Of a DNA stretch of 64,000 nt, positions 1 through 64,000 are shown in pieces (the stretch's first letter is position 1; each line of letters starts with the position of its first letter). Position numbers and translations under genes: made by a program. Origin of the DNA: Aurantimonas coralicida DSM 14790 (GTDB taxonomy: Bacteria > Pseudomonadota > Alphaproteobacteria > Rhizobiales > Rhizobiaceae); contig NZ_ATXK01000001.1 of assembly GCF_000421645.1 (NCBI RefSeq), positions 186,001 through 250,000 on the forward strand. The letters are read 5' to 3'. The notes below the pieces were generated by a model. That model did not search any database. It was not told the origin of the DNA and was given only the letters and a program-made list of their open reading frames with translations.

Positions 1-1472
1 CCAAGGCCGGAATATTGCCGGCGGATGGCGGCGCGGTTGGCCCGGCGGATCGCCGAGCGCGCCTTGCCGGTGACCGCCAGGTTCTCCCAGGCCTGGGGCG
101 GCGTCGCGCCCTTGGCCCGGATGATCTCGACCTCGTCGCCATTCGACAATTCGGTGACCACCGGCATGATCCGGCCGTCGATCTTGGCGCCGACGCAGCT
201 GTCGCCGACATCGGTATGCACCGCATAGGCGAAATCGATGGGCGTCGCGCCGCGCGGCAGCGCGATCAGCCGGCCCTTCGGCGTGAAGCAGAAGACCTGG
301 TCCTGGAAGAGCTCGAGCTTGGTGTGCTCCAGGAACTCCTCGGGATTGTCGCCCTCGGCCAGAAGCTCGATGGTGCGCCGCAGCCAGCCATAGGCGTTGG
401 AATCCTTGGAGAGGTGGACGCGCTGGTCGCCGTCGCCCTCCATGTCCTTGTAGAGCGTGTGGGCGGCGACGCCGTATTCGGCGACCTCGTGCATCCGGCG
501 GGTGCGGATCTGCAGTTCGACGCGCTGGCGCGACGGACCGACGATGGTGGTGTGGATCGAGCGGTAGTCGTTCTGCTTCGGGGTCGAGATGTAGTCCTTG
601 AACCGGCCCGGCACCATCGCCCAGCTGCGGTGGACGATGCCCAGCGTGCGGTAGCACTCCTCCTCGGTCTCCACGATCACCCGGAAGCCGAAGATGTCGG
701 AGAGCTGCTCCAGCGACAGCGCCTTGCGCTGCATCTTGGAGAACACCGAATAGGGTTTCTTCTGCCGGCCGCTGACCGTGGCGACGATGCCGTTCTCGCG
801 CAGGCGGTCGGTCAGGTCCGTCTCGATGCTGGCGATCCGCGACGCATGGCGCTGGTTCAGCTCTTCGAGGCGCGCCGAGATCGTCTCGTAGGCTTCCAGA
901 TTGACATGCCGGAACGCCAGGTCCTCGAGCTCCTCGCGCATGTCGTGCATGCCCATGCGCCCGGCCAGCGGCGCATAGATGTCCATGGTCTCCTGCGAGA
1001 TGCGGGCCCGCTTTTCCGGCGCCATGTGGCCGAGGGTGCGCATGTTGTGCAGGCGGTCGGCCAGCTTGACCAGGAGGACCCGGATGTCGTCGGCGATGGC
1101 CAGGAGCAGCTTGCGCAGGTTCTCCGCCTGCGCCGCCTTCTTGGAGACGAGGTCGAGGCGCTTGAGCTTGGTCAGGCCCTCGACGAGCTGGCCGATCTTG
1201 GGGCCGAAATGCTGGTCGATCTCCTTGCGGGTGGCGTCGGTGTCCTCGATCGTGTCGTGCAGCAGCGCGACGGCGACGGTCGCCTCGTCGAGATGCATGT
1301 CGGTGAGGATCGCCGCGACCTCCAGCGGATGCGAGAAATACGGATCGCCGCTCGCACGCTTCTGCGCGCCATGCTTCTGCATGGCGTAGACATAGGCTCG
1401 GTTGAGGAGCGCTTCATCGAGATCGGGCTTGTAGGCCGCCACCTTCTCGACGAGTTCATATTGCCGCATCAT
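1..1472 (-). CDS. rsh: Bifunctional (p)ppGpp synthetase/hydrolase (Rsh), 3' end outside window
   Basis: Makes and degrades the stringent-response alarmone (p)ppGpp in the cytoplasm. The 490 residues present start with an HD hydrolase domain: His48 in SHP, His72-Asp73 in LLHDTIEDT, with Glu76-Asp77 following. The synthetase domain (DIFGFRVIVE) lies roughly at residues 230-350 and the TGS domain (QVFCFTPKGRLIALP) at about 390-455. The family is usually about 720-750 residues, so the C-terminal helical and ACT regions lie left of position 1. An intact HD motif argues for a working hydrolase, as expected for the single long Rsh of alphaproteobacteria. The start is the first of two adjacent ATG codons; no strong Shine-Dalgarno is visible. 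It lies 111 bp downstream of rpoZ on the same strand, with a terminator-like hairpin between them. Family assignment is firm. Confidence 0.95.
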   Translation of the reverse strand, partial: MMRQYELVEKVAAYKPDLDEALLNRAYVYAMQKHGAQKRASGDPYFSHPLEVAAILTDMHLDEATVAVALLHDTIEDTDATRKEIDQHFGPKIGQLVEGLTKLKRLDLVSKKAAQAENLRKLLLAIADDIRVLLVKLADRLHNMRTLGHMAPEKRARISQETMDIYAPLAGRMGMHDMREELEDLAFRHVNLEAYETISARLEELNQRHASRIASIETDLTDRLRENGIVATVSGRQKKPYSVFSKMQRKALSLEQLSDIFGFRVIVETEEECYRTLGIVHRSWAMVPGRFKDYISTPKQNDYRSIHTTIVGPSRQRVELQIRTRRMHEVAEYGVAAHTLYKDMEGDGDQRVHLSKDSNAYGWLRRTIELLAEGDNPEEFLEHTKLELFQDQVFCFTPKGRLIALPRGATPIDFAYAVHTDVGDSCVGAKIDGRIMPVVTELSNGDEVEIIRAKGATPPQAWENLAVTGKARSAIRRANRAAIRRQYSGL

Positions 1473-1492
1473 GGGATTGGGGATCGGGTCCG

Positions 1493-1531
1493 CAAAGAGA
1501 AAGGGGCGCGCCGTCAACGACGGCACGCCCC
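1493..1531 (-). terminator. Intrinsic terminator or attenuator between rpoZ and rsh
   Basis: A 13-position stem (1503-1515 with 1519-1531, one C/A mismatch) closes a 3-nt loop. On the minus strand it is followed by TTTCTCTTT. It lies 52 bp after the rpoZ stop and ends about 30 bp before the rsh start, so rsh would need readthrough or a promoter hidden in or near the hairpin. Confidence 0.7.
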
Positions 1532-1583
1532 TCAATATAAGACTGTGAGGCCGCCGACCGAAAGTGCCGGCATTCCCAAAAGC

Positions 1584-1988
1584 TTAATAATCGTCGGTCT
1601 TTTCCGGCGGGACCAGGCCCTCGATGCCGGAGAGGAGCTCTTCCTCGGACATCCGGTCGAAGGAAACCGGCTCGTCGTCGCCGGCCTCGGCGGTGGCCGC
1701 GATGCTGCGGGTCTCGGCCGGGGCCGAGGCGGGCTGCGGTGCCGGCTCCGGCTCGTCGACCTCGACATGCTTCTGCAGCGAGTGGATCAGGTCTTCCTTG
1801 AGATCGCCGGGCGACAGGGTCTCGTCGGCGATCTCGCGCAGCGCGACCACCGGGTTCTTGTCGTTGTCGCGATCGATGGTGATCGGCTGACCCTGGGAGA
1901 TCTGCCGGGCGCGATGGCTGGCGAGCAGGACCAGCTCGAACCGATTGTCGACCTTATCGACGCAATCTTCTACGGTGACGCGGGCCAT
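1584..1988 (-). CDS. rpoZ: RNA polymerase omega subunit
   Basis: Omega subunit, 134 residues, which helps assemble and stabilise RNA polymerase through beta-prime. The N-terminal 60 residues carry the family signature ([39 protein letters not shown]). The rest is an acidic, proline-rich tail typical of alphaproteobacterial omega, ending EKTDDY. The reading frame stays open well upstream, but the start is fixed by family alignment and by AGGAG eight bases before the ATG at 1988. rsh follows on the same strand; omega/Rsh pairing is common and fits the role of omega in ppGpp binding. A likely promoter lies about 45-70 bp upstream. Confidence 0.95.
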
Positions 1989-2032
1989 GCCTGTCTCCTG
2001 AGTATCTGAAATTCGAAGAGATGAACGCGTCG

Positions 2033-2060
2033 CATATACCGTTTGTGGGCGTACGGCAAG
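2033..2060 (-). promoter_or_regulatory. Candidate sigma-70 promoter for rpoZ
   Basis: On the minus strand CTTGCC (2055-2060) is followed after 16 bp by TATATG (2033-2038), close to the alphaproteobacterial housekeeping pattern (CTTGAC, then CTATAT). It would give a leader of about 35-40 nt before the rpoZ ATG. Match by eye only. Confidence 0.4.
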
Positions 2061-2090
2061 GGTCGGACGCTGCGCTATCCCCTGCCCTCG

Positions 2091-2119
2091 TTGACAGCGC
2101 CGCGGCGGCCAGAATAAGC
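2091..2119 (+). promoter_or_regulatory. Candidate promoter for the NYN-domain gene
   Basis: A perfect TTGACA (2091-2096) is followed after 17 bp by ATAAGC (2114-2119), a weak -10. It is oriented toward the gene starting at 2259 and would give a leader of about 130 nt. Low certainty because the -10 is poor. Confidence 0.3.
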
Positions 2120-2258
2120 GAAGCGCAACTGACCGGCTGTCGCCGACCGGCGACGGCGCCGGCCTGAAACGGCCGGCCCGCAGACCCTCGTGCCGCCTGC
2201 GCTCATCCTGTCGAGCCTGCGGATGCGTGCCCTCCCTCATGCGAGAAAGCAGCCATCC

Positions 2259-2864
2259 ATGTTCGATCAACGCGAAAAGATCGCTCTCTTCATCGACGGG
2301 GCCAATCTCTATGCCGCCTCGCGCGGGCTGGGCTTCGACATCGACTACAAGAAGATGCTGCGCAGCTTCGAGGCCCGCGGCTATCTCCTGCGCGCCTATT
2401 ATTACACCGCCCTCGTCGAGGACAACGAATACTCCTCGATCCGGCCGCTGATCGACTGGCTGGACTACAATGGCTACCGCGTCGTCACCAAGCCGGCCCG
2501 GGAGTTCACCGATGCGAGCGGCCGGCGCCGGATCAAGGGCAACATGGACATCGAGCTCGCCGTCGACGCGATGGAGCTGGTCGACACCGTCGACCATTTC
2601 GTCCTGTTCTCTGGCGACGGCGACTTCCGCTCGCTGGTCGCGGCCCTGCAGCGCAAGGGGCGCAAGGTGTCGGTCGTCTCCACCCTGACCAGTTCGCCGC
2701 CGATGATCTCCGACGACCTGCGGCGCCAGGCCGACCATTTCATCGAGTTGGCGAACCTGAAGGCCGAGATCGGCCGCGACCCGGCCGAGCGAGAGGCGCG
2801 GATCGCCCGCCGCATCGAGGCCGAGGAAGCCGCCGCGGCCGTCGAAGAGGACGACGACTATTGA
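2259..2864 (+). CDS. NYN domain (LabA/DUF88-like) protein
   Basis: A 201-residue cytoplasmic protein of the PIN-like NYN family, putative metal-dependent RNases. The N-terminus [18 protein letters not shown] carries the first acidic residue (FIDGAN). Further on, [12 protein letters not shown] and [14 protein letters not shown] supply the other conserved aspartates of the active site. The C-terminal 40 residues are charged and end EEDDDY, without a recognisable domain. Alphaproteobacterial LabA-like proteins of this kind commonly sit beside rpoZ/rsh, and here the gene is divergent from rpoZ. Start chosen at the ATG before FDQREK, where similarity begins; an in-frame GTG at 2190 is possible but unlikely. 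The RNA target is unknown. Confidence 0.85.
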
Positions 2865-2910
2865 GCGCCACCATCGCGCCGCGCCGTCCGTCGACGCTCC
2901 GGATCGAAAA

Positions 2911-3582
2911 ATGAGTTCAACGCCCGCGCCCGAAAACCTGCCGGCGGAGCCCTCCCGCGATTGCCCGCTCTGCCCGCGGCTCGTCGCATTCCGCGAGGAA
3001 TGGCGGGCAAAGGAGCCCGACTGGCACAATGCCCCGGTACCGACCCTGCTACCGCCCAAGGGGGCTGGCGCGGTGCGGCTGCTGATCGCCGGTCTGGCGC
3101 CGGGGCTGCGCGGTGCCAATCGCACCGGCCGGCCATTCACCGGCGACTATGCCGGCGACCTGCTCTACGCGACGCTGGCGCGCTACGGCTTTGCCAATGA
3201 CCGCTTCGCCGCCCGCACCGATGACGGGCTCGAACTGATCGACACGGCGATCGTCAACGCCGTGCGTTGCGTGCCGCCCCAGAACAAGCCCGTGGGTGCC
3301 GAGATCAACACCTGCCGGCAGTTCTTCTCCGGTCGGATGGCGACCTTCCCCAAGCTCGCGGCGGTCGTGACCTTGGGCCGCATCGCCCATGACTCGACGG
3401 TCCGCGCGCTGGGCGAACGCCCCTCGGCGGCCCCCTTCGGGCACAATGCCCATCACATGGTCGGCGGCATAGCGGTGTTCTCGAGCTATCACTGCTCGCG
3501 CTACAACACGAATACCGGCCGGCTGACCGAAGCGATGTTTCACGACGTGTTCGAGAATGCGGCGGCGTTCCTGAAGCGCTGA
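2911..3582 (+). CDS. Family 5 uracil-DNA glycosylase (UDGb)
   Basis: A 223-residue DNA repair glycosylase that removes uracil and other deaminated bases. Family 5 signatures are visible: Cys18 and Cys21 (CPLC) of the 4Fe-4S site, motif A starting at Gly61 ([19 protein letters not shown]) and motif [14 protein letters not shown] near residue 193. Motif A lacks the usual catalytic Asp or Asn, which is normal for UDGb. It lies 46 bp after the NYN gene on the same strand and may be co-transcribed. A second uracil glycosylase of family 4 is encoded at 28.2 kb. Confidence 0.9.
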
Positions 3583-3619
3583 ACGTCAGCGCCAGTGCGC
3601 CATGATCGCCGCCTGCGCG

Positions 3620-4180
3620 TCAGCGCCCGGCGGACAGCCAGGCGACGACATCCGCCGCGTTCCGGTCGGGCGGGAACACCGGGTAGAACACCTTGTCGAT
3701 GCGCCCGTCGGTGATGATCATCGCCATGCGCTTCAGATACAGCCCGCCGTCGAGTTCGAAGAACGGCAGGTCGAGGGCGCGGCGCAGATCGCCCGCGGCA
3801 TCCGACAGCAGCGGATAGGGCAGATGCAGTCGCTCGGCCGCCTCGCGCTGCTCGTCAATCGTCTGGGTGGACAGGCCGAACACCCGTGCGACGCCGAGCG
3901 CCTGCAATTCGGCATGATGGTCACGGAAGCTGCAACTCTGGGGCGTGCAGCCGCGTGCGCCGGGGAAGTCGTTCCAGCCTTCGGGCAGCGCCGCGTCGGG
4001 CCGGCCGGTCATCGGATAGACATAGAGGACGAGGCGGCCGGGCAGACGCGACAGGTCGACCGCTGTCCCGTCCGTTGCCGGCAGCGGCACCGCCGGCAGG
4101 CGCGTGCCTTCCAGATGTGCGGCCCCGCCGTCGTCGGTCGGCGGCGTCAGATCATCCGGCAGTCTCGACACGTCGACCAT
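3620..4180 (-). CDS. Divergent peroxiredoxin (AhpC/TSA superfamily)
   Basis: A 186-residue thioredoxin-fold protein resembling PrxQ/BCP. The segment LVLYVYPMTGRPDAA corresponds to the strand before the active site. GARGCTPQSCSFRDH carries two cysteines five residues apart, as the peroxidatic and resolving pair of PrxQ. Compared with classical BCP (YPKxMTPGCT) there is an insertion of about 14 residues between the YP element and the cysteine, and the Pro and Thr that normally precede it are not in their usual places. It may act as a thiol peroxidase with changed substrate range. The start has a purine-rich AAGAGG eight bases upstream. It follows smpB on the same strand after a 16-bp gap. Confidence 0.8.
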   Translation of the reverse strand: MVDVSRLPDDLTPPTDDGGAAHLEGTRLPAVPLPATDGTAVDLSRLPGRLVLYVYPMTGRPDAALPEGWNDFPGARGCTPQSCSFRDHHAELQALGVARVFGLSTQTIDEQREAAERLHLPYPLLSDAAGDLRRALDLPFFELDGGLYLKRMAMIITDGRIDKVFYPVFPPDRNAADVVAWLSAGR

Positions 4181-4196
4181 CGGCCTCTTCCCTGGC

Positions 4197-4670
4197 TCAG
4201 GCTTCCTTCAGGATCCGCTGCTTCTGGCGGTTCCAGTCGCGTTCCTTCATGGTCTGCCGCTTGTCGGGCGCGTTCTTGCCGCGCGCCAGCGCCAGCTGCA
4301 GCTTGGCCACGCCGCGATCGTTGAAATAGATCCGCAGCGGCACCAGCGTCATGCCGTCCTTCTGGATCGCGCTCGCCAGCCGGCTGAGCTGCGTGCGATG
4401 CACGAGGATCTTCCGCCGCCGCTTCGGCACATGGTTGAAGCGGTTGGCCTGCAGATATTCCGGCAGGTTGGAGTTGATCAGCCAGAGCTCGCCGCCCTCT
4501 TCGCTGGCGTAGGACTCGGCGATCGACGCCCGCCCCTCGCGCAGCGACTTCACCTCGGTCCCGGTCAGGACGAGGCCGGCCTCAAGCGTGTCGAGGATCT
4601 CGTAATTGAAGCGGGCCTTGCGGTTCTCCGCCGCAACGTTCGAGCCTGCCGATTTCTTCTTCTTCGCCAT
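4197..4670 (-). CDS. smpB: SsrA-binding protein SmpB
   Basis: A 157-residue tmRNA partner that delivers SsrA to stalled ribosomes in trans-translation. Family blocks are present along the whole length: [57 protein letters not shown] and [19 protein letters not shown]. The basic tail ([16 protein letters not shown]) is the helix that enters the mRNA channel. It lies 89 bp downstream of dapA on the same strand, a widespread alphaproteobacterial pair. No tmRNA gene was seen in this window. Confidence 0.97.
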
Positions 4671-4759
4671 TCAAACCTCGCGCGCGGCCCAGCCGCGCTC
4701 CTCTCGCCCCATGATATAGGGGCGAGACGGCATGGTTTCGACCGTCGCGCGACGGCCGA

Positions 4760-5641
4760 TCAGCCGATCAGGCCGGCATGCTTCAGCGCCGCGTCGATCG
4801 TGCGTTCGGTGGATTCGTCGATCGGCACCAGCGGCGAGCGCAGGCGGTTGCCCAGCTTGCCGAGCTTCGACAGCGCGTATTTCACGCCGGTCGGGTTCGG
4901 CTCGATGAACAGCGCCTTGTGCAGCGGCATCAGCTTGTCCTGGATCTCCAGGGCCTTGGCGTAGTCGCCCGCAAGGCAGGCCGACTGGAATTCGGCCCCC
5001 AGCTTCGGCGCGACATTCGCCGTCACCGAGATGCAGCCCTGGCCGCCATGGGCATTGAAGCCGAGCGCCGAGGCGTCCTCGCCGGACAACTGCAGGAAGT
5101 CGGGGCCGCAGGTGATCCGCTGCTCCGACACGCGCTCGACGCGGCTGGTCGCGTCCTTGACGCCGATGATGTTGGAGAAATCCGCCGCCAGCCGGCCCAT
5201 CGTCTCCGGCGTCATGTCGATGACCGAGCGCCCGGGGATGTTGTAGATGATGATCGGCAGCGACACCGACCGGGCGATGGCGGCGTAATGGGCGTAGAGG
5301 CCCTTCTGGTTCGGCTTGTTGTAATAGGGCGTGACGACCAGAAGCCCGTCGGCGCCGGCCTTTTCGGCGAACTGCGCGAGTTCGATCGCCTCGACCGTGT
5401 TGTTCGAGCCGGCACCCGCCACAACCGGCACCCGGCCACGCGTCGTCTCGATGCAGATCTCGACGATGCGCTTGTGCTCGCCATGGGTCAGTGTCGGGCT
5501 CTCGCCCGTCGTGCCGACGGGCACCAGACCGTGCGAGCCCTCGCCGATCTGCCATTCGACGAAGGCCGCGAACGTCGCCTCGTCCAGCGATCCGTCTTCG
5601 GCGAACGGCGTCACCAACGCCGGCAGCGAACCCTTGAACAT
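4760..5641 (-). CDS. dapA: 4-hydroxy-tetrahydrodipicolinate synthase
   Basis: Condenses pyruvate with aspartate semialdehyde in the diaminopimelate/lysine pathway, in the cytoplasm. It is 293 residues, the normal length. Active-site features are visible: GTTGESPTL (residues 43-51), Tyr133 in IIYNIPGRS and the Schiff-base Lys162 in IGVKDAT. The reading frame is open further upstream, but the ATG at 5641 gives the canonical [13 protein letters not shown] start and is preceded by a purine-rich GGAGAAAGAGAG. It is followed by smpB. Function is firm; feedback by lysine cannot be judged from sequence. Confidence 0.96.
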
Positions 5642-6014
5642 GCTCTCTCTTTCTCCCCACATGCCGGTCATCGAACGGCGGCACGCGCTTCGTCTCGTGA
5701 ATGTCATCTGGCCGACGACCGTCGCCCGCTGGACCACCCGAAGATGGCGTGCCGGAAGCTGCAATCGGTCCGGGATCGCGGCACCATATTGAAGCGGTCG
5801 GGGCGAAACAAGCAGCGCCCGCAGGCCGTCCCGCCCGAAGCCTCGTGACTGTTGCCGGTAACGGCGCTTTAATCGTGGTCGTGAGAGATTTGCAAACCAT
5901 TCCGGCAATCCGCCATGCCCCGATCGCGACGGTCACAGGCAGCGGCGATTGCGAGCGGAAGTGGCGGGACCCGGCAGTCCATCTGCCTCGGTCCGGACGT
6001 CCAGAAGGTTGGCC
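5642..6014. other. Divergent intergenic region between dapA and the transglycosylase gene
   Basis: A 373-bp region that must hold promoters for both divergent genes. I see no RNA gene, no clear small gene and no convincing -35/-10 pair. A short inverted repeat GCCG-GTAA-CGGC lies near 5853-5864. Open frames crossing the region appear to be by-products of high GC. Confidence 0.4.
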
Positions 6015-8198
6015 ATGACAGCACAGAATCTTGCGCAGCGGCTCGTGATTGCAGCGGTGATCTCCGCCATGACGGCCACGTCCACACTGGCCCAGGAGGC
6101 CGTGTTGCCCCTGCTCGGCCCGTTGCCGACGTCGCGGCCCGCCGTCCATGCGGCCGGGGTCCCGATGGATCCGTGGCGCTTTGGCCGAACGGTCACCACC
6201 GCACGCCAGAACCCGGCCCTCGCCCAGGCCGCCCCCGCGGCGACCCCGGCCGGCGCCAGCGCCTTCACCGCCTCGATCGCGGCGATGACCCCGCGCCTCG
6301 GTTCGGTGCAGCCGATGCGCGGCGAGTTGAAGGACGGCCTGCAGGCGCTCTCCGACCGCAATGCCCAGAAGGCCCGTGCCATCCGCGAGGGCATGGTGCC
6401 CGGCTCGCTCGACCGCCACATCCTCTCCTGGGCGATCGGCCTGACCGGCGGCAAGGACGTGCCGGCCGCCGAGATCGCCCGCACCGCCACCGAGCTCGCC
6501 AGCTGGCCCGGCACCAAGACGCTGCGGATCAACAGCGAGAAGGCGCTCTATCGCGAGCAGCTGCCGGCGGGCGAAGTGATCCGCGCCTTCGGCAACGGCA
6601 AGCCGGAAAGCCCCGAGGGCGCGATGGCGCTGGCCCGCGCCTATCTGGCCGCCGGCGATGCCGGCCGCGCCAAGGCGCTGGTGTCGCGGGTCTGGCGCGA
6701 GGAACGCCTCGACAAGGATGTCGAGCGCCAGTTCCTGGCGAATTTCCAGTCGCTTCTGTCGCGGGCCGACCACAAGCGCCGCATGGACATGCTGCTCTAT
6801 GCCGAGCGCGTGACCGATGCCGGGCGCGTCGTCGGCATGGCCGGCGCCAAGGCACTCTACGCTGCGCGCGCCGCGGTGATCCGCAACGAGGGCAACGCCG
6901 CCAAGCTGTTGTCGGCGGTGCCCAAGGCCGAGCGCGCCGATCCGGGCTACCGCCTCGCGCTGATCGAGTACAATCGCAAGCACGACAAGGTCGAGGAAGC
7001 CGCGCAACTCCTCATCGACGCACCGCGCGACGTCGATGCGCTGGTCGATCCCGACGCCTGGTGGAACGAGCGCCGCATCGTCGCCCGCGATCTCCTCGAT
7101 CTCGGCAAGCCGAAGCTTGCCTATCGCGTCGCCGCCATGCATCTGGCCGAAAGCGCCTCGGAACAGGTCGAGGCCGAGTTTCACGCCGGCTGGATCGCCC
7201 TGCGTTTCCTCAACGACCCGGTGACGGCGCAGCGTCATTTCGCCCAGATCGTCCAGATCTCCAGCATGCCGCTGTCCCTGTCGCGCGGCTATTACTGGCT
7301 GGGCCGTTCGGCGCAAGCCGGCGCCTCGGGCTCGGCGGCCAGCTATTACGCCAAGGCCGCGCATTATCCGGCGACCTATTACGGTCAGCTTGCGGCCGCG
7401 CGCCTCGGCCGCAAGCCCGAAGCGATCAGCTTCCCCCGTCCGAGCGACGCCGAGCGCCGCCGCTTCGAGCAGCGCGAGGCGGTCCGGGCGATCCGGCGCC
7501 TGGAGGAGATCGGCTCCGACTGGCGGGCCGACAGCCTCTATCGCGCGCTTGCGGACGAGTTGGAGAGCCCGGGCGAACTCGCGCTTCTCTCGGTCATGGC
7601 GGAGCGGCGCGGCGACCATCATCTGGTGCTGCAGGTCGGCAAGCTGGCCTACTGGCGCGGCATCGACGCCCCGGCCCTCGCCTTCCCCATCGGCGTGATC
7701 CCGGCAAGCGCCAACATCTCGGCGGCAGGCAAGGCGCTGGCCTATGCCATCGCGCGCCAGGAAAGCGCCTTCAACCCGAAGGCCCGCTCATCGGCCGGCG
7801 CGCTTGGCCTCCTGCAGCTCATGCCGAACACCGCCAAGAGCGTCGCCCGCAAGGTGGGTGTCAGCTATTCGCCGGACCGGCTGACCAGCGATCCTGGCTA
7901 CAACGCCACCCTCGGCGCGCATTTCCTCGGCGAGCAGATCGCCGATTTCGGCGGCTCCTACGTGCTGACCTTCGCGGCCTACAATGCCGGCCCGCGGCGC
8001 GCCCGCGAATGGATCGAACGGTTCGGCGATCCGCGCGGCAAGCCGCTCGACCAGGTCGTCGACTGGGTCGAGCGCATTCCCTACACCGAGACCCGCAACT
8101 ACGTGCAGCGCATCATGGAAAATTACGGGGTCTACAAGATGCGCCTCGGCGCCGGCTTCGACATCGAGCGCGACCTGCGCTTCGGCCGCGGCGGCTGA
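6015..8198 (+). CDS. Soluble lytic murein transglycosylase (Slt70-like)
   Basis: A 727-residue periplasmic enzyme that cleaves peptidoglycan glycan strands and leaves 1,6-anhydromuramic ends. The N-terminus is a signal peptide (LAQRLVIAAVISAMTATSTLAQ). A long alpha-helical superhelix follows (about residues 60-560, repeated helical pairs such as YYWLGRSAQAGASGSAASYY). The C-terminal SLT domain carries the catalytic Glu583 in IARQESAFNP, with GALGLLQLMP and FAAYNAGPRRAREW as further family motifs. The start at 6015 is preceded by AGAAGG; upstream in-frame codons would spoil the signal peptide. Probable roles are wall turnover and making room for envelope machines. Confidence 0.93.
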   Translation: MTAQNLAQRLVIAAVISAMTATSTLAQEAVLPLLGPLPTSRPAVHAAGVPMDPWRFGRTVTTARQNPALAQAAPAATPAGASAFTASIAAMTPRLGSVQPMRGELKDGLQALSDRNAQKARAIREGMVPGSLDRHILSWAIGLTGGKDVPAAEIARTATELASWPGTKTLRINSEKALYREQLPAGEVIRAFGNGKPESPEGAMALARAYLAAGDAGRAKALVSRVWREERLDKDVERQFLANFQSLLSRADHKRRMDMLLYAERVTDAGRVVGMAGAKALYAARAAVIRNEGNAAKLLSAVPKAERADPGYRLALIEYNRKHDKVEEAAQLLIDAPRDVDALVDPDAWWNERRIVARDLLDLGKPKLAYRVAAMHLAESASEQVEAEFHAGWIALRFLNDPVTAQRHFAQIVQISSMPLSLSRGYYWLGRSAQAGASGSAASYYAKAAHYPATYYGQLAAARLGRKPEAISFPRPSDAERRRFEQREAVRAIRRLEEIGSDWRADSLYRALADELESPGELALLSVMAERRGDHHLVLQVGKLAYWRGIDAPALAFPIGVIPASANISAAGKALAYAIARQESAFNPKARSSAGALGLLQLMPNTAKSVARKVGVSYSPDRLTSDPGYNATLGAHFLGEQIADFGGSYVLTFAAYNAGPRRAREWIERFGDPRGKPLDQVVDWVERIPYTETRNYVQRIMENYGVYKMRLGAGFDIERDLRFGRGG

Positions 8199-8242
8199 CC
8201 GCCGCCGCTTGAAGCCCGGAAGTGGCAGCAGGCGCGCCGGCC

Positions 8243-9511
8243 TCAGCCGGCCGCCTTGCCCTGTGACAGGGCACGGGCCTGTTCGACCCAGGCCTCCCGG
8301 CCGATCCGGCCGCTGAAGCCGATCGCCGCTTCGATCGCCGCGATCTCGCTCTCGCCGAACGCCGCGATCTGGTCGAAGCGGAAGATGCCCTGCTCGAACA
8401 GGAGACGCTCGACCGTCGGGCCGATCCCCTTGATCCGCGTGAGATCGTCCGGCGCCTGCGCCCCCTCTCCCGTGTCGATCACCGGCGCATCGGCGGCTGC
8501 GGCAGCAGGCGGCGCCTCGACGCCCGCATCCTCGCCGCCCGCACTGGCTGAACTGTCGGCGTCCAAATCCGTCTCCACGTCCGCGCTCGCCGGCGCGCCG
8601 CGCAACGGCGCCGGCCCTCCGGCCGTGCGGAACGCGGCGACATAGGACCCGTCATCGGCAGGCACCGGCGTCAGGGCCGGCGGCACGGCGCTGTCGTCCT
8701 CGACCATCCCGGGCGCTGCCTCGCCGCCATCGAGATTGGCATAATCCACCGTCCGGAAATCCTGGTCGAAGCGCGCGGAACGGTGCTTCAACGCCAGCGG
8801 GTCGGCCGGTATGCCCTCACGATCGGCGAGGTCGGGCGTCGGCGCGTCGGGATGCGGCCCGGAGAACGCGATCCGTTCGCCGGGAAGCTGCGGCATGGGA
8901 TCGGGAACGCGCCCGGCCTCGCTACCGCGGATCACCTCCGCTGCAATGACGCTGCCGCCGAAATTCGAGAACACACCCGACTGGCTGGGTTCGGCCGGTC
9001 GCCTCTGGTCCGGCGGCGGCGGGCTCCAGGTCGAATGCATGCGCCGCTGACGCGCGCGATCCTCAGCGATCGTCGCCCGGTCCCGCGACAATCGGGTGTA
9101 GTCCACCGAGCGGAAATTGCGGTCGAAGGGTGCGGCCCGGTGCTTGACGGCGAGCGGGTCTTCCGGCGGGACCGGTGCCGCAGACTTGGGCGCGGCGGCA
9201 GGCTTCGCCGCCACCTCTGCCTTCGCGGAGTCTGCGCCCCCTCCGTTCGATGCGGACGGCACGTCCTGACCGGCAACGTCCTGCGAGTCGGTCTCGGGCG
9301 GAGCAGGAGCAGGCCTCGCCGCAGCATTGTCGACGGCCTCGGCCCCGTCCATGCGCGCGGGGGCCGGTGTTTCAGCAGCTTGGGAGGTCTTGTCGTCCCT
9401 GGGCCCTCGGCTCCCTGCCCGGCCGCTGTCGCCGCGAAGAAGGCGGGACAGTCGGGTGAGACCTGCGGTCGTGGCGGCAAGCACGATCAACTTGCCAAGG
9501 AAGGACGTCAT
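8243..9511 (-). CDS. Membrane-anchored helix-hairpin-helix protein with internal duplication
   Basis: A 422-residue protein of unknown role. It begins with one hydrophobic segment (LGKLIVLAATTAGLTRLSRLL), then a long Ala/Pro/Asp-rich, probably disordered stretch. The C-terminal 65 residues form a helix-hairpin-helix unit (DDLTRIKGIGPTVERLLFEQGI) like those at the ends of some alphaproteobacterial L21 and NuoE proteins. Two copies of a 23-residue unit lie 119 residues apart: DPLAVKHRAAPFDRNFRSVD and DPLALKHRSARFDQDFRTVD, each continuing Y-x-x-L. The helix-hairpin-helix suggests DNA or protein binding near the membrane; that is inference. It converges with the transglycosylase gene. Confidence 0.75.
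   Translation of the reverse strand: MTSFLGKLIVLAATTAGLTRLSRLLRGDSGRAGSRGPRDDKTSQAAETPAPARMDGAEAVDNAAARPAPAPPETDSQDVAGQDVPSASNGGGADSAKAEVAAKPAAAPKSAAPVPPEDPLAVKHRAAPFDRNFRSVDYTRLSRDRATIAEDRARQRRMHSTWSPPPPDQRRPAEPSQSGVFSNFGGSVIAAEVIRGSEAGRVPDPMPQLPGERIAFSGPHPDAPTPDLADREGIPADPLALKHRSARFDQDFRTVDYANLDGGEAAPGMVEDDSAVPPALTPVPADDGSYVAAFRTAGGPAPLRGAPASADVETDLDADSSASAGGEDAGVEAPPAAAAADAPVIDTGEGAQAPDDLTRIKGIGPTVERLLFEQGIFRFDQIAAFGESEIAAIEAAIGFSGRIGREAWVEQARALSQGKAAG
8741..8809 (-). repeat. Second copy of 69-bp in-gene repeat
   Basis: Encodes the downstream KHR...FRTVDY unit of the membrane-anchored protein. It pairs with 9098-9166 at an exact offset of 357 bp (119 codons), without indels, and is clearly similar at DNA level too. 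Confidence 0.75.
9098..9166 (-). repeat. First copy of 69-bp in-gene repeat
   Basis: Encodes the upstream KHR...FRSVDY unit of the same protein. Conserved positions shared by both copies are DPLA-KHR-A-FD--FR-VDY. Confidence 0.75.
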
Positions 9512-9632
9512 CTGGCCGGCTCCGCAGTCGATGAAGATGCGGGACTAGCTAGTGGGAGTGTGCAGCGCGGCAACCGCCGGTCGGCAGGACCGTCGATCCG
9601 CCGGACGGACGTCTTGCGGTGACAGTCACGGC

Positions 9633-9669
9633 CACAAACAAAAAGAGCCCGGCGCGAACGCCGGGCTCT
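9633..9669 (-). terminator. Strong intrinsic terminator of the porin gene
   Basis: A perfect 11-bp stem (9644-9654 with 9659-9669) has a 4-nt TTCG loop on the minus strand and is followed by a T-rich tail (TTTTTGTTTGT). It begins 22 bp past the porin stop codon, as expected for a highly expressed single gene. Confidence 0.92.
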
Positions 9670-9690
9670 CTAGACGATATGTCTGCTCTA

Positions 9691-10920
9691 TTAGAAGGAG
9701 CGGACGAAGCGGAGGAAGCCCGCCGTCTGGTCGATCGAGTTGTCAGCGAAGCCGTTGTCGCCGTTGAAGTCGAGGTTGGCGTAGGAGATCTCAGCCAGCA
9801 TGTCGAAGTTGTTGGTGATCTCGTAGCCGACGTTACCGACCAGCTTGTAGTAGTCGCCGTTGCCACGGTTCGTGAAGGCGGTGGCAGTGGTGAAGCCGTA
9901 GGTGTCGAAGGTCTCACCGTAGACGCCGGACACGGCGATGCCGAGCTTGCCGAACTGCTGAGCGTAACCAGCACCGATCTGCCACTCGACCGGCAGGGTA
10001 CCGGTGAACAGGTCGATCTGCGTGCCGAGCGTAGCGGCATTCGAGAACAGGCCGATCGTGGAGTAGCTCGACGGGTCGAAGGCGTAGGAACCCTCGATCT
10101 TCAGCTCGGAGTCGGCAGCGATCAGGTCCGTGAGGGACAGACCGGCCTTCAGAGCGAAAGCACCATCGTCTTCGCGCGGATCGAAGCCGACGACGAACGG
10201 TGCGAAGGACGCACGGTTGATCAGGCCCGTAGCGAAGTCGACTTCCTCGTCGTACGAACCGGCGAGGTAGATCGAGCCCCAGCCACCGGCATAGGCCAGG
10301 CGACCAACGACGTCCGGAGCAAAGTCGCCCGTGCCATCGTCTTCGAGCGACAGAGCGGCGGTAAAGCCGTTTGCAGCGTAGGTGTAGGAGACGCGGTTGG
10401 TCTGGTAGTCACCGACCGGCAGGTCCGTGTCCGTCAGCAGGCCGTCGCCTTCGGTCCAGAGGCTGTCCAGGTAACCCATGGTCAGGCCACCGAGCTGGAT
10501 GAAGCCCATGTCCATGCGGTAGTTGGCGTCGTTGCTGTAGGCGCCGAAGGCGTTCTGAGCCTGGACGCGAGCGAAGGCGCGCAGGGTGCCGAGCTCGGTC
10601 TCTTCACGAGCGTCGAAGTTCAGGCGGACGCGGACGGCGGAGCCGGCCTGGTAGTTGTCGCCTTCGAGGTTCGTGAGGTAGTCGTTGCCGAAGTCGTCCT
10701 CGATGCCGCCAGCGACGTTGTACTGGAAGCGTACGTAGCCGTTGATCGACAGGCAGGTCTCGGTGCCCGGGATGTAGTAGAAGCCCGTGCCGTAAACGTC
10801 GCAAACGCGAACGTAGTCGACCGGCTCCGGAGCAACCGGCATAATGACGTCCGCAGCGCGGGCGCCGGAGACTGCGACGAGAGCCGCAGCGGAGCCGAGA
10901 AGAAGGCTCTTAATGTTCAT
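9691..10920 (-). CDS. Outer membrane porin (Omp2b/alphaproteobacterial porin family)
   Basis: A 409-residue trimeric beta-barrel porin for small hydrophilic solutes. It has a clear signal peptide (MNIKSLLLGSAAALVAVSGARA, cut before ADV). The family N-terminal block follows: VDYVRVCDVYGTGFYYIPGT, with the Cys pair around ETCLSINGYVRFQYN. Alternating amphipathic strands run to a terminal aromatic (FLRFVRSF), the usual assembly signal. The start at 10920 has GGAGGTC at proper distance. Codon choice is restricted and the gene ends in a strong terminator, both signs of high expression. It is transcribed alone, with a long 5' region that probably carries its control sites. Confidence 0.93.
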   Translation of the reverse strand: MNIKSLLLGSAAALVAVSGARAADVIMPVAPEPVDYVRVCDVYGTGFYYIPGTETCLSINGYVRFQYNVAGGIEDDFGNDYLTNLEGDNYQAGSAVRVRLNFDAREETELGTLRAFARVQAQNAFGAYSNDANYRMDMGFIQLGGLTMGYLDSLWTEGDGLLTDTDLPVGDYQTNRVSYTYAANGFTAALSLEDDGTGDFAPDVVGRLAYAGGWGSIYLAGSYDEEVDFATGLINRASFAPFVVGFDPREDDGAFALKAGLSLTDLIAADSELKIEGSYAFDPSSYSTIGLFSNAATLGTQIDLFTGTLPVEWQIGAGYAQQFGKLGIAVSGVYGETFDTYGFTTATAFTNRGNGDYYKLVGNVGYEITNNFDMLAEISYANLDFNGDNGFADNSIDQTAGFLRFVRSF

Positions 10921-11318
10921 GTCCTGACCTCCAGTCATTTTTTATAGGTTAGGGTTGGGCCTTATACGAAGGACAGCCTTCCCTGCCCCATCCCCTGTGC
11001 GAAAGTCCGAAGCGAATGCCCCCTCGATCTCTCTGTGGCGACAATATCCACCAGCGTTCTGGATGCAATCGCCTAAATGCCACATTGGGGCTTCTGGGGT
11101 GCTTTGGACACACCCCTGTTGCGGGGATGCCACTTTTTCATTCACCACTTGTTAAGAATCGCCGGTTTGCAGGGGTTTGCGGCCACCTCTGACGGCCTTC
11201 GCCCGGGGCCTTGCCGGGTCCCGGACCGCGCGGAACAGGCCCTCCAAACGGCATTTGCCCGTTCGCGGCCCGAAATGCGGCGCGGGTGATTCCCGCCCCG
11301 AAACGGCCGTCCGGCGGG
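10921..11318. other. Upstream region of the porin gene, with short repeats
   Basis: This 398-bp stretch has no gene. Read on the minus strand toward the porin it holds two GTGGCAT copies about 50 bp apart (near 11126-11132 and 11078-11084), an inverted repeat GGGGTG/CACCCC (about 11096-11117) and CCCC-GCAACA-GGGG overlapping it. A TATAAG near 10960-10966 could be a -10, but I see no good -35. Regulation of the porin through this cluster is plausible but unproven. Confidence 0.4.
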
Positions 11319-13967
11319 TCAGAGTCGGAAGATCGGCGCCCCGAGATCGCGGAAGTCCCGCTCGCGGCAGGTCAGGACGATGATCTGCAGATCTTCCGCC
11401 GCCTTCTGCAGGACGAGATGCATCCGTTCCAGGCGCTTCTCGTCCGTATTGACCAGCGCATCGTCGAGGATCACCGCGGCCGGATGCCCGCCCTTCTTCA
11501 GGACATGGGCCAGCGCGATGCGGGTGACGACCGCCACCTGTTCCCGCGCGCCCGCCGACAGGCGGCGGAAATCCTCCGCGACGCCGGCCCGGTGCAGGCT
11601 GCGGATTTCCAGCGTGGTGTCGTCGAGTTCGATCTCGGTGCCGGGATGAATCAGCTTCAGATACGGCGCGACCTGGGTCTTGATCGGCCCCAGCCAGTGT
11701 TCGCGCGCCTCGCGCTGGGCGCCGATCAGCGTGGTGTGCAGCAGACGCGAAGCGTCGGCTTCGAGCCTGAGGCGCGAGAGCCGCGTCTCCAGCGTGCCGA
11801 TCTCGCCCTCGAGACGGGCGATCTCCTCGCCGAGGCCGGTGGCGCCCTGGGCCCGCAGCTCGCCTTCCAGCGTGAGCGCTTCGTCCTTCAGCGCCGCCAT
11901 GTCGCGGCGGATCGATTCGAGCGCCTTCCTGCGCGTCGTCAGGGTCAGGCGCACCGTCTCCGGATCGGCATTGTCGCGTTCGCGCTGGCGCATCGCCGCA
12001 ACGGCGGCCTTGGCCGAACGCTCCAGCTCCGCGGCCGCCAGATCCTCGGCCAGTGCCGTGCGCGGCCGCACGGCTTCGGCCTCGGCGAGTTCGCGGCGCA
12101 GGCGATCGGCCTCGGCCTGCCGGAAACCGGCTTCCGACTCTGCCGCGGCAATCCTGGCAAGACTGCCGGACGCGGCCCGGCGCACCTGCTCCAGCTCGGC
12201 GCCGGCTGCATCGAGGCGCCGCCGCGCTTCCTGGCGGATCTGCCGGATGCGCTCGCCATCGGCCGCAATCGGCTCGGCGGCATCTCCCGCGGCCTCCGGC
12301 GAGAGGGCTGCGCGCCGGGCAAGGTCAGCCCGCAACTCCTCCAGCGTCGACACCGTGGCCGTCACGCCCTCGGGCAGCAGCGCCGCCAGCTGCTTGGCCA
12401 GTGCAGCCGCTTCGATCCGGCGGTCTTCGGCGACTCTGGCGCGGGCGCGCGCCGCGTCGGTCGATTCGACGCCGAAGCGTTTCAAGAGCGCCGCGCGCTC
12501 GGTTGCCGCCGCTTCGCTGTCATGGCGGAGGGTTTCCGCGTCACCGCCGGGCTCCACCACGATCCGGCCGAAGCCGTCGAGCGTGAAGCCGGTGGGGACC
12601 GTCACCCGGACGGCAGCGCCGGGCGCCACGGCCTGCCCGGCCGGGTCGGTGACGCCGGCGTCGCCGTCGGGCTCGAACCGGATGGTCGGCGCGGCCACCG
12701 AAAGGCGGACCGCGGCGTCGCGCACCCGCTGGTCGGCCGCATCGAGCGCCTTGATCGCAGCCGCGTCGATCGCCGGCGCGCCGTCGGGCCGGCGCAGCTC
12801 GGCGAGGCGCGCATCCAGCGTCCGGCCTTCCTTCAGGCGGCGCTCCAGCGCGGCGATCTCATCGGTCAGGCGCTTCACCTCGGCGCGCGAACGCTGGGCC
12901 TCGTCGGCGGCGTCGGCCTGTTCCGCGGCCAGCCGCGCGGCCTCGCGCGCCGCTTCCGCCCGCTCCAGTCCGGCCCGCTCCTCGATGCCGGCCGCCCGCA
13001 ACTCGTCGAGCGTGGCCGCACTCTCCCCGGCCACCCGCGCCGCCTCGGCAACCGTCGCCATCAGCTTGTCGCGCTGGGACAGGCGCTCGGCCGCCGCGTC
13101 GCGCCGCGCCAGCGCATGCTGCACGTCGCGCTCGGCCTCGCCGCATTCCCGGTCGAGATTCTCCGCGCGGACCGCCGCCGCTTCCGCCGCTTCCAGCGCC
13201 TGCTCGGCTTTCGGCAGAGCGGCGTCGCGCTCATAGGCGCGCAGCTTGCGCCGGCGCTCCTCCAGACGGTCGAGCCGGTCCTGGAAGTCGCGCCAGAGCG
13301 CCGTCTTGGCGGACAGCTCGTCGCGCAGCTCAGAGAGACGCTCTTCCGTCTCGCGCACGGGCGACGAGCGGGCGACCTTAAGCGTCTCGGTAAAGAAGCG
13401 GTCCTGCAGCGCCTTGGCGCTGGCGATCAGGCTGCGCCCGCGCTCGCCGCCGAGAATCTGCCCGACCTCGCCCTCCAGCGAAGCCGTCACCGCGTCGCGG
13501 CCGACACCGACATCGAGGCCGCCGGTCGAGCGCCCCTGCTCCACCCACAACAGGCCGAAGGCGCCCTGGTGCTTGTCGAGCTTGGGCTCGCCCGCGCCCG
13601 GATGGGTGAAGCGGAACAACTCGGCGAGATGCTCCTCCACCGCGTCGCCCGACAGCTTGCCGCCGGCCCAGACGAGCTCGGCCGCCGGCCGCTGCAGGAA
13701 GGCCTTGGTCAGCGTGTAGCTCGTCCCGTCGATCTCGAAACCGACCTCGACCTCGGGCCGCGCCTGCCGGTCATAGGGTCCGAGCGCCTTCACCGCCTCG
13801 CCGCCGGCCCGGTGCTTCTGGAAGAAGGCGGCGCGCAGCGCGGTCAAGAGCGTCGACTTGCCGGCCTCGTTGTCGCCGACGATGACATTGAGGCCCGGCT
13901 CGATCAGCGGCAGTTCGGCCGAGCGGATACCGGCGAAATCGGTGAGGCGAAGCGACTTCAGATACAT
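11319..13967 (-). CDS. SbcC/YhaN-like AAA+ ATPase with coiled coil
   Basis: An 882-residue ATPase of the SMC/Rad50-like class. Walker A is at residues 31-39 (GDNEAGKST), right after the N-terminal MYLKSLRLTDFAGI strand. The centre (about 170-750) is dominated by Glu/Arg/Ala heptads predicting long coiled coils. The C-terminus has the signature GAREQVAVVTRIALA, Walker B AVILDDAL and IIVLTCRERDF. It starts 3 bp after the nuclease gene upstream, so the two surely form one operon and probably one complex, as B. subtilis YhaO/YhaN or SbcD/SbcC do. The short hinge and length fit YhaN better than SbcC. Probable role: processing of DNA ends. Confidence 0.9.
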   Translation of the reverse strand: MYLKSLRLTDFAGIRSAELPLIEPGLNVIVGDNEAGKSTLLTALRAAFFQKHRAGGEAVKALGPYDRQARPEVEVGFEIDGTSYTLTKAFLQRPAAELVWAGGKLSGDAVEEHLAELFRFTHPGAGEPKLDKHQGAFGLLWVEQGRSTGGLDVGVGRDAVTASLEGEVGQILGGERGRSLIASAKALQDRFFTETLKVARSSPVRETEERLSELRDELSAKTALWRDFQDRLDRLEERRRKLRAYERDAALPKAEQALEAAEAAAVRAENLDRECGEAERDVQHALARRDAAAERLSQRDKLMATVAEAARVAGESAATLDELRAAGIEERAGLERAEAAREAARLAAEQADAADEAQRSRAEVKRLTDEIAALERRLKEGRTLDARLAELRRPDGAPAIDAAAIKALDAADQRVRDAAVRLSVAAPTIRFEPDGDAGVTDPAGQAVAPGAAVRVTVPTGFTLDGFGRIVVEPGGDAETLRHDSEAAATERAALLKRFGVESTDAARARARVAEDRRIEAAALAKQLAALLPEGVTATVSTLEELRADLARRAALSPEAAGDAAEPIAADGERIRQIRQEARRRLDAAGAELEQVRRAASGSLARIAAAESEAGFRQAEADRLRRELAEAEAVRPRTALAEDLAAAELERSAKAAVAAMRQRERDNADPETVRLTLTTRRKALESIRRDMAALKDEALTLEGELRAQGATGLGEEIARLEGEIGTLETRLSRLRLEADASRLLHTTLIGAQREAREHWLGPIKTQVAPYLKLIHPGTEIELDDTTLEIRSLHRAGVAEDFRRLSAGAREQVAVVTRIALAHVLKKGGHPAAVILDDALVNTDEKRLERMHLVLQKAAEDLQIIVLTCRERDFRDLGAPIFRL

Positions 13968-13970
13968 GGC

Positions 13971-15119
13971 TCAGCCCTTTGCCGTGCCGGAGCCGTCGGC
14001 CGCGGTGCCTAAGAGCCGGCGGTGCTCGACATAGGCCATGCGCAATGCCAGCTGCGCGGCGGCGCGCTCCGGGTCCTGCGGATCGGCTGCCCGTTCGCGC
14101 AGCCGGTCGATGGCCACGCGCACGAAGCCGCCGACATCGATCAGGTCGAGATCCTCCGCGTCCGGCTCGTCGATCAGCCCGGCGTCGCGCAGCCGCAGAT
14201 CGAAGAGCCGCGCCGACCACTCGCCCAGCGCCGCGTCCAGCCGCACCCGTTCGCGCAGCGGCAGGCTGCCGGTCAGGGTCAGGTCGAGCAGCGTCTCGCC
14301 GGGACGGGTCAGTTCCGCCAGGGCCGCGTCGAGACCGTCGATGGCGCCGTCGAGCCTGAGTTCCATCGCGCGCCAGTCGAAACGGGCGGTGCGTACCCGC
14401 TCGATGCGCGGCGCCGCGCCTGGCGCGTCGATCTCGACGATCGCCACATGGCCGGGCTCGTTGGCCGGATAGCGGTCCGGCTCGGGCGTGCCGGCATAGA
14501 CCGTGCGCGGTGCGATCTCGACGAAGCCGTGCCAGTCGCCGAGCGCCAGATAGTCGAGCCGCGCCCGCTCGGTGCGGTCGTCGGCGATCGGATTGCCGGA
14601 TTCGGCCTTGGCCGGCAGCCGGTTGGCGACCGAGCCATGGGCCAGCCCGATGCGCACGGCGCCGGCGGGCGTCTCGGCGTGGTCGAACCAGGCCGTCAGA
14701 TCGGCGCCCTCGTGGCGGCGGGTCAGCGGCGCCGGCAGGATCACCGCCGCGCCGTCCTTCAGATCGATCGGCTCCGGCCGGTCGGCGATGGCCACCGCGG
14801 CCTGGCCGCTGCGCCGGCGCAGCCGCGTCCAGACGGATTCGCTCAAGGCGGCGTCGTGATTGCCCGGCAGCATGATCCATGGGCCGGAAAAGCCCGCCAT
14901 CGCCTCCAGCGTCCGGTGCAGATCGCGATCGGACACCGTGTTGTCGTCGAAGGCGTCGCCCGCCACCAGCACCGCGTCGCAGCCGCGCGCCTGCGCCAGC
15001 GCGGCGATCCGCGCGACCACGGCGAAACGCTCGGCCCGCAGTTCGCCGCGGCGGTCCGGCTCGAACTGGCCGAAGGGCTTTCCGACCTGCCAGTCGGCGG
15101 TATGGAGAATCCGGATCAA
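13971..15119 (-). CDS. SbcD/YhaO-like DNA repair exonuclease (metallophosphatase)
   Basis: A 382-residue calcineurin-like nuclease. Metal-ligand motifs occur in order: MIRILHTADWQVG (His6, Asp9), VLVAGDAFDDN, MLPGNHDAAL, IGLAHGS and YLALGDWHG. The last 120 residues would be the capping/interaction region for the ATPase partner. It opens with TTG (the only start that gives the conserved N-terminus) and has no strong ribosome site. The partner ATPase follows after 3 bp. On the other side, 224 bp away and divergent, are ku and ligD, suggesting joint work at broken DNA ends. Confidence 0.9.
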   Translation of the reverse strand: MIRILHTADWQVGKPFGQFEPDRRGELRAERFAVVARIAALAQARGCDAVLVAGDAFDDNTVSDRDLHRTLEAMAGFSGPWIMLPGNHDAALSESVWTRLRRRSGQAAVAIADRPEPIDLKDGAAVILPAPLTRRHEGADLTAWFDHAETPAGAVRIGLAHGSVANRLPAKAESGNPIADDRTERARLDYLALGDWHGFVEIAPRTVYAGTPEPDRYPANEPGHVAIVEIDAPGAAPRIERVRTARFDWRAMELRLDGAIDGLDAALAELTRPGETLLDLTLTGSLPLRERVRLDAALGEWSARLFDLRLRDAGLIDEPDAEDLDLIDVGGFVRVAIDRLRERAADPQDPERAAAQLALRMAYVEHRRLLGTAADGSGTAKG

Positions 15120-15279
15120 GGGCTTGGCGCGGTCAGTTCGGTTGCAGGGCGAGGATGGCGTTCGCAGAACGTGCTGCCCGAGTGCCGGCCGATACGCAAG
15201 GTTGCGGCGGCACAGCCCTTAGCCATCAACCACTTTTCGCCGGCCGCCAACGCGCGCAGGGCGACGGGGTGACTCAACG

Positions 15280-15305
15280 GGAACGAGTCGCCGCCCGCGT
15301 CCGTT
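15280..15305 (+). promoter_or_regulatory. EcfG-type (general stress response) promoter for ku-ligD
   Basis: GGAAC (15280-15284), exactly 17 bp, then CGTT (15302-15305). This matches the alphaproteobacterial EcfG/RpoE2/SigT consensus (GGAAC-N16/17-CGTT) in full. It ends 38 bp before the ku ATG and points the right way. An 8-bp imperfect inverted repeat, GGTGACTC-N9-GAGTCGCC, overlaps the -35. Confidence 0.65.
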
Positions 15306-15343
15306 CTACCGGCGCGGCAGTCTGTCTTGTCTGGAGTATGTGA

Positions 15344-16309
15344 ATGGCGCCTCGTCCCATCTGGAAAGGCCAGATCCGGCTTTCCCTCGTCTCAATCCCG
15401 GTCGAAATGTTCTCGGCCACCCAATCCGGTGCCTCGATCAGCTTCCGCCAGATCCATCGCGAGAGCGGCAAGCGCATCCATTACGACAAGGTGGTGGAAG
15501 GCATCGGCCCGGTCGACAAGGACGAGATCGTCAAGGGCTACGAGGTCGGCAAGGACGACTACGTGCTGCTCACCGACGAGGAGATCGAGGACGTCAAGAT
15601 CGAGACCAAGAAGACGCTGGAGCTCGTCCAGTTCGTCGACACCTGCTCGATCCCGCCGCTCTATTTCGACAAGCCCTATTATGTCGTGCCCCAGGACGAG
15701 CTGGCCGAGGACGCCTTCCGCGTCGTGCGCGACGCCTTGCGCCAGGCCAAGAAGACCGGGCTCGGCCAGTTGTCGCTGCGCGGCAAGGAATATCTCGTGG
15801 CGCTGCGCCCCTGCGGCACCGGCCTGCTGCTGGAGACGCTTCATTACGAGGACGAGATCCGCAAGTCCGATACCATCTTCTCCGACATCTCCGACGCGGA
15901 GACCGACGGCGATCTCCTCGACGTCGCGACCCAGCTCATCGAGAAGAAGACCGCCCCCTTCGACGCCTCGAACTTCAAGAACCACTACACCGCGGCCCTC
16001 AAGGCGCTGATTGCCGAGAAGCGCAAGAAGGGCGGCAAGGCCCGCGTCACCGTCGAGGACGACGAACCGGCACCGGCCAGCAAGGGCAGCAATGTCGTCG
16101 ACCTGATGGCGACCCTGAAGAAGAGCCTCGAAAGCGGCGGCGGCGACAGCGGCGAGAAGAAGAGCGGGGCCAAGTCCGGCGCGTCGTCCGCACGGGGCAG
16201 CAAGGCCAAGACCACGCCGAAGTCGCGCAGCACCAAGGCGAGCGGCAGCAAATCGACCAAGTCCGGCTCGGCTGCGAAGGCCACCACCAGCCGGCGCAAG
16301 AGCGCCTGA
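15344..16309 (+). CDS. ku: Non-homologous end-joining protein Ku
   Basis: A 321-residue homodimeric Ku ring that binds double-strand DNA ends and recruits LigD. The core (residues 1-250) starts RPIWKGQIRLSLVSIPVEMF and contains HYDKVVEGIGPVDKDEIVKG, CSIPPLYFDKPYYVVP and YLVALRPCGTGLLLETLHY, all family blocks. The last 80 residues are a Lys/Ser/Gly-rich basic tail, longer than the minimal C-terminus, of the kind known to help threading on DNA and contact LigD. ligD starts 12 bp downstream, so the pair is an operon. An EcfG-like promoter lies upstream, which implies expression under general stress or in stationary phase. Confidence 0.95.
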   Translation: MAPRPIWKGQIRLSLVSIPVEMFSATQSGASISFRQIHRESGKRIHYDKVVEGIGPVDKDEIVKGYEVGKDDYVLLTDEEIEDVKIETKKTLELVQFVDTCSIPPLYFDKPYYVVPQDELAEDAFRVVRDALRQAKKTGLGQLSLRGKEYLVALRPCGTGLLLETLHYEDEIRKSDTIFSDISDAETDGDLLDVATQLIEKKTAPFDASNFKNHYTAALKALIAEKRKKGGKARVTVEDDEPAPASKGSNVVDLMATLKKSLESGGGDSGEKKSGAKSGASSARGSKAKTTPKSRSTKASGSKSTKSGSAAKATTSRRKSA

Positions 16310-16321
16310 CGGGTCGCGGTC

Positions 16322-18952
16322 ATGGCAGCAAAGAGCGACGCCCTGCTCGAAACCTACCGGCAGAAGCGCGACTTCGCCAAGACGCGCGAGCCCAGCGGCT
16401 CGGAGGCGGAGAAGATCGCCGGCGACGGCCTGTTCTTCTGCGTCCAGAAGCATGACGCGACGCGCCTTCACTACGATTTCCGCATCGAGTGGGAAGGCGT
16501 CCTGAAGAGCTGGGCGGTCACCAAGGGGCCCAGCCTCGACCCCGCCGACAAGCGCCTCGCGGTCCGCACCGAAGACCATCCGATGGACTACGGCACCTTC
16601 GAGGGCACGATCCCCAAGGGCGAATATGGCGGCGGCACGGTGATGCTCTGGGACCAGGGAACCTGGGAGCCGCTGGAGGATCCCGACAAGGGCTTCGCCA
16701 AGGGCAGCCTCAAGATGCATCTCGAGGGCGAGCGCATGCGCGGCAACTGGGCGCTCGTGCGGATGAAGCCGCGGAACGGCGAGAAGCGCGAGAACTGGCT
16801 GCTGATCAAGGAGAAGGACGAGGCGGTCGATCGTCGGCGCAATCTCCTGAAGGCCGACAAGAGCGTGAAGACCGGGCGCAGCATGGCCGCCATCGCCAAG
16901 GGCGACGACGTCTGGGACACCGACCGCACGGCCGACGACGCGAGCGAGGAACCGGGCGGCAAGAAGAGCAAGGCGTCCTCGACCGAGACGAAGACCGCCG
17001 CGAAGGACAAGAAGCCGTCGGCCAAGCCCGCCAAGGGCAAGGCGGCCAAGCCGCTGCCCATGCCGGCCTTTTCCCCGCCGCAGCTCGCCACCCTCGTCGA
17101 TACGGCACCGGCCGGGCGCGACTGGGTCCACGAGATGAAATATGACGGCTACCGCGTGCTGATCGCCATCGGCGACGGCAAGGTCAGCTGCTGGACCCGC
17201 AACGAGCAGGACTGGACCGAGCGCTTCACCGGCATCGCCGAGGCCGCCGCGACGCTGAACTGTCGCAGCGCGCTGATCGACGGCGAGGTGGTCGCTTTCG
17301 ACGCCGATGGCGGCACCGATTTCTCCACCCTCCAGAAGCATCTGTCGGAGGGCGGCCCCCTCTCCTGCTTCTGTTTCGACCTCCTGCATCTTAATGGCGA
17401 GGATCTGCGCGATGAGCCGCTCACCGACCGCAAGGCGGCGCTGCGCGATCTCCTCGACGGGCACGAGACCCAGACGCTGCTCTACAGCGATCACATCACC
17501 GGCAGCGGCGAATCCGTCTTCAAGAAGGTCTGCGCCTCCGGCCATGAAGGCATCATCGCCAAGCGCGCCGATGCGCCCTATCGCAGCGGCCGCTCGCGCA
17601 ACTGGCTGAAGGTGAAATGCACCCGCCGGCAGGAATTCGTCATCGGCGGCTGGAAACCGTCGGACAAGAAGAGCCGGCCGTTCTCCTCGATCCTGCTCGG
17701 CGTGATGGACGGTGACACGCTGGTCTATCGCGGCCGTGTCGGGTCGGGCTTCGACGAGGAGGCCATGGCCGATCTGAAGGCCCGCTTCGCCGATCTGGCG
17801 CGCAAGACCTCGCCCTTCGCCGAACTCGCCTCCGATGTGAAGCGCGCCGCCCGCTTCGTCACGCCCACTCTGGTGGCCGAGATCGAGTTCGCCGAGATCA
17901 CCGCCGACGGCTCCATCCGCCACGGCGTCTTCAAGGGACTGCGCGAGGACAAGGAGGCCGGGGACGTGACCGACGAGCGACCGACATCCGCTCCGGCGTC
18001 GGGGCGCAAGGGCGGCAAGTCCGCCGCGAAGGCGACCCCGTCGCCGCAGGGCACCGGCGCTGCGCCCGATCGGGTGGCCGATGTGCGGCTGACCCATCCC
18101 GGGCGCGTGGTCTTCGAGGGCCAGGGCGTCACCAAGGGCGACCTCGCACTCTATTACGAGAAGATCGCCGACCGCATGCTGGCCCATGCCGGCAACCGGC
18201 CGCTGTCGCTGGTCCGCTGCCCGCAGGGCGGCGACAAGCGCTGCTTCTTCCAGAAACACGACAGCGGTGGCTTTCCCGACGCGGTCGAGACCGTCGCCGT
18301 CACCGAGAAGGACGGCAGCAAGGCCGATTATCTCACCGTCGGCAGCGCCGCCGGCCTCGTCGGCGCCGTGCAGATGAACACCCTCGAATTCCACATCTGG
18401 GGCGCCCACAACGACAGGCTGGAAAAGCCCGACCGGCTGGTCTTCGACCTCGATCCCGACGAGGGCCTCGATTTCGGCGACGTGAAACAGGCCGCCTTCG
18501 ACCTGCGCGACAGCCTCGCCGATCTCGGCCTGACGACCTTCGCCATGGTCACCGGCGGCAAGGGCGTCCACGTCATCGCGCCGCTGGAGCGCCGCCAGGG
18601 CTGGGACGATCTGAAGGCCTTCGCCCGCGGTTTTGCCCATCTGCAGGCGCGCGAGGAGCCGGACCGGTACGTCGCCACCATGTCCAAGGCCAAGCGCACC
18701 GGCAAGATCTTCATCGACTGGCTGCGCAACGAACGCGGCGCGACGGCCATCGCCCCCTATTCCACCCGCTCGCGCGCCGGCGCGCCGGTGGCGACGCCCG
18801 TCACCTGGGACGAACTGGCCGAACTCGACGCCGCCAATGGCTTCACCCTCGACGCGGTCGCCGCCCGCCTCGAGGAAGCCGATCCCTGGGCCGACTACGA
18901 TTCGGTACGCCAGTCGCTGACCAAGGCGATGCTCAAGGCGGTGGCGGAATGA
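16322..18952 (+). CDS. ligD: Multifunctional ATP-dependent DNA ligase LigD
   Basis: An 876-residue NHEJ enzyme with domains in the order phosphoesterase, ligase, polymerase, as in Pseudomonas. The 3'-phosphoesterase (about 15-170) shows KHDATRLHYDFR (His44, His50, Asp52) and EDHPMDY. A Lys-rich linker (about 205-245) follows. The ligase has the adenylated Lys273 in MKYDGYR, then DGEVVAFD and EGIIAKRADAPY, and ends near 540. After a second Ala/Gly/Ser linker, the primase-like polymerase domain (about 580-870) has LVFDLDPDEG with its metal-binding aspartates near residue 710 and TGGKGVHVIAPL. All catalytic residues I looked for are present. Co-transcribed with ku. Confidence 0.96.
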   Translation: MAAKSDALLETYRQKRDFAKTREPSGSEAEKIAGDGLFFCVQKHDATRLHYDFRIEWEGVLKSWAVTKGPSLDPADKRLAVRTEDHPMDYGTFEGTIPKGEYGGGTVMLWDQGTWEPLEDPDKGFAKGSLKMHLEGERMRGNWALVRMKPRNGEKRENWLLIKEKDEAVDRRRNLLKADKSVKTGRSMAAIAKGDDVWDTDRTADDASEEPGGKKSKASSTETKTAAKDKKPSAKPAKGKAAKPLPMPAFSPPQLATLVDTAPAGRDWVHEMKYDGYRVLIAIGDGKVSCWTRNEQDWTERFTGIAEAAATLNCRSALIDGEVVAFDADGGTDFSTLQKHLSEGGPLSCFCFDLLHLNGEDLRDEPLTDRKAALRDLLDGHETQTLLYSDHITGSGESVFKKVCASGHEGIIAKRADAPYRSGRSRNWLKVKCTRRQEFVIGGWKPSDKKSRPFSSILLGVMDGDTLVYRGRVGSGFDEEAMADLKARFADLARKTSPFAELASDVKRAARFVTPTLVAEIEFAEITADGSIRHGVFKGLREDKEAGDVTDERPTSAPASGRKGGKSAAKATPSPQGTGAAPDRVADVRLTHPGRVVFEGQGVTKGDLALYYEKIADRMLAHAGNRPLSLVRCPQGGDKRCFFQKHDSGGFPDAVETVAVTEKDGSKADYLTVGSAAGLVGAVQMNTLEFHIWGAHNDRLEKPDRLVFDLDPDEGLDFGDVKQAAFDLRDSLADLGLTTFAMVTGGKGVHVIAPLERRQGWDDLKAFARGFAHLQAREEPDRYVATMSKAKRTGKIFIDWLRNERGATAIAPYSTRSRAGAPVATPVTWDELAELDAANGFTLDAVAARLEEADPWADYDSVRQSLTKAMLKAVAE

Positions 18953-19025
18953 GGCGCCGCCGCCGCGCTTGATTCCCGCCCCCCGCTGACGCAGTTTCGC
19001 TGCGCATCAGCTCGGGAGGTTGCCC

Positions 19026-19583
19026 ATGCCCATTTACGCGCTCGACGAAGACCGGCCGGAATTGCCGGACGATAACAGCGTATTCGTCGCGCCGGGGGCG
19101 CATGTCATCGGCCGGGTGCGGCTCGGCCGCAATGTCGGCATCTGGTTCGGCGCCGTGCTGCGCGGCGACAACGAATGGATGACCATCGGCGACGACACCA
19201 ACATCCAGGACAATTGCACCCTGCACAGCGATGCCGGCTTTCCGCTGACCATCGGCGCCGGCTGCACCCTCGGCCACGCCGCCATCGTCCATGGCTGCAC
19301 CATCGGCGACAATTCGCTGATCGGCATGGGCGCGACGGTGCTCAACGGCGCCAAGATCGGCCGCAACTGCATCGTCGGCGCCAATGCGCTGGTGACCGAG
19401 GGCAAGGAATTCCCCGACAATTCGCTGATCGTCGGCGCGCCGGCGCGGGTCGCCCGCACGCTGGACGAAAAGGCCGAGGCCGGGCTGAAACTGTCGGCCG
19501 AGCATTACGCCCGCAACGCCCAGCGCTTCGCCAGGGGCCTCGTGCCGATCGAGCCGGGCAACGCCAAAGCGCCGAAGGCCTGA
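19026..19583 (+). CDS. Gamma-carbonic-anhydrase-like hexapeptide-repeat protein
   Basis: A 185-residue left-handed beta-helix protein built from hexapeptide repeats (VGIWFGAVLRGD, IGDDTNIQDN, IGAGCTLGH, IGDNSLIGMGATV). Histidines that can bind Zn or Fe as in Cam/CaiE-type proteins appear in TLHSDAG, LGHAAIVHGC. The C-terminal helix (AEHYARNAQRFARGL) fits the trimer. Carbonic anhydrase activity is only inferred. The ATG at 19026 is favoured over an in-frame TTG at 19020 because GGGAGG sits seven bases before it. A hairpin at 18985-19011 (GCTGA...CGCAG / CTGCG...TCAGC) lies just before that ribosome site and lacks a T-run; it could mark the end of the ligD message. Confidence 0.88.
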   Translation: MPIYALDEDRPELPDDNSVFVAPGAHVIGRVRLGRNVGIWFGAVLRGDNEWMTIGDDTNIQDNCTLHSDAGFPLTIGAGCTLGHAAIVHGCTIGDNSLIGMGATVLNGAKIGRNCIVGANALVTEGKEFPDNSLIVGAPARVARTLDEKAEAGLKLSAEHYARNAQRFARGLVPIEPGNAKAPKA

Positions 19584-19673
19584 CCCCACGGCCCGGCCAT
19601 CGCCGCCGGGCCGCATGCCTGCCGCGTCGCCCCGCGCTGCGACGGCTCTTTCCATTCCCGTCCGGAGTTCCCC

Positions 19674-20786
19674 ATGCCGCTCTTCACCGATCTCGTGCGA
19701 TTGCTGCCCGCTTCGGTGCCCTTCGTCGGGCCGGAAGCGCTGGAGCGGCAGACCGGCGTGCGCTTCAAGGCGCGCCTCGGCGCCAATGAGAGCGTCTTCG
19801 GCCCGTCGCCGAAGGCCGTCGAGGCGATGACGCGGGCCGCCGCCGACAGCTGGGGCTATGGCGATTCCGCCAATCACCACCTGAAGGAGGCGCTGGCGGC
19901 GCATCTCGGCCTCGCGCCGGACAACATCATGGTGGGCGAAGGCATCGACGGGCTGCTCGGCCTGCTGGTGCGCCTCACCTGCGAGCCCGGCGACCGCGTC
20001 GTCACCTCCCACGGCGCCTATCCGACCTTCAACTACCATGTGGTCGGCCACGGCGCGGCGCTGGACTTCGTGCCCTATCGCGACGACCGCGAGGATCTCG
20101 ACGCGCTGATCGCCCGCACCCGCGAACTGAAGCCGAAGCTGCTCTACGTCTCCAATCCCGACAATCCGACCGGCTCCTGGTACGAGGCCGCGGAGATCGA
20201 GCGGCTGATCGACGCCGTGCCGGCGGAGACGATCCTCGTTCTCGACGAGGCCTATGCCGACATGGCCCCCGCCTCGGCCCTGCCGGCGATGGGCGTCATG
20301 CGCCCCAATCTTCTGCGCTTCCGCACCTTCTCCAAGGCCTATGGCCTTGCCGGTGCGCGCGTTGCCTATGCCATCGGCGAAGCCGGGACGATCGTGCAGT
20401 TCGAGAAGGTCCGCAACCATTTCGGCATTTCGCGCGTGTCGCAGGTCGGCGCGCTCGCGGCGCTGCGCGACCAGGACTATCTGCGCCGGACGGTGGAGAA
20501 GATCGTGGCCGCTCGCGGCAGGCTGGCGGAGATCGCCACGACGGCCGGGCTGATCCCGCTGCCGTCGGCGACCAATTTCGTCGCCATGGATTGCGGCGGC
20601 GACGGGGCCTATGCCCGCGCGATTCTGGAGGCCGTGATCCGGCGCGGCGTGTTCATCCGCATGCCGGGCGTTGCGCCGCTCGACCGGATGATCCGCGTGA
20701 CCGTCGGCCGCGACGAGGATCTGGCGATCTTCGAGACCGCGCTCGGCGAGGCGCTGACGGAAGTGGGCCGGCCCCGGACGGCCTGA
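19674..20786 (+). CDS. PLP-dependent aminotransferase, class I/II, HisC-like
   Basis: A 370-residue fold type I aminotransferase. Visible motifs: LGANESVFGPSPKA near the start, the cofactor-binding VGEGIDGLLGLL, VSNPDNPTGSWY, VLDEAYADMAP and the PLP lysine in RTFSKAYGLAGAR. The C-terminal arginine for substrate carboxylate appears in MIRVTVGRDEDL. Length and motifs match histidinol-phosphate aminotransferase relatives, but no his gene is nearby, so the substrate could be an aromatic or other amino acid. It starts 90 bp after the gamma-CA gene on the same strand. Confidence 0.85.
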   Translation: MPLFTDLVRLLPASVPFVGPEALERQTGVRFKARLGANESVFGPSPKAVEAMTRAAADSWGYGDSANHHLKEALAAHLGLAPDNIMVGEGIDGLLGLLVRLTCEPGDRVVTSHGAYPTFNYHVVGHGAALDFVPYRDDREDLDALIARTRELKPKLLYVSNPDNPTGSWYEAAEIERLIDAVPAETILVLDEAYADMAPASALPAMGVMRPNLLRFRTFSKAYGLAGARVAYAIGEAGTIVQFEKVRNHFGISRVSQVGALAALRDQDYLRRTVEKIVAARGRLAEIATTAGLIPLPSATNFVAMDCGGDGAYARAILEAVIRRGVFIRMPGVAPLDRMIRVTVGRDEDLAIFETALGEALTEVGRPRTA

Positions 20787-20853
20787 CGGCGGCCGCTTGT
20801 GTCAGAGGCGGGGCGACGATGCGCCCGATGCCGTGAAGACGCGTCGCGTGTGA

Positions 20854-21126
20854 TCAGTGACGGGTCATCCACTGGCGCGCGGCGCGCAGCGCGGCGGCGA
20901 CCTCGGCCTTCGACATCTGGCTGGCGACGTCCTGCCGGTGATAGGCGGCCGCGTCCGATCCCTTGCGATCGGCGAGGTTGAAATACATGTGGGCGGCGAC
21001 GAAATCGACCGCGCCGTCATGGCCGCAGGCCGCGCGCATGCCGAGGTCGAAGAGGATGTCGGCGTCGACGAACACCGCGCCGCTGGCCGAGATGTCGTCG
21101 TAGTTCTGGAAGTCGATGCGAGCCAT
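20854..21126 (-). CDS. Small Sel1-like conserved protein
   Basis: A 90-residue cytoplasmic protein, not named. The middle reads LFDLGMRAACGHDGAVDFVA, then AHMYFNLADRKGSDAAAYHR, and the end is MSKAEVAAALRAARQWM. This is one degenerate Sel1/TPR-like helix pair with the MS-x-x-E tail known from many Rhizobiales hypothetical proteins. GGGACGCG precedes the start at some distance. It stands alone, convergent with the aminotransferase gene. Likely a protein-interaction module; function unknown. Confidence 0.7.
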   Translation of the reverse strand: MARIDFQNYDDISASGAVFVDADILFDLGMRAACGHDGAVDFVAAHMYFNLADRKGSDAAAYHRQDVASQMSKAEVAAALRAARQWMTRH

Positions 21127-21518
21127 TGTCTTTCGCGTCCCTGTCGCTGTTGATCGGCTGCTGTCCGATGGGTCGAGAATGACCGCGACGACTGAAGGGG
21201 TGCTTAAAGTTTTCGATTAATTCGAGATAAATGCGTGTGAGCATTTGGTTCGGGAAAACGCGCTCAAGCCCATGAACCTTCGGGACAATCCGATCTGAGG
21301 ACGGACCGCTTCCGTTTCGGAAGATTCACCCATTGCTAACCGTACACTCGCATTCCATGCCTCTGCGGCAGATCTTCCGCCCTGGTGCCCATCGCCGATT
21401 TTGCCCATCCGGCAGGCGCGCCAGCATTGCCATTTGCGGCGTCTCGTTTACTCTTACGTGAAGGGAAGCGTCACGGTGTCGAGGAGGACGCCGGCTTGCC
21501 CTGATGGGGAGCGAGAAC
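21127..21518. other. Intergenic region with AT-rich patch and short palindrome
   Basis: A 392-bp region between divergent small genes. It has a relatively AT-rich patch at about 21200-21250 and a palindrome CTTCCG-TTT-CGGAAG at 21309-21323. I see no RNA gene or credible ORF and cannot assign a promoter. Confidence 0.4.
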
Positions 21519-21863
21519 ATGAAGCGACTGATACTGGCGGCCGTGCTCGGCCTTGGCATGGGCGGCATCGCGCACGCCGATCCGATCGAGGGCAACTGGA
21601 AGATGCCGTCCGGCTACAATGCCAAGATCACCAGCTGCGGCGGCGCCTTCTGCCTGACCTACACGACCGGCCCCCACAAGGGGAAAACCTTCGGGCAGAT
21701 GCAGCCGACCGGCAAGGGCAAATATGCCGGCACGGTCACCGACTACACCAAGGGCGGCAAGGAATATTCCGGCAAGGGCGCGCTGTCCGGCAACACGCTG
21801 TCGGTGTCCGGCTGCGTCCTCGGCGGCCTGATCTGCCGCTCGCAGAGCCTCACCCGCCTCTGA
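21519..21863 (+). CDS. DUF2147-like secreted protein, first copy
   Basis: A 114-residue exported protein. The signal peptide MKRLILAAVLGLGMGGIAHA is followed by DPIEGNWKMPSGYNAKITSC. Family features are the G-x-W opening, a Cys-Gly-Gly-x-x-Cys turn (SCGGAFCLTY) and a closing Cys pair (SGCVLGGLICRSQSL), suggesting two disulphides in the periplasm. The ATG at 21519 is preferred to one five codons upstream because GGGGAGC lies in front of it. A paralogue follows 163 bp downstream. No function is known for the family with certainty. Confidence 0.78.
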   Translation: MKRLILAAVLGLGMGGIAHADPIEGNWKMPSGYNAKITSCGGAFCLTYTTGPHKGKTFGQMQPTGKGKYAGTVTDYTKGGKEYSGKGALSGNTLSVSGCVLGGLICRSQSLTRL

Positions 21864-22026
21864 TCCGGCCGGGTGGGCAGGCCTCCCTGCCCGCCCGTTC
21901 CGCGAACCACTTGGCGCGTACCGGCCCGCATCGGTCCGTCATCGATGGCGACATATCGGCTGCGCAACCCTTGGCGCGGCAGCGGCGTTCTGTCTGTTCG
22001 ATCCTGAACAGACCACGGAGCCCGCC

Positions 22027-22365
22027 ATGAAGACGATCCTCATCGCAGCCGCCGCCGCCATGGCGCTCGGCACCTCCGCATGGGCCGCCGAGCCCATCGT
22101 CGGCAAATGGCGCGCGCCGGGTGGCGGCATCGTGCAGGTGTCGAGCTGCGGCGGCGCCTATTGCGCCGAAGTGATCTCCGGCCAGCACAAGGGCAAGTCC
22201 GTCGGCCGCATGACCGGCAGCGGCGCCGACTACGAGGGCGAGGTGATCGACCCCCGCGACGACCGCACCTACAGCGGCAATGCCGTGGTCAAAGGCGGCA
22301 AGCTGGAGCTCACCGGCTGCGCCCTCAAGATCTTCTGCAAGACCCAGACCTGGGTGAAGCTCTGA
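22027..22365 (+). CDS. DUF2147 secreted protein, second copy
   Basis: A 112-residue paralogue of the preceding gene: signal peptide (MKTILIAAAAAMALGTSAWA), then EPIVGKWRAPGGGIVQVSSC. The same Cys-Gly-Gly-x-x-Cys turn (SCGGAYCAEV), the HKGKSVGRM segment (HKGKTFGQM in the first copy) and the terminal TGCALKIFCKTQTWVKL are present. The two proteins align end to end, so this is a tandem duplication that has diverged. GGAG lies ahead of the ATG. Probably a small periplasmic beta-barrel-like domain; role unknown. Confidence 0.82.
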   Translation: MKTILIAAAAAMALGTSAWAAEPIVGKWRAPGGGIVQVSSCGGAYCAEVISGQHKGKSVGRMTGSGADYEGEVIDPRDDRTYSGNAVVKGGKLELTGCALKIFCKTQTWVKL

Positions 22366-22529
22366 GCCGCGCCGCCTGACCGGCACCAACAACCGACCGC
22401 CGCCGCGCACCAACACTCGCCCCGTCTGCGGCTCCGCACCCACTCTCGCCCGGCCATCCGAGCCGGGCGCGTGTCAGCCTCGCTTCAGCGCCATGTGCAA
22501 TTGTGGCGAAAATGCTGTAGGGCGGCACC

Positions 22530-22730
22530 ATGATGACACGAATGACCGCGCTGACGGTCCTGATCGCCGGGATCGGCACTGTCCTGAGCTTCCTGGTGCA
22601 GGACATCGGCGAGCGCCCCGGCAGCGCCTTCGGATCCCTGACCGGCGACGATTGCGATTATCGCCGCGGCATCGTCTGCCCGCTGGTCCGCGATCCGATC
22701 GTTCTGCAGAACACCACCGGCGGATTTTGA
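22530..22730 (+). CDS. Small hypothetical membrane or exported protein
   Basis: A 66-residue product: one hydrophobic segment (ALTVLIAGIGTVLSFLV) near the N-terminus and a short polar tail with two cysteines (DDCDYRRGIVCPLVRD). AGGGCGG is located eight bases before the ATG. It lies 45 bp before amn on the same strand. No family recognised. It may be a real small protein, but coding evidence is limited to the ribosome site, start and hydrophobic segment. Confidence 0.45.
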   Translation: MMTRMTALTVLIAGIGTVLSFLVQDIGERPGSAFGSLTGDDCDYRRGIVCPLVRDPIVLQNTTGGF

Positions 22731-22775
22731 GACCCGGCGTCTTCTCGCTGCCGTGACAGCCGGTTAGACAGGGGC

Positions 22776-24278
22776 ATGACCGAGATCGTTCCCGCCCCGG
22801 CCGAGAGCCGCATCGTCACCCCCGAGACCGCCGAACGCCGCCCTTACTGGGATGCGCAGGAGGCCGTCGCGGAAGTCATCCGCCTTTATGGCCGCTCCGT
22901 CGCCTTCCTGTCCGACAGCTTCGACGCGGTGCTGAAGGATGGCGATCTCGACCATCGCTACCGCGCCTATTATCCGGAAATCTCGCTGGCCACGACGACC
23001 CATGCGCGGGTCGATTCGCGCCTCGCCTTCGGCCATGTGCCGCGCCCTGGCCGCTACGCGACGACGGTGACCCGGCCGGACCTGTTCGAGCGCTACCTGG
23101 TGGACCAGATCGCGCTCCTGATCCGCAATCACGGCCAGCCGGTGCTGGTCGGCGATTCCACCACGCCGATCCCGCTGCATTTCGCCTTCGGCGAAGGCAC
23201 CTATGTGGACGGCAGCATGGCCGAGCGGCTCGACCGGCCGCTGCGCGACGTCTTCGACGTGCCCGATCTGGAAGCCACCGACGACCGCATCGTCAACGGC
23301 AACCACGAGACCGGCCCCGGCGAGGAAATGCCGCTGGCGCCCTTCACGGCCCAGCGCGTCGACTATTCGCTGCACCGGCTGTCGCACTACACCGCGACCC
23401 ATCCGGCGCATTTCCAGAACTTCGTCCTGTTCACGAACTACCAGTTCTACATCGACGAATTCTGCATGATGGCGCGCGAGATGATGATGCGTGGCGGTGA
23501 TGGCTATGTCGAATTCGTCGAGCCGGGTAATGTCGTCACCAGCCCCGGCGAGGCCAAGCCGCATCAGGGCGTCGCCCCGTCCCGGCTGCCGCAGATGCCG
23601 GCCTATCACCTCAAGCGCGCCGACGGCCACGGCATCACCATGGTCAATATCGGCGTCGGCCCGTCCAACGCCAAGACGATCACCGACCACATCGCCGTGC
23701 TGCGCCCCCATGCCTGGCTGATGCTCGGCCATTGCGCCGGCCTCAGAAACAGCCAGGAGCTGGGCGACTACGTCCTTGCCCATGCCTATGTGCGCGAGGA
23801 TCACGTCCTCGACGCCGACCTGCCGGTCTGGGTGCCGATCCCGGCGCTGGCCGAAGTGCAGGTGGCGCTGGAGAAGGCCGTCGAGGAGGTCACCGGCCTG
23901 TCCGGCTACGAGCTGAAGAAGATCATGCGCACGGGCACGGTCGCCACCATCGACAACCGCAACTGGGAACTGCGCGACCATCGCGAGCCGGTCGAGCGGC
24001 TGTCCCAGTCGCGGGCCATCGCCCTCGACATGGAATCGGCGACCATCGCGGCCAACGGCTTCCGCTTCCGCGTGCCCTACGGCACCCTCCTCTGCGTCTC
24101 CGACAAGCCGCTGCATGGCGAGTTGAAGCTGCCGGGCATGGCGACGGAATTCTACAAGCGGCAGGTGGCCCAGCATCTGCGCATCGGCATGCGGGCGCTG
24201 GAGCTGATGTCCGAACTGCCCTCCGAGCGGGTTCATTCGCGCAAGCTGCGCTCCTTCTTCGAGACGGCGTTCCAGTAG
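22776..24278 (+). CDS. amn: AMP nucleosidase
   Basis: A 500-residue cytoplasmic enzyme that hydrolyses AMP to adenine and ribose 5-phosphate, part of purine balance. The N-terminal regulatory domain includes the AMN-specific LDHRYRAYYPEISLATT and FGHVPRPGRYATTVTRPDLF. The nucleoside-phosphorylase-like catalytic domain contains MVNIGVGPSNAKTITDHIAV and the ALDMESATIAANGFRFRVPY block with its Met-Glu pair. Length is close to E. coli Amn. AGGGG precedes the ATG. The next gene starts 5 bp after its stop, so they share an mRNA. Confidence 0.95.
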   Translation: MTEIVPAPAESRIVTPETAERRPYWDAQEAVAEVIRLYGRSVAFLSDSFDAVLKDGDLDHRYRAYYPEISLATTTHARVDSRLAFGHVPRPGRYATTVTRPDLFERYLVDQIALLIRNHGQPVLVGDSTTPIPLHFAFGEGTYVDGSMAERLDRPLRDVFDVPDLEATDDRIVNGNHETGPGEEMPLAPFTAQRVDYSLHRLSHYTATHPAHFQNFVLFTNYQFYIDEFCMMAREMMMRGGDGYVEFVEPGNVVTSPGEAKPHQGVAPSRLPQMPAYHLKRADGHGITMVNIGVGPSNAKTITDHIAVLRPHAWLMLGHCAGLRNSQELGDYVLAHAYVREDHVLDADLPVWVPIPALAEVQVALEKAVEEVTGLSGYELKKIMRTGTVATIDNRNWELRDHREPVERLSQSRAIALDMESATIAANGFRFRVPYGTLLCVSDKPLHGELKLPGMATEFYKRQVAQHLRIGMRALELMSELPSERVHSRKLRSFFETAFQ

Positions 24279-24283
24279 ACACC

Positions 24284-25327
24284 ATGGCAGGGACCGGAAC
24301 GACAGACCCGCCGGCGCGTGGGCGAACCGGCGGTCGCCGCTGGCTGCGGTGGACGCTCGCGGCCCTGGCGCTGGCCTGCGCCGTGGCGATCGTCGCCGGC
24401 TTCTTCGGCGATCGCGTCGCCGCCTTCGATTCCGTTGGGCATTTTCGCGCCCATCTGTCGGTCGCCGCCCTGCTCGTCGGCATCGCCGCGCTGATCGCCG
24501 GCCCGGCCATCCCGCGCATCGCCGGCGCCGCGGCACTCGCCGCAGCCCTCGCCGGCTTCGCGACCGTGGCGCCCTATGTCCTGCCGGACAGCACCCCGAT
24601 GGCCGCCGACGCCGTCGAGGGCCGGCCGGCCTATCGGCTGCTGCAGATGAATCTGCGCTACGACGTCGCCGAGCCGGCCGAGGCCATCCGCCGGATCGCC
24701 GCCGAAGCGCCCGACATCGTCACGCTGCAGGAAACCGGGCGCGACTGGCAGGCGCGGCTCGAAACCCTGTCGGCCACCTATCCGCATCAGTTCTACTGCA
24801 GCGGCCCCTTCGCGCAGGGCAACGTCGCCATCCTGTCGAAGCGCCCCTTCGTCGACGAGGCCGGATATTGCGACGTGGTGAACGGCTTCGCCGCGCGGCG
24901 CATCGACTTCAACGGCACCGTCGCGACCATCGTTTCCCAGCATTTGCAATGGCCCTGGCCCTTCGGCCACTGGCGCCAGCTGGACGAACTGCAGGAGACG
25001 CTGGGCCTGCTCCGCGGCCCGGTGCTGGTCGCCGGCGACTTCAACGCCGCGCCGTGGAGCGCCGCACTGGAAACCTATGCGGCGGCCAGCGGCACGACAC
25101 CGACGACGGGCATCGGCTTCACCTGGCTCCTGCGCGCCCTGCCGGGAGCATTGGCGCCCTATATCGGCCTGCCGATCGACCACGTGCTGGCGACACCCGG
25201 CATCGTGGTCCGGCAGCTCGGCACGCTGGCGCCCACCGCCTCCGATCACCTGCCGATCGCCGCGACCTTCAGCCTGCCGGCCCCGGCGCCGGCCGCCCCG
25301 GATACCCCGCTGGCCGCCGCGCTGTAG
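24284..25327 (+). CDS. Membrane-anchored endonuclease/exonuclease/phosphatase-family protein
   Basis: A 347-residue protein. Three hydrophobic helices (about residues 22-42, 55-75, 78-98; for example WTLAALALACAVAIVAGFF) anchor an EEP-fold domain. Catalytic motifs are LQMNLRYD, IVTLQETGRDW (Glu), LVAGDFNAAPWS (Asp, Asn), IDHVLA and the closing SDHLPIAATF (Asp-His). The domain is expected on the periplasmic side if the third helix exits outward. The substrate could be phosphodiester, phospholipid or nucleotide; nothing here decides. Coupled to amn (5-bp gap), so a part in nucleotide metabolism is possible. Confidence 0.85.
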   Translation: MAGTGTTDPPARGRTGGRRWLRWTLAALALACAVAIVAGFFGDRVAAFDSVGHFRAHLSVAALLVGIAALIAGPAIPRIAGAAALAAALAGFATVAPYVLPDSTPMAADAVEGRPAYRLLQMNLRYDVAEPAEAIRRIAAEAPDIVTLQETGRDWQARLETLSATYPHQFYCSGPFAQGNVAILSKRPFVDEAGYCDVVNGFAARRIDFNGTVATIVSQHLQWPWPFGHWRQLDELQETLGLLRGPVLVAGDFNAAPWSAALETYAAASGTTPTTGIGFTWLLRALPGALAPYIGLPIDHVLATPGIVVRQLGTLAPTASDHLPIAATFSLPAPAPAAPDTPLAAAL

Positions 25328-25355
25328 CTCTGCGGCCGTTCCGGCTTCGATATTA

Positions 25356-25420
25356 TCGGATAGACCGGGCACTCGTCGCCCTGAGGCGGCACCAGGTTGA
25401 TGCTCTGGTTCGGATCGTTG
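25356..25420 (-). pseudogene. Decayed duplicate of the 3' end of etfQO
   Basis: Positions 25359-25419 align without gaps to 25912-25972 inside etfQO, with about 51 of 61 bases identical by hand count. In the matching frame it reads NDPNQSINLVPPQGDECPVYP against KDPNQNINWVPPQGGEGPVYQ. The stop codon is lost and most differences change the amino acid, so it is not under constraint. It lies just downstream of the LprI-like gene, which is therefore flanked by two copies of the etfQO tail. Confidence 0.8.
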
Positions 25421-25448
25421 GTGGCCTCGGGGATCCTGTAATGCCCCC

Positions 25449-25841
25449 TTACTGCGGCGCGACCGACACCAGGATCTCGTTCAGCGCCTGTGTCCGTTGC
25501 GCGATGACGAAAGCCCGGCAGGACGGATAGGACAGGTGCCGGCCGATCGAACCGTAATTCGCCGGATCCAGGTAGAACAGGCAGCTCTTGTCGCGGTAGG
25601 TGAGCCACGCCCGCTGCTCGTCGCGAAGCATCGGCTGGCTCTCCTCGGGAAGCTCCGCCAGGAGCGCCTGCCACGCCGCGTTGAGGCGTGCATCCTCGCG
25701 CTCGATCCAGGCACCGCCGCAGTCCCCCATCTCCCGCATGCTGGCATCGGCCTCGCGCAGGCACGCATCATAGGCGTCGTCGGCGCGCGCCGGCAGCGCC
25801 AGCAGGAGGGCCAGGAGGATCAGCGGCAAAGCCAGGCGCAT
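25449..25841 (-). CDS. LprI-like (DUF1311) exported protein
   Basis: A 130-residue exported protein. Signal peptide MRLALPLILLALLLALPARA, then DDAYDACLREADASMREMGDC. The DUF1311/lysozyme-inhibitor LprI pattern is clear: Cys27 and later cysteines, W-x-x-x-L-N-A-x-W-Q (ERE-DARLNAAWQALL), LRDEQRAWLTYRDKSC and a final RAFVIAQRTQALNEI. It may inhibit lysozyme, but many DUF1311 proteins have no tested activity. It sits 60 bp after etfQO on the same strand, between the live and dead copies of the etfQO tail, which suggests recent arrival at this site. Confidence 0.85.
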   Translation of the reverse strand: MRLALPLILLALLLALPARADDAYDACLREADASMREMGDCGGAWIEREDARLNAAWQALLAELPEESQPMLRDEQRAWLTYRDKSCLFYLDPANYGSIGRHLSYPSCRAFVIAQRTQALNEILVSVAPQ

Positions 25842-25900
25842 GGCGGTCTCCCCTTCACGACACGACGTGCAACGCTGCGCAGGTCAGCGAGACGCGGCTC

Positions 25901-27574
25901 CTACATCACCTGATAGACCGGCCCCTCGCCACCCTGCGGCGGCACCCAGTTGATGTTCTGGTTCGGGTCCTTGATGTCGCAGGTCTTGCAGTGGACGCAG
26001 TTCTGGGCGTTGATCACGAACTTCTCCTCGCCGCCCTCCTGCACCCATTCGTAGACGCCGGCCGGGCAGTAGCGCTGCGACGGGCCGGCATAGACCGCGA
26101 ATTCGGAATCGTGCTGCAGCTGCGGGTCCTTGACCTGCAGATGGACCGGCTGGTCCTCCTCGTGATTGGTGTTCGACAGATACACCGAGGAGACCTTGTC
26201 GAAGGTCAGGACACCGTCGGGCTTGGGATAGTCGATCTTCTTATGCTTGGCCGCCGGCTCCAGGCAGGCATGGTCGGGCTTGCCGTGCTTCTGGGTGCCG
26301 AAGAACGAGAAACCGAACAGCGAGTTGGTCCACATGTCGAGGCCGCCCAGCCCGATGCCGAGCAGGGTGCCGTATTTCGACCAGAGCGGCTTGACGTTGC
26401 GCACCGGCTTCAGGTCGCGGCCGATCGCCGACGTGCGCCATTCGTCGTCATAGGCCGACAGCACGTCGTGGGCGCGCCCCGCCTTGATCGCCTCGGCGGC
26501 CTTCTCGGCGGCCAGCATGCCCGAGGTCATGGCGTTGTGGACGCCCTTGATCCGCGGCACGTTGACGAAGCCGGCCGAGCAGCCGATCAGCGCGCCGCCC
26601 GGGAAGACCAGCTTCGGCACCGACTGCCAGCCGCCCTCGGTGATGGCGCGCGCGCCATAGGCGATGCGCTTGCCGCCTTCCAGGAGTTCGGCGATGTCGG
26701 GATGCGTCTTGAAGCGCTGGAATTCCTCGAAGGGCGACAGATACGGGTTCTTGTAGTTCAGGTGGACGACGTAGCCGACATAGACCTGGTTTTCGCCCAG
26801 GTGGTACAGGAACGAGCCGCCGCCGGTGCCGCTGTCGAGCGGCCAGCCGAAGGAGTGCTGGACCCGGCCCGGCTTCGACTTGGCCGGATCGATCTCCCAC
26901 AATTCCTTCAGCCCGATGCCGAACTTGCCCGGCTCGCGGCCCTCGTCGAGGCCGTAGCCGCGGATCAGCTGCTTGGCCAGCGAGCCGCGCACGCCCTCGC
27001 CGATCATCACGTATTTGCCCATCAGCGCCATGCCGCGCTGATACATCGGGCCGGGCTCGCCGGTGCGGGCAACGCCCATGTCGCCGGTGGCGACGCCGAT
27101 CACCGCATTGCTCTCGTCGTAGAGGATCTCGGAGGCCGCGAAGCCCGGATAGATCTCGACGCCCAGCGCCTCGGCCTTCTCGGCCATCCACTTGCACACG
27201 AGCCCCAGCGACACGACGAAATTGCCGTGATTGTTCATCAGCTTCGGCATCAGCGCATTGGGCAGGCGGAGCGAGCCGCTGGCGCCGTAGAGATAGAACC
27301 GGTCGTCGGTGACCTTGGTCTTGATCGGCGTCTCTTCCTCGCGCCATTCCGGCAAGAGGATGTCGAGGGCCGAGGGATCGAGCACGTTGCCGGACAGGAC
27401 ATGGGCGCCGACCTCGGCGCCCTTCTCCAGGACCACGACGGAGAGCTCCGGATCGATCTGCTTTAGCCGGATCGCCGCCGACAGACCCGCCGGCCCGGCG
27501 CCGACGATCACCACGTCGAATTCCATCGACTCGCGTTCGGGCAGGGTCTCGGTCTGGCTGGCGGTATCGCTCAT
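25901..27574 (-). CDS. etfQO: Electron transfer flavoprotein-ubiquinone oxidoreductase
   Basis: A 557-residue inner-membrane-associated enzyme carrying electrons from ETF (fatty-acid and amino-acid oxidation) to ubiquinone. The FAD Rossmann motif is at about residues 20-37 (DVVIVGAGPAGLSAAIRL). Further features are LSGNVLDPSALDILLPEW, CSAGFVNVPRIKGVHNAMTS and the C-terminal 4Fe-4S domain (YCPAGVYEW, CVHCKTCDIKDPNQNINWVP). The reading frame is open upstream but similarity starts at MSDTASQ; AAAGGA precedes this ATG. It is followed by the LprI-like gene. The last 20 residues have a decayed copy about 550 bp further on. Confidence 0.95.
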   Translation of the reverse strand: MSDTASQTETLPERESMEFDVVIVGAGPAGLSAAIRLKQIDPELSVVVLEKGAEVGAHVLSGNVLDPSALDILLPEWREEETPIKTKVTDDRFYLYGASGSLRLPNALMPKLMNNHGNFVVSLGLVCKWMAEKAEALGVEIYPGFAASEILYDESNAVIGVATGDMGVARTGEPGPMYQRGMALMGKYVMIGEGVRGSLAKQLIRGYGLDEGREPGKFGIGLKELWEIDPAKSKPGRVQHSFGWPLDSGTGGGSFLYHLGENQVYVGYVVHLNYKNPYLSPFEEFQRFKTHPDIAELLEGGKRIAYGARAITEGGWQSVPKLVFPGGALIGCSAGFVNVPRIKGVHNAMTSGMLAAEKAAEAIKAGRAHDVLSAYDDEWRTSAIGRDLKPVRNVKPLWSKYGTLLGIGLGGLDMWTNSLFGFSFFGTQKHGKPDHACLEPAAKHKKIDYPKPDGVLTFDKVSSVYLSNTNHEEDQPVHLQVKDPQLQHDSEFAVYAGPSQRYCPAGVYEWVQEGGEEKFVINAQNCVHCKTCDIKDPNQNINWVPPQGGEGPVYQVM

Positions 27575-27805
27575 CGTCTCTGGGTCCTTTCGGTGGCGCG
27601 GGCAGATGCCGCGCATCCTCGTACACATTCGCACCGTGTGCCGTCGTTCCAAGACTAGGGCACGGGCCTGTTTGGACGAGTTCTAGCCTGATTGACCTTT
27701 CCGTCAAACAGCCGGCGTCGTGCGGATCGTCGCGGACGTCCCCGGCCCTTGACGCGCCGCCCGCGGGCGGATCAGACAGCACCGGCCCGACACAAGGAGA
27801 CCGGC

Positions 27806-28135
27806 TTGAACGCGCTCTATCTCGGCATCGCGATTCTCTGCGAGATCGTCGGTACCACCGCCCTGAAATCCACCGAAGGCTTCACCCGGCTCGCACCCTC
27901 GCTGGTCACCGTGGCGACCTATGTGCTCGCCTTCTACTTCCTGTCGCTGCCGCTGCGCACCATGCCGGTCGGCATCGTCTATGCGATCTGGTCGGGCACC
28001 GGCATCGTGCTGCTGGCCCTGATCGACATCCTCTGGTTCCGCGTCACCCTCGACCTGCCGGCCCTTCTCGGCCTGGCGCTGATCGTCGGCGGCGTCCTCG
28101 TCATCAACCTGTTCTCCCAGTCGCTCGGACACTGA
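27806..28135 (+). CDS. Small multidrug resistance (SMR) family transporter
   Basis: A 109-residue inner-membrane protein with four transmembrane helices. It has the SMR pattern YLGIAILCEIVGTTALKSTEGF with essential Glu13, then FYFLSLPLRTMPVGIVYAIWSG and the closing LALIVGGVLVINLFS. It begins with TTG, supported by AAGGAG seven bases upstream and by exact fit to family N-termini. Proton-coupled export of cationic drugs or polyamines/guanidinium is typical; the substrate here is open. Divergent from etfQO. Confidence 0.92.
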   Translation: MNALYLGIAILCEIVGTTALKSTEGFTRLAPSLVTVATYVLAFYFLSLPLRTMPVGIVYAIWSGTGIVLLALIDILWFRVTLDLPALLGLALIVGGVLVINLFSQSLGH

Positions 28136-28178
28136 CGCCGCCGTCGCGCCGCGCGGAAAAATCGGCTAGGGAATGGCC

Positions 28179-29093
28179 ATGAACGCCGAGCCCCACCCCA
28201 TCGACCGCGAGGCGGCCATCGCCCTCCTCGAATGGTACCGCGCCGCCGGCGTCGATGCGGTGACCGGCGAGGCCGCGCGCGACCGCTTTGCCGAGACGCA
28301 GGCCGAGATCGCCGCCCGCAAGGCCCGGCGCGGCCCGCCGGCGGGCGCCACCCCGGCAGCGTCCGGCGATGCCCCGCGCCCCGCACAGGAGACGAGGGCC
28401 GCCCCGGCCAGGACGCCGCAGCCGGCCGAGGAGCCCGGCTTCCCCTCGCCGCGCATCGCGGTGCCCGACGATATCGCCGTCGCCGATGCCCGCGAACGCG
28501 CCCGCTCGGCGACGACCCTGGCCGAGTTGCGGGCCGCGCTGGAGGATTTCGACGGCTGCAATCTGCGGATCTCGGCCCGCTCGACGGTGTTCGGCGACGG
28601 CAGCGAGACCGCCGATGTGATGCTGGTCGGCGAAGCGCCGGGCCGCGAGGAGGACACCGCCGGGGTGCCCTTCGTCGGCCGCTCCGGGCAGCTCCTCAAC
28701 CGCATGCTGGAATCCATCGGGCTCGAGCGCGAGGCGGTGCGGGTGACCAACACCGTGCCCTGGCGCCCGCCCGGCAACCGCCCGCCGACGCCGGCCGAAA
28801 CGCAGATCTGCCTGCCCTTCGTCCAGCGCCATATCGAACTGGTGGCGCCGAAGATCCTGGTCTGCCTCGGCTCGCCCTCGGCCAAGGCGATCCTGGGGGC
28901 GCAGGAGGGCATCCTGCGGGTGCGCGGCCGCTGGACGACCTACAGCTTCGGGCTGGAGCAATGCGACGCGATCGACGCGGTGGCGATGCTGCATCCGGCC
29001 TATCTGCTGCGCCAGCCGGCCCAGAAGCGCCTCGCCTGGCGCGACCTGATCGCCCTGCGCGAGCGTCTGGCGCAGAAATCGACGCCGGGCTGA
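28179..29093 (+). CDS. Family 4 uracil-DNA glycosylase (UDGa)
   Basis: A 304-residue repair enzyme. The first 100 residues are an Ala/Pro-rich extension with a helical start (EAAIALLEWYRAAGVDAV), common in Rhizobiales. The glycosylase domain follows with motif A VGEAPGREED, GRSGQLLNRML, NTVPWRPPGNRPPTPAE and motif B MLHPAYLLRQP. Cysteines for the 4Fe-4S cluster include FDGCNLR, QICLPF and VCLGSPS. The ATG at 28179 is chosen because TAGGGA lies six bases before it; an ATG two codons earlier is equally in frame. It starts 43 bp after the SMR gene. Confidence 0.92.
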   Translation: MNAEPHPIDREAAIALLEWYRAAGVDAVTGEAARDRFAETQAEIAARKARRGPPAGATPAASGDAPRPAQETRAAPARTPQPAEEPGFPSPRIAVPDDIAVADARERARSATTLAELRAALEDFDGCNLRISARSTVFGDGSETADVMLVGEAPGREEDTAGVPFVGRSGQLLNRMLESIGLEREAVRVTNTVPWRPPGNRPPTPAETQICLPFVQRHIELVAPKILVCLGSPSAKAILGAQEGILRVRGRWTTYSFGLEQCDAIDAVAMLHPAYLLRQPAQKRLAWRDLIALRERLAQKSTPG

Positions 29094-29214
29094 CGCGGGA
29101 CCGGGCCGCCGCACGAATCGGCGGCGAAAAGGCACTCGCCAAATCGGTCCGAAACGCCTAGCTCTGCCCGCGAGGCAACGCGCCGCATCGACCACACCGT
29201 TCCAGGGCCGTCCC

Positions 29215-30684
29215 ATGCCACTGCAGATCCTGCCGATCGCCGCACTGCTCGCATCGACCTTCTTCCTGATGGCCGGCGCCGGTCTGATGGGCATTCTCCT
29301 GCCGGTGCGCGGCTCGATCGAGGGCTGGTCGAGCTACCAGATTGGCGCCTTCGGCACCTCCTACGCCATCGCCTTCACGGTCGGCTGCTTCGTCATGCCG
29401 GTGATCGTGCGCAGCGCCGGCCATGTGCGTACCTTCGCCAGCCTCGCCGCCCTCCTGGCGATCTCGGTGCTCCTCAGCGGCGTCCTCATCGACCCGCTGG
29501 CCTGGATCGTCTTCCGCGCCATGGCCGGCTTCGCGCTGGCCGGCACCTACATGGTCGTCGAGAGCTGGCTCAACGAGCGGGTCACCAACGAGAGCCGCGG
29601 CAAGGTCTTCTCGATCTACATGGTGGTCACCATGGCGGCGATGATGGGCGGCCAGTACGTCATGCCGCTCAGCCAGCCCGAGCTGACCATTCCCTTCATG
29701 CTCTGCGCGATCCTGTTCGCGCTGGCGGTGATCCCGACGGCGCTGTCGCGCGCCGCCTCGCCGAAGCCGCTGACCAGCGTGAAGATCGATGTCGGCCTGA
29801 TCTTCCGCAATTCGCCCGTCGCGGCCGTCGGCGTGCTCCTGGCCGGCATCATGTCCGGCGGCTGGAACAACATGGCGCCGGTGTTCGGCCAGAAGATCGG
29901 CCTGTCGACCACCGAGATCGCCACCCTCGTCGTCGTCGCCATGGCCGGCGGCATCGTCTTCCAGGTGCCGCTCGGCCGCTTCTCCGACCGGATGGACCGA
30001 CGCTACGTGATGACCGCAGCCGGGCTGATCGGCTTCATCGCCGCCGTCCTCGGCGTCTATGTCGACGTCATGCCCTGGGGCGCGACGGTCTATTTCGTCG
30101 TCGCCTTCATCCTCGGCGGCATCGTCTACCCGTCCTATTCGCTGGCCGTGGCGCATGCCAACGACTACGCCGCCGACGAGGATTTCGTGAAGATCTCCAG
30201 CGGCCTTCTGATCCTCTACGGCGTCGGCACGATGATCGGCCCGATCTATGCGGCATTCCTGATGGAGAGCTTCGGCCCTGAAGGCATGTTCCAGGCCGTC
30301 GGCACCTCGGCCGTTGCCTATGCCGCCTATTCCTACTACCGGACCTACCGCCGCGAGGCGCTGCCGGTGGACGAGCGGGCGGACTTCCAGACCGTGCCGC
30401 TGGCCCGCACCCAGACGCCGACCAGCTTCACGCTCGATCCGCGCGCCGAAGCCTCGATCACCGCCGAGGAGGAACTCGCCGCCAGCGACGAGGCCGAGGC
30501 GGCCGAGGCAATGGCCAGTGCCGAAGCGGAGGCGGAAGCAGAAGCAGAAGCGGCGCAGGCCAGTGCCGAGTCAGAGAGAGCAGCAGAGGCTGAGGCAGCA
30601 GCCGACCGAACCGACCGCGATGCCGCCACCGCGCGTCCGGCCGAACCGGTGACCCCGCCGGACGACAAGGCCGGCGGCATCTGA
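29215..30684 (+). CDS. Major facilitator superfamily transporter (YcaD-like) with acidic tail
   Basis: A 489-residue inner-membrane transporter with about 12 hydrophobic helices in residues 1-385. MFS loop motifs are visible (VVESWLNERVTNESRGKVFS after helix 4; GRFSDRMDRRYVM between helices 8 and 9). YcaD-like proteins of this type have no assigned substrate. The last 95 residues are a cytoplasmic tail rich in Ala and Glu (EAEAAEAMASAEAEAEAEAE), encoded by a low-complexity GAG/GCA stretch at about 30470-30600 with different codon use (GCA, AGA) from the body of the gene. It ends at a bidirectional terminator shared with the phosphatase gene. Confidence 0.88.
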   Translation: MPLQILPIAALLASTFFLMAGAGLMGILLPVRGSIEGWSSYQIGAFGTSYAIAFTVGCFVMPVIVRSAGHVRTFASLAALLAISVLLSGVLIDPLAWIVFRAMAGFALAGTYMVVESWLNERVTNESRGKVFSIYMVVTMAAMMGGQYVMPLSQPELTIPFMLCAILFALAVIPTALSRAASPKPLTSVKIDVGLIFRNSPVAAVGVLLAGIMSGGWNNMAPVFGQKIGLSTTEIATLVVVAMAGGIVFQVPLGRFSDRMDRRYVMTAAGLIGFIAAVLGVYVDVMPWGATVYFVVAFILGGIVYPSYSLAVAHANDYAADEDFVKISSGLLILYGVGTMIGPIYAAFLMESFGPEGMFQAVGTSAVAYAAYSYYRTYRREALPVDERADFQTVPLARTQTPTSFTLDPRAEASITAEEELAASDEAEAAEAMASAEAEAEAEAEAAQASAESERAAEAEAAADRTDRDAATARPAEPVTPPDDKAGGI

Positions 30685-30790
30685 GCACAAGACGCGGACG
30701 CCAGCTCCCTCCCCGGCCTCGGGCGATCATCCGCGCCCTTCGCGAAAGCGGGACCTGTCGAACGCCTCCGGGTCTTGCACCCACACAAAC

Positions 30791-30820
30791 GAAAACGGGC
30801 GGCCGTGATGGCCGCCCGTT
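30791..30820. terminator. Bidirectional intrinsic terminator
   Basis: A perfect 12-bp stem (30792-30803 with 30809-30820) has a 5-nt loop. A-rich and T-rich flanks on both sides let it serve the MFS gene on the plus strand and the PhoX-like gene on the minus strand, which converge here. Confidence 0.85.
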
Positions 30821-30844
30821 TCGCGTTTCGGACCTGTCCGGCGG

Positions 30845-32830
30845 TCAGCCGATGCGGCCGCCGCCCTGCTTGGTGATGGCCACCACCGACGGACGCACCG
30901 GCATGTCGTCCTTGAAGTCGGGCCAGCGGGTGGAGAGATCCTCGTAATAGGACGGCCGGCCGAAGCCTTCCCAGTCCTCGCCGCCATCGGCCGGGTGCTG
31001 GACCGCCACGAAGGCCGTCTGCATGTCCGGCAGGATCAGCGGACCGCACATCTCGGCGCCCACCGGAACGCGGAAGAACAGCTTCGACGTGCCGCGGGCC
31101 GCGCCCTCGGTGTCGACGGCGAAGAGGCCGTCGGTGCGGCCCGTCGCCTTCGGCGAATTGCCGTCGGTGGACACCCACAGCCGGCCCTCGGCATCGACCG
31201 CGCAATTGTCCGGCATGCCGAACCAGCCGTTCTTCGTCGTTTCCGTGGAAAAGGTCGCGCCGACATCGGCGACCGACGGGTCGCCGCATTTCAAAAGGAC
31301 TTCCCACGTGCCCTTGGTCGCGGCGAAGTCGCCGCCGTCCTCGGCGATCTCGATGATGTGGCCGAAGGCGTTCTTGGCGCGCGGATTGGCGGCATCGGCC
31401 TCCTCGCGCTTGGTGTTGTTGGTCAGCATCACGTAGACGCGGCCATTGGTGCCGTTCGGCTCGATGTCCTCCGGACGGTCCATCTTGGTCGCCTCGAGAA
31501 GATCGGCCGCGCGCCGGGTCTCGATGACCACGTCGGCCTGGCTTTCGAAACCGTTCTCGGCGGTCAGCGGGCCTTCGCCGAAGACCAGCGGCATCCAGGT
31601 CAGCGAGCCGTCGTCCTCGAACTTGGCGACATAGAGCGTGCCCTCGTCGAGAAGGTCCATGTTCGCGGCCCGGTCGTCGGGATTGTAGGTGCCCGCAGTG
31701 ACGAACTTGTAGACATAGTCGAAGCGCTCGTCGTCGCCGAGATAGAACACCACCCGACCATCCGCCGCGACGATGGACTCGGCGCCTTCATGCTTGAAGC
31801 GGCCGAGCGCGGTGCGCTTCTTCGGCACCGAGTTCGGGTCCTCGACATCGACCTCGACGATCCAGCCGAAGCGGTTGGGCTCGTTCGGCTCCTTCGACAC
31901 GTCGAAGCGATCGTGGAAATTGCCCCATTCGTAGCTGCCGTCCGGCACGCCGTAGCGCTCGTAATTCTGTGCTTCCCGGTGATCTGCCGGCAGTTCGCCG
32001 ACGAAATAGCCGTGGAAGTTCTCCTCGGCCATGATGTAGGTGCCCCACGGCGTGACGCCGCCGGCGCAATTGTTGATGGTGCCGAACACCTTGGTGCCGG
32101 ACGGATCGGCTGTCGTCTGCAGCCGGGCATGGCCGGCGGCCGGGCCGCGCAGCTCCATCTCGGTTCCGGCGGTGATGCGGCGGTTCCTGGCGCCGTCGGT
32201 CACCACCTGCCACTTGCCGTTCTCCTTGCGGATCTCGACGATGGTGCCGCCATGGGCCGCCATCTCGATGTCGACGCGCTTCTGGTCGGCCGCGGCGACC
32301 GTGAGCTTGTCGCCCTCGACCTTCACGATGCCCGGGAACATCAGGTGTTCGTTGGTATATTCGTGATTGACGACGAGCAGACCATGCTCCGACGAACCGT
32401 CGATCGGGATGAAGCCGACATAGTCGTTGTTGTAGCCGAACTGGCGCGCCTGGGCTTCCGGCGTCTGGTTCGCCGGATCGAATTCCGGTGAATCGGCAAA
32501 CACCGGATCGCCCCAGCGCAGCAGCACGTCGGCATCGTAGCCTTCGGCGATGTGGTGCATCTCGTCGACGCCGGCCTCGACCTCGGTGAAGTCGAATTTC
32601 GAGCCAGCGGCGCCTTCGGCATGGGCCTCGTCGGCGGCCATCAGCGCCAGCGGGCTCACCGTGGCGGCGATCGCCGTGGCAGCCATCGAGCCGCGCAGGA
32701 AGTCGCGGCGCGAGAAGCGCGTCGCGATCACGTCGCCCATGGTGCGGTTGTCGGTCGGGTTCAGACCGTCGCCATCGGCCTCTTCGAGCTGGCTGGTGCG
32801 GAATACCGCACGGCTTGCATGTTCGTTCAT
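30845..32830 (-). CDS. phoX: PhoX-type (DUF839) Tat-exported phosphatase
   Basis: A 661-residue periplasmic enzyme. Twin arginines at 41-42 in SRRDFLRGSMAATAIAATV show Tat export, as expected for a protein folded with metals. Downstream are the PhoX/DUF839 blocks: LLVVNHEYTNEHLMFPG, NCAGGVTPWGTYIMAEENFHG, GRFKHEGAESIVAADGRVV and FGMPDNCAVDAEGRLWVSTDG. The family is Ca/Fe-dependent alkaline phosphatase, usually induced by phosphate starvation; members can act on other substrates. An unusual 40-residue leader precedes the Tat motif. A candidate PHO box lies 75-95 bp upstream. Transcribed alone. Confidence 0.88.
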   Translation of the reverse strand: MNEHASRAVFRTSQLEEADGDGLNPTDNRTMGDVIATRFSRRDFLRGSMAATAIAATVSPLALMAADEAHAEGAAGSKFDFTEVEAGVDEMHHIAEGYDADVLLRWGDPVFADSPEFDPANQTPEAQARQFGYNNDYVGFIPIDGSSEHGLLVVNHEYTNEHLMFPGIVKVEGDKLTVAAADQKRVDIEMAAHGGTIVEIRKENGKWQVVTDGARNRRITAGTEMELRGPAAGHARLQTTADPSGTKVFGTINNCAGGVTPWGTYIMAEENFHGYFVGELPADHREAQNYERYGVPDGSYEWGNFHDRFDVSKEPNEPNRFGWIVEVDVEDPNSVPKKRTALGRFKHEGAESIVAADGRVVFYLGDDERFDYVYKFVTAGTYNPDDRAANMDLLDEGTLYVAKFEDDGSLTWMPLVFGEGPLTAENGFESQADVVIETRRAADLLEATKMDRPEDIEPNGTNGRVYVMLTNNTKREEADAANPRAKNAFGHIIEIAEDGGDFAATKGTWEVLLKCGDPSVADVGATFSTETTKNGWFGMPDNCAVDAEGRLWVSTDGNSPKATGRTDGLFAVDTEGAARGTSKLFFRVPVGAEMCGPLILPDMQTAFVAVQHPADGGEDWEGFGRPSYYEDLSTRWPDFKDDMPVRPSVVAITKQGGGRIG

Positions 32831-32872
32831 CGACGCCCCCTGATCTTGCGAAATCCGGCACCGTCCAACTTT

Positions 32873-32885
32873 TGGAACGGTTCCA
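32873..32885. promoter_or_regulatory. Palindrome upstream of phoX
   Basis: TGGAAC-G-GTTCCA, 6-bp perfect arms around one base, 43 bp before the phoX start. It could be an operator half-overlapping the promoter. No factor can be assigned. Confidence 0.3.
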
Positions 32886-32905
32886 GCATCGCATAATCAG
32901 GCAAG

Positions 32906-32923
32906 GTCACAAGCCGATGACAC
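32906..32923 (-). promoter_or_regulatory. Candidate PHO box for phoX
   Basis: On the minus strand GTGTCAT and TTGTGAC are repeated with an 11-bp period (GTGTCAT-CGGC-TTGTGAC), the layout of PhoB sites (CTGTCAT-N4-CTGTCAT). The first half matches 6 of 7, the second only 4-5 of 7. Position and gene function support it. Confidence 0.4.
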
Positions 32924-32973
32924 GCCACTGTGAAGGCGCGCGGGTGGCGGGCGGGCCTGCGCCGGCGGGCGTT

Positions 32974-33924
32974 TCAGCCCGTCGGCGGGGTGACGCGGCG
33001 GGCCCGCGAGCGCTCCAGGCCCAAGCGGTGCTCGCGCCAGATGATGAAGATGCCGGCCGACACGACGATGGCTCCGCCGAGGATCGTCGTGCCGCTCGCC
33101 GCCTCGTCGAAGATCACATAGCCGATGATGATGGCGAGGATCAGCGAGGTGTATTCGAAGGGCGCGATGGTCGAGGTGTCGGCATAGCGGTAGCAGGCGG
33201 TCAGGAGCAGCTGGCCGACGCCGCCGCACAGGCCGGCGAGGATCAGGAAGCCGGCCTGCTCCCATGTTGGCACCACCCAGCCGAAGAAGATCGACAGCGC
33301 CGCCAGCGCCGACGAGGTCAGCGAGAAATAGATGACGATGGTGGCGGTCTTCTCGGTGTGGACCAGCCGGCGGATCTGGATCATCGCGATGGCGGCCACG
33401 GTGGCCGAGACCATCGCCGCGGCAATGCCGATCGCCTCGCCATCGGCCAGCCCGTCACTGCCGAGCGACAGTTTCGGCAGCGTCACGACCATGATGCCGA
33501 TCAGCCCGACGAGCACCGCCGACCAGCGGTAGAGCCAGACCACCTCCTTCAGGAAGATCGCGGCGAACACCACGGTCAGCAGCGGCGCGCCATAGGTGAT
33601 GGTAATCCATTCGGGATAGGGCAGCCGCGTCAGGGCGAAGAAGCCGAACCCCATGGAGGTGACGCCGATGACGCCGCGCCAGACATGGCCGCCGAGATGG
33701 TCGGTCGTCAGCGCCGTGCGCAGATCGCCGAGCCAGGCGAGATAGATGACGACGGGCACCAGCGCGAAGAACGAGCGGAAGAACACGATCTCGCCGGCCG
33801 GAATGCCCTGGGCCCCCGCCTTGATGGAGGTCTGCATGCCGACGAAGACCACGACGGAGATGCATTTGAGCATGATGCCGAGCATCGGATTGGGCGAGGC
33901 CGCGTCGCCAGGCACCTGTGGCAT
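32974..33924 (-). CDS. DMT superfamily (EamA) transporter
   Basis: A 316-residue inner-membrane protein with ten hydrophobic helices in two EamA repeats. Typical positions: MLKCISVVVFVGMQTSIKAG, FFRSFFALVPVVIYLAW, LPYPEWITITYGAPLLTVVF in the first half; ACYRYADTSTIAPFEYTSLI and IIGYVIFDEAASGTTILGG in the second. This resembles the RhaT/YdcZ-like S-adenosylmethionine or metabolite exporters common in alphaproteobacteria; the substrate is unknown. The start at 33924 is preceded by GAGGGGACG. It lies 111 bp downstream of the next minus-strand gene's end, with no terminator between. Confidence 0.9.
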   Translation of the reverse strand: MPQVPGDAASPNPMLGIMLKCISVVVFVGMQTSIKAGAQGIPAGEIVFFRSFFALVPVVIYLAWLGDLRTALTTDHLGGHVWRGVIGVTSMGFGFFALTRLPYPEWITITYGAPLLTVVFAAIFLKEVVWLYRWSAVLVGLIGIMVVTLPKLSLGSDGLADGEAIGIAAAMVSATVAAIAMIQIRRLVHTEKTATIVIYFSLTSSALAALSIFFGWVVPTWEQAGFLILAGLCGGVGQLLLTACYRYADTSTIAPFEYTSLILAIIIGYVIFDEAASGTTILGGAIVVSAGIFIIWREHRLGLERSRARRVTPPTG

Positions 33925-34035
33925 TCGTCCCCTCAGACCGCCGCACCCCTTTGCAGGCGCCGGCATCGTCGATCACGCGTTTCTGTCATCGCCCGGCTGA
34001 GCATCTCACGGACAGCCGGGCGACGTTTAAGGGCC

Positions 34036-36333
34036 CTAGCGGGCGGCCTGCAGCGCTTCCCAGACCCGCAGCGGCGTCGCCGGCATGTCGATATGGGCCA
34101 CGCCCGCCGGCCGCAGCGCGTCGACGACGGCATTCATCACCGCCGGGGCCGCGCCGATCGTTCCCGCCTCGCCGGCGCCCTTGATGCCGAGCGCATTGGT
34201 GGTGGACGGCACGTTGCGGGTCTGGAAGTCGAAATACGGGAAGTCCCAGGCCCGCGGCATGGCGTAGTCCATGAAGCTGGCGGTCACCAGCTGGCCGGTC
34301 TCGTCATAGACGGCGTTCTCGATCAGCGCCTGACCGATGCCCTGCGCGACGCCGCCATGGATCTGGCCGGCCAGAAGGATCGGATTCACCGTCACGCCGA
34401 AATCGTCGCAGATCGTGTAGGACAGAAGCTCGGTCATGCCGGTCTCGGGGTCGATCTCGACCTCGCAGACATGGGTGCCGTTCGGATAGGTCGCCTCGTC
34501 CTGCTTGAACTCGCCGACCGCCTTGCGATCGTCGTCGGACTTGGCCGCCGCCGCCAGCGCGGCGAAATCGATGGCCCGGTCGGTGCCGACGATCCGCGCC
34601 TCGCCGCCTTCCAGCTCGATGTCCGTCGCGGCGGCTTCCAGTTCGTCGGCGGCCAGCTTCTTCAGCTTCTCGGCCAGCGACTGGCTGGCCCGGCGCACCG
34701 ACACCGCGCCCAGCGGGATGGAGCGCGAACCACCGGTGCCGCCGCCGGTCGGGGTCTCGTCCGTGTCGCCCTGGCGCACGTCGATCCGGTCGTAGTCCAG
34801 CTTCAGCGCCTCGGCGACGAACTGGGCATAGGCCGTGGCATGGCCCTGCCCGTTGGTCTGGGTGCCGATCTTCAACTCGATCCGCCCCTCATGCGTCAGT
34901 TCCACATAGGCCGGCTCGGAGCCGGGGAAGGCGCAGGCTTCCACATAGGTCGCAAAGCCGATGCCGCGCAGCTTGCCGTTCTTGCGGGCCGCTTCACGCC
35001 GGGTCTCGAAGCTGGCCCAGTTCGCCCGCCGCAGGCCGGCGTCCAGATGCCCGGCGAAATCGCCGGTGTCGTACAGGCGACCGATCGGGGTGCGGTAGGG
35101 CAGCTGGTCGGAGCGGATGAAGTTGCGCTTGCGGATCTCGTCGCGCCCGAGACCGAGCTCGATGGCGCATTCGTCCACCAGCCGCTCGATCAGATAGGCC
35201 GCCTCCGGCCGCCCGGCGCCGCGATAGGCGTCCACCGGGACCGTGTTGGAATAATAGAGGTGGCAATCCACGTCGATCGCCGGGATGTCGTAGAGGCCGG
35301 TCGCCATCGACATGCCGAACCACGGGATCATCGGCCCGAACTGCGAGGCATAGGCGCCGAGATTGGCGTGCAGATCGATCTTCAGCGCCAGGAACCGGCC
35401 GTCGGCGTCCATCGCCATCGAGCCCCTGACGATGTTGTCGCGGCCATGGGCGTCGGTGACGAAATGCTCGGTGCGGTCGGCGGTCCACTTGACCGGCTGG
35501 CCCAGCCGCTGCGCCGCGACCAGCACCAGCGCGTGCTCGCGATACAGAAACGCCTTGGTGCCGAAGCCGCCGCCGACGTCGCGGGTGACGACGCGGATCT
35601 TGTCCTTGCCGACCTTCAGGACGCGCGCCGCCAGCGTGTCGCGCATGCCGTGCACGCCCTGGCTGCCGGTGGTCAGCGTGTAGCGCTCGCTCTCGGCGTC
35701 ATATTCGCCGACCGAGGAACGGACCTCCATGTAGTTGCAGACGAGGCGGTTCTGCACGAGGTCGAGGGTGGTGACATGCGCCGCCTGCGCGAAGGCCGCC
35801 TCCGTCTTCTCCCGGTCGCCCTCATGCATGTGACCGGCGATGTTGCCGTCGCGATCGTCCCAGGCGAGGACATGGCCGGCCTTGGCCGCCGCCAGGTCAG
35901 GCACCGCGTCGAGCACGTCGTAGTCGATCTCGACCAGTTCGGCCGCGTCGCGCGCCTGGATCGCCGTCTCCGCCACGACGAAGGCGACCGCGTCGCCGAC
36001 ATGGCGCACCGTGTCGCGGCACAAAACCGGCGCGTCATGGGGCTGGAACGGGTCGCCGCCCACCTGCTTGGGGCTGGCGAGACAGGGCACTTCGCCGAGT
36101 TCCGCAATGTCGGCATGGGTCAGCACCATGCGCACGCCCGGCGCGCTGCGCGCCGCTTCCAGGTCGCCGATGGTGAAGCGGGCATGGGCATGCGGCGAGC
36201 GCACCACCGCGGCGTGCAGCAGGCCCGCGCGGGTCTCGTCGTCGGTATAGTGGCCCTCGCCCCGGATGAAGGCGTCGTCTTCCTTGCGCAGCACCGACGC
36301 GCCGAGGCCAAACTTTGGGGTCATGACGTTCAT
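34036..36333 (-). CDS. Form II CoxL-like molybdenum hydroxylase large subunit (orphan)
   Basis: A 765-residue xanthine-oxidase-family catalytic subunit that binds Mo-molybdopterin cytosine dinucleotide. The N-terminal a/b hammerhead domain reads FIRGEGHYTDDETRAGLLHA. The active-site loop is VDAYRGAGRPEA (about 366-373), that is form II, not the AYxCSFR of true CO dehydrogenase. Further motifs: VGGGFGTK, QGHATAYAQ, GGTGGSRS and the catalytic Glu in GIKGAGEAGTIG. No FAD (CoxM) or 2Fe-2S (CoxS) subunit gene adjoins: upstream is pepN on the other strand, downstream a transporter. AAGGAG precedes the ATG. Substrate unknown, perhaps an aldehyde or N-heterocycle. Confidence 0.9.
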   Translation of the reverse strand: MNVMTPKFGLGASVLRKEDDAFIRGEGHYTDDETRAGLLHAAVVRSPHAHARFTIGDLEAARSAPGVRMVLTHADIAELGEVPCLASPKQVGGDPFQPHDAPVLCRDTVRHVGDAVAFVVAETAIQARDAAELVEIDYDVLDAVPDLAAAKAGHVLAWDDRDGNIAGHMHEGDREKTEAAFAQAAHVTTLDLVQNRLVCNYMEVRSSVGEYDAESERYTLTTGSQGVHGMRDTLAARVLKVGKDKIRVVTRDVGGGFGTKAFLYREHALVLVAAQRLGQPVKWTADRTEHFVTDAHGRDNIVRGSMAMDADGRFLALKIDLHANLGAYASQFGPMIPWFGMSMATGLYDIPAIDVDCHLYYSNTVPVDAYRGAGRPEAAYLIERLVDECAIELGLGRDEIRKRNFIRSDQLPYRTPIGRLYDTGDFAGHLDAGLRRANWASFETRREAARKNGKLRGIGFATYVEACAFPGSEPAYVELTHEGRIELKIGTQTNGQGHATAYAQFVAEALKLDYDRIDVRQGDTDETPTGGGTGGSRSIPLGAVSVRRASQSLAEKLKKLAADELEAAATDIELEGGEARIVGTDRAIDFAALAAAAKSDDDRKAVGEFKQDEATYPNGTHVCEVEIDPETGMTELLSYTICDDFGVTVNPILLAGQIHGGVAQGIGQALIENAVYDETGQLVTASFMDYAMPRAWDFPYFDFQTRNVPSTTNALGIKGAGEAGTIGAAPAVMNAVVDALRPAGVAHIDMPATPLRVWEALQAAR

Positions 36334-36547
36334 GGGAAAGCTCCTTCGACGCGAACCGATCGCCGTGGACAGGACCCGTTCGCAACGGGAGGGTCGGCCA
36401 CAATGGTCTTAAACACCACTTATTGCTTCCGGCGCAGCCCGTCGAGGGTGGAGGTTGCCGGCCCGCCGCATGTGCCCCTCCGCCGCACGCGATTGGCAAT
36501 CTGCGGTTTCCGGTCTAACTGCCGGGAAAATCAGGAAAGGGAAGCCC

Positions 36548-39196
36548 ATGCTGCGCAGTGAAGACGGCCAGACGATCCGGCTGGAAGATTATCGCCCGAC
36601 CGATTTCATCCTGCATTGCGTGGACATGACGGTCCGCCTGTTCGAAGGCCGGGCCGAGATCGACACGCGGCTGGTGCTGGAGCGCCGCGAGGGCGTGGCC
36701 GAGGATGCGCCGCTGGTGCTCGACGGCGACGAGCTGGCCCTGACCGGCCTTGCCCTCGATGGCGCCGTGCTCGAGGCCGATGCCTATACGGCGACGCCCG
36801 ACCGGCTGACGATCCGCCAGGCCCCGGCCCGCGACCGCTTCCTTCTCGACATCGCGACCCGCATCGTGCCGGAAGAGAACACCAAGCTGATGGGGCTCTA
36901 CCGCTCCAACGGCATCTGGTGCACCCAGTGCGAGGCCGAGGGCTTCCGCCGCATCACCTATTTCCTCGACCGCCCCGACGTGCTGGCGCCCTACCGGGTC
37001 CGCATCGAGGCCGACCGTACCGCCGCCCCGGTCCTCCTGTCGAACGGCAACCCGACCGAGAGCGGTGATCTCGGCGACGGCCGCCATTACGCCGTCTGGG
37101 ACGACCCGTTCAACAAGCCGGCCTATCTCTTCGCGCTCGTCGCCGGCGATCTCGATTCCATCCGCGAACCCTTCACCACCGCCAGCGGCAAGCCGGTCGA
37201 ACTCGCCGTCTACACCGAGAAGGGCCGCGCCGGGCAGGCCGGCTACGCCATGGACGCGCTGAAGCGCTCGATGGTCTGGGACGAGCGCCGCTTCGGCCGC
37301 GAATACGACCTCGACGTGTTCAACATCGTCGCCATCGCCGACTTCAACATGGGCGCGATGGAGAACAAGGGCCTCAACGTCTTCAACCACAAATACGTGC
37401 TGCTCGATCCGCAGACGGCGACCGACACCGACTATGCCGGCGTCGAGACGGTGATCGCCCACGAATATTTCCACAACTGGACCGGCAACCGCATCACCTG
37501 CCGCGACTGGTTCCAGCTCTGCCTGAAGGAAGGCCTGACGGTCTATCGCGACCAGGAATTCAGCGCCGACGAGCGCTCCGCCACGGTGCAGCGCATCGGC
37601 GCGGTCCGGCGCCTGAAGGCGCACCAGTTCCCCGAGGATCAGGGCCCGCTCCAGCATCCCGTCCGGCCGACGGAATACAAGGAGATCAACAACTTCTACA
37701 CGGCCACCGTCTACGACAAGGGCGCCGAGATCGTCCGGATGCTCGCCACCATCCTCGGCGAGGATGGCTTCCGGAAGGGGATGGACCTCTATTTCGAGCG
37801 CCATGACGGCGACGCCGCGACGATCGAGGACTATCTCGCCTGCTTCGAGGCGGCCACGGGCGTTGACCTCTCGCATCTGGCCGTCTGGTACAACCAGGCC
37901 GGCACCCCGACCCTGTCGGTGCGCGAGGACTACGACGCCGGCGCCGACCGGCTGACCCTCACCCTGCGCCAGTCGCTCGACGAGGGCGCCGCCGGCACGA
38001 GGACCGATCCGGTCCATATCCCGGTCCGCTTCGGCCTCGTCGGCTCCAACGGCCAGGACAAGGACGCCGTGCCGACCCATGGCCCGGACGTCGAGGGCGA
38101 CGTCATTCACCTGACCGAGGCCGCGACGACGCTGGTCTTCGAGAATCTCGGCGAGCGCCCCTACCTCTCGATCCTGCGCGACTTCTCAGCCCCGGTGAAT
38201 CTCGACTTCGCCCAGAGCGAAGCCGACCGGCTGGCACTGGCACGGCTCGATCCCAATCTCTTCAACCGCTGGAGCGTCCTCAACGATCTCCTCGGCGAGG
38301 CGATGGTGCGTGCCTGCCGCGCGGGCGGGGCGGCAACCGCCTCGCCGCTGCCGGCGGAGATCGTCGACGCGGTGCTGGCCACCGCCACCGATCCCGCGCT
38401 GGAGCCCGCTTTCCGGGCCCAGGCCCTGGCCCTGCCGGCCGAACCGGACGTGGCGCGCATGCTCGGCCGCGACGTCGACCCGCAGATCGTCCACGACGTG
38501 GTAGACGCCGCCCGCCGGGCGATCGGCACCGCCGGCGTCCAGGTCTTCGAGCGGCTGGCCGCCGAGATGGCGACGGTCCAGGCCTTCTCCCCCGACGCCG
38601 AAAGCGCCGGCCGGCGCTCGCTCGCCAATGCGGCGCTCGCCTATCTGACCGCCGCCACGAACGACCCGGCGGCGGCCGAGGCGCAATATGCCAGCGCCTC
38701 CAACATGACCGACCGCCTCGCAGCGCTCGGCATCCTCGTCCATCGCTTCCCGGATGCCGCGGCGTCGCAGGCCGCGCTCGACGATTTCTACCGGCGCTTC
38801 GAGACCGACGAGCTGGTGCTCGACAAATGGTTCGCCCTGCAGGCGACCGTGCCCCGGCCCGAGACGCTGGAGACGGTGATCGCCCTCACCGGCCACGCAA
38901 AGTTCTCCATGCGCAACCCGAACCGCGTGCGCGCCGTCATCGGCACCTTCGCGGCCGGCAACCAGCTTGCCTTCCACCGCCCCGACGGCGCCGGCTATCG
39001 CTGGGTGGCGGAGCGGCTGGTCGAGCTGGACCGCCTCAATCCGCAGATCGCCGCGCGCATCGCGACCACCTTCCGCTCGTGGCGCAGCTTCGAGCCGACC
39101 CGCCGCGAGCAGGCCGAAACGACTCTGCGGCAACTGCTTGAGACTGAACATCTTTCGACGGATCTTGGAGATATCTTGGGAAGGTCTTTGAAATGA
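36548..39196 (+). CDS. pepN: Aminopeptidase N (M1 family)
   Basis: An 882-residue zinc aminopeptidase for general peptide turnover. The bacterial PepN layout is intact: substrate motif GAMEN (about 268-272), zinc site HEYFHNW (His305, Glu306, His309) with the distal Glu in LKEGLTVYRDQEF, and the NNFYTATVYDKGAEIVRM block. The long helical C-terminal domain (about 540-882) ends WRSFEPTRREQAETTLRQLL. The frame is open upstream, but similarity begins at the ATG at 36548 and AAGGGAAG precedes it. Divergent from the molybdenum hydroxylase gene. Confidence 0.96.
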   Translation: MLRSEDGQTIRLEDYRPTDFILHCVDMTVRLFEGRAEIDTRLVLERREGVAEDAPLVLDGDELALTGLALDGAVLEADAYTATPDRLTIRQAPARDRFLLDIATRIVPEENTKLMGLYRSNGIWCTQCEAEGFRRITYFLDRPDVLAPYRVRIEADRTAAPVLLSNGNPTESGDLGDGRHYAVWDDPFNKPAYLFALVAGDLDSIREPFTTASGKPVELAVYTEKGRAGQAGYAMDALKRSMVWDERRFGREYDLDVFNIVAIADFNMGAMENKGLNVFNHKYVLLDPQTATDTDYAGVETVIAHEYFHNWTGNRITCRDWFQLCLKEGLTVYRDQEFSADERSATVQRIGAVRRLKAHQFPEDQGPLQHPVRPTEYKEINNFYTATVYDKGAEIVRMLATILGEDGFRKGMDLYFERHDGDAATIEDYLACFEAATGVDLSHLAVWYNQAGTPTLSVREDYDAGADRLTLTLRQSLDEGAAGTRTDPVHIPVRFGLVGSNGQDKDAVPTHGPDVEGDVIHLTEAATTLVFENLGERPYLSILRDFSAPVNLDFAQSEADRLALARLDPNLFNRWSVLNDLLGEAMVRACRAGGAATASPLPAEIVDAVLATATDPALEPAFRAQALALPAEPDVARMLGRDVDPQIVHDVVDAARRAIGTAGVQVFERLAAEMATVQAFSPDAESAGRRSLANAALAYLTAATNDPAAAEAQYASASNMTDRLAALGILVHRFPDAAASQAALDDFYRRFETDELVLDKWFALQATVPRPETLETVIALTGHAKFSMRNPNRVRAVIGTFAAGNQLAFHRPDGAGYRWVAERLVELDRLNPQIAARIATTFRSWRSFEPTRREQAETTLRQLLETEHLSTDLGDILGRSLK

Positions 39197-39301
39197 CTCG
39201 TCAATTCGTTGACTCCCAGATTCTGCCGCAATTCCACGCTGGACAAGGTGATTCGCATTTGCTCAATTGGTAATGATTCGGATCGGCGGCGTTCCTGATC
39301 G

Positions 39302-39316
39302 TTAAGATGCGGTTTA
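39302..39316 (+). promoter_or_regulatory. CtrA-like motif before the PAS histidine kinase gene
   Basis: TTAA-N7-TTTA, one base off the CtrA consensus TTAA-N7-TTAA. It lies only 13 bp before the chosen ATG, which is very close. The gene product belongs to the PleC/DivJ family that feeds the CtrA pathway, so a feedback site is conceivable. Weak by itself. Confidence 0.25.
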
Positions 39317-39328
39317 CGAGGGGTGAGC

Positions 39329-41677
39329 ATGCGAGCGGACGCGTCCAACGCGCCGGCAGGGGGACTATTGTCCCGATTCGAGGCCCTGCTGACTGCGCGA
39401 ACGGAAATCGCTGGACACGCCAAGATGTTGGCGGCCCCGGCCTACCGACAGCTTCTGCGCTCCGAGAAGGCGCTTCGCCGCTCGATCCCCATCCTCATCG
39501 TCTCCTTCCTGGCGCTCGCGGCGGTCATCCGCCTGGCGACCCTCGTCGAGGAGCGGATGGCACTGGAAGAAGGCGCCGTGCGCGACCTGACCATCGCCAC
39601 CGCGCTGATGCGCGCCGAGAGCCACGCCATCGAGGCCGATGGCGACGGTGTCGCGCTGGCGGCGGATCTGCTGGCCAGCGCCCTGCCCGCCGAACTCCTG
39701 CGCCACGGCCGCTTCGCCGTGGTCAGCGACAGTGACGGCATGATCGTCGCGGCCATGCCCGGCTTCGAGAACCTCGTCGGCGGCGACCTCAAGCGCCTGA
39801 TCGGCGAGCATCAGGAACTTTTGATGTTCGGCGAGCGCGCCGGCGTGCAGGACACCCGCTTCGGCAGCGAACCGGCCCTCGTCGCCAGCGCCCGCCTTGC
39901 CGACAATCAGGGCATCCTCACCTTCGTCCAGCGCGAGACCGACCTTCTGTCCGAATGGCGCCATTCGGTCTCGGTCAACGTCACGCTCTTCGCGCTGACC
40001 TCCACGATCATGCTGGTCGTGCTCTACGCCTATTTCCGCCAGGCGACGCGGGCCCAGGACGCCGACGCGCTGTATCTGGAAACCCATCAGCGGGTCGATA
40101 CCGCCCTGTCGCGCGGTCATTGCGGGCTCTGGGACTGGGACATCGCGCGCGGCCGCATGTACTGGTCGCGCTCCATGTACGAAATTCTTGACCTCTGCCC
40201 CAGGGACAGCGTCCTGGCCTTCGGCGACATCGCGCCGCTGATGCATCCCGACGACGGCAGCCTGTTCGAGGTCGCCCGGCAGGTCGCCGCCGGCAAGATC
40301 ACCAGCCTCGACCGCGTCTTCCGCATGCGCCACCGCAACGGCAGCTATGTCTGGCTGCGGGCCCGCGCCGAGGTGTCGCGCACCGCCGAGAACGAGGTCC
40401 ACCTGATCGGCGTGGCCGTCGACGTGTCCGAGCAGCAGGAACTGGCGCGTCGCACCGACGAGGCCAACACCCAGCTGAACAACGCCATCGAGAACATCTC
40501 CGAGACCTTCGTCCTGTGCGACAGCCAGGATCGCCTGGTCCTGTGCAATTCCAAATATCGCGAGACCTTCGGCCTGACCGAGGCGGACGTCGCCCGCGGC
40601 ACGCCGCTGGCCACCGTCATGGCCAAGGCCCGCAAGCCGATCGACAGCCATGCCGTCACCAGCCCGACTTTCGCCAGCGGCGAGCGCGCCTCCGAGGCGC
40701 TGCTGCCCGACGGCCGCTGGCTGCTCCTGTCGGAGCGCCGCACCGCCGACGACGGCTTCGTCTCCATCGGCACCGACGTCACCCAGCTCAAGCTGCATCA
40801 GGCCCGCCTGTCGGATTCCGAGCGCCGGCTGATGGCCGTCATCGACGATCTGTCGATCGCCCGGCGCGACGCCGAGCGCAAGGCGGTCCAGCTCACCGAG
40901 ATGAACCAGAACTACGCCGCCGAGAAGGAGCGCGCCGAGACGGCCTCCAGCGCCAAGACCACCTTCCTGGCCAACATGTCCCACGAGCTGCGCACGCCCC
41001 TCAACGCCATCCTCGGCTTCTCCGAGATCATGCGCCAGGGCACCTTCGGCCCGATCGGCTGCCCGAAATACGGCGAGTACGCCGAGGACATCCACCAGAG
41101 CGGCCACTACCTGCTGAAGCTGATCAACGACATTCTCGACATGGCCAAGATCGAGGCCGGTCGCCTGGTCCTGAACCACGAAACCGTCGACCTCAGCGAG
41201 ATCGCCACCGAGACCGGCAAGATCATCGAGGTCCAGGCCGACCAGAAGGCCATCCGCCTCAATGCCGACGTGCCGGAGCGCATGGAGCTGACGGTGGACC
41301 GCCGCGCGACCAAGCAGATCGTGCTGAACCTCCTGTCCAATGCCGTGAAGTTCACCGACAATGGCGGCACAGTGAAGATGAAGCTGCGCACGGTCGGCGA
41401 CGCGGCGCTGATCACCATCGCCGACAACGGCATGGGCATTCCCCGCGCCGCGCTGAAGAGCCTCGGCAAGCCCTTCGAGCAGATCGAGAACGAGCTGACC
41501 CGCACCAACAAGGGCACCGGTCTCGGCCTCGCCATCGCCCGCTCGCTGGTGGCGCTGCAGGGCGGCCGCATGCGGATCAGCTCGCAGGTCGGCGAAGGCA
41601 CGATCGTCGCCATCCGCCTGCCGCTCACCCCTGCCCCGGCACAGACCGAAGCCCTCGACCAGACCGCCGTCGCCTGA
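39329..41677 (+). CDS. PleC/DivJ/PdhS-family PAS sensor histidine kinase
   Basis: A 782-residue inner-membrane kinase. Two membrane helices (RRSIPILIVSFLALAAVIRL, about 50-72; VTLFALTSTIMLVVLYAYF, about 215-235) enclose a periplasmic domain of about 140 residues. A PAS_3 domain (GLWDWDIARGRMYWSRSMYE) and a second PAS (IENISETFVLCDSQDRLVL) follow. Then a coiled linker, the H-box FLANMSHELRTPLNAILGF and an ATPase with NLLSNAVKF and TGLGLAIARSLV. The H-box and the following FGPIG...KYGEYAEDI are typical of the PleC/DivJ/PdhS group that controls DivK and the cell cycle. Its place near glnE fits pleC of Rhizobiales. AGGGG precedes the ATG. Confidence 0.88.
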   Translation: MRADASNAPAGGLLSRFEALLTARTEIAGHAKMLAAPAYRQLLRSEKALRRSIPILIVSFLALAAVIRLATLVEERMALEEGAVRDLTIATALMRAESHAIEADGDGVALAADLLASALPAELLRHGRFAVVSDSDGMIVAAMPGFENLVGGDLKRLIGEHQELLMFGERAGVQDTRFGSEPALVASARLADNQGILTFVQRETDLLSEWRHSVSVNVTLFALTSTIMLVVLYAYFRQATRAQDADALYLETHQRVDTALSRGHCGLWDWDIARGRMYWSRSMYEILDLCPRDSVLAFGDIAPLMHPDDGSLFEVARQVAAGKITSLDRVFRMRHRNGSYVWLRARAEVSRTAENEVHLIGVAVDVSEQQELARRTDEANTQLNNAIENISETFVLCDSQDRLVLCNSKYRETFGLTEADVARGTPLATVMAKARKPIDSHAVTSPTFASGERASEALLPDGRWLLLSERRTADDGFVSIGTDVTQLKLHQARLSDSERRLMAVIDDLSIARRDAERKAVQLTEMNQNYAAEKERAETASSAKTTFLANMSHELRTPLNAILGFSEIMRQGTFGPIGCPKYGEYAEDIHQSGHYLLKLINDILDMAKIEAGRLVLNHETVDLSEIATETGKIIEVQADQKAIRLNADVPERMELTVDRRATKQIVLNLLSNAVKFTDNGGTVKMKLRTVGDAALITIADNGMGIPRAALKSLGKPFEQIENELTRTNKGTGLGLAIARSLVALQGGRMRISSQVGEGTIVAIRLPLTPAPAQTEALDQTAVA

Positions 41678-41794
41678 CGCCTCGCGCGGCGACGCCGCGA
41701 CGGCACGACCGCGCCCACAGCCCTGCGAAGATCAGTCCACGCTAGGGAGCCAGGCGGTCACGCATCCGCGCGGCTGACAGGACGAAGGACGTCG

Positions 41795-44700
41795 TCAGCC
41801 CCCTTGCGCCGCCGTCGCGGCATCGGCCGGCACCGTCTCGTCCTCGCCGGAGACCGGCAGCAGCGTGTTGAAGGCGTGCCGCACCCGTGCCGCCGTCCTG
41901 GCGAGCAGCGGCGCCACTTCCCCCGGCTCCTCCAGCCCCAGTGCCCGCGTCAGCCGGTCGGCCAGCCCGGGCGGCAGATCCTCGATCCGCTCGACCCCGG
42001 TCGGGCCGAGCCGCAGGATCTGGATGACCGACGTATAGGTCCGCATCGCGCCCGGCAGGTCCACCGGCGCTCCGTCGGCATCAACGGCGGCGAGATCGGC
42101 GGCGGAAAGGACAGACACGGTCGGGCTGCCGACGAGATCGGAATCGGCCCGCCCGGTCAGCAAGGCCCATTGCGCCAGAAACTCCAGGTCGATCAGGCCG
42201 CCCGGGATCAGCTTCAGATCGAGCGGGCCCTTGGGCGGCTTGTCGCGGTCGAGCCGCGCCCGCATGTCGGCCACGTCGCGGCTGGTCATGGCCTCGTCGC
42301 GGGCCTCGCCGAGAATGTCGCAGATGGTGTGGCCGACCTCGTCGCGGAACTCCGGATCGCCGGCGATCGGCCGCGACCGGGTCAGCGCCATGCGCTCCCA
42401 GGTCCAGGCGTCGGTCGCCTGGTAGCGGCGGAAGGAATCGATGCGCGTCGCCAGCGGCCCCATGTTGCCCGACGGACGCAGGCGGAAATCGACCTCGTAC
42501 AGGATGCCCTCGCGCATCTGCACGGTCAGCGCCGCGATCAGGCGCTGGGTCAGCCGGGCGAAATACAGCCCCGTGGCGAGCGGCTTGTCGCCGTCCGATT
42601 CCTCGACATCCGGGTCGTGGTCGTAGAGCAGGATCAGGTCGACATCGGAGCCGGCGGTCAGCTCGCAATTGCCCAGCCGCCCCATGCCGAGCAGCGCCAG
42701 CCGTGCGCCGGGCACCCGGCCATGCTTCTCGGCGAAGGCGTCGCCGACCGCCTTGAGCGTGGCGTCCAGCACCACATTGGCGATGTTGGAGAAGGCCGGC
42801 CCCGCCTCCCCCACATCGACGACGCCGCTGAGGAGGCGCGCACCGACCAGGAAACGCTGTTCGGAGGCGAAGATCCGCAGCCGTGCCAGAATGTCTTCAT
42901 AGCCGTTCGCCTCCGACAGAAAACTCGCCAGCCGCTTCTCCATCATCGCGCTCTCGGGCACCTCGTCGAAGAAGGCCGGGTCGAGCAACGCGTCGAAGAC
43001 ATGCGGGCGCGCCGCGATGGTCTCGCGCAGCGCCGGAGCCGATGTGATGATCAGCGCCAGAAGATCGAGGATGCGGGGGTTGGAGGCGATCAGCGAGAAG
43101 AACTGGATGCCCGCCGGCAATCCCGCCAGAAACGTGTCGAAGGCGGCGATCGCCCCGTCCGGGTCCTTGGCGTTGGAAAAGGCTGCCAGCAGCATCGGCA
43201 GGCCCGAGGCCAGGCGCTCGCGCGCCGTCTCCGACCGCGTCGAGCGGTAGCGGCCGAACCCCCAGCCGCGCACGATCCGCGCGACGTCCTCCGGCCGGGC
43301 GAAGCCCAGCTCCTTCAGCCGTGCCAGCGCGTCGGGATCGTCCTCGCTGGACAGGAGCCGCTTGGAGACCGCCTCCTCGCCCTCTCCCGCATCGCGCTCG
43401 CGGCCGTCGTTGAACAGGCTCGTATAATGCCGGTCCACGCGGCGCAGATGCGACAGCAGCGCCTCGGCGAAGGCCTCGCGACCGTCGAACCCCGCCAGCC
43501 GCGCAATGCGCTCCAGCCCTTCCTCGTCCTCCGGCAGCGTGTGGCTCTGCTCGTCGGCGACCATCTGGATGCAGTGCTCGATTCGCCGCAGGAACCAGTA
43601 ATCCTCGAGGAGGTCGCGGGCCGTATCGGCGGTGATCCAGCTCCCCTCGGCCAGCTCGTGCAGCGCCTCGTCGGTGCGCCGGCTGCGCAATTGCGGCGCC
43701 CGTCCGCCGGCGATGAGCTGCTGGGCCTGGACGAAGAACTCGACCTCGCGAATGCCGCCCCGCCCGAGCTTCACATTGTGGCCACCCACGGCGATGTCGT
43801 CGAAGCCGCGATGGCGATCGATGCGGGTCTTCATCGCCTGAATGTCGGCGATCGCCGCGAAGTCGAGATATTTGCGCCAGACGAAGGGCGTCAGCTCCTG
43901 GAGGAACGCCTCGCCCGCCGTCCGGTCGCCGGCGATGGTGCAGGCCTTGATCATCGCGGCGCGCTCCCAGTTGCGCCCGGAGCCCTCGTAATAGCTCATC
44001 GCCGCATCGGTGGAGATCGCCAGCGGCATCGCGCCCGGGTCGGGCCGCAGCCGTAGATCGGTGCGGAAGACATAGCCGTCCGCGGTCCGCTCGCCGACGA
44101 TCCGCACCAGCCGCCGCACGATGCGCGAGAAGGTGTCGACCGATTCGGTCGGATCGGCGGCGACCGACTGCTCGGGATCGAAGAACACGATCAGGTCGAC
44201 ATCGCTGGAATAGTTCAGTTCGCGCGCGCCCAGCTTGCCCATGCCGAGGACGAACAACCCGCATCCGGCCTCCGGGTCGGCCGGGTCGGGCAGCGCGATC
44301 TTGCCGCTCTTGTGGGCCGCGATCAGGCAGAAGCGCAGCGCCGTCGCGACCGCCGCTTCGGCCAGTTGCGACAGATCCTCGGTGGTCTCCTTCACGCTCG
44401 CCGCGCCGAACAGGTCGCGCAGCGCGATCAGCAGCGAGACCTCGCGCTTGATCAGGCGGATCGTCGCCATCAGCGCCGTCTCGCCCTGCTCCGCCACCTC
44501 CATGTCGCGCAGTTCGCCGATCCGCTGCGCAATTCTTTCACGCGCCGGCGCGTCGAACAGCGCGTCCAGCCATTCGGGGTGCTGGAGCATCTGGGTGTTG
44601 AGATAGGTCGAGAGGTCGAGCACCGCGCCGAGCCGCGCCACGTCCGGGCCGCCCCGCGCGAGAAATTCGCCGAGCCGCGTCAGATCCTGCGCCGCCGCCG

Positions 44701-44818
44701 CCTTGCTCAGGTCAGTGAGCCACGCCTCCGCCTTGCCGGGATCGAGCGGCGTCGGGGCGATGTCGCCGCCGATGCCCAGACCGCTGTCATGCTCTTGCGC
44801 CGTGTCCTGTTTCGCCAT
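41795..44818 (-). CDS. glnE: Bifunctional glutamine synthetase adenylyltransferase/deadenylylase
   Basis: A 1007-residue enzyme that switches glutamine synthetase off and on by adenylylation under PII control. Two nucleotidyltransferase halves are complete: LGMGKLGARELNYSSDVDLI (N-terminal, deadenylylation) and LGMGRLGNCELTAGSDVDLI (C-terminal, adenylylation), each followed by an RLRP element (RTDLRLRPDPGAM, VDFRLRPSGNMG) and GGIREVEFF or GGLIDLEFL. Length is normal. The ATG at 44818 lies 32 bp inside the upstream kinase gene, so translation is coupled; an in-frame ATG six codons earlier is an alternative. Expression therefore depends on the two-component operon upstream. Confidence 0.96.
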   Translation of the reverse strand: MAKQDTAQEHDSGLGIGGDIAPTPLDPGKAEAWLTDLSKAAAAQDLTRLGEFLARGGPDVARLGAVLDLSTYLNTQMLQHPEWLDALFDAPARERIAQRIGELRDMEVAEQGETALMATIRLIKREVSLLIALRDLFGAASVKETTEDLSQLAEAAVATALRFCLIAAHKSGKIALPDPADPEAGCGLFVLGMGKLGARELNYSSDVDLIVFFDPEQSVAADPTESVDTFSRIVRRLVRIVGERTADGYVFRTDLRLRPDPGAMPLAISTDAAMSYYEGSGRNWERAAMIKACTIAGDRTAGEAFLQELTPFVWRKYLDFAAIADIQAMKTRIDRHRGFDDIAVGGHNVKLGRGGIREVEFFVQAQQLIAGGRAPQLRSRRTDEALHELAEGSWITADTARDLLEDYWFLRRIEHCIQMVADEQSHTLPEDEEGLERIARLAGFDGREAFAEALLSHLRRVDRHYTSLFNDGRERDAGEGEEAVSKRLLSSEDDPDALARLKELGFARPEDVARIVRGWGFGRYRSTRSETARERLASGLPMLLAAFSNAKDPDGAIAAFDTFLAGLPAGIQFFSLIASNPRILDLLALIITSAPALRETIAARPHVFDALLDPAFFDEVPESAMMEKRLASFLSEANGYEDILARLRIFASEQRFLVGARLLSGVVDVGEAGPAFSNIANVVLDATLKAVGDAFAEKHGRVPGARLALLGMGRLGNCELTAGSDVDLILLYDHDPDVEESDGDKPLATGLYFARLTQRLIAALTVQMREGILYEVDFRLRPSGNMGPLATRIDSFRRYQATDAWTWERMALTRSRPIAGDPEFRDEVGHTICDILGEARDEAMTSRDVADMRARLDRDKPPKGPLDLKLIPGGLIDLEFLAQWALLTGRADSDLVGSPTVSVLSAADLAAVDADGAPVDLPGAMRTYTSVIQILRLGPTGVERIEDLPPGLADRLTRALGLEEPGEVAPLLARTAARVRHAFNTLLPVSGEDETVPADAATAAQGG

Positions 44819-46220
44819 CGGCGACCGTCTTTCCATCCTGAGGAAACTCCAGGACCACTCTAAGGCCCGGCGCCGCATCCTCAAGCGCGAGACGTCCGCC
44901 ATGCACCCGTGCGATCGCCTGGACCAGCGACAGGCCGAGGCCGGAGCCCGGCAGCGAACGGCTCTGGTCGAGGCGGTAGAAGCGCTCCAGCACGCGCTCG
45001 CGCTGGTCGGCGGGCACGCCGGGACCGTCGTCCGACACCGACAGGCGGCAGACGCCATCGGTCAGTTCGAGCCGCACGGCGATCCTGGCGCCGCCGCCAT
45101 CCGCAACGCCGTATTTCAGCGCATTGTCGATCAGGTTCGACAGGGCCTGGGCGATCAGTTCGCGGCTGACGGAGGCCTGCACCGGCGGGCTCGGCACAAA
45201 GACCAGCGTCGCGCCGGCTTCCTCGGCGAGCGGCTCGTAGAGTTCGCAGACATCCGCCACGATCCCGGCGACGTCGACGCGGGTCTTGATCACCGGATGC
45301 GATCCCGCCTCGACCCGCGAGATCATCAGCAGCGCGTCGAAGGTGCGGATCATCTGGTCCGCCTCGGCGATCATCCCCTCCAGGACGGTGCGCGTGCCGG
45401 CGGCGTCGACATCGGCCGACAGCGCCGCCTCGGCACGGTTGCGCAGGCGGGTCAGCGGCGTCTTCAGATCGTGGGCGATGTTGTCGGAGACCTGGCGCAG
45501 GCCCTCCTGCAGCAGGGCGACGCGGGCAAGCAGCGTGTTGAGATTGTCCGACAGCCGGTCGAACTCGTCGCCCGTGCCGGTCACCGGCAGGCGTTCGGTC
45601 AGGTCACCGGCCAGGATCCGCGCGCTCGCCCCGGACATGCGGTCGAGGCGCTGCAGTGCCTGCCGTCCAACGAGGAACCACGCGAACAGCGCCGCCGCCC
45701 CCATCAGCGCAAAGGCCAGGATCAGCGCGCTGCGTACGATCTGGCGGAAGCGTTCCTGCTCGGTCTGGTCGCGGCCGACCAGCACCCGCATGCCGTTCGG
45801 CATGCTGACCACCTGCGCCACCGCCAGATGGTAGCGGTCGCCCGGATCGTCGGCGAAGCGCTCATAGCCGAAGGGCTGTTCGGTAAAGCCGCCCTCGTCG
45901 AGGACGCCCGCCTGCAAGCTCTCCACATTGCCGGCGAGAATGCGCCCGGTGGCGTCGGTGACGAGGTAGAGCGAGGCGCCCGGCTGGCGTGCGCGACGGT
46001 CGATGGTGCGCACCAGCCCGGCAATGCCGGCGGCATCGTAGATCTGCGCGATCTCGCCGATTTCCTCGTTGATCGCCGCCCGGCTCTGGTTCTGCAGAAT
46101 GCTCGACGCCGTCGCGGTGACATAGAAGACGAGGATCACGGCGGCGACCGAGAACAGCAGGAAATAGACCGCCGACAATCGGACGGCGGTCATCCGCATC
46201 AGGGCCTTCAACCGCGCCAT
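44787..46220 (-). CDS. Two-component sensor histidine kinase (partner of adjacent regulator)
   Basis: A 477-residue inner-membrane EnvZ/BaeS-like kinase. Two helices (TAVRLSAVYFLLFSVAAVIL, about 10-32; ALILAFALMGAAALFAWFLV, about 165-190) flank a periplasmic sensor of about 130 residues. A HAMP domain (RMSGASARILAGDLTERLPV) and the H-box NIAHDLKTPLTRLRNRAE follow, then an ATPase with LIDNALKYG, DDGPGVP and GSGLGLSLVQAI. It starts 6 bp after the response regulator and overlaps glnE by 32 bp, so regulator, kinase and glnE form one operon. The signal is unknown; linkage to nitrogen control is only positional. Confidence 0.92.
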   Translation of the reverse strand: MARLKALMRMTAVRLSAVYFLLFSVAAVILVFYVTATASSILQNQSRAAINEEIGEIAQIYDAAGIAGLVRTIDRRARQPGASLYLVTDATGRILAGNVESLQAGVLDEGGFTEQPFGYERFADDPGDRYHLAVAQVVSMPNGMRVLVGRDQTEQERFRQIVRSALILAFALMGAAALFAWFLVGRQALQRLDRMSGASARILAGDLTERLPVTGTGDEFDRLSDNLNTLLARVALLQEGLRQVSDNIAHDLKTPLTRLRNRAEAALSADVDAAGTRTVLEGMIAEADQMIRTFDALLMISRVEAGSHPVIKTRVDVAGIVADVCELYEPLAEEAGATLVFVPSPPVQASVSRELIAQALSNLIDNALKYGVADGGGARIAVRLELTDGVCRLSVSDDGPGVPADQRERVLERFYRLDQSRSLPGSGLGLSLVQAIARVHGGRLALEDAAPGLRVVLEFPQDGKTVADGETGHGARA

Positions 46221-46226
46221 CGGGGC

Positions 46227-46943
46227 TTACGCGTCGCTGCGCATGATGTAGCCCGAGCCGCGCACCGTGTGCAGCAGCGGCGTGTCGAAGTCGCGCTCGA
46301 TCTTGGAACGCAGCCGGGAGATATGCACGTCGATCACGTTGGTCTGGGGGTCGAAATGATAGTCCCAGACATTCTCCAGCAGCATCGTGCGGGTCACGAC
46401 CTGGTTGGCGTGCTTCATCAGATATTCGAGCAGCCGGAACTCACGCGGCTGCAGCACGATCGGCTTGCCGTTGCGGCGCACCTCGTGGGACAGCCGGTCG
46501 AGCTCAAGGTCGCCGACCCGGTAGCTGGTCTCCACGTCCTTGCTGCCGCGGCGCCGCCCCAGCACCTCGATGCGGGCCAAGAGCTCGGAAATCGCGAAGG
46601 GCTTGGCGAGGTAGTCGTCGCCGCCCGCCCGCAGTCCAGTGACCCGGTCGTCCACCTGCCCCAGCGCCGACAGGATCAGCGCCGGCGTCTCGTTGCCCTT
46701 TTCGCGCAGGCCCGAGATGATCGACAGGCCGTCGCGCCTCGGCAGCATGCGGTCGACGACGAGAACGTCGTAGCTTCGGCTGTCGGCCATGTGAAAGCCG
46801 TCGTCGCCATCGCCGGCATGTTCGGCGACGTGACCGGCCTCGCGCAGCGCCTTGACCAGATAGGCCGCGGCTTCGCTGTCGTCTTCGATGATCAGGATGC
46901 GCATGGGGTCGGGCAGCGTTGCGGGGCTCGGGGAGAAGGACAT
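46227..46943 (-). CDS. OmpR/PhoB-family response regulator
   Basis: A 238-residue DNA-binding regulator. The receiver domain starts MRILIIEDDSEAAAYLVKAL with phospho-acceptor aspartate in DVLVVDRMLP (residue 64 counting from this start), a serine in ALILSALG and lysine in YLAKPF. The winged-helix output domain reads LVLQPREFRLLEYLMKHANQ in outline and ends LHTVRGSGYIM. Most relatives begin at the internal ATG at 46904, but that has no ribosome site, whereas AGGAG lies eight bases before the ATG at 46943, so I chose the latter. A terminator of degP lies 34 bp upstream. Confidence 0.92.
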   Translation of the reverse strand: MSFSPSPATLPDPMRILIIEDDSEAAAYLVKALREAGHVAEHAGDGDDGFHMADSRSYDVLVVDRMLPRRDGLSIISGLREKGNETPALILSALGQVDDRVTGLRAGGDDYLAKPFAISELLARIEVLGRRRGSKDVETSYRVGDLELDRLSHEVRRNGKPIVLQPREFRLLEYLMKHANQVVTRTMLLENVWDYHFDPQTNVIDVHISRLRSKIERDFDTPLLHTVRGSGYIMRSDA

Positions 46944-46973
46944 CTCGGTTTCTCCTATGTGAACCATTCGGCG

Positions 46974-47031
46974 CAAAAGAAAAGCGGCTGACCGGCGTGC
47001 CGGGCGCAGGCCTGGCGCGTCGGTCAGCCGC
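46974..47031 (-). terminator. Intrinsic terminator after degP
   Basis: An 11-bp perfect stem (46984-46994 with 47021-47031) encloses a 26-nt GC-rich loop, and CTTTTCTTTTGCGC follows on the minus strand. It lies 52 bp past the degP stop and ends just before the response regulator start, so some readthrough may feed that operon. Confidence 0.75.
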
Positions 47032-47082
47032 CGCGGGTGGAGAGAGCGAGGCCCGAAGGCCTCGCCATCATCGTCGGAAGGA

Positions 47083-48594
47083 TCAGCTCTTGGCGATCGG
47101 CAGCGCCACGAAGCGGTTCTGCCCGTTGGTCTGGAGCTGGAACAGCGCCGCCTTGCGACCGGATTCCGCAGCGGCGTCGATCGCCGACTGCACATCCTTC
47201 TGGGTCTCGACCGTCTCGCCATTCACCGCGATGATGATGTCGCCGGCCTTGATGCCCTTCTCGGATGCCGAGGAATCCGGCTTCACGTCGGTGACCACGA
47301 CCCCCTCGCCGTCTTCCGACGGGGTCAGGGTCAGGCCGTAGCCCGACAGCGAGGACGGATCGACCGGAACGCCCGAACCGCGGGCCGAGGCGGCCTCGTC
47401 GAGGCTGGACAGATTGCCCAGTTCCACCGAAACGTCCTGCGCCCTGCCATCACGCCAGATGGTCACGTCGACCTTGGTGTCCGGGCGGTAATTGCCGATC
47501 ATGCGGGCCAGCTCGCGCGGACCCTCGACCGTCTCGCCGTTGACCGCGGTGATCACGTCGCCGGTCTTGATGCCGGCCTTGGTCGCCGGGGTCTCGTTGT
47601 CCGGCAGGGTGACGATGGCGCCCTTCTCCTCGTCGAGGCCGACCGCCTCGGCGATGTCGTCGGTGACCGGGGCGATCTGCACGCCCAGCCAGCCGCGCTC
47701 GACGCTGCCGTCTTCGCGCAGCGACTGGATGACGTCCTTGGCGACCGAGGCCGGGATCGCGAAGGCGATGCCGACATTGCCGCCCGACGGCGAGAAGATC
47801 GCCGTGTTGACGCCGATGACCTTGCCGTCGAGACCGAAGGCCGGGCCGCCGGAATTGCCGCGGTTCACCGCCGCGTCGATCTGCAGGAAGTCGTCATAGG
47901 GGCCGGCGCCGATGTCGCGGCCGCGGGCCGAGACGATGCCGGCCGTCACCGAGCCGCCGAGGCCGAACGGGTTGCCGACCGCCACGACCCATTCGCCGAT
48001 GCGCACGGCGTCGTCATCGCCGAACTCGACATAGGTGAACTTGGTGTTGCTCTCGTCGACCTTGAGCAGCGCGAGATCGGTGCGCGGATCGGTGCCGATC
48101 AGCTCGGCGTCGTACTCCGTGCCGTCATCCATGACGACGGTGTACTGGCTGCCGCCCTCGACCACGTGGTTGTTGGTCACCACGAAGCCGTCGTCGGAGA
48201 TGAAGAAGCCCGAGCCCTGGCCCATACGGGTGCGCGGCTCACGATCCGGACGCATGCCGTTCGGGGCGTTGTCGCGGCCCGGCACGTCGAAGAAGCGGCG
48301 CAGCGGGTGATCTTCCGGAAGGCTGTCGAAGGGGCTGCCCATCTGCGGGCCGCGGCCCTGCGACATGGTCGGGGTCACTTCCTGGGTAACGCGGACGGAG
48401 ACGACGGCCGGCGAGACCTTCTCCACCACGTCGGCAAAGCCGAAATTCTGCACCGGTGCCTCGACCTTCACCGGCTCGGCGAAGACCGGCACGGTGTTGC
48501 CGACGACGCCGGTCAGCGCGACGCTGGCGACGCCCGCGGCCAGAACGCCGGCAATCAGACCGCCACGCTTCGTCTTGTTCGCATCGTTGCGCAT
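47083..48594 (-). CDS. degP: DegP/HtrA (Do) family periplasmic serine protease
   Basis: A 503-residue envelope protease and chaperone. The N-terminal signal or anchor is GLIAGVLAAGVASVALTGVV. The trypsin-like domain has His143 (TNNHVVEGG), Asp173 (RTDLALLKV) and Ser248 (RGNSGGPAF). Two PDZ domains follow (AGIKTGDVITAVNGETVEGP; KGIKAGDIIIAVNGETVETQ). The variable loop before the active site is Arg/Pro-rich (GRDNAPNGMRPDREP). GAGGG precedes the ATG; open frame further upstream is not part of the gene. It lies between the ccm operon and a two-component system, an order I recall from rhizobia. Confidence 0.95.
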   Translation of the reverse strand: MRNDANKTKRGGLIAGVLAAGVASVALTGVVGNTVPVFAEPVKVEAPVQNFGFADVVEKVSPAVVSVRVTQEVTPTMSQGRGPQMGSPFDSLPEDHPLRRFFDVPGRDNAPNGMRPDREPRTRMGQGSGFFISDDGFVVTNNHVVEGGSQYTVVMDDGTEYDAELIGTDPRTDLALLKVDESNTKFTYVEFGDDDAVRIGEWVVAVGNPFGLGGSVTAGIVSARGRDIGAGPYDDFLQIDAAVNRGNSGGPAFGLDGKVIGVNTAIFSPSGGNVGIAFAIPASVAKDVIQSLREDGSVERGWLGVQIAPVTDDIAEAVGLDEEKGAIVTLPDNETPATKAGIKTGDVITAVNGETVEGPRELARMIGNYRPDTKVDVTIWRDGRAQDVSVELGNLSSLDEAASARGSGVPVDPSSLSGYGLTLTPSEDGEGVVVTDVKPDSSASEKGIKAGDIIIAVNGETVETQKDVQSAIDAAAESGRKAALFQLQTNGQNRFVALPIAKS

Positions 48595-48744
48595 TGGAAA
48601 CCCTCTTCGATTGGTCTTCGATCCCTGTGGCGCCGGCACGAGCCGTGCGCCATCGATGGATGCCAATCTAGGGATGGCCAGATTACGGGACCTTTTCGGG
48701 CGTGTGAAATCTTCGTAAGGTTGGCGCCTTGACGCCCGGAACCG

Positions 48745-49239
48745 TCAGCCGCGCGAGCGCGTCACCTCGGCGATCGCCGCTTCCTCTTCCGGCGAGAGCG
48801 CCGTCGGCGCCGCAGCCTGCCGGCGGCCGCGCACGGTGATAATGGCAAAGCCGATGCCGGCCAGAAGCACCACCACCGGCGTGCCCCACAGCGCCAGCGT
48901 CGCCCAGTCGAAGCGCGGCTTCAACAGCACGAACTCGCCATAGCGCGAGACCAGATAGTCGATGACCTCGTCATCCGTGTCGCCCGCCACCAGCCGCTCG
49001 CGCACCAGGAGCCGCAGATCCTTGGCGAGATCGGCATTGCTGTCGTCGATCGACTGGTTCTGGCAGACGAGGCAGCGCAGCCCCGTCGACAATTGCCGCG
49101 CCCGCGCTTCCAGCGCCGGATCGCTCAGCACCTCGTCGGGCGTCACCGCGAAAGCCGGTGCCGCGCCCTGCGGCCCAGCGATCACGAGGATGGCGAGCGC
49201 CAGGCTCGCGGTGATGGCGCGCCAGCCCGGCCGGATCAC
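48745..49239 (-). CDS. ccmH: Cytochrome c maturation protein CcmH (CycL)
   Basis: A 164-residue thiol oxidoreductase that keeps apocytochrome c cysteines reduced for heme ligation. Signal peptide or anchor ([16 protein letters not shown]), then the active-site [10 protein letters not shown] (Cys56, Cys59) and [22 protein letters not shown]-terminal membrane helix ([20 protein letters not shown]) precedes a short cytoplasmic tail. It starts with GTG, which overlaps the ccmF stop (GTGA), with GGGAG seven bases upstream, so translation is coupled. Last gene of the ccmI-E-F-H operon. Confidence 0.94.
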
Positions 49240-51224
49240 GCTTCGGCTCCCGTCGCCAGCTGCCGCTTGCGGCTGCGCGCCGGCGCACCGACCCGCAGGC
49301 GCCGGTCGAACAGCGACACCGTACCGCCCACCGCCATGAAGATCGCGCCGATCCAGATCAGCGTGATCAGCGGCTTCCACCAGACGCGCACCACGATCGA
49401 CGCGCCGTCCGGCGAGGGATCGCCCAGCGAGATGTAGAGCTGTGAGAACCAGCGTGTGTGGATGCCGGCCTCGGTCGTCGGCATCTGCCGCGCCGGGTAG
49501 AAGCGCTTGGCGCTTTCGATCATGCCGGCATCGAGACCGTCGCGGCGCAGCGTGAACGTGCCCACCTGCTCCTCGTAATTCGGCCCCTGCCGCTGCTGCG
49601 CGCCCTCGTAGCGCACCTCGTAGCCGCCCGCATTCACCGTCTGCCCGGCCCGCATCGCCGTCACGGTCTCGGTCTGGAAGGCCGAGGCGGTGATCACGCC
49701 GAGCACCGTCACGCCGAGGCCGAAATGCGCCAGCACCGTGCCGAAGGCCGAGCGCGGCAGCCCGCGCAGGCGGGCAAGGCCCGTGCGCCAGCCGACCTTG
49801 GCGAAGTTCGCCCGCACGAACAGATCGGTCAGCGCGCCGGCCATCAGCCAGACGGCGAGGCCGAAGCCGAGGGCCGCAAGGATGCGCGTGCCGGAGGTCA
49901 GCGCCACGGCGATCAGGATGGTCAGCATCGCCGCGCCGATAGCGAAATACAGCCGCTGCGCCGCGGCCAGCAGGTCGCCGCGCTTCCACGCCAGCAGCGG
50001 GCCGAACGGCACGGCAAACAGCAGCGGCACCATCAGCGGGCCGAAGGTGAGGTTGAAGAACGGCTCGCCGACCGAGATCTTGGCGCCGCCCAGGACTTCC
50101 AGCACCAGCGGATAGAGCGTGCCGACCAGCACCGTCGCGGTGGCCGTCGTCAGGAACAGATTGTTGACGACCAGCGCTCCCTCACGGCTGATCGGCGCGA
50201 ACAGGCCGCCCGCCTCCAGCGACGAGGCGCGCAGCGCAAACAGCGCCAGCGACCCGCCGATGAACAGGCACAGAATGGCGAGGATGAAGACGCCGCGGGT
50301 CGGGTCGGTAGCGAAGGCATGGACCGAGGTCAGGACACCCGAGCGCACCAGGAAGGTGCCGAGCAGCGACAGCGAGAAGGTCAGGATCGCCAGAAGGATC
50401 GTCCAGATCTTCAGCGCCGAGCGCTTTTCCATCACCAGCGCCGAATGCAGCAGCGCGGTGCCGGACAGCCACGGCATGAAGGAGGCGTTCTCCACCGGGT
50501 CCCAGAACCACCAGCCGCCCCAGCCGAGCTCGTAATAGGCCCAGTAGGAGCCCATCGCGATGCCGGCGGTCAGGAACACCCAGGCCGTCAGCGTCCAGGG
50601 CCGCACCCAGCGGGCCCAGGCCGCGTCGATGCGACCGTCGATCAACGCGGCAACGGCGAAGGAGAAGGCGATCGAGAAGCCGACATAGCCGAGATACAGG
50701 AGCGGCGGATGGATCGCGAGACCGATGTCCTGCAGGATCGGGTTGAGGTCCTGCCCCTCCATCGGCGCAGGAAAGACGCGGGTGAACGGGTTCGACGTGG
50801 TCAGGATGAACAGCAGGAAACAGGCGGTGATCCAGGCCTGCACCGCCAGCACATTGGCCTTCAGGCTGGCCGGCAGGTCGCGGCCGAACAGCGCCACCAG
50901 CGCACCAAACAGGCTGAGGATCAGCACCCACAGGAGCATCGAGCCCTCGTGGTTTCCCCACACGCCGGTGACCTTGTAGAGCATCGGCTTCAGCGAATGG
51001 GAATTCTGAAAGACGTTGAGGACCGAAAAGTCCGACGTCACATAGGCCGCCGTCAGCGCCGAGAAGGACAGCATCAGGAGAACGAAGGCACCGGTCGCGG
51101 TGATCGTGCCGGTTTCCATCAGCCGGGCATCGCCGCTGCGCGCGCCGATCGCCGGCAGCACCGACTGCACCAGCGACAGGGACAGCGCCAGGATCAGGGC
51201 GTAATGGCCGATCTCGACGATCAC
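49236..51224 (-). CDS. ccmF: Cytochrome c heme lyase CcmF (CycK)
   Basis: A 662-residue inner-membrane protein with about 14-15 helices that takes heme from CcmE and joins it to apocytochrome c. Family marks: the first helix pair ([20 protein letters not shown]), the [15 protein letters not shown] segment, the tryptophan-rich WWD-type motif [20 protein letters not shown], and histidines in [13 protein letters not shown] and [13 protein letters not shown] periplasmic domain lies near the C-terminus. ATG overlaps the ccmE stop (ATGA), and its own stop overlaps the ccmH start. Confidence 0.96.
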
Positions 51225-51718
51225 GAGCCGGCCCCCGACGTCTGCGTCACCACGGCTTCTGGCGTGTCCTTGTTCACCATGCCCTTGCCGTCCTCCCAGA
51301 GCCCGCGCTCCTTCAGGTCGTCGACGACCTCCTTCGGCATGTAGGTCTCGTCATGCTTGGCCAGCACCGTGTCGGCGATGAAGATGCGGTCCGGCCCCAG
51401 CGTGCCTTCGGTGACGACGCCCTGCCCCTCGCGGAACAGGTCCGGCAGGAGCCCGGTATAGGCGACCTCGACGCTCTCCAGCGAGTCGGTGACCTTGAAG
51501 CTGACATGCTGCGAGCCGTCGCGCACGACCGAGCCTTCCTCCACCAGTCCGCCCAGCCGGATGCGCTGGCTCTGCGCCGGCGCCTTGGCGACGATGTCGC
51601 TCGGCGAATGGAAATAGGCGACGCTGTCGGACAGCGCGGTCAGGACGAGCGCGGCCGCGCCGCCGATGACGACGAGGATCGTGGCGATCGAGGCGAGGCG
51701 CTTCTGCTTGCGGGTCAT
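51221..51718 (-). CDS. ccmE: Heme chaperone CcmE (CycJ)
   Basis: A 165-residue periplasmic heme chaperone anchored by one N-terminal helix (LASIATILVVIGGAAALVLT). The OB-fold domain includes QRIRLGGLVEEGSV and VAYTGLLPDLFREGQGVV. The heme-binding site AKHDETYMP has His122, which forms the covalent bond to heme, and Tyr126. Its start overlaps the ccmI stop by four bases (ATGA). Between CcmE and CcmF there is no ccmG; the thioredoxin-like partner must be encoded elsewhere. Confidence 0.96.
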   Translation of the reverse strand: MTRKQKRLASIATILVVIGGAAALVLTALSDSVAYFHSPSDIVAKAPAQSQRIRLGGLVEEGSVVRDGSQHVSFKVTDSLESVEVAYTGLLPDLFREGQGVVTEGTLGPDRIFIADTVLAKHDETYMPKEVVDDLKERGLWEDGKGMVNKDTPEAVVTQTSGAGS

Positions 51719-52902
51719 TGTGTCTGCGTCTCTCCCTCGGCGGTCAGCCCAAGCTCGTCGCCGAAAGCGGCGATTTCCCGGCCGGCGGCGGAATCGGCGG
51801 CAAAGGTCTGGCGCGCCGTACGATAGGCCGCGCCCGCGGCCTCGTCGTCACCGAGGACGGTATAGGACCGGATCAGGCGCTTCCATCCTTCCACATCGTT
51901 CGGGTTGGTTTCCAGCCGGGCGGCAAGCTGCGACACCATGCCCTCGATCATCGCCTGGCGATCCTCCGCCGCCATGTCGGCGGCAGCGGCGATGTCGGCC
52001 TCGCCCGGCCCCGGCGCCGGCGCCGCGGTTCCGGCGTCCGCCGTCGCAGCTGCCGGGGGCGCTTCGCCGCGTGCATCGGCGATCGCCGCATTGGCGATTT
52101 CCAGCCAGGGTGCATCCGGCGGGCTCATTTCGACAAGCTGCGTCCAGGCGGTCACCGCCTCGTCGCGGCGCCCTTCCTGCGACAGGTTCAGCGCCAGGAA
52201 GAACTTCGCCGGCAGATGCGCGGGATTGGCGGCCACGGCGCGTTCGAAGGCGGCCTCAGCCTCGTCCGTCACCTCGCCGCCGGCAAGCTGCGTCAGCGCC
52301 TCGCCCAGTCCGCTTTCGCGGGCGGCCGACGAGCCGTTGAGGCGAATACCGTTGCGAAAGGCCTCGGCCGCATCCTCGACGCGGCCGATCCGCAGATAGA
52401 TCGGCGCCAGCACGTCCCAGCCGCGACCATCCTCCGGCTCGGCGCGCAACCGTTCCTCGGCGCCCGCGATCAGGGTCTGGATGTCGCCGGGACCGCTCGT
52501 CGGCGCGCTGCGTCCGGCCAGCGGCACATCCGGGCGCCCCGCGCCGCCGAGCTGGGCATACAGCACCACCGAGCCGATCGGCACGAGGAGCGCGACCGCG
52601 GCGATGGCGGCCAGCATGCGCGGCCGCTGCCACGATGCGGTGCCCGCCTGGCTCTCGCTCTTGCCGCGATCGGCGGCCCGCAGCAGGCGCCGGCCGATCT
52701 CCGCCCGTGCGGTCTCGGCCTCCGCGGGCGCCATCGCGCCGCGCGCCACATCCGCGTCGAGCTCGCGCAATTGCGCCGAATAGACTTCCACGTCGTGCTC
52801 GGCACGACTGGCCAGATGCTCCTGCCGGGAGCGCAGCAGCGGCCACAGCGAGAGAAGCGTGACGGCCGCCGTCATCACGGCGGCGATAAACCAGAAGATC
52901 AT
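51715..52902 (-). CDS. ccmI: Cytochrome c maturation protein CcmI (CycH)
   Basis: A 395-residue apocytochrome c chaperone. Two membrane helices (MIFWFIAAVMTAAVTLLSLW and MLAAIAAVALLVPIGSVVLY) enclose a cytoplasmic Glu/Arg-rich loop (DVARGAMAPAEAETARAEIG). The periplasmic part carries TPR repeats (GRGWDVLAPIYLRIGRVEDA, ALNLSQEGRRDEAVTAWTQL) that hold the C-terminus of apocytochromes. AGGGATGG precedes the ATG. First gene of the operon, so the promoter should lie in the 97 bp before it. Confidence 0.93.
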   Translation of the reverse strand: MIFWFIAAVMTAAVTLLSLWPLLRSRQEHLASRAEHDVEVYSAQLRELDADVARGAMAPAEAETARAEIGRRLLRAADRGKSESQAGTASWQRPRMLAAIAAVALLVPIGSVVLYAQLGGAGRPDVPLAGRSAPTSGPGDIQTLIAGAEERLRAEPEDGRGWDVLAPIYLRIGRVEDAAEAFRNGIRLNGSSAARESGLGEALTQLAGGEVTDEAEAAFERAVAANPAHLPAKFFLALNLSQEGRRDEAVTAWTQLVEMSPPDAPWLEIANAAIADARGEAPPAAATADAGTAAPAPGPGEADIAAAADMAAEDRQAMIEGMVSQLAARLETNPNDVEGWKRLIRSYTVLGDDEAAGAAYRTARQTFAADSAAGREIAAFGDELGLTAEGETQTQ

Positions 52903-52999
52903 GCCATCCCTATACTCACGGCGACGGCCAAAGGAAACGCGGCCTTCGGCCTCGCCCGCCCTCTGCGGCGAAGCAGGTCGGCCGCGCGCCGCATGATCG

Positions 53000-53413
53000 T
53001 CAGACCACCGGCTTCCAGAAGCCGCTGGCCGTCCGGCAGGCGGTTCCTACCGCCTTCACCGCCGGCGATTCGCCCTGGAACACATGCGAATAGCCCCGGC
53101 AGTCCTGCGAACCGACGCGGTAGAGCTGGGTCGGCACGACCTCGCCGCTGTAGCCGTCGGCGTTCCACGCGACCGGCTGTCCGGCCGTGGCGAAATTCAG
53201 CGCCTGGAACTCTGCCTCCAGCGCCCGGGCGCGGGCGTCCTCCGGCAGCGTCCGTCCCACCGGATCCTGCCCGATCAGCCCACCGTCCAGCGCCGCGACG
53301 CCCTCGGTCGGCGGCGACAGGGTTCCGCCGCCGAACCCGGCGCTCAGGCAACCGGACACGGGAAGCGCCAGAACCGGAACCAGAAGCTTCAAGACAATGC
53401 GCATATGATCCAT
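53000..53413 (-). CDS. Small lipoprotein, 17-kDa surface-antigen-like
   Basis: A 137-residue lipoprotein. The signal LKLLVPVLALPVSGC ends in a lipobox, so the mature protein starts at the Cys. The mature part has a Gly/Pro spacer and a globular end: LEAEFQALNFATAGQPVAWN, then YSGEVVPTQLYRVGSQDCRG and GTACRTASGFWKPV. This resembles the C-terminal half of the RT0821/17-kDa rickettsial antigen family, which in free-living alphaproteobacteria is uncharacterised. Two cysteines may form a disulphide. An ATG three codons downstream is an alternative start. It lies 73 bp downstream of feuQ on the same strand. Confidence 0.72.
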   Translation of the reverse strand: MDHMRIVLKLLVPVLALPVSGCLSAGFGGGTLSPPTEGVAALDGGLIGQDPVGRTLPEDARARALEAEFQALNFATAGQPVAWNADGYSGEVVPTQLYRVGSQDCRGYSHVFQGESPAVKAVGTACRTASGFWKPVV

Positions 53414-53486
53414 CCGAATACGGCAGGCCCGTCGCAAGACTGCGCCAGGGAAGGCCTGTCGGAGATCATGGGTCTTGCCCGGCATG

Positions 53487-54875
53487 TCAAGCGGCCAGGC
53501 CGCCCGGCGCGCGGGGAAGCGTCACCGTGGCTTTCAGGCCACCCAGTTCGGAGCGGCCGAGATCCAGGACGCCGCGATATTCGCGCACCATGTCGAGAAC
53601 GATGGACAGGCCCAGCCCGCTGCCGGGGGTTGCCTCGTCGAGCCGCGTGCCGCGCTTCTTGGCCTCGACGATCTGTTCCGCCGTCAGCCCCGGCCCGTCA
53701 TCCTCGATGCTCACCGAGACGCGGTCGGCGCCCGTCGCCTCGGCCGAAACGCGGATACGGGCCTTCGCCCATTTCCCGGCATTTTCCAGGAGATTGCCGG
53801 CGATCTCTTCCAGATCCTGCTTCTCGCCGGCAAAGACCAGCTCTCCCGCCGCCTCCGCGTCGAAATCGAGGTCGATGCCCGGATTGAGCTTGGCGACCAC
53901 CCGCACCAGCCGCTCCAGCGTCGGCGCCACCGGCGTGCGGAACACGCCGCCCTCGCTCTGTGCCGCCACCCGCGCCCGGTCGAGATAATGCTGCACCTGC
54001 TGGCGCATCCGCTCGGCCTGGTCGCCGATGACCTGGCCGCGCTCACGGCCCATCGCGCTCGCCTCGTTGACGAGCACGGCGATCGGCGTCTTCAGCGAAT
54101 GGGCGAGATTGCCGACCTGGGTGCGCGAGCGCTCCACGATGCGGCGATTGTTGTCGATCAGCGCGTTCATCTCGACCGCCAGCGGCTCGATCTCGATGGG
54201 AAAACGCCCCTCAAGCCGCTCCGCCCGGCCCGTTCGCACGTCGCTCAGCGCCGCGCGCACCGCCCGCAGCGGCCCCAGCCCGAAAAGGATGGCGAGGCCG
54301 TTGACCAGCACCGTCCCCAAGCCGACGGCGCCGAGATAGAGGGTCAGGATGCGGTCGAATTCACCGATCTCGGCGGCCACGACGCTGGCATTGCCCATCA
54401 CCCGGAACCGCGCCGCATGGTTCTGGCTGTCGAGCACGACCTCGGTCTCGATGATCCGCAATTGCTCGCCGTCGAGGCCGTCGGCATCGTAGCTGCGCCG
54501 ATAGGCGGCGTCGAAGGGCACCTGCGCGGTCGCGGTCGGCGGAACGTCGAGGATCCCCAGCGAGCCGGAGCTCAGCCTCCCTTGCGTGTTGGTGCTGGCC
54601 GGCACGACCTCCCAGTACCAGCCCGACAAGGGCTGCAGGTAGCGCAGATCGCCGAGGTCGGGCGAGCCCGACAGATAGTCGGAATCGCCGACGCTGACGC
54701 TGTTGACGAGATTGTAGAGCTGCGCCGTCAGGAGGTCCTCGAACCCCTTGCGCGCGGTCCGCTCGTACAGCGTCGAGATCAGACCGCCGGCCACCGCGAA
54801 GGCGACGATCGCCCACACGCTCGACAGCAGGATGACCCGGGCGGTGAGCGACCTAACCGCCGGTGCCGACATCAT
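53487..54875 (-). CDS. feuQ: Sensor histidine kinase FeuQ
   Basis: A 462-residue PhoQ-like kinase. Two helices (VILLSSVWAIVAFAVAGGLI, about 14-34; LYLGAVGLGTVLVNGLAILF, about 180-200) bracket a periplasmic sensor of about 140 residues. The H-box is NLAHSLKTPIAVLVNE, followed by ATPase motifs LLENAGKWAK, DDGPGLT and GSGLGLSIVLDM. It overlaps feuP by 23 bp. In Sinorhizobium FeuPQ controls the osmoadaptation gene ndvA (cyclic glucan export). Assignment rests on the kinase type and the location beside ccm genes; I recall the same linkage in Rhizobium leguminosarum. Confidence 0.82.
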   Translation of the reverse strand: MMSAPAVRSLTARVILLSSVWAIVAFAVAGGLISTLYERTARKGFEDLLTAQLYNLVNSVSVGDSDYLSGSPDLGDLRYLQPLSGWYWEVVPASTNTQGRLSSGSLGILDVPPTATAQVPFDAAYRRSYDADGLDGEQLRIIETEVVLDSQNHAARFRVMGNASVVAAEIGEFDRILTLYLGAVGLGTVLVNGLAILFGLGPLRAVRAALSDVRTGRAERLEGRFPIEIEPLAVEMNALIDNNRRIVERSRTQVGNLAHSLKTPIAVLVNEASAMGRERGQVIGDQAERMRQQVQHYLDRARVAAQSEGGVFRTPVAPTLERLVRVVAKLNPGIDLDFDAEAAGELVFAGEKQDLEEIAGNLLENAGKWAKARIRVSAEATGADRVSVSIEDDGPGLTAEQIVEAKKRGTRLDEATPGSGLGLSIVLDMVREYRGVLDLGRSELGGLKATVTLPRAPGGLAA

Positions 54876-55527
54876 GCATCCTGTAGCCCTGCCCGCGGAC
54901 GGTTTCGATCAGTTCGGCGCCGCCGAGCTTCTTGCGCAGCCGCCCGACAAACACCTCGATCGTGTTGGAATCCCGATCGAAATCCTGGTCGTAGAGATGC
55001 TCGATCAGCTCGGTGCGCGAGACGATCTGGTCCTGATGGTGCATCAGATAGTCGAGCAGGCGGTATTCGTGGGAGGTCAGCTTCAGCGCCGTGCCGTCGA
55101 GCGTCACCCGGGCCGCACGCGTATCGAGCCGCAGCGGTCCGCAATGGATTTCCGAGGAGGCATGGCCGGCCGCCCGGCGGATCAGCGCCCGCAGCCGCGC
55201 CAGCACTTCCTCCACATGGAACGGCTTGGTGACATAGTCGTCGGCGCCCGCGTCGATGCCGGCGACCTTGTCGCTCCAGCGGTCGCGGGCGGTCAGGATC
55301 AGCACCGGCATGGTGCGGCCGTCGCGCCGCCAGCGCTCCAGGACGCTGATGCCGTCCATCAGCGGCAGGCCGACATCCAGCACCACCGCGTCATAGGGTT
55401 CGGTATCGCCGAGAAAATGCCCCTCCTCGCCGTCCATCGCCTTGTCCACCACGTAGCCGGCGCCGTTCAACGCCTCCACGAGCTGGCGGTTCAGTGTCTG
55501 GTCGTCCTCCACGACGAGTATCCGCAT
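54853..55527 (-). CDS. feuP: Response regulator FeuP
   Basis: A 224-residue PhoP/OmpR-type regulator. Receiver: MRILVVEDDQTLNRQLVEAL, phospho-acceptor Asp51 (VVLDVGLPLMDG), Thr in LILTARD and Lys in DYVTKPF. Output winged helix: LKLTSHEYRLLDYLMHHQD, closing LIETVRGQGYRM. The ATG at 55527 starts directly with the receiver strand. It lies 85 bp downstream of a small periplasmic protein gene and overlaps feuQ. Expected targets are envelope and osmoadaptation genes. Confidence 0.85.
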   Translation of the reverse strand: MRILVVEDDQTLNRQLVEALNGAGYVVDKAMDGEEGHFLGDTEPYDAVVLDVGLPLMDGISVLERWRRDGRTMPVLILTARDRWSDKVAGIDAGADDYVTKPFHVEEVLARLRALIRRAAGHASSEIHCGPLRLDTRAARVTLDGTALKLTSHEYRLLDYLMHHQDQIVSRTELIEHLYDQDFDRDSNTIEVFVGRLRKKLGGAELIETVRGQGYRMHDVGTGG

Positions 55528-55612
55528 GCGGATCGTCCCCTCTCTGCAATTCGTCCGGCATCGCTCGAAGCCGGATGGTGCGCGCGTCCGGCTGAACGCG
55601 GCGCTGCCCGGC

Positions 55613-55930
55613 TTACGGGCGAATGGTCACCGTCGTTTTGCGCGGGCGGCCGCCGTCGGTGCCCGGCACCAGCACCGTCACCACGCAGACCGTCTGGCCG
55701 CCTTCGGTACGCGTCGAGACCGACAGCACCTCGCCGCCGGTCTGTGCCGCGGCCTTGGACCCGGCGCTCGAGCAATCGGCCTGGGCGAGGCGCACCAGAC
55801 CGTCCGTCACCGGCGCCGCCCGGCGGAGCTGCTTCGGCCAGTCGCCCGCACCGTCACGCGCGACGACGGGCCCGGCGCCCAGCGTCAGGGCGGCGAGAAA
55901 CACAAGAAAGATGGTACGAATTCGGGTCAT
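55613..55930 (-). CDS. Small periplasmic protein upstream of feuPQ (FeuN-like by position)
   Basis: A 105-residue exported protein. Signal peptide (IRTIFLVFLAALTLGAGPVVA), a polar middle with one Cys (AQADCSSAG), and a basic beta-rich end: VSTRTEGGQTVCVVTVLVPG followed by DGGRPRKTTVTIRP. In Sinorhizobium meliloti a small periplasmic protein, FeuN, is encoded just upstream of feuP and inhibits FeuQ signalling. Place, size, export and direction fit the same job here. I cannot check sequence identity with FeuN, so the role is an inference. Confidence 0.65.
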   Translation of the reverse strand: MTRIRTIFLVFLAALTLGAGPVVARDGAGDWPKQLRRAAPVTDGLVRLAQADCSSAGSKAAAQTGGEVLSVSTRTEGGQTVCVVTVLVPGTDGGRPRKTTVTIRP

Positions 55931-56123
55931 GGATTGCCCAGCTAGATCGGAACGCCACCGGCCACAGACATGGCAGCCGACCCCTTCCTAGCAAGGTCTC
56001 GCTGAACCGCCCATGAATGATGCCGGTTCTCGAGCCGATTCTGGCCGGTACCGGCTCTCCCGCCGCCCCGAACCGCCACGCATCCATACCGGACGCGTGA
56101 CGGCTCCAGCCGCAGCCAGCCCG

Positions 56124-56330
56124 CTATCGCAGGGTCTTCTGCGCCGCCAGCCGGCCGAGGATCGCGACAACCGCACCGATCGCCGCGGCGCCGTTGGTCA
56201 GCGACAGCACCAGCGTCTCGCTGGTCGCCGCGTCGATCTCGACGCCGACCATCCCGCCGACGCCGGCGACCAGCGCCACCAGTCCGCCCCAGATGCTGCG
56301 CGACTGGTACCAGGGTTTTGCATCACTCAT
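56124..56330 (-). CDS. Holin-like small membrane protein next to the GTA tail genes
   Basis: A 68-residue protein with a short polar start (MSDAKPWYQSRSIW) and two hydrophobic segments (GGLVALVAGVGGMVGVEI; LVLSLTNGAAAIGAVVAIL), ending in a basic tail (GRLAAQKTLR). The KPWYQSRSIWGGLVA opening is one I associate with phage holin-type proteins encoded next to lysis genes. It starts 34 bp after the stop of GTA g15 on the same strand and is probably co-transcribed. No endolysin is next to it. Holin activity is inference. Confidence 0.6.
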   Translation of the reverse strand: MSDAKPWYQSRSIWGGLVALVAGVGGMVGVEIDAATSETLVLSLTNGAAAIGAVVAILGRLAAQKTLR

Positions 56331-56364
56331 CTCGCCTCTCCTCCTGTTGCCTCGAATTGCCGGG

Positions 56365-59300
56365 TCAGCCCGGACGGATGAAGGTCTGGACGGATGGCGT
56401 CCCGTCGCCCCAGACCGGGCTCGTTTGGGCGACGGTCACGGTGACCGTCGCCGGCAGCGCGCCGAAGGCGGCGTGCTGCTCTGCTGCCGCGATAGCCAGC
56501 GCCGGCAACTCGGTCTGGCGGGAAAGAACCGCGCCCGATCCGTCGCCGATCTCGACGCTGTAGAGTTCGCGCTCCTCGCCCAGCGGCACGTCGAGCCCGT
56601 CCCAGCCGTCGCCGCCGATCCGCGTCCGCCGGATCCACGCCAGCGCCAGCGCGCCGTCCGGCTGGAATGCCGCGCGCAGATGCACCGGCGACAGCGGCCG
56701 CACCGAGCGTGCCCCCAGCGTGGCGGGCAGGGTCACGACCGCCGGATCGTCGGCGAGCCGGCCGAGCGGCGATACGCGGATCGCCAGGTCGCGCCCGACC
56801 TCGCCGGTGCCAAGGCCCAGCGCTTCGCAGGCCGCATCGAGCAGCACGAAGGCCGCCCCCGGCGCGGCGCCCGCCGCCATCGCATCCTCGGTGCCGCCCT
56901 GCGCCCGCAGCAATCCGCTCAGATCGAAGACCTGCGGCGCGGTCTCGGTAGCGCTGGCGAATTGCAGCACCTCCCAGGCGCCCGACGCGCTCTCAACGGC
57001 GCAGAGATTGCCGCCATCGAGCAGCGCTCCCTCGTCGATCGAGGGCAGCGCCCCGCGATGCAGCCGCACGACCAGCCGACGCCCGCGGTCGAGCACACCG
57101 CGGGGACCCGGTTCCAGCGCTTCGATCAGGGTCCCGGTCGTCGCCGCACGGGTGGCGATGCTGCGTGTGTCGAAGCCGTCGCCCGTACGCGACACGCCGA
57201 CGGCATAGCCCGCGAAAGGCCTCGCATGGATCGCGAAACGCGCGCCGGCGATGGCGTCGCCGCCCTCCGGCAGCGGCAGGTCGAGCAGATGCACCAGCGG
57301 TCGCGACGCGCCGAGCGGCACGAGTGGGCCCGGCCCCGGTGGCGGCTCCCCCTGGTCGGGATAGGCGCGACGCCGTGGCGGCAGCAGCCGCGCTTCCATC
57401 TGGCGGGCGAGCCCCGTCTCGATCCGCGTGATCAGCCAGGCCCCGTCCCGGCCGTCGAGCTGCACCGTGTCGCCGGCCTCCAGCGCCAGTTCCGATGCCG
57501 CGGTTCCGAAGCGCGCGGTCTCGGCATGGCCGCCCATTTCCGCCAGCATCGCGGCCGCCAGCTCCCGCGCATGGGCTTCATCCAGCACCACCGGCAGTTC
57601 GACGATCTCCTTGCGCGGCCGGTCGGCGCTCGCCCGCACCGCCTCGGCGGCGCTCGGCTGATAGGCCCGCGCCGGATCGAGATAGCCCAGCGACATCTCC
57701 TGCGCCCGCTCGCTCGCATCGGCCCGGCGCAGTTCGACATAGGGGCCCTCCCCGTCGGCGAAGGCGGTGATCGTCGCTTCGGGCCGCAGCCTTGCCAACG
57801 AGCGCAGCACCAGCCGGCCCGCCGCCACATGGCCGACCGTCCCGGTCAGCCGCATCAGCTCTTCCAGCGCCTGGCGGGCCGAGCCGGGCCCGCCCGCAAG
57901 GAAGCCGGTCACGACCGCATCCACTGCCGAAACGTCGAAGTCGGTAATGCCGTGATCGTGCAGGATCGCGGCAAACAGCGCATCCGCCGGAGCGTTCGCC
58001 AGCCGGCCGCTCAGCCAGTGGCCGCGCCGCCAATTGTCGCCATCGGCCCAGACATCGGATCGCTCGGGAAAGGCTGGATAGGGTCGCGCATCCCATGTCC
58101 ACAGATGGATGGCGTCCGGCGCCACCATCCGCCCGCCATAGACCGGCGAGACCGGGTTGGCCGCCGCGTCGAAAACCGGCGAGGCCGGGTCCCAATGTTC
58201 CAGATGCGCCTCGACGAAGCGGCGCTGGGCGAGATCGTCGCGGCCCCCCGCCGAGAAATGCGGCATATGGCTTTCCGACGATTTCGGATCGACGAAGACA
58301 TTCGGCTGGTTGGCGCCCTTGTCGATTGCCGGGCAGCCGAGTTCGGTGAACCAGATCGGCTTGCCCATCGGTACCCAGGGGGAGGTTCCGGCGATCTCCA
58401 CGCCGCCGCGCCGTTCGACATGCGGGTTCGCCCACCACCCCGCCAGATCCTTGGCGCGATACACCCACGGCTTGCCGTGGGCGCCGTCGGTGATCGGCGT
58501 GCGCAGCCCCGCCGCGCGATCACCCGCGCTGGCATAGTACCAGTCGAAATATTCGCCGCCGGCAATGCCGCTCCGCAGCGCCACCCGGTCGTATTGCGAG
58601 GGCGTTTCCTCCGCCGCCGCATCCTCGCTTGCGTCCCGCAGATCGGCGAGCGGCAGGTAATTGTCGATCCCGACCACGTCGATCGCCGGCGAGGCCCAGA
58701 GCGGATCGAGATTGTAGAAGACGTCGCCCGAACCATCCGCCGGCTGGTAGCCGGCGTACTCGCTCCAGTCCGCCGCATAGGCCACGACCGCGTCCGGCAG
58801 CATCGCCTTCACGGCCTCGGCGATAGCGATCAGCCCCTCGACGAAAGGAAACGCCCCGGTCTCGTCCCGAAGGCGGGTCAGGCCGCGCATTTCCGAGCCG
58901 ATGACGAAGGCGTCGACGCCGGCCATGGCGGCCAGCGCCGCCTGATGGAAGATCATCCGCCGATACGACCATTCCGCCGGCCCCGCATAGACGACCTCTC
59001 CGCCCGCAACGGAGAAATGCTCCGGTCCGGCCGTCCCGAGAAAGGCCGCAATGACGGCCCGTGCCGCCGCCGTGCCGTCGGTCGAGCCGGCCCTCCCCGG
59101 TTCCAGATCCAGCGTCATCCGCCCGCGCCAGGGAAACGCCGCCTGTTCGCCCGCGCCATAGGGGTCTGGCAGACCATTGCCCGGCGGCACGTCCATCAGG
59201 ACGAACGGATAATAGGTGACCGCCAGCCCGCGCGCCTTCAGATCCGCGATCGCCCGCGAGACGCCCCGGTCGCTCGGCGTGCCGCCGAAGGCCGGCCCGC

Positions 59301-60255
59301 CATCGACGCGGCTGACCAGCCGTGCCCCACCGCGACCGACGCCGCCGGCCCGCCATTCCTCGCTCTCGTCCCGGGCTCCGATCTCGATTCCCGGCCGCAC
59401 AGTGCAGTGTCCCGCCCGCAGATCGTCGCCGAACCAGGACACCACCAGCGCCGCCCGCTCCAGCGCCGGGCACAGCGCCTCCAGCTCGTCCAGCGATGCC
59501 GTCCAGTCACTCGGTCCGAACAGCATGTTGCGGTTGACCAGCCGGTCCTCACCCGGTCCCAGCCGCTCGCGCACCGGCAACGGATCGAGCCCGTGCTCGC
59601 TGGCGCCGGGAATGATGGTGACGGCACGGATCTGCGTTTCCATCTGCCCGACCGGACGCAGGATCTCGCAGGTGATCTGCGGCAGACGGTTGCCCCAGCG
59701 CTCCAGCGGCAGCCGCTCGAACACCAGATAGGCAAGCCCCCGATAGGCCGGCGCGTTGCCGGCCCCCTGCCGGGCCTCGATCAGCGGATCGGGCGCCTGG
59801 GTCTCGTTCCCCGGATAGACGCGATGGACGACCTGCTCGCGGTCGATCTCCTCGCCATCGGCCCAGATCCGGCGAATGCCGGCGATCGGCCCCTCGCACA
59901 GGCCGACGGCGACATTGCCGTAATAGCTGTAGGTGGTGCTTTCGACCTTCGGGCCGCCGCCCTTGCCGCCGCGGCGCTCGGTGGCCGAATCCTCCTCGAA
60001 GCGCGTCGCCCAGATCACCTGTCCCGCCACCCGCGCCGTGCCGTAGACCCGCGGAATGCCGGCGCCCTCGTCGGCCCCCATGATCCGGCTTTCCGTCAGG
60101 CGCGGGCCTTCCGTCCGCTTTGTCGTGCCGAACAGCGCCGCGTCGATCGAGGCGCCCGCCAGGGCACCGGCCGCGCGGCCGAGCACCGCGCCGAACGGCC
60201 CGCCCAGAACGCCGCCGACGAGACCGCCGGCCGCCTGCAACAGGATCGTCGCCAT
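56365..60255 (-). CDS. GTA host-specificity/tail megatron protein (RcGTA g15-like)
   Basis: A 1296-residue tail-tip protein, the hallmark of RcGTA-type gene transfer agents. Gly/Ala-rich N-terminus (ATILLQAAGGLVGGVLGGPF), then phage hub sequence (RIMGADEGAGIPRVYGTARV, YSYYGNVAVGLCEGPIAGI). A TIM-barrel-like domain (about 420-720; FVIGSEMRGLTRLRDETGAF, ELGCPAIDKGANQPNVF) and a long beta-rich C-terminal part follow. It starts 3 bp after g14. In Rhodobacter the homologue forms the tail fibre-bearing tip that contacts the recipient surface. The gene is intact, with no stops or frameshifts, and composition is like the host. Confidence 0.92.
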   Translation of the reverse strand: MATILLQAAGGLVGGVLGGPFGAVLGRAAGALAGASIDAALFGTTKRTEGPRLTESRIMGADEGAGIPRVYGTARVAGQVIWATRFEEDSATERRGGKGGGPKVESTTYSYYGNVAVGLCEGPIAGIRRIWADGEEIDREQVVHRVYPGNETQAPDPLIEARQGAGNAPAYRGLAYLVFERLPLERWGNRLPQITCEILRPVGQMETQIRAVTIIPGASEHGLDPLPVRERLGPGEDRLVNRNMLFGPSDWTASLDELEALCPALERAALVVSWFGDDLRAGHCTVRPGIEIGARDESEEWRAGGVGRGGARLVSRVDGGPAFGGTPSDRGVSRAIADLKARGLAVTYYPFVLMDVPPGNGLPDPYGAGEQAAFPWRGRMTLDLEPGRAGSTDGTAAARAVIAAFLGTAGPEHFSVAGGEVVYAGPAEWSYRRMIFHQAALAAMAGVDAFVIGSEMRGLTRLRDETGAFPFVEGLIAIAEAVKAMLPDAVVAYAADWSEYAGYQPADGSGDVFYNLDPLWASPAIDVVGIDNYLPLADLRDASEDAAAEETPSQYDRVALRSGIAGGEYFDWYYASAGDRAAGLRTPITDGAHGKPWVYRAKDLAGWWANPHVERRGGVEIAGTSPWVPMGKPIWFTELGCPAIDKGANQPNVFVDPKSSESHMPHFSAGGRDDLAQRRFVEAHLEHWDPASPVFDAAANPVSPVYGGRMVAPDAIHLWTWDARPYPAFPERSDVWADGDNWRRGHWLSGRLANAPADALFAAILHDHGITDFDVSAVDAVVTGFLAGGPGSARQALEELMRLTGTVGHVAAGRLVLRSLARLRPEATITAFADGEGPYVELRRADASERAQEMSLGYLDPARAYQPSAAEAVRASADRPRKEIVELPVVLDEAHARELAAAMLAEMGGHAETARFGTAASELALEAGDTVQLDGRDGAWLITRIETGLARQMEARLLPPRRRAYPDQGEPPPGPGPLVPLGASRPLVHLLDLPLPEGGDAIAGARFAIHARPFAGYAVGVSRTGDGFDTRSIATRAATTGTLIEALEPGPRGVLDRGRRLVVRLHRGALPSIDEGALLDGGNLCAVESASGAWEVLQFASATETAPQVFDLSGLLRAQGGTEDAMAAGAAPGAAFVLLDAACEALGLGTGEVGRDLAIRVSPLGRLADDPAVVTLPATLGARSVRPLSPVHLRAAFQPDGALALAWIRRTRIGGDGWDGLDVPLGEERELYSVEIGDGSGAVLSRQTELPALAIAAAEQHAAFGALPATVTVTVAQTSPVWGDGTPSVQTFIRPG

Positions 60256-60258
60256 GGT

Positions 60259-60744
60259 CTACTCCGGAAAGCGAAAAGCGCCGGCAATGCAGCGCGCCCA
60301 GGCATGCGGCATCGGCGAGGAAACGACCGAAGCGCCCTCATAGGCGTGGATCAGCCGGCTTTCCGCATCGAGAATGCCGCAATGGGTGGCCGGCGCGCCG
60401 ACCCGCCAGCGAAACAGGAGGACGTCGCCGGGCCGCGCATCGGCACGGGCAATCTCCCGCAGATGCCGCCGTGCCCCTTCCAGCAGCCGGTCCGGCCCCG
60501 AACGCGTCGCCCAGTCGACCCGGTAGGGTCCCGGATCCTCCGGTTCGGCGCCATGCAACTCGCGCCAGACACCGCGCAACAGGCCGAGACAGTCACAGCC
60601 GACGCCCCGCCGGCTGCCCTGATGGCGATAGGGCGTTCCCAGGAATCCGCGCGCCACGATCAGCGCCGGCGGCAACCCCGCACCGGCGGCCGGCCCGCTG
60701 CCATCGGCATCAGCACCGCGCGGGTCCGCCTGCACCGTGCTCAT
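60259..60744 (-). CDS. GTA tail peptidase, NlpC/P60 family (RcGTA g14-like)
   Basis: A 161-residue cell-wall hydrolase carried at the tail tip. The NlpC/P60 cysteine lies in VGCDCLGLLRGVW and the histidine in APATHCGILDA; GTPYRHQGSR precedes the first motif. A 25-residue Ala/Gly/Asp-rich leader comes first. ATG overlaps the g13 stop by 4 bp. In Rhodobacter the homologous peptidase opens the recipient peptidoglycan for DNA entry. Confidence 0.9.
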   Translation of the reverse strand: MSTVQADPRGADADGSGPAAGAGLPPALIVARGFLGTPYRHQGSRRGVGCDCLGLLRGVWRELHGAEPEDPGPYRVDWATRSGPDRLLEGARRHLREIARADARPGDVLLFRWRVGAPATHCGILDAESRLIHAYEGASVVSSPMPHAWARCIAGAFRFPE

Positions 60745-61631
60745 GGCACCACCGGCGCGCCGTCATGGCGCCCGTCGCTCTTGGCGATGGCCAGCGCCGC
60801 ATCGCCGCCCGGCATGTGCGGAAAGCCGCGAAAATTCACCGCATTGCCGAACCGGTCGCGGCAGGTGGCAAAGCGCTTGTCGCAGCCCTGCACCAGTCGC
60901 ACCGCGTCCCCAGGCAAAGGCGTCGCCCCCGGCGCCTCCGCCAGCACCAGCGTCACCGTCCCCTCGCCGCCCGCCATGGCCGAGACGATGTCGGCCCCGA
61001 GCCCCTCGGCAACCCCACCCAGCATCGTCAGCCGGCCGTCCTGGAACAGCGCCGACGCACCGCCGAGCGTGCCGGCGACGACCATCCGCGATCCTTCGCC
61101 GCCCACGACAGCCGTCTCGATCGTATAGGGCGCCGCCGCGACCGCGAATCCGCAGCGCGCATCGCCGAACACCGCATCGCATCGCCGCCGGTAGATCCGC
61201 CCCCGCACCCGGTCGAGCTGTGCCGCAACGCCCCGCAGTTCGGCGGCAAAACCGGTCTCGCCGCGCTTCACTTCGCCGAGTTCCGCAACATCGACGAGGA
61301 CGTGATCCTCCGGGCTCTGCCAGTTGACGACGAAGGTCTCGATGCGCGCCGCGTCGTAGCGCCCCGCCCGGATGTCGGCCTCCTCGATGGCAGCGGAATC
61401 CAGCGCCCCCTCGACCTCGCGGCTGGCCGCCGCCAGCCCCAGCATTTCCTCGGCCTCGCTGCCGGTCAGCCCCGTCGCCGCCTCAAAGCGGGTCCCGGCA
61501 AGAACCAGCGCCGCATCGTGATCGGTGAAGCCCAGCACCACGCCGTCCCGGCGGGTCAGGCGCCAGCAATGGGCGAGCGTCGTCTGCGGTCCCTTGAGAT
61601 GCTCCGCCAGTCCCGGGGGAATCGGTCTCAT
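60741..61631 (-). CDS. GTA tail hub protein, DUF2163 (RcGTA g13-like)
   Basis: A 296-residue baseplate-hub protein. DUF2163 features: HCWRLTRRDGVVLGFTDHD near the N-terminus, GRYDAARIETFVVNW, and the C-terminal phage_BR0599 part with four cysteines (RRRCDAVFGDARCGF; GCDKRFATCRDRFGN). In the RcGTA structure the hub carries an iron-sulphur cluster, and these cysteines are the natural ligands. Ends NFRGFPHMPGGDAAL, the usual family tail. Overlaps both neighbours by 4 bp (ATGA). Confidence 0.92.
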   Translation of the reverse strand: MRPIPPGLAEHLKGPQTTLAHCWRLTRRDGVVLGFTDHDAALVLAGTRFEAATGLTGSEAEEMLGLAAASREVEGALDSAAIEEADIRAGRYDAARIETFVVNWQSPEDHVLVDVAELGEVKRGETGFAAELRGVAAQLDRVRGRIYRRRCDAVFGDARCGFAVAAAPYTIETAVVGGEGSRMVVAGTLGGASALFQDGRLTMLGGVAEGLGADIVSAMAGGEGTVTLVLAEAPGATPLPGDAVRLVQGCDKRFATCRDRFGNAVNFRGFPHMPGGDAALAIAKSDGRHDGAPVVP

Positions 61632-62263
61632 GGGCGTACCTCGATCAGCGGGATGGACGGGATTTCCCCGGCCTCGAAAGCCGCGACATTCACGGTCAGC
61701 TGGTCCATGTCGAACCGCACCGGCACGTCGAAATCGTAACCGGCGGTGATCGCCGCGCCTTCGGCCGGCGGAGCGGCGAAGGTGACGATCCCCGTCGCCG
61801 GGTCGACGGCAAGCCCCGCCGCGACCTCGCTGCCGTCCACCGCGATGCGCACCGTGTCCGCTGCCGGCTTGGCGATCGGCCGAACATAGGCGCCGGCGCC
61901 GAGGCCATAGCGCTTCACCAGCGCAAATTCCGTCGTCACCCCGTCGCCCACGCCGATCGCCTGATCGAGGGCGCTCGGGCTCCCGCCATAGGCGCAGGAG
62001 CGCCAGTCCAGCGGGTCGCGAAAGCGGAACCCTGTCAGCCGGCCCCGCCGCGCCTCGAAGAAATCCAGCACCGTCACCAGATCGGCGAGACTGCGCACGC
62101 CGGACCCCGCATCGTAGCGGCGCACGGAATGGCGATGGCGCTGGTTGCGATGCTCGAACCCCGTCGACAGCCGCACGATCTCCGTGCGCCGCTCCGGCCC
62201 GCCGCTGGTCCCGAAGGACACGCGCAGCGGAAACCGCGCCTCGCTGAAGGCTTCGATCCCCAT
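61628..62263 (-). CDS. GTA distal tail protein, DUF2460 (RcGTA g12-like)
   Basis: A 211-residue tail protein that joins the tail tube to the hub. Signature: FPLRVSFGTSGGPERRTEI, GFEHRNQRHRHSVRRYDAG, FFEARRGRLTGFRFRDPLDW. The ATG at 62263 is chosen; a GTG two codons earlier overlaps the g11 stop (GTGA) and is also possible. Intact and of normal length. Confidence 0.92.
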   Translation of the reverse strand: MGIEAFSEARFPLRVSFGTSGGPERRTEIVRLSTGFEHRNQRHRHSVRRYDAGSGVRSLADLVTVLDFFEARRGRLTGFRFRDPLDWRSCAYGGSPSALDQAIGVGDGVTTEFALVKRYGLGAGAYVRPIAKPAADTVRIAVDGSEVAAGLAVDPATGIVTFAAPPAEGAAITAGYDFDVPVRFDMDQLTVNVAAFEAGEIPSIPLIEVRP

Positions 62264-62265
62264 GG

Positions 62266-62838
62266 TCACAATCCCCGCCGGCCGCGGCTGGCGGCCCGCG
62301 CCAGCATCGCCTGGATCTGCGCCTCCGACCGCCGGAAGCTCGTCGCGTCGGGCGTGGTCACGTTGAACACGATGGACGGGCCGGCCGGCGCACCGGTGCT
62401 CGCCACCCCCAGCGTTCCGTCGGCACCGCGCTGCAGCGGCAGGATCGCCTCTGCCCCAGCCTCGCCCATCAGTCCCAGCTTGCCGGCCGTCGGAAAATAG
62501 CTCGGCGCGGCGACCACGCCGCCCTTGGCGAAGGGCACGATGCTGGTCGCGGCGGGCAGACCGCCACAGCCACCCAGCCCGCCCAGCGCATTGCCCAGCA
62601 CGTTCGACGCCAGGTCCGTCAGCGGCTTCAGCGCCGCATCCAGCGCGATCGTCGAGATCCGCTGGCCGAGCTGGCGCAGCACGCCGTCGAGCGAGCGCCC
62701 GCCCGTCACCGCGCCCTTCATCGCCGAAGCGATCGCCGCGCCGAAGGAATTGGCGCGCTGCGTCAGGTCCCCCATCGCCAGCTCGAACCCACTGGTATCG
62801 GCGACGATCGCGACGTTTATCGTCTCGTCCGGCTCCAT
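62266..62838 (-). CDS. GTA tail tape-measure protein (RcGTA g11-like)
   Basis: A 190-residue tape-measure protein. N-terminal VAIVADTSGFELAMGDLTQR and the Gly-rich helical middle (LADLASN-type TDLASNVLGNALGGLGGCGG) are followed by FAKGGVVAAP and LMGEAGAEAILPL, the classic tail-tape end. Phage tape measures run to hundreds or thousands of residues; such a short one matches the very short tail of GTAs. It starts 12 bp after the previous stop. Confidence 0.88.
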   Translation of the reverse strand: MEPDETINVAIVADTSGFELAMGDLTQRANSFGAAIASAMKGAVTGGRSLDGVLRQLGQRISTIALDAALKPLTDLASNVLGNALGGLGGCGGLPAATSIVPFAKGGVVAAPSYFPTAGKLGLMGEAGAEAILPLQRGADGTLGVASTGAPAGPSIVFNVTTPDATSFRRSEAQIQAMLARAASRGRRGL

Positions 62839-62850
62839 CCTGTCACCTCG

Positions 62851-63072
62851 TCAGTTCGAAGAATCCCGGTCGGGAAAGCGCTGCATCAGGGCGGCCAGCG
62901 CGGCGCGTGCGGGCGCCTCGCCCGCCACGGTGCCGAAGGGCGCCAGCGCTGCCGCCAGCTCGCGCGGCGTCGCGGCCCAGAATGCGCGCGGCGACAGGCG
63001 CAGCAGGCCGAGCCCCGCCTGCATCGCCTCGGTCCAGGGAAAAGCCGTGCCGGGTGCCGGTCGATCCGGCAC
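62851..63072 (-). CDS. GTA tail assembly chaperone (rcc01693/DUF2376-like, g10.1)
   Basis: A 73-residue protein beginning with GTG. The body FPWTEAMQAGLGLLRLSPRA, then FWAATPRELAAAL, is the phage tail assembly chaperone pattern seen between g10 and g11 in RcGTA. It starts 5 bp after the g10 stop. Small, cytoplasmic; helps load the tape measure. Confidence 0.85.
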   Translation of the reverse strand: MPDRPAPGTAFPWTEAMQAGLGLLRLSPRAFWAATPRELAAALAPFGTVAGEAPARAALAALMQRFPDRDSSN

Positions 63073-63077
63073 GGCGT

Positions 63078-63425
63078 TCAGGGGTTTGGCGGGGCCCGCT
63101 CCGGCTCCCCGTCCGGCGGGCCGAAGGCCGCGGCCAGCAATTGCGCAGCAACAGTCGCGGCACCCGCCGCCCCTCCGTCGATCCGCATGGTCGCCACCTC
63201 GGCCTCGCTGACATCGGCCCCGCCGCCGCGCAGGCCCGCCGCCAGGATCCGCGTCAGGTCACGCGCCGACAGCCGGCCGGAACCGAAGCGCTCCGCCAGC
63301 CCGGCCAGGCTGTCCGCCGCGAAGGCGTCCTCCAGTTCGCCCAGCGCCCCCAGCGTCAGGCAGAGCGTGCGCTCGCGCCCGTCGATGATCGCCGGCACCT
63401 CGCCGCGATGCCGATTGACCGCCAT
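63078..63425 (-). CDS. GTA protein, tail tube-associated chaperone (RcGTA g10-like)
   Basis: A 115-residue protein: MAVNRHRGEVPAIIDGRERT, then LCLTLGALGELEDAFAADSL and LTRILAAGLRGGGADVSEAE. This matches the gene transfer agent family protein (phage TAC-like) that follows the major tail gene. The true start is the ATG at 63425, 2 bp after the g9 stop; open frame upstream belongs to no gene. Confidence 0.85.
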   Translation of the reverse strand: MAVNRHRGEVPAIIDGRERTLCLTLGALGELEDAFAADSLAGLAERFGSGRLSARDLTRILAAGLRGGGADVSEAEVATMRIDGGAAGAATVAAQLLAAAFGPPDGEPERAPPNP

Positions 63426-63427
63426 CG

Positions 63428-63841
63428 TCAGACCGCCACGAAGGCCAGCGCGCCGGCCGATTCCAGCGTCGCCTCGAAGGTGATCTCGCCATTGTGCTCG
63501 CCGGCATATTCCAGCGCCGTCAGCTGGAACGGTCCGGTGATCGTGCCGAATTCCGGGATCGCCACCTGGAACGGCACGATGTCTCCGGCGAAGAACACCT
63601 GCCGCAGGCTGGCGTCCGAGGCGGCATCCTTGAAGATGCCCGATCCCGACAGCGACGCCCGCTGCACCCCGGCCCCGCCCAGGAGTTCCCGCCAGCGGCC
63701 GGCGCTCTCGGCGTCGGTGATGTCCACCGTCTCGGCGTTGAAGGCGATCCGCCGGGTCCGCAGCCCGGCGACGGTGACGAAGCTCCCGTCCCGGTTCTCG
63801 TCCATCTTCAGGAGAAGGTCCTTGCCTCTCTGTGCGGCCAT
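63428..63841 (-). CDS. GTA major tail tube protein, TP901-1 family (RcGTA g9-like)
   Basis: A 137-residue tail tube subunit. Key blocks: RGKDLLLKMDENRDGSFVTV, RRIAFNAETVDITDAES, WRELLGGAGVQRASLSGSGI and FEATLESAGALAFVAV. Complete. AAAGGA lies ahead of the ATG. It is separated from g8 by 124 bp that hold a terminator-like hairpin, the only wide gap in this otherwise overlapping gene set. Confidence 0.93.
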   Translation of the reverse strand: MAAQRGKDLLLKMDENRDGSFVTVAGLRTRRIAFNAETVDITDAESAGRWRELLGGAGVQRASLSGSGIFKDAASDASLRQVFFAGDIVPFQVAIPEFGTITGPFQLTALEYAGEHNGEITFEATLESAGALAFVAV

Positions 63842-63883
63842 TCGCGTTGTCCTTTCCGCCCCGGTGCCGGACGGCCCCGGCCA

Positions 63884-63912
63884 AAGAAAAAGGCGGCCCC
63901 GAAAGACCGCCC
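63884..63912 (-). terminator. Terminator-like hairpin between GTA g8 and g9
   Basis: On the minus strand GGCGG pairs with CCGCC (63907-63911 with 63892-63896), extended by a wobble and a C-G pair around a short loop, and TTTTTCTTT follows. It lies about 55 bp after the g8 stop and 43 bp before the g9 start. Confidence 0.65.
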
Positions 63913-63965
63913 GTGTCGATGTCGCTTGAGTGTCTGCGGGACCCCGGCCCCGCGCCGGCTGGCCG

Positions 63966-64000
63966 TCAGGCCAGCGGTTCGGTCACCGCCCGGAACCGCA
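63966..64000 (-). CDS. GTA g8-like protein (DUF3168), C-terminal end only
   Basis: The last ten codons before a TGA read RFRAVTEPLA, the standard ending of the DUF3168 tail-completion protein that precedes the major tail gene in RcGTA. The rest lies right of the window. It shows that the cluster continues toward g1-g7. Confidence 0.7.
   Translation of the reverse strand, partial: RFRAVTEPLA

Follow-up and report, generated by a model that had tools for sequence, protein, structure and literature searches.

Many promoters of the DNA end-joining gene ku carry an overlay, new here, of GANTC sites that adjoin the -35 or the -10 element and lie in a 10-bp register. In Aurantimonas coralicida a GANTC adjoins the -35 element of a site at positions 15280-15305 of the window (the whole stretch of 64,000 nucleotides that was analysed), which is very probably the promoter through which EcfG (group ECF15), the sigma factor of the general stress response, transcribes ku and ligD. 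The EcfG motif and the operon had been proposed in a sequence-only reading of this DNA and both stood; the GANTC overlay was not mentioned there.

The ku gene (15344..16309, + strand) encodes an NHEJ end-binding protein of 321 aa, identified by its ORF and a match to the Ku model TIGR02772 (305 bits), and a genome profile search found no other Ku match in the source genome. After a gap of 12 bp follows ligD (16322..18952, +), which encodes 876 aa and according to its ORF and domain matches is a full LigD with phosphoesterase, ligase and polymerase domains. Ku and such a LigD together constitute a two-component NHEJ system, and comparison bears out the operon. Divergently from ku lies a gene for an SbcD/Mre11-like metallophosphoesterase (13971..15119, -) that scored under the curated SbcD cut-off, and in line with it a gene for a Rad50/SbcC-like AAA/SMC-like ATPase (11319..13967, -) that scored under the curated Rad50 cut-offs. 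The promoter elements, assigned from motif and conservation, are GGAAC at -35 (15280..15284, +) and CGTT at -10 (15302..15305, +). They are separated by 17 bp, and 38 bases lie between CGTT and the ATG of ku at 15344, exactly as the earlier reading had placed them. This is the arrangement of an EcfG regulon promoter, with GGAAC and CGTT 16-17 bp apart shortly ahead of a gene. Downstream of it, GCGGCAGTC (15314..15322, +) is located near the inferred transcription start and recurs at the same place in the seven genomes examined from this genus as well as in a genome of genus g28, and the sequence GGAG (15333..15336, +) probably serves ku as its ribosome-binding site.

Taken by itself the match is poor proof, because across the genome the motif occurs no more often than its reversed control. 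The sequence-only reading had suggested scanning the genome for EcfG sites; run as a motif-pattern count, the scan did return a match just upstream of phyR, but no enrichment, with 48 matches (spacing 16 or 17) against 59 for the reversed pattern, and match count by itself was dropped as evidence. Thirty of the 48 loci were inspected. The window contained two matches (spacing 15-19), where 1.58 were expected. It is instead the position of the motif and its conservation across the family that mark it as real. Among the 150 best-scoring family ku matches listed, which are a subset of all, the full motif occurs at the same place in 52 upstream regions from 25 of 53 genera, whereas 359 permuted motifs averaged 0.30 among the same regions and the highest, with 14, was a one-base-shifted form of the real motif. 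The spacing in these 52 is 16 in 29 cases and 17 in 23, and spacings of 10-15 or 18-20 were not found among the listed upstream regions with the full motif. A relaxed motif is present in the proximal stretch of 89 of the 150 listed, and even this form is missing there from 61. All seven same-genus genomes among the matches listed have the full motif before ku, and within the genus GGAACGANTC is retained although most of the spacer diverges. A class-wide sample, which left out two partial Ku rows (G729 and G617) and kept as a miss L199, whose upstream region was misplaced because of its short flank, had the full motif in 11 of 69 ku upstream regions versus a permuted mean of 0.05. With groups assigned from genus names, the full motif precedes 22 of 46 ku genes of Hyphomicrobiales and others versus 4 of 26 in Rhodobacterales, which as a negative control are thus clean only in part. 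The ligD-ku unit on pSymB of Sinorhizobium meliloti (L363) showed no EcfG site in the approximately 350 bp before ligD or ku. Conservation of the EcfG site points to widespread stress control of ku across the family, beyond a rhizobial curiosity.

The source genome encodes NepR and PhyR, and a 185-aa frame beside nepR that matches the PhyR sigma2 model (E 1.4e-12) is likely EcfG. The NepR model matched 33 of the 52 class genomes that have ku, but with only 35 positions it is too short to call absence. The link between EcfG and ku is already known: publications on Sphingomonas melonis and on Sphingopyxis granuli establish it, and it has been reported in S. meliloti. In the latter, RpoE2-induced NHEJ with Ku2-LigD2 was reportedly described by Dupuy in 2019. 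The transcriptome of S. melonis Fr1 places ku in the EcfG regulon, and the published site GGAACGACTCTTTCTCCCATGAATT, like that of A. coralicida, is of EcfG type and just upstream of ku; it reads GGAAC-GACTC and differs by its relaxed -10 element (ATT), as given in the regulon data of PMC6599016. For S. granuli, ku-ligD is likewise named in the passage on the transcriptome-based EcfG/GSR regulon (PMC7083833). The S. meliloti precedent invoked in the earlier reading is restated in a review passage on RpoE2 control of NHEJ (PMC12844678); there, as proposed here, the general stress sigma factor of alphaproteobacteria controls ku and ligD. In the window, by comparison with Ku2-LigD2, a single ku precedes a single ligD, and a GANTC adjoins the -35 element. 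Motif conservation, the encoded PhyR and NepR and the published EcfG regulons support the promoter assignment and the general stress link that had been put forward, and by this comparison ku of A. coralicida would be EcfG-dependent and stress-induced. PhyR would then draw NepR off EcfG under stress, and the freed EcfG-RNA polymerase would start transcription near 15312. Ku and LigD would be produced once growth stops and a sister chromosome template is absent.

Two GANTC sites lie within the promoter of the window. The first (GAGTC, 15285..15289) directly adjoins the -35 element and is present, by same-genus comparison, in 7 of 7 genomes examined (GAGTC in six, GACTC in one); GGAACGANTC occurs only once in the window, at the ku promoter. 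The second (GACTC, 15271..15275), also a methylation site of CcrM type, precedes the -35 element, with an offset of -14 relative to the GGAAC end; it is outside the 10-bp register of the relatives and is shared with G137 and A. manganoxydans. The ku promoter of the window occupies only one position of that register. In 117 ku promoter boxes there were 111 GANTC sites versus a mean of 17.8 and a maximum of 33 in 1000 composition-preserving shuffles. The overlay is patchy: 55 of the 117 boxes contain any GANTC (two or more sites in 31, one in 24), and 40 have it in either abutting slot. Of 60 genera, 19 have GANTC directly after the -10 element, where the next best word reaches 3, and 11 have it directly after the -35 element, where the next best word reaches 4; the shuffles reached at most 4 genera per abutting slot. 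Counted from the -35 element the register is -20, -10, 0, +11/12 and +20/21, in steps of 10-11 bp. These slot counts use 60 true genera, as an earlier labelling (64) took each class-sample genome as a genus; on recounting, the boxes came from 32 genera in place of 33 labels, the slot counts stayed at 11 and 19, and the centre-base, register and shuffle figures were computed under the 64-label scheme.

The source genome encodes GcrA and a CcrM-like methylase of 382 aa with a RAMA domain, named CcrM by resemblance and of putative specificity, and thus both proteins of a CcrM/GcrA-responsive promoter system. The GANTC adjoining the -35 element would be methylated by CcrM, fully in resting cells and on one strand only once the replication fork has passed. 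It is quite possible, although we lean slightly against it, that this methylation changes the output of the ku promoter, either directly or through GcrA. Alternatively, on a real EcfG promoter the GANTC sites might be half-sites of a phased operator for a DNA-binding protein, methylation being irrelevant. The 10-11 bp register and the pair distances near 10, 20, 30 and 40 in the ku boxes, which would put the sites on one helix face, fit this well, but the centre base is free (T40 A25 G24 C22 over the 111 sites), as for a GANTC methylase, and 24 of the 55 GANTC-bearing boxes have a single site. We consider an operator rather unlikely.

It is improbable that GANTC beside the -35 and -10 elements reflects a sequence preference of EcfG or local base composition. 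At least one nepR promoter (L359) also shows GGAACGAATC, i.e. GGAAC-GAATC, and by hand count the compound motif GGAACGANTC-N11/12-CGTT is modestly above its reversed controls in 388 family genomes (88 rows in 78 genomes versus about 62). Nine of these 88 rows coincide with ku promoters of the set; in the genus of the window 7 of 8 rows do. Against such a preference, the 49 promoter boxes of 25 PhyR/NepR loci hold just four GANTC sites, near background, the ku paralogue group B has EcfG sites but GANTC in neither abutting slot of any of its 23 promoters, and the shuffles stay far below the slot counts of 11 and 19. In the S. melonis table of 50 rows, ku alone among 20 GGAAC rows continues with GANTC, and one further row reads GGAAA-GATTC (PMC6599016). 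Besides the patchiness of the sites, two further counts weigh against the methylation layer. Of nine plasmid ku genes of Sphingomonadales, not one carries GANTC in either abutting slot, and one has it at another position of the box. In the named set, just 5 of 79 loci have their highest GANTC density per 60 bp at the ku promoter, and the control word GTNAC does no worse.

Promoters of the ctrAP1 type, which depend on GcrA and CcrM, serve the cell cycle and use the housekeeping sigma factor. Caulobacter ctrAP1 is similar in having GANTC at or beside promoter elements and in the presence of CcrM and GcrA (PMC3667746), whereas the core in the window is an EcfG promoter and methylation dependence is hypothetical here. 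An overlapping promoter of that kind could give basal, cell-cycle-timed ku expression besides EcfG; GcrA is encoded, and according to the promoter data in PMC3667746 it binds GANTC in the methylated form and at ctrAP1 spans -35 to +7, but a sigma-70-like hexamer pair was not found in 15100-15400 and we regard this, too, as improbable. That ku is transcribed from another promoter, and that the motif in front of it matches by chance, accords with the genome and window counts, but is hardly credible given the same place and spacing in 25 of 53 genera among the matches listed and the lack of a sigma-70-like site in that interval.

Returning to CcrM methylation of an EcfG promoter, we propose, somewhat more tentatively than the effect on promoter output itself, that error-prone end joining may be doubly gated, with EcfG signalling stress and GANTC methylation signalling a chromosome that is not replicating and has no sister copy. 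In open-licence PubMed Central no report of such a link was found: judged by title, papers that mention GANTC or CcrM together with end joining do not concern its control in bacteria, no paper pairing GANTC with EcfG turned up, and the one that brings GANTC and CcrM together with the general stress response is on Brucella alkylation. In the available text of PMC6599016 and PMC7083833 the stem 'methylat' does not occur. If true, this would be the first promoter on which a stress sigma factor and methylation by replication state come together, so far as the open-licence literature shows, and the choice between recombination and end joining would fall to phased GANTC sites arrayed on an EcfG promoter. 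This touches the question of when bacteria should choose mutagenic end joining over recombination; if the GANTC layer works, it would provide a simple sensor for the presence of a sister chromosome.

The window carries a complete two-component NHEJ pair according to Pfam and NCBIfam, namely ku for the end-binding protein (15344-16309) and, 12 bp further on, ligD (16322-18952), which agrees with the operon proposed by the sequence-only reading. This Ku is the single match in the whole 4.6-Mb genome. Aurantimonas manganoxydans, the nearest named relative found, has a Ku that is 96% identical and a ku promoter site that matches letter for letter. The ku intergenic region is shared with a divergent pair (11319-15119) that consists of an SbcD/Mre11-like phosphoesterase and a Rad50/SbcC-like ATPase. 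The phosphoesterase frame is also listed, divergent from ku, for L040, L049 and L063 (loci of genera g28, g79 and g38) and is listed for the same-genus loci L047, L048 and L058; it is absent from the frames listed for L044, L052 and L053. Possibly, the SbcCD/Mre11-Rad50-like pair and ku-ligD form a joint break-repair module.

Upstream of ku, GGAAC (15280-15284) and CGTT (15302-15305) are indeed separated by 17 bp and end 38 bp before the gene, as had been claimed. Near the expected transcription start, GCGGCAGTC (15314-15322) occurs at the same place in 7/7 same-genus genomes examined and in one g28 genome. Motif counts alone do not exceed chance (with loose spacing, 2 matches in the window vs 1.58 expected; genome-wide, 48 vs 59 for the reversed pattern), and conservation was therefore tested. 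The family set comprised 394 genomes, 256 with Ku, and up to 450 bp upstream of the best 150 Ku matches were used. Of these 150, 52 (25/53 genera) had the full motif between -170 and -80 relative to the Ku-domain start, against a mean of 0.30 for 359 permuted motifs, the highest of which (14) was a one-base-shifted form. Spacing was 16 in 29 and 17 in 23 of the full motifs, and no motif with spacing 10-15 or 18-20 was found among the 150 listed upstreams. The relaxed form GGAAC-N18/19-TT occurred in 89/150. A class-wide sample gave the full motif in 11/69 vs 0.05 for the permuted control. Among 80 named loci it was found in 22/46 Hyphomicrobiales and others, 4/26 Rhodobacterales and 0/8 Sphingomonadales, the last having the relaxed form in 7/8. 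The genome encodes NepR, PhyR and, adjoining nepR, an EcfG-like frame that is the putative EcfG; a motif match also precedes phyR. Transcription of ku-ligD by EcfG under stress is the best supported reading.

EcfG-dependent ku of Sphingomonas melonis appears in a published table (PMC6599016), the regulon described for Sphingopyxis granuli includes ku-ligD (PMC7083833), and a review states RpoE2 control for S. meliloti (PMC12844678), the precedent on which the sequence-only reading had drawn. The link is thus already known in kind, and its occurrence across this family extends it.

In seven Rhizobium/Ensifer-type loci (L267, L282, L284, L293, L271, L298, L272) the EcfG site lies ~310-350 bp before ku, with a conserved small frame (~88-102 aa, core type FDHRDRLILALYAQLKAERETR) in between, which apparently forms one operon with ku.

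The present analysis adds a GANTC overlay of ku promoters, absent from the earlier reading. CcrM, the alphaproteobacterial methylase, acts on GANTC, which in many ku promoters forms the bases directly after GGAAC. Of 219 ku upstreams (the 150 listed plus 69 class-wide), 117 (60 genera) had a relaxed EcfG site, and their 60-bp boxes held 111 GANTC in 55 boxes and 32 genera. Each of the seven alternative palindromes with equal composition turned up 9-35 times, and 1000 composition-preserving shuffles gave a mean of 17.8 and a maximum of 33. At least two GANTC were present in 31 boxes (control words, 0-5). GANTC directly followed the -10 in 30 promoters (19/60 genera; next best word, 3) and the -35 in 20 promoters (11/60 genera; next best, 4), with one or both slots occupied in 40 promoters and 23 genera, where counting by genus lowers the effect of shared ancestry and does not abolish it. 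Other positions were -20, -10 and +11/12, at intervals of roughly one helical turn; distances between paired sites lay near 10, 20, 30 and 40, and the centre base was free (T40, A25, G24, C22). In the window, GAGTC (15285-15289) abuts the -35 and GACTC (15271-15275) lies outside this register. Within the genus GGAACGANTC is kept in 7/7 while most of the spacer changes, and the ku promoter has the only GGAACGANTC within the 64 kb. The sole other spot in the window with neighbouring sites ≤20 bp apart has three GANTC within 29 bp (39195-39223).

This pattern is not general to EcfG promoters, as four controls indicate. Within this family, the stress promoters of PhyR/NepR had 4 GANTC in 49 boxes (25/30 loci with a relaxed site). 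EcfG-like sites of the window's genome, counted at the loci of 30 of 48 sites, had 5 in 32 boxes, two of them ku's own. Among the EcfG-site promoters of a second ku paralogue group (B), 0/23 had GANTC in the abutting slots and 6/23 anywhere in the box; groups A and C gave 20/41 and 14/24. In the S. melonis table, ku is the sole GGAAC-starting row (n = 20) that continues with GANTC, and one other of 50 rows reads GGAAA-GATTC (PMC6599016).

The overlay is also patchy across ku promoters. GANTC stood at the -35 in 6/8 Sphingomonadales named-genome loci and in an abutting slot in 0/9 Sphingomonadales plasmid ku genes, one of which had a site elsewhere in the box; a tenth region examined is from Rhodobacterales. 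When named loci were ranked by GANTC density, the ku promoter did not stand out (5/79, equal to GTNAC). In 388 genomes the compound motif showed a modest excess (88 vs ~62 for the reversed control, by hand count), with 9 rows belonging to ku. Nor is GANTC next to the -35 confined entirely to ku, since at least one nepR promoter, that of L359 (genome G060), has GGAAC-GAATC and rows in genomes G148 and G064 are similarly close to the phyR matches of each genome.

The window's genome encodes a CcrM-like methylase and GcrA. GcrA binds methylated GANTC, and its coverage of a promoter can extend from -35 to +7 (PMC3667746); in Ensifer, GANTC methylation increases from origin to terminus in growing cells and reaches ~95% in early stationary phase (PMC8725594). 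Judged from sequence, methylation may permit EcfG, half-methylation may block it, or a phased operator protein may act. Under stress, EcfG would transcribe ku-ligD, and as a second layer CcrM would methylate the promoter GANTC sites; full methylation would then mark a chromosome without ongoing copying, when recombination has no sister.
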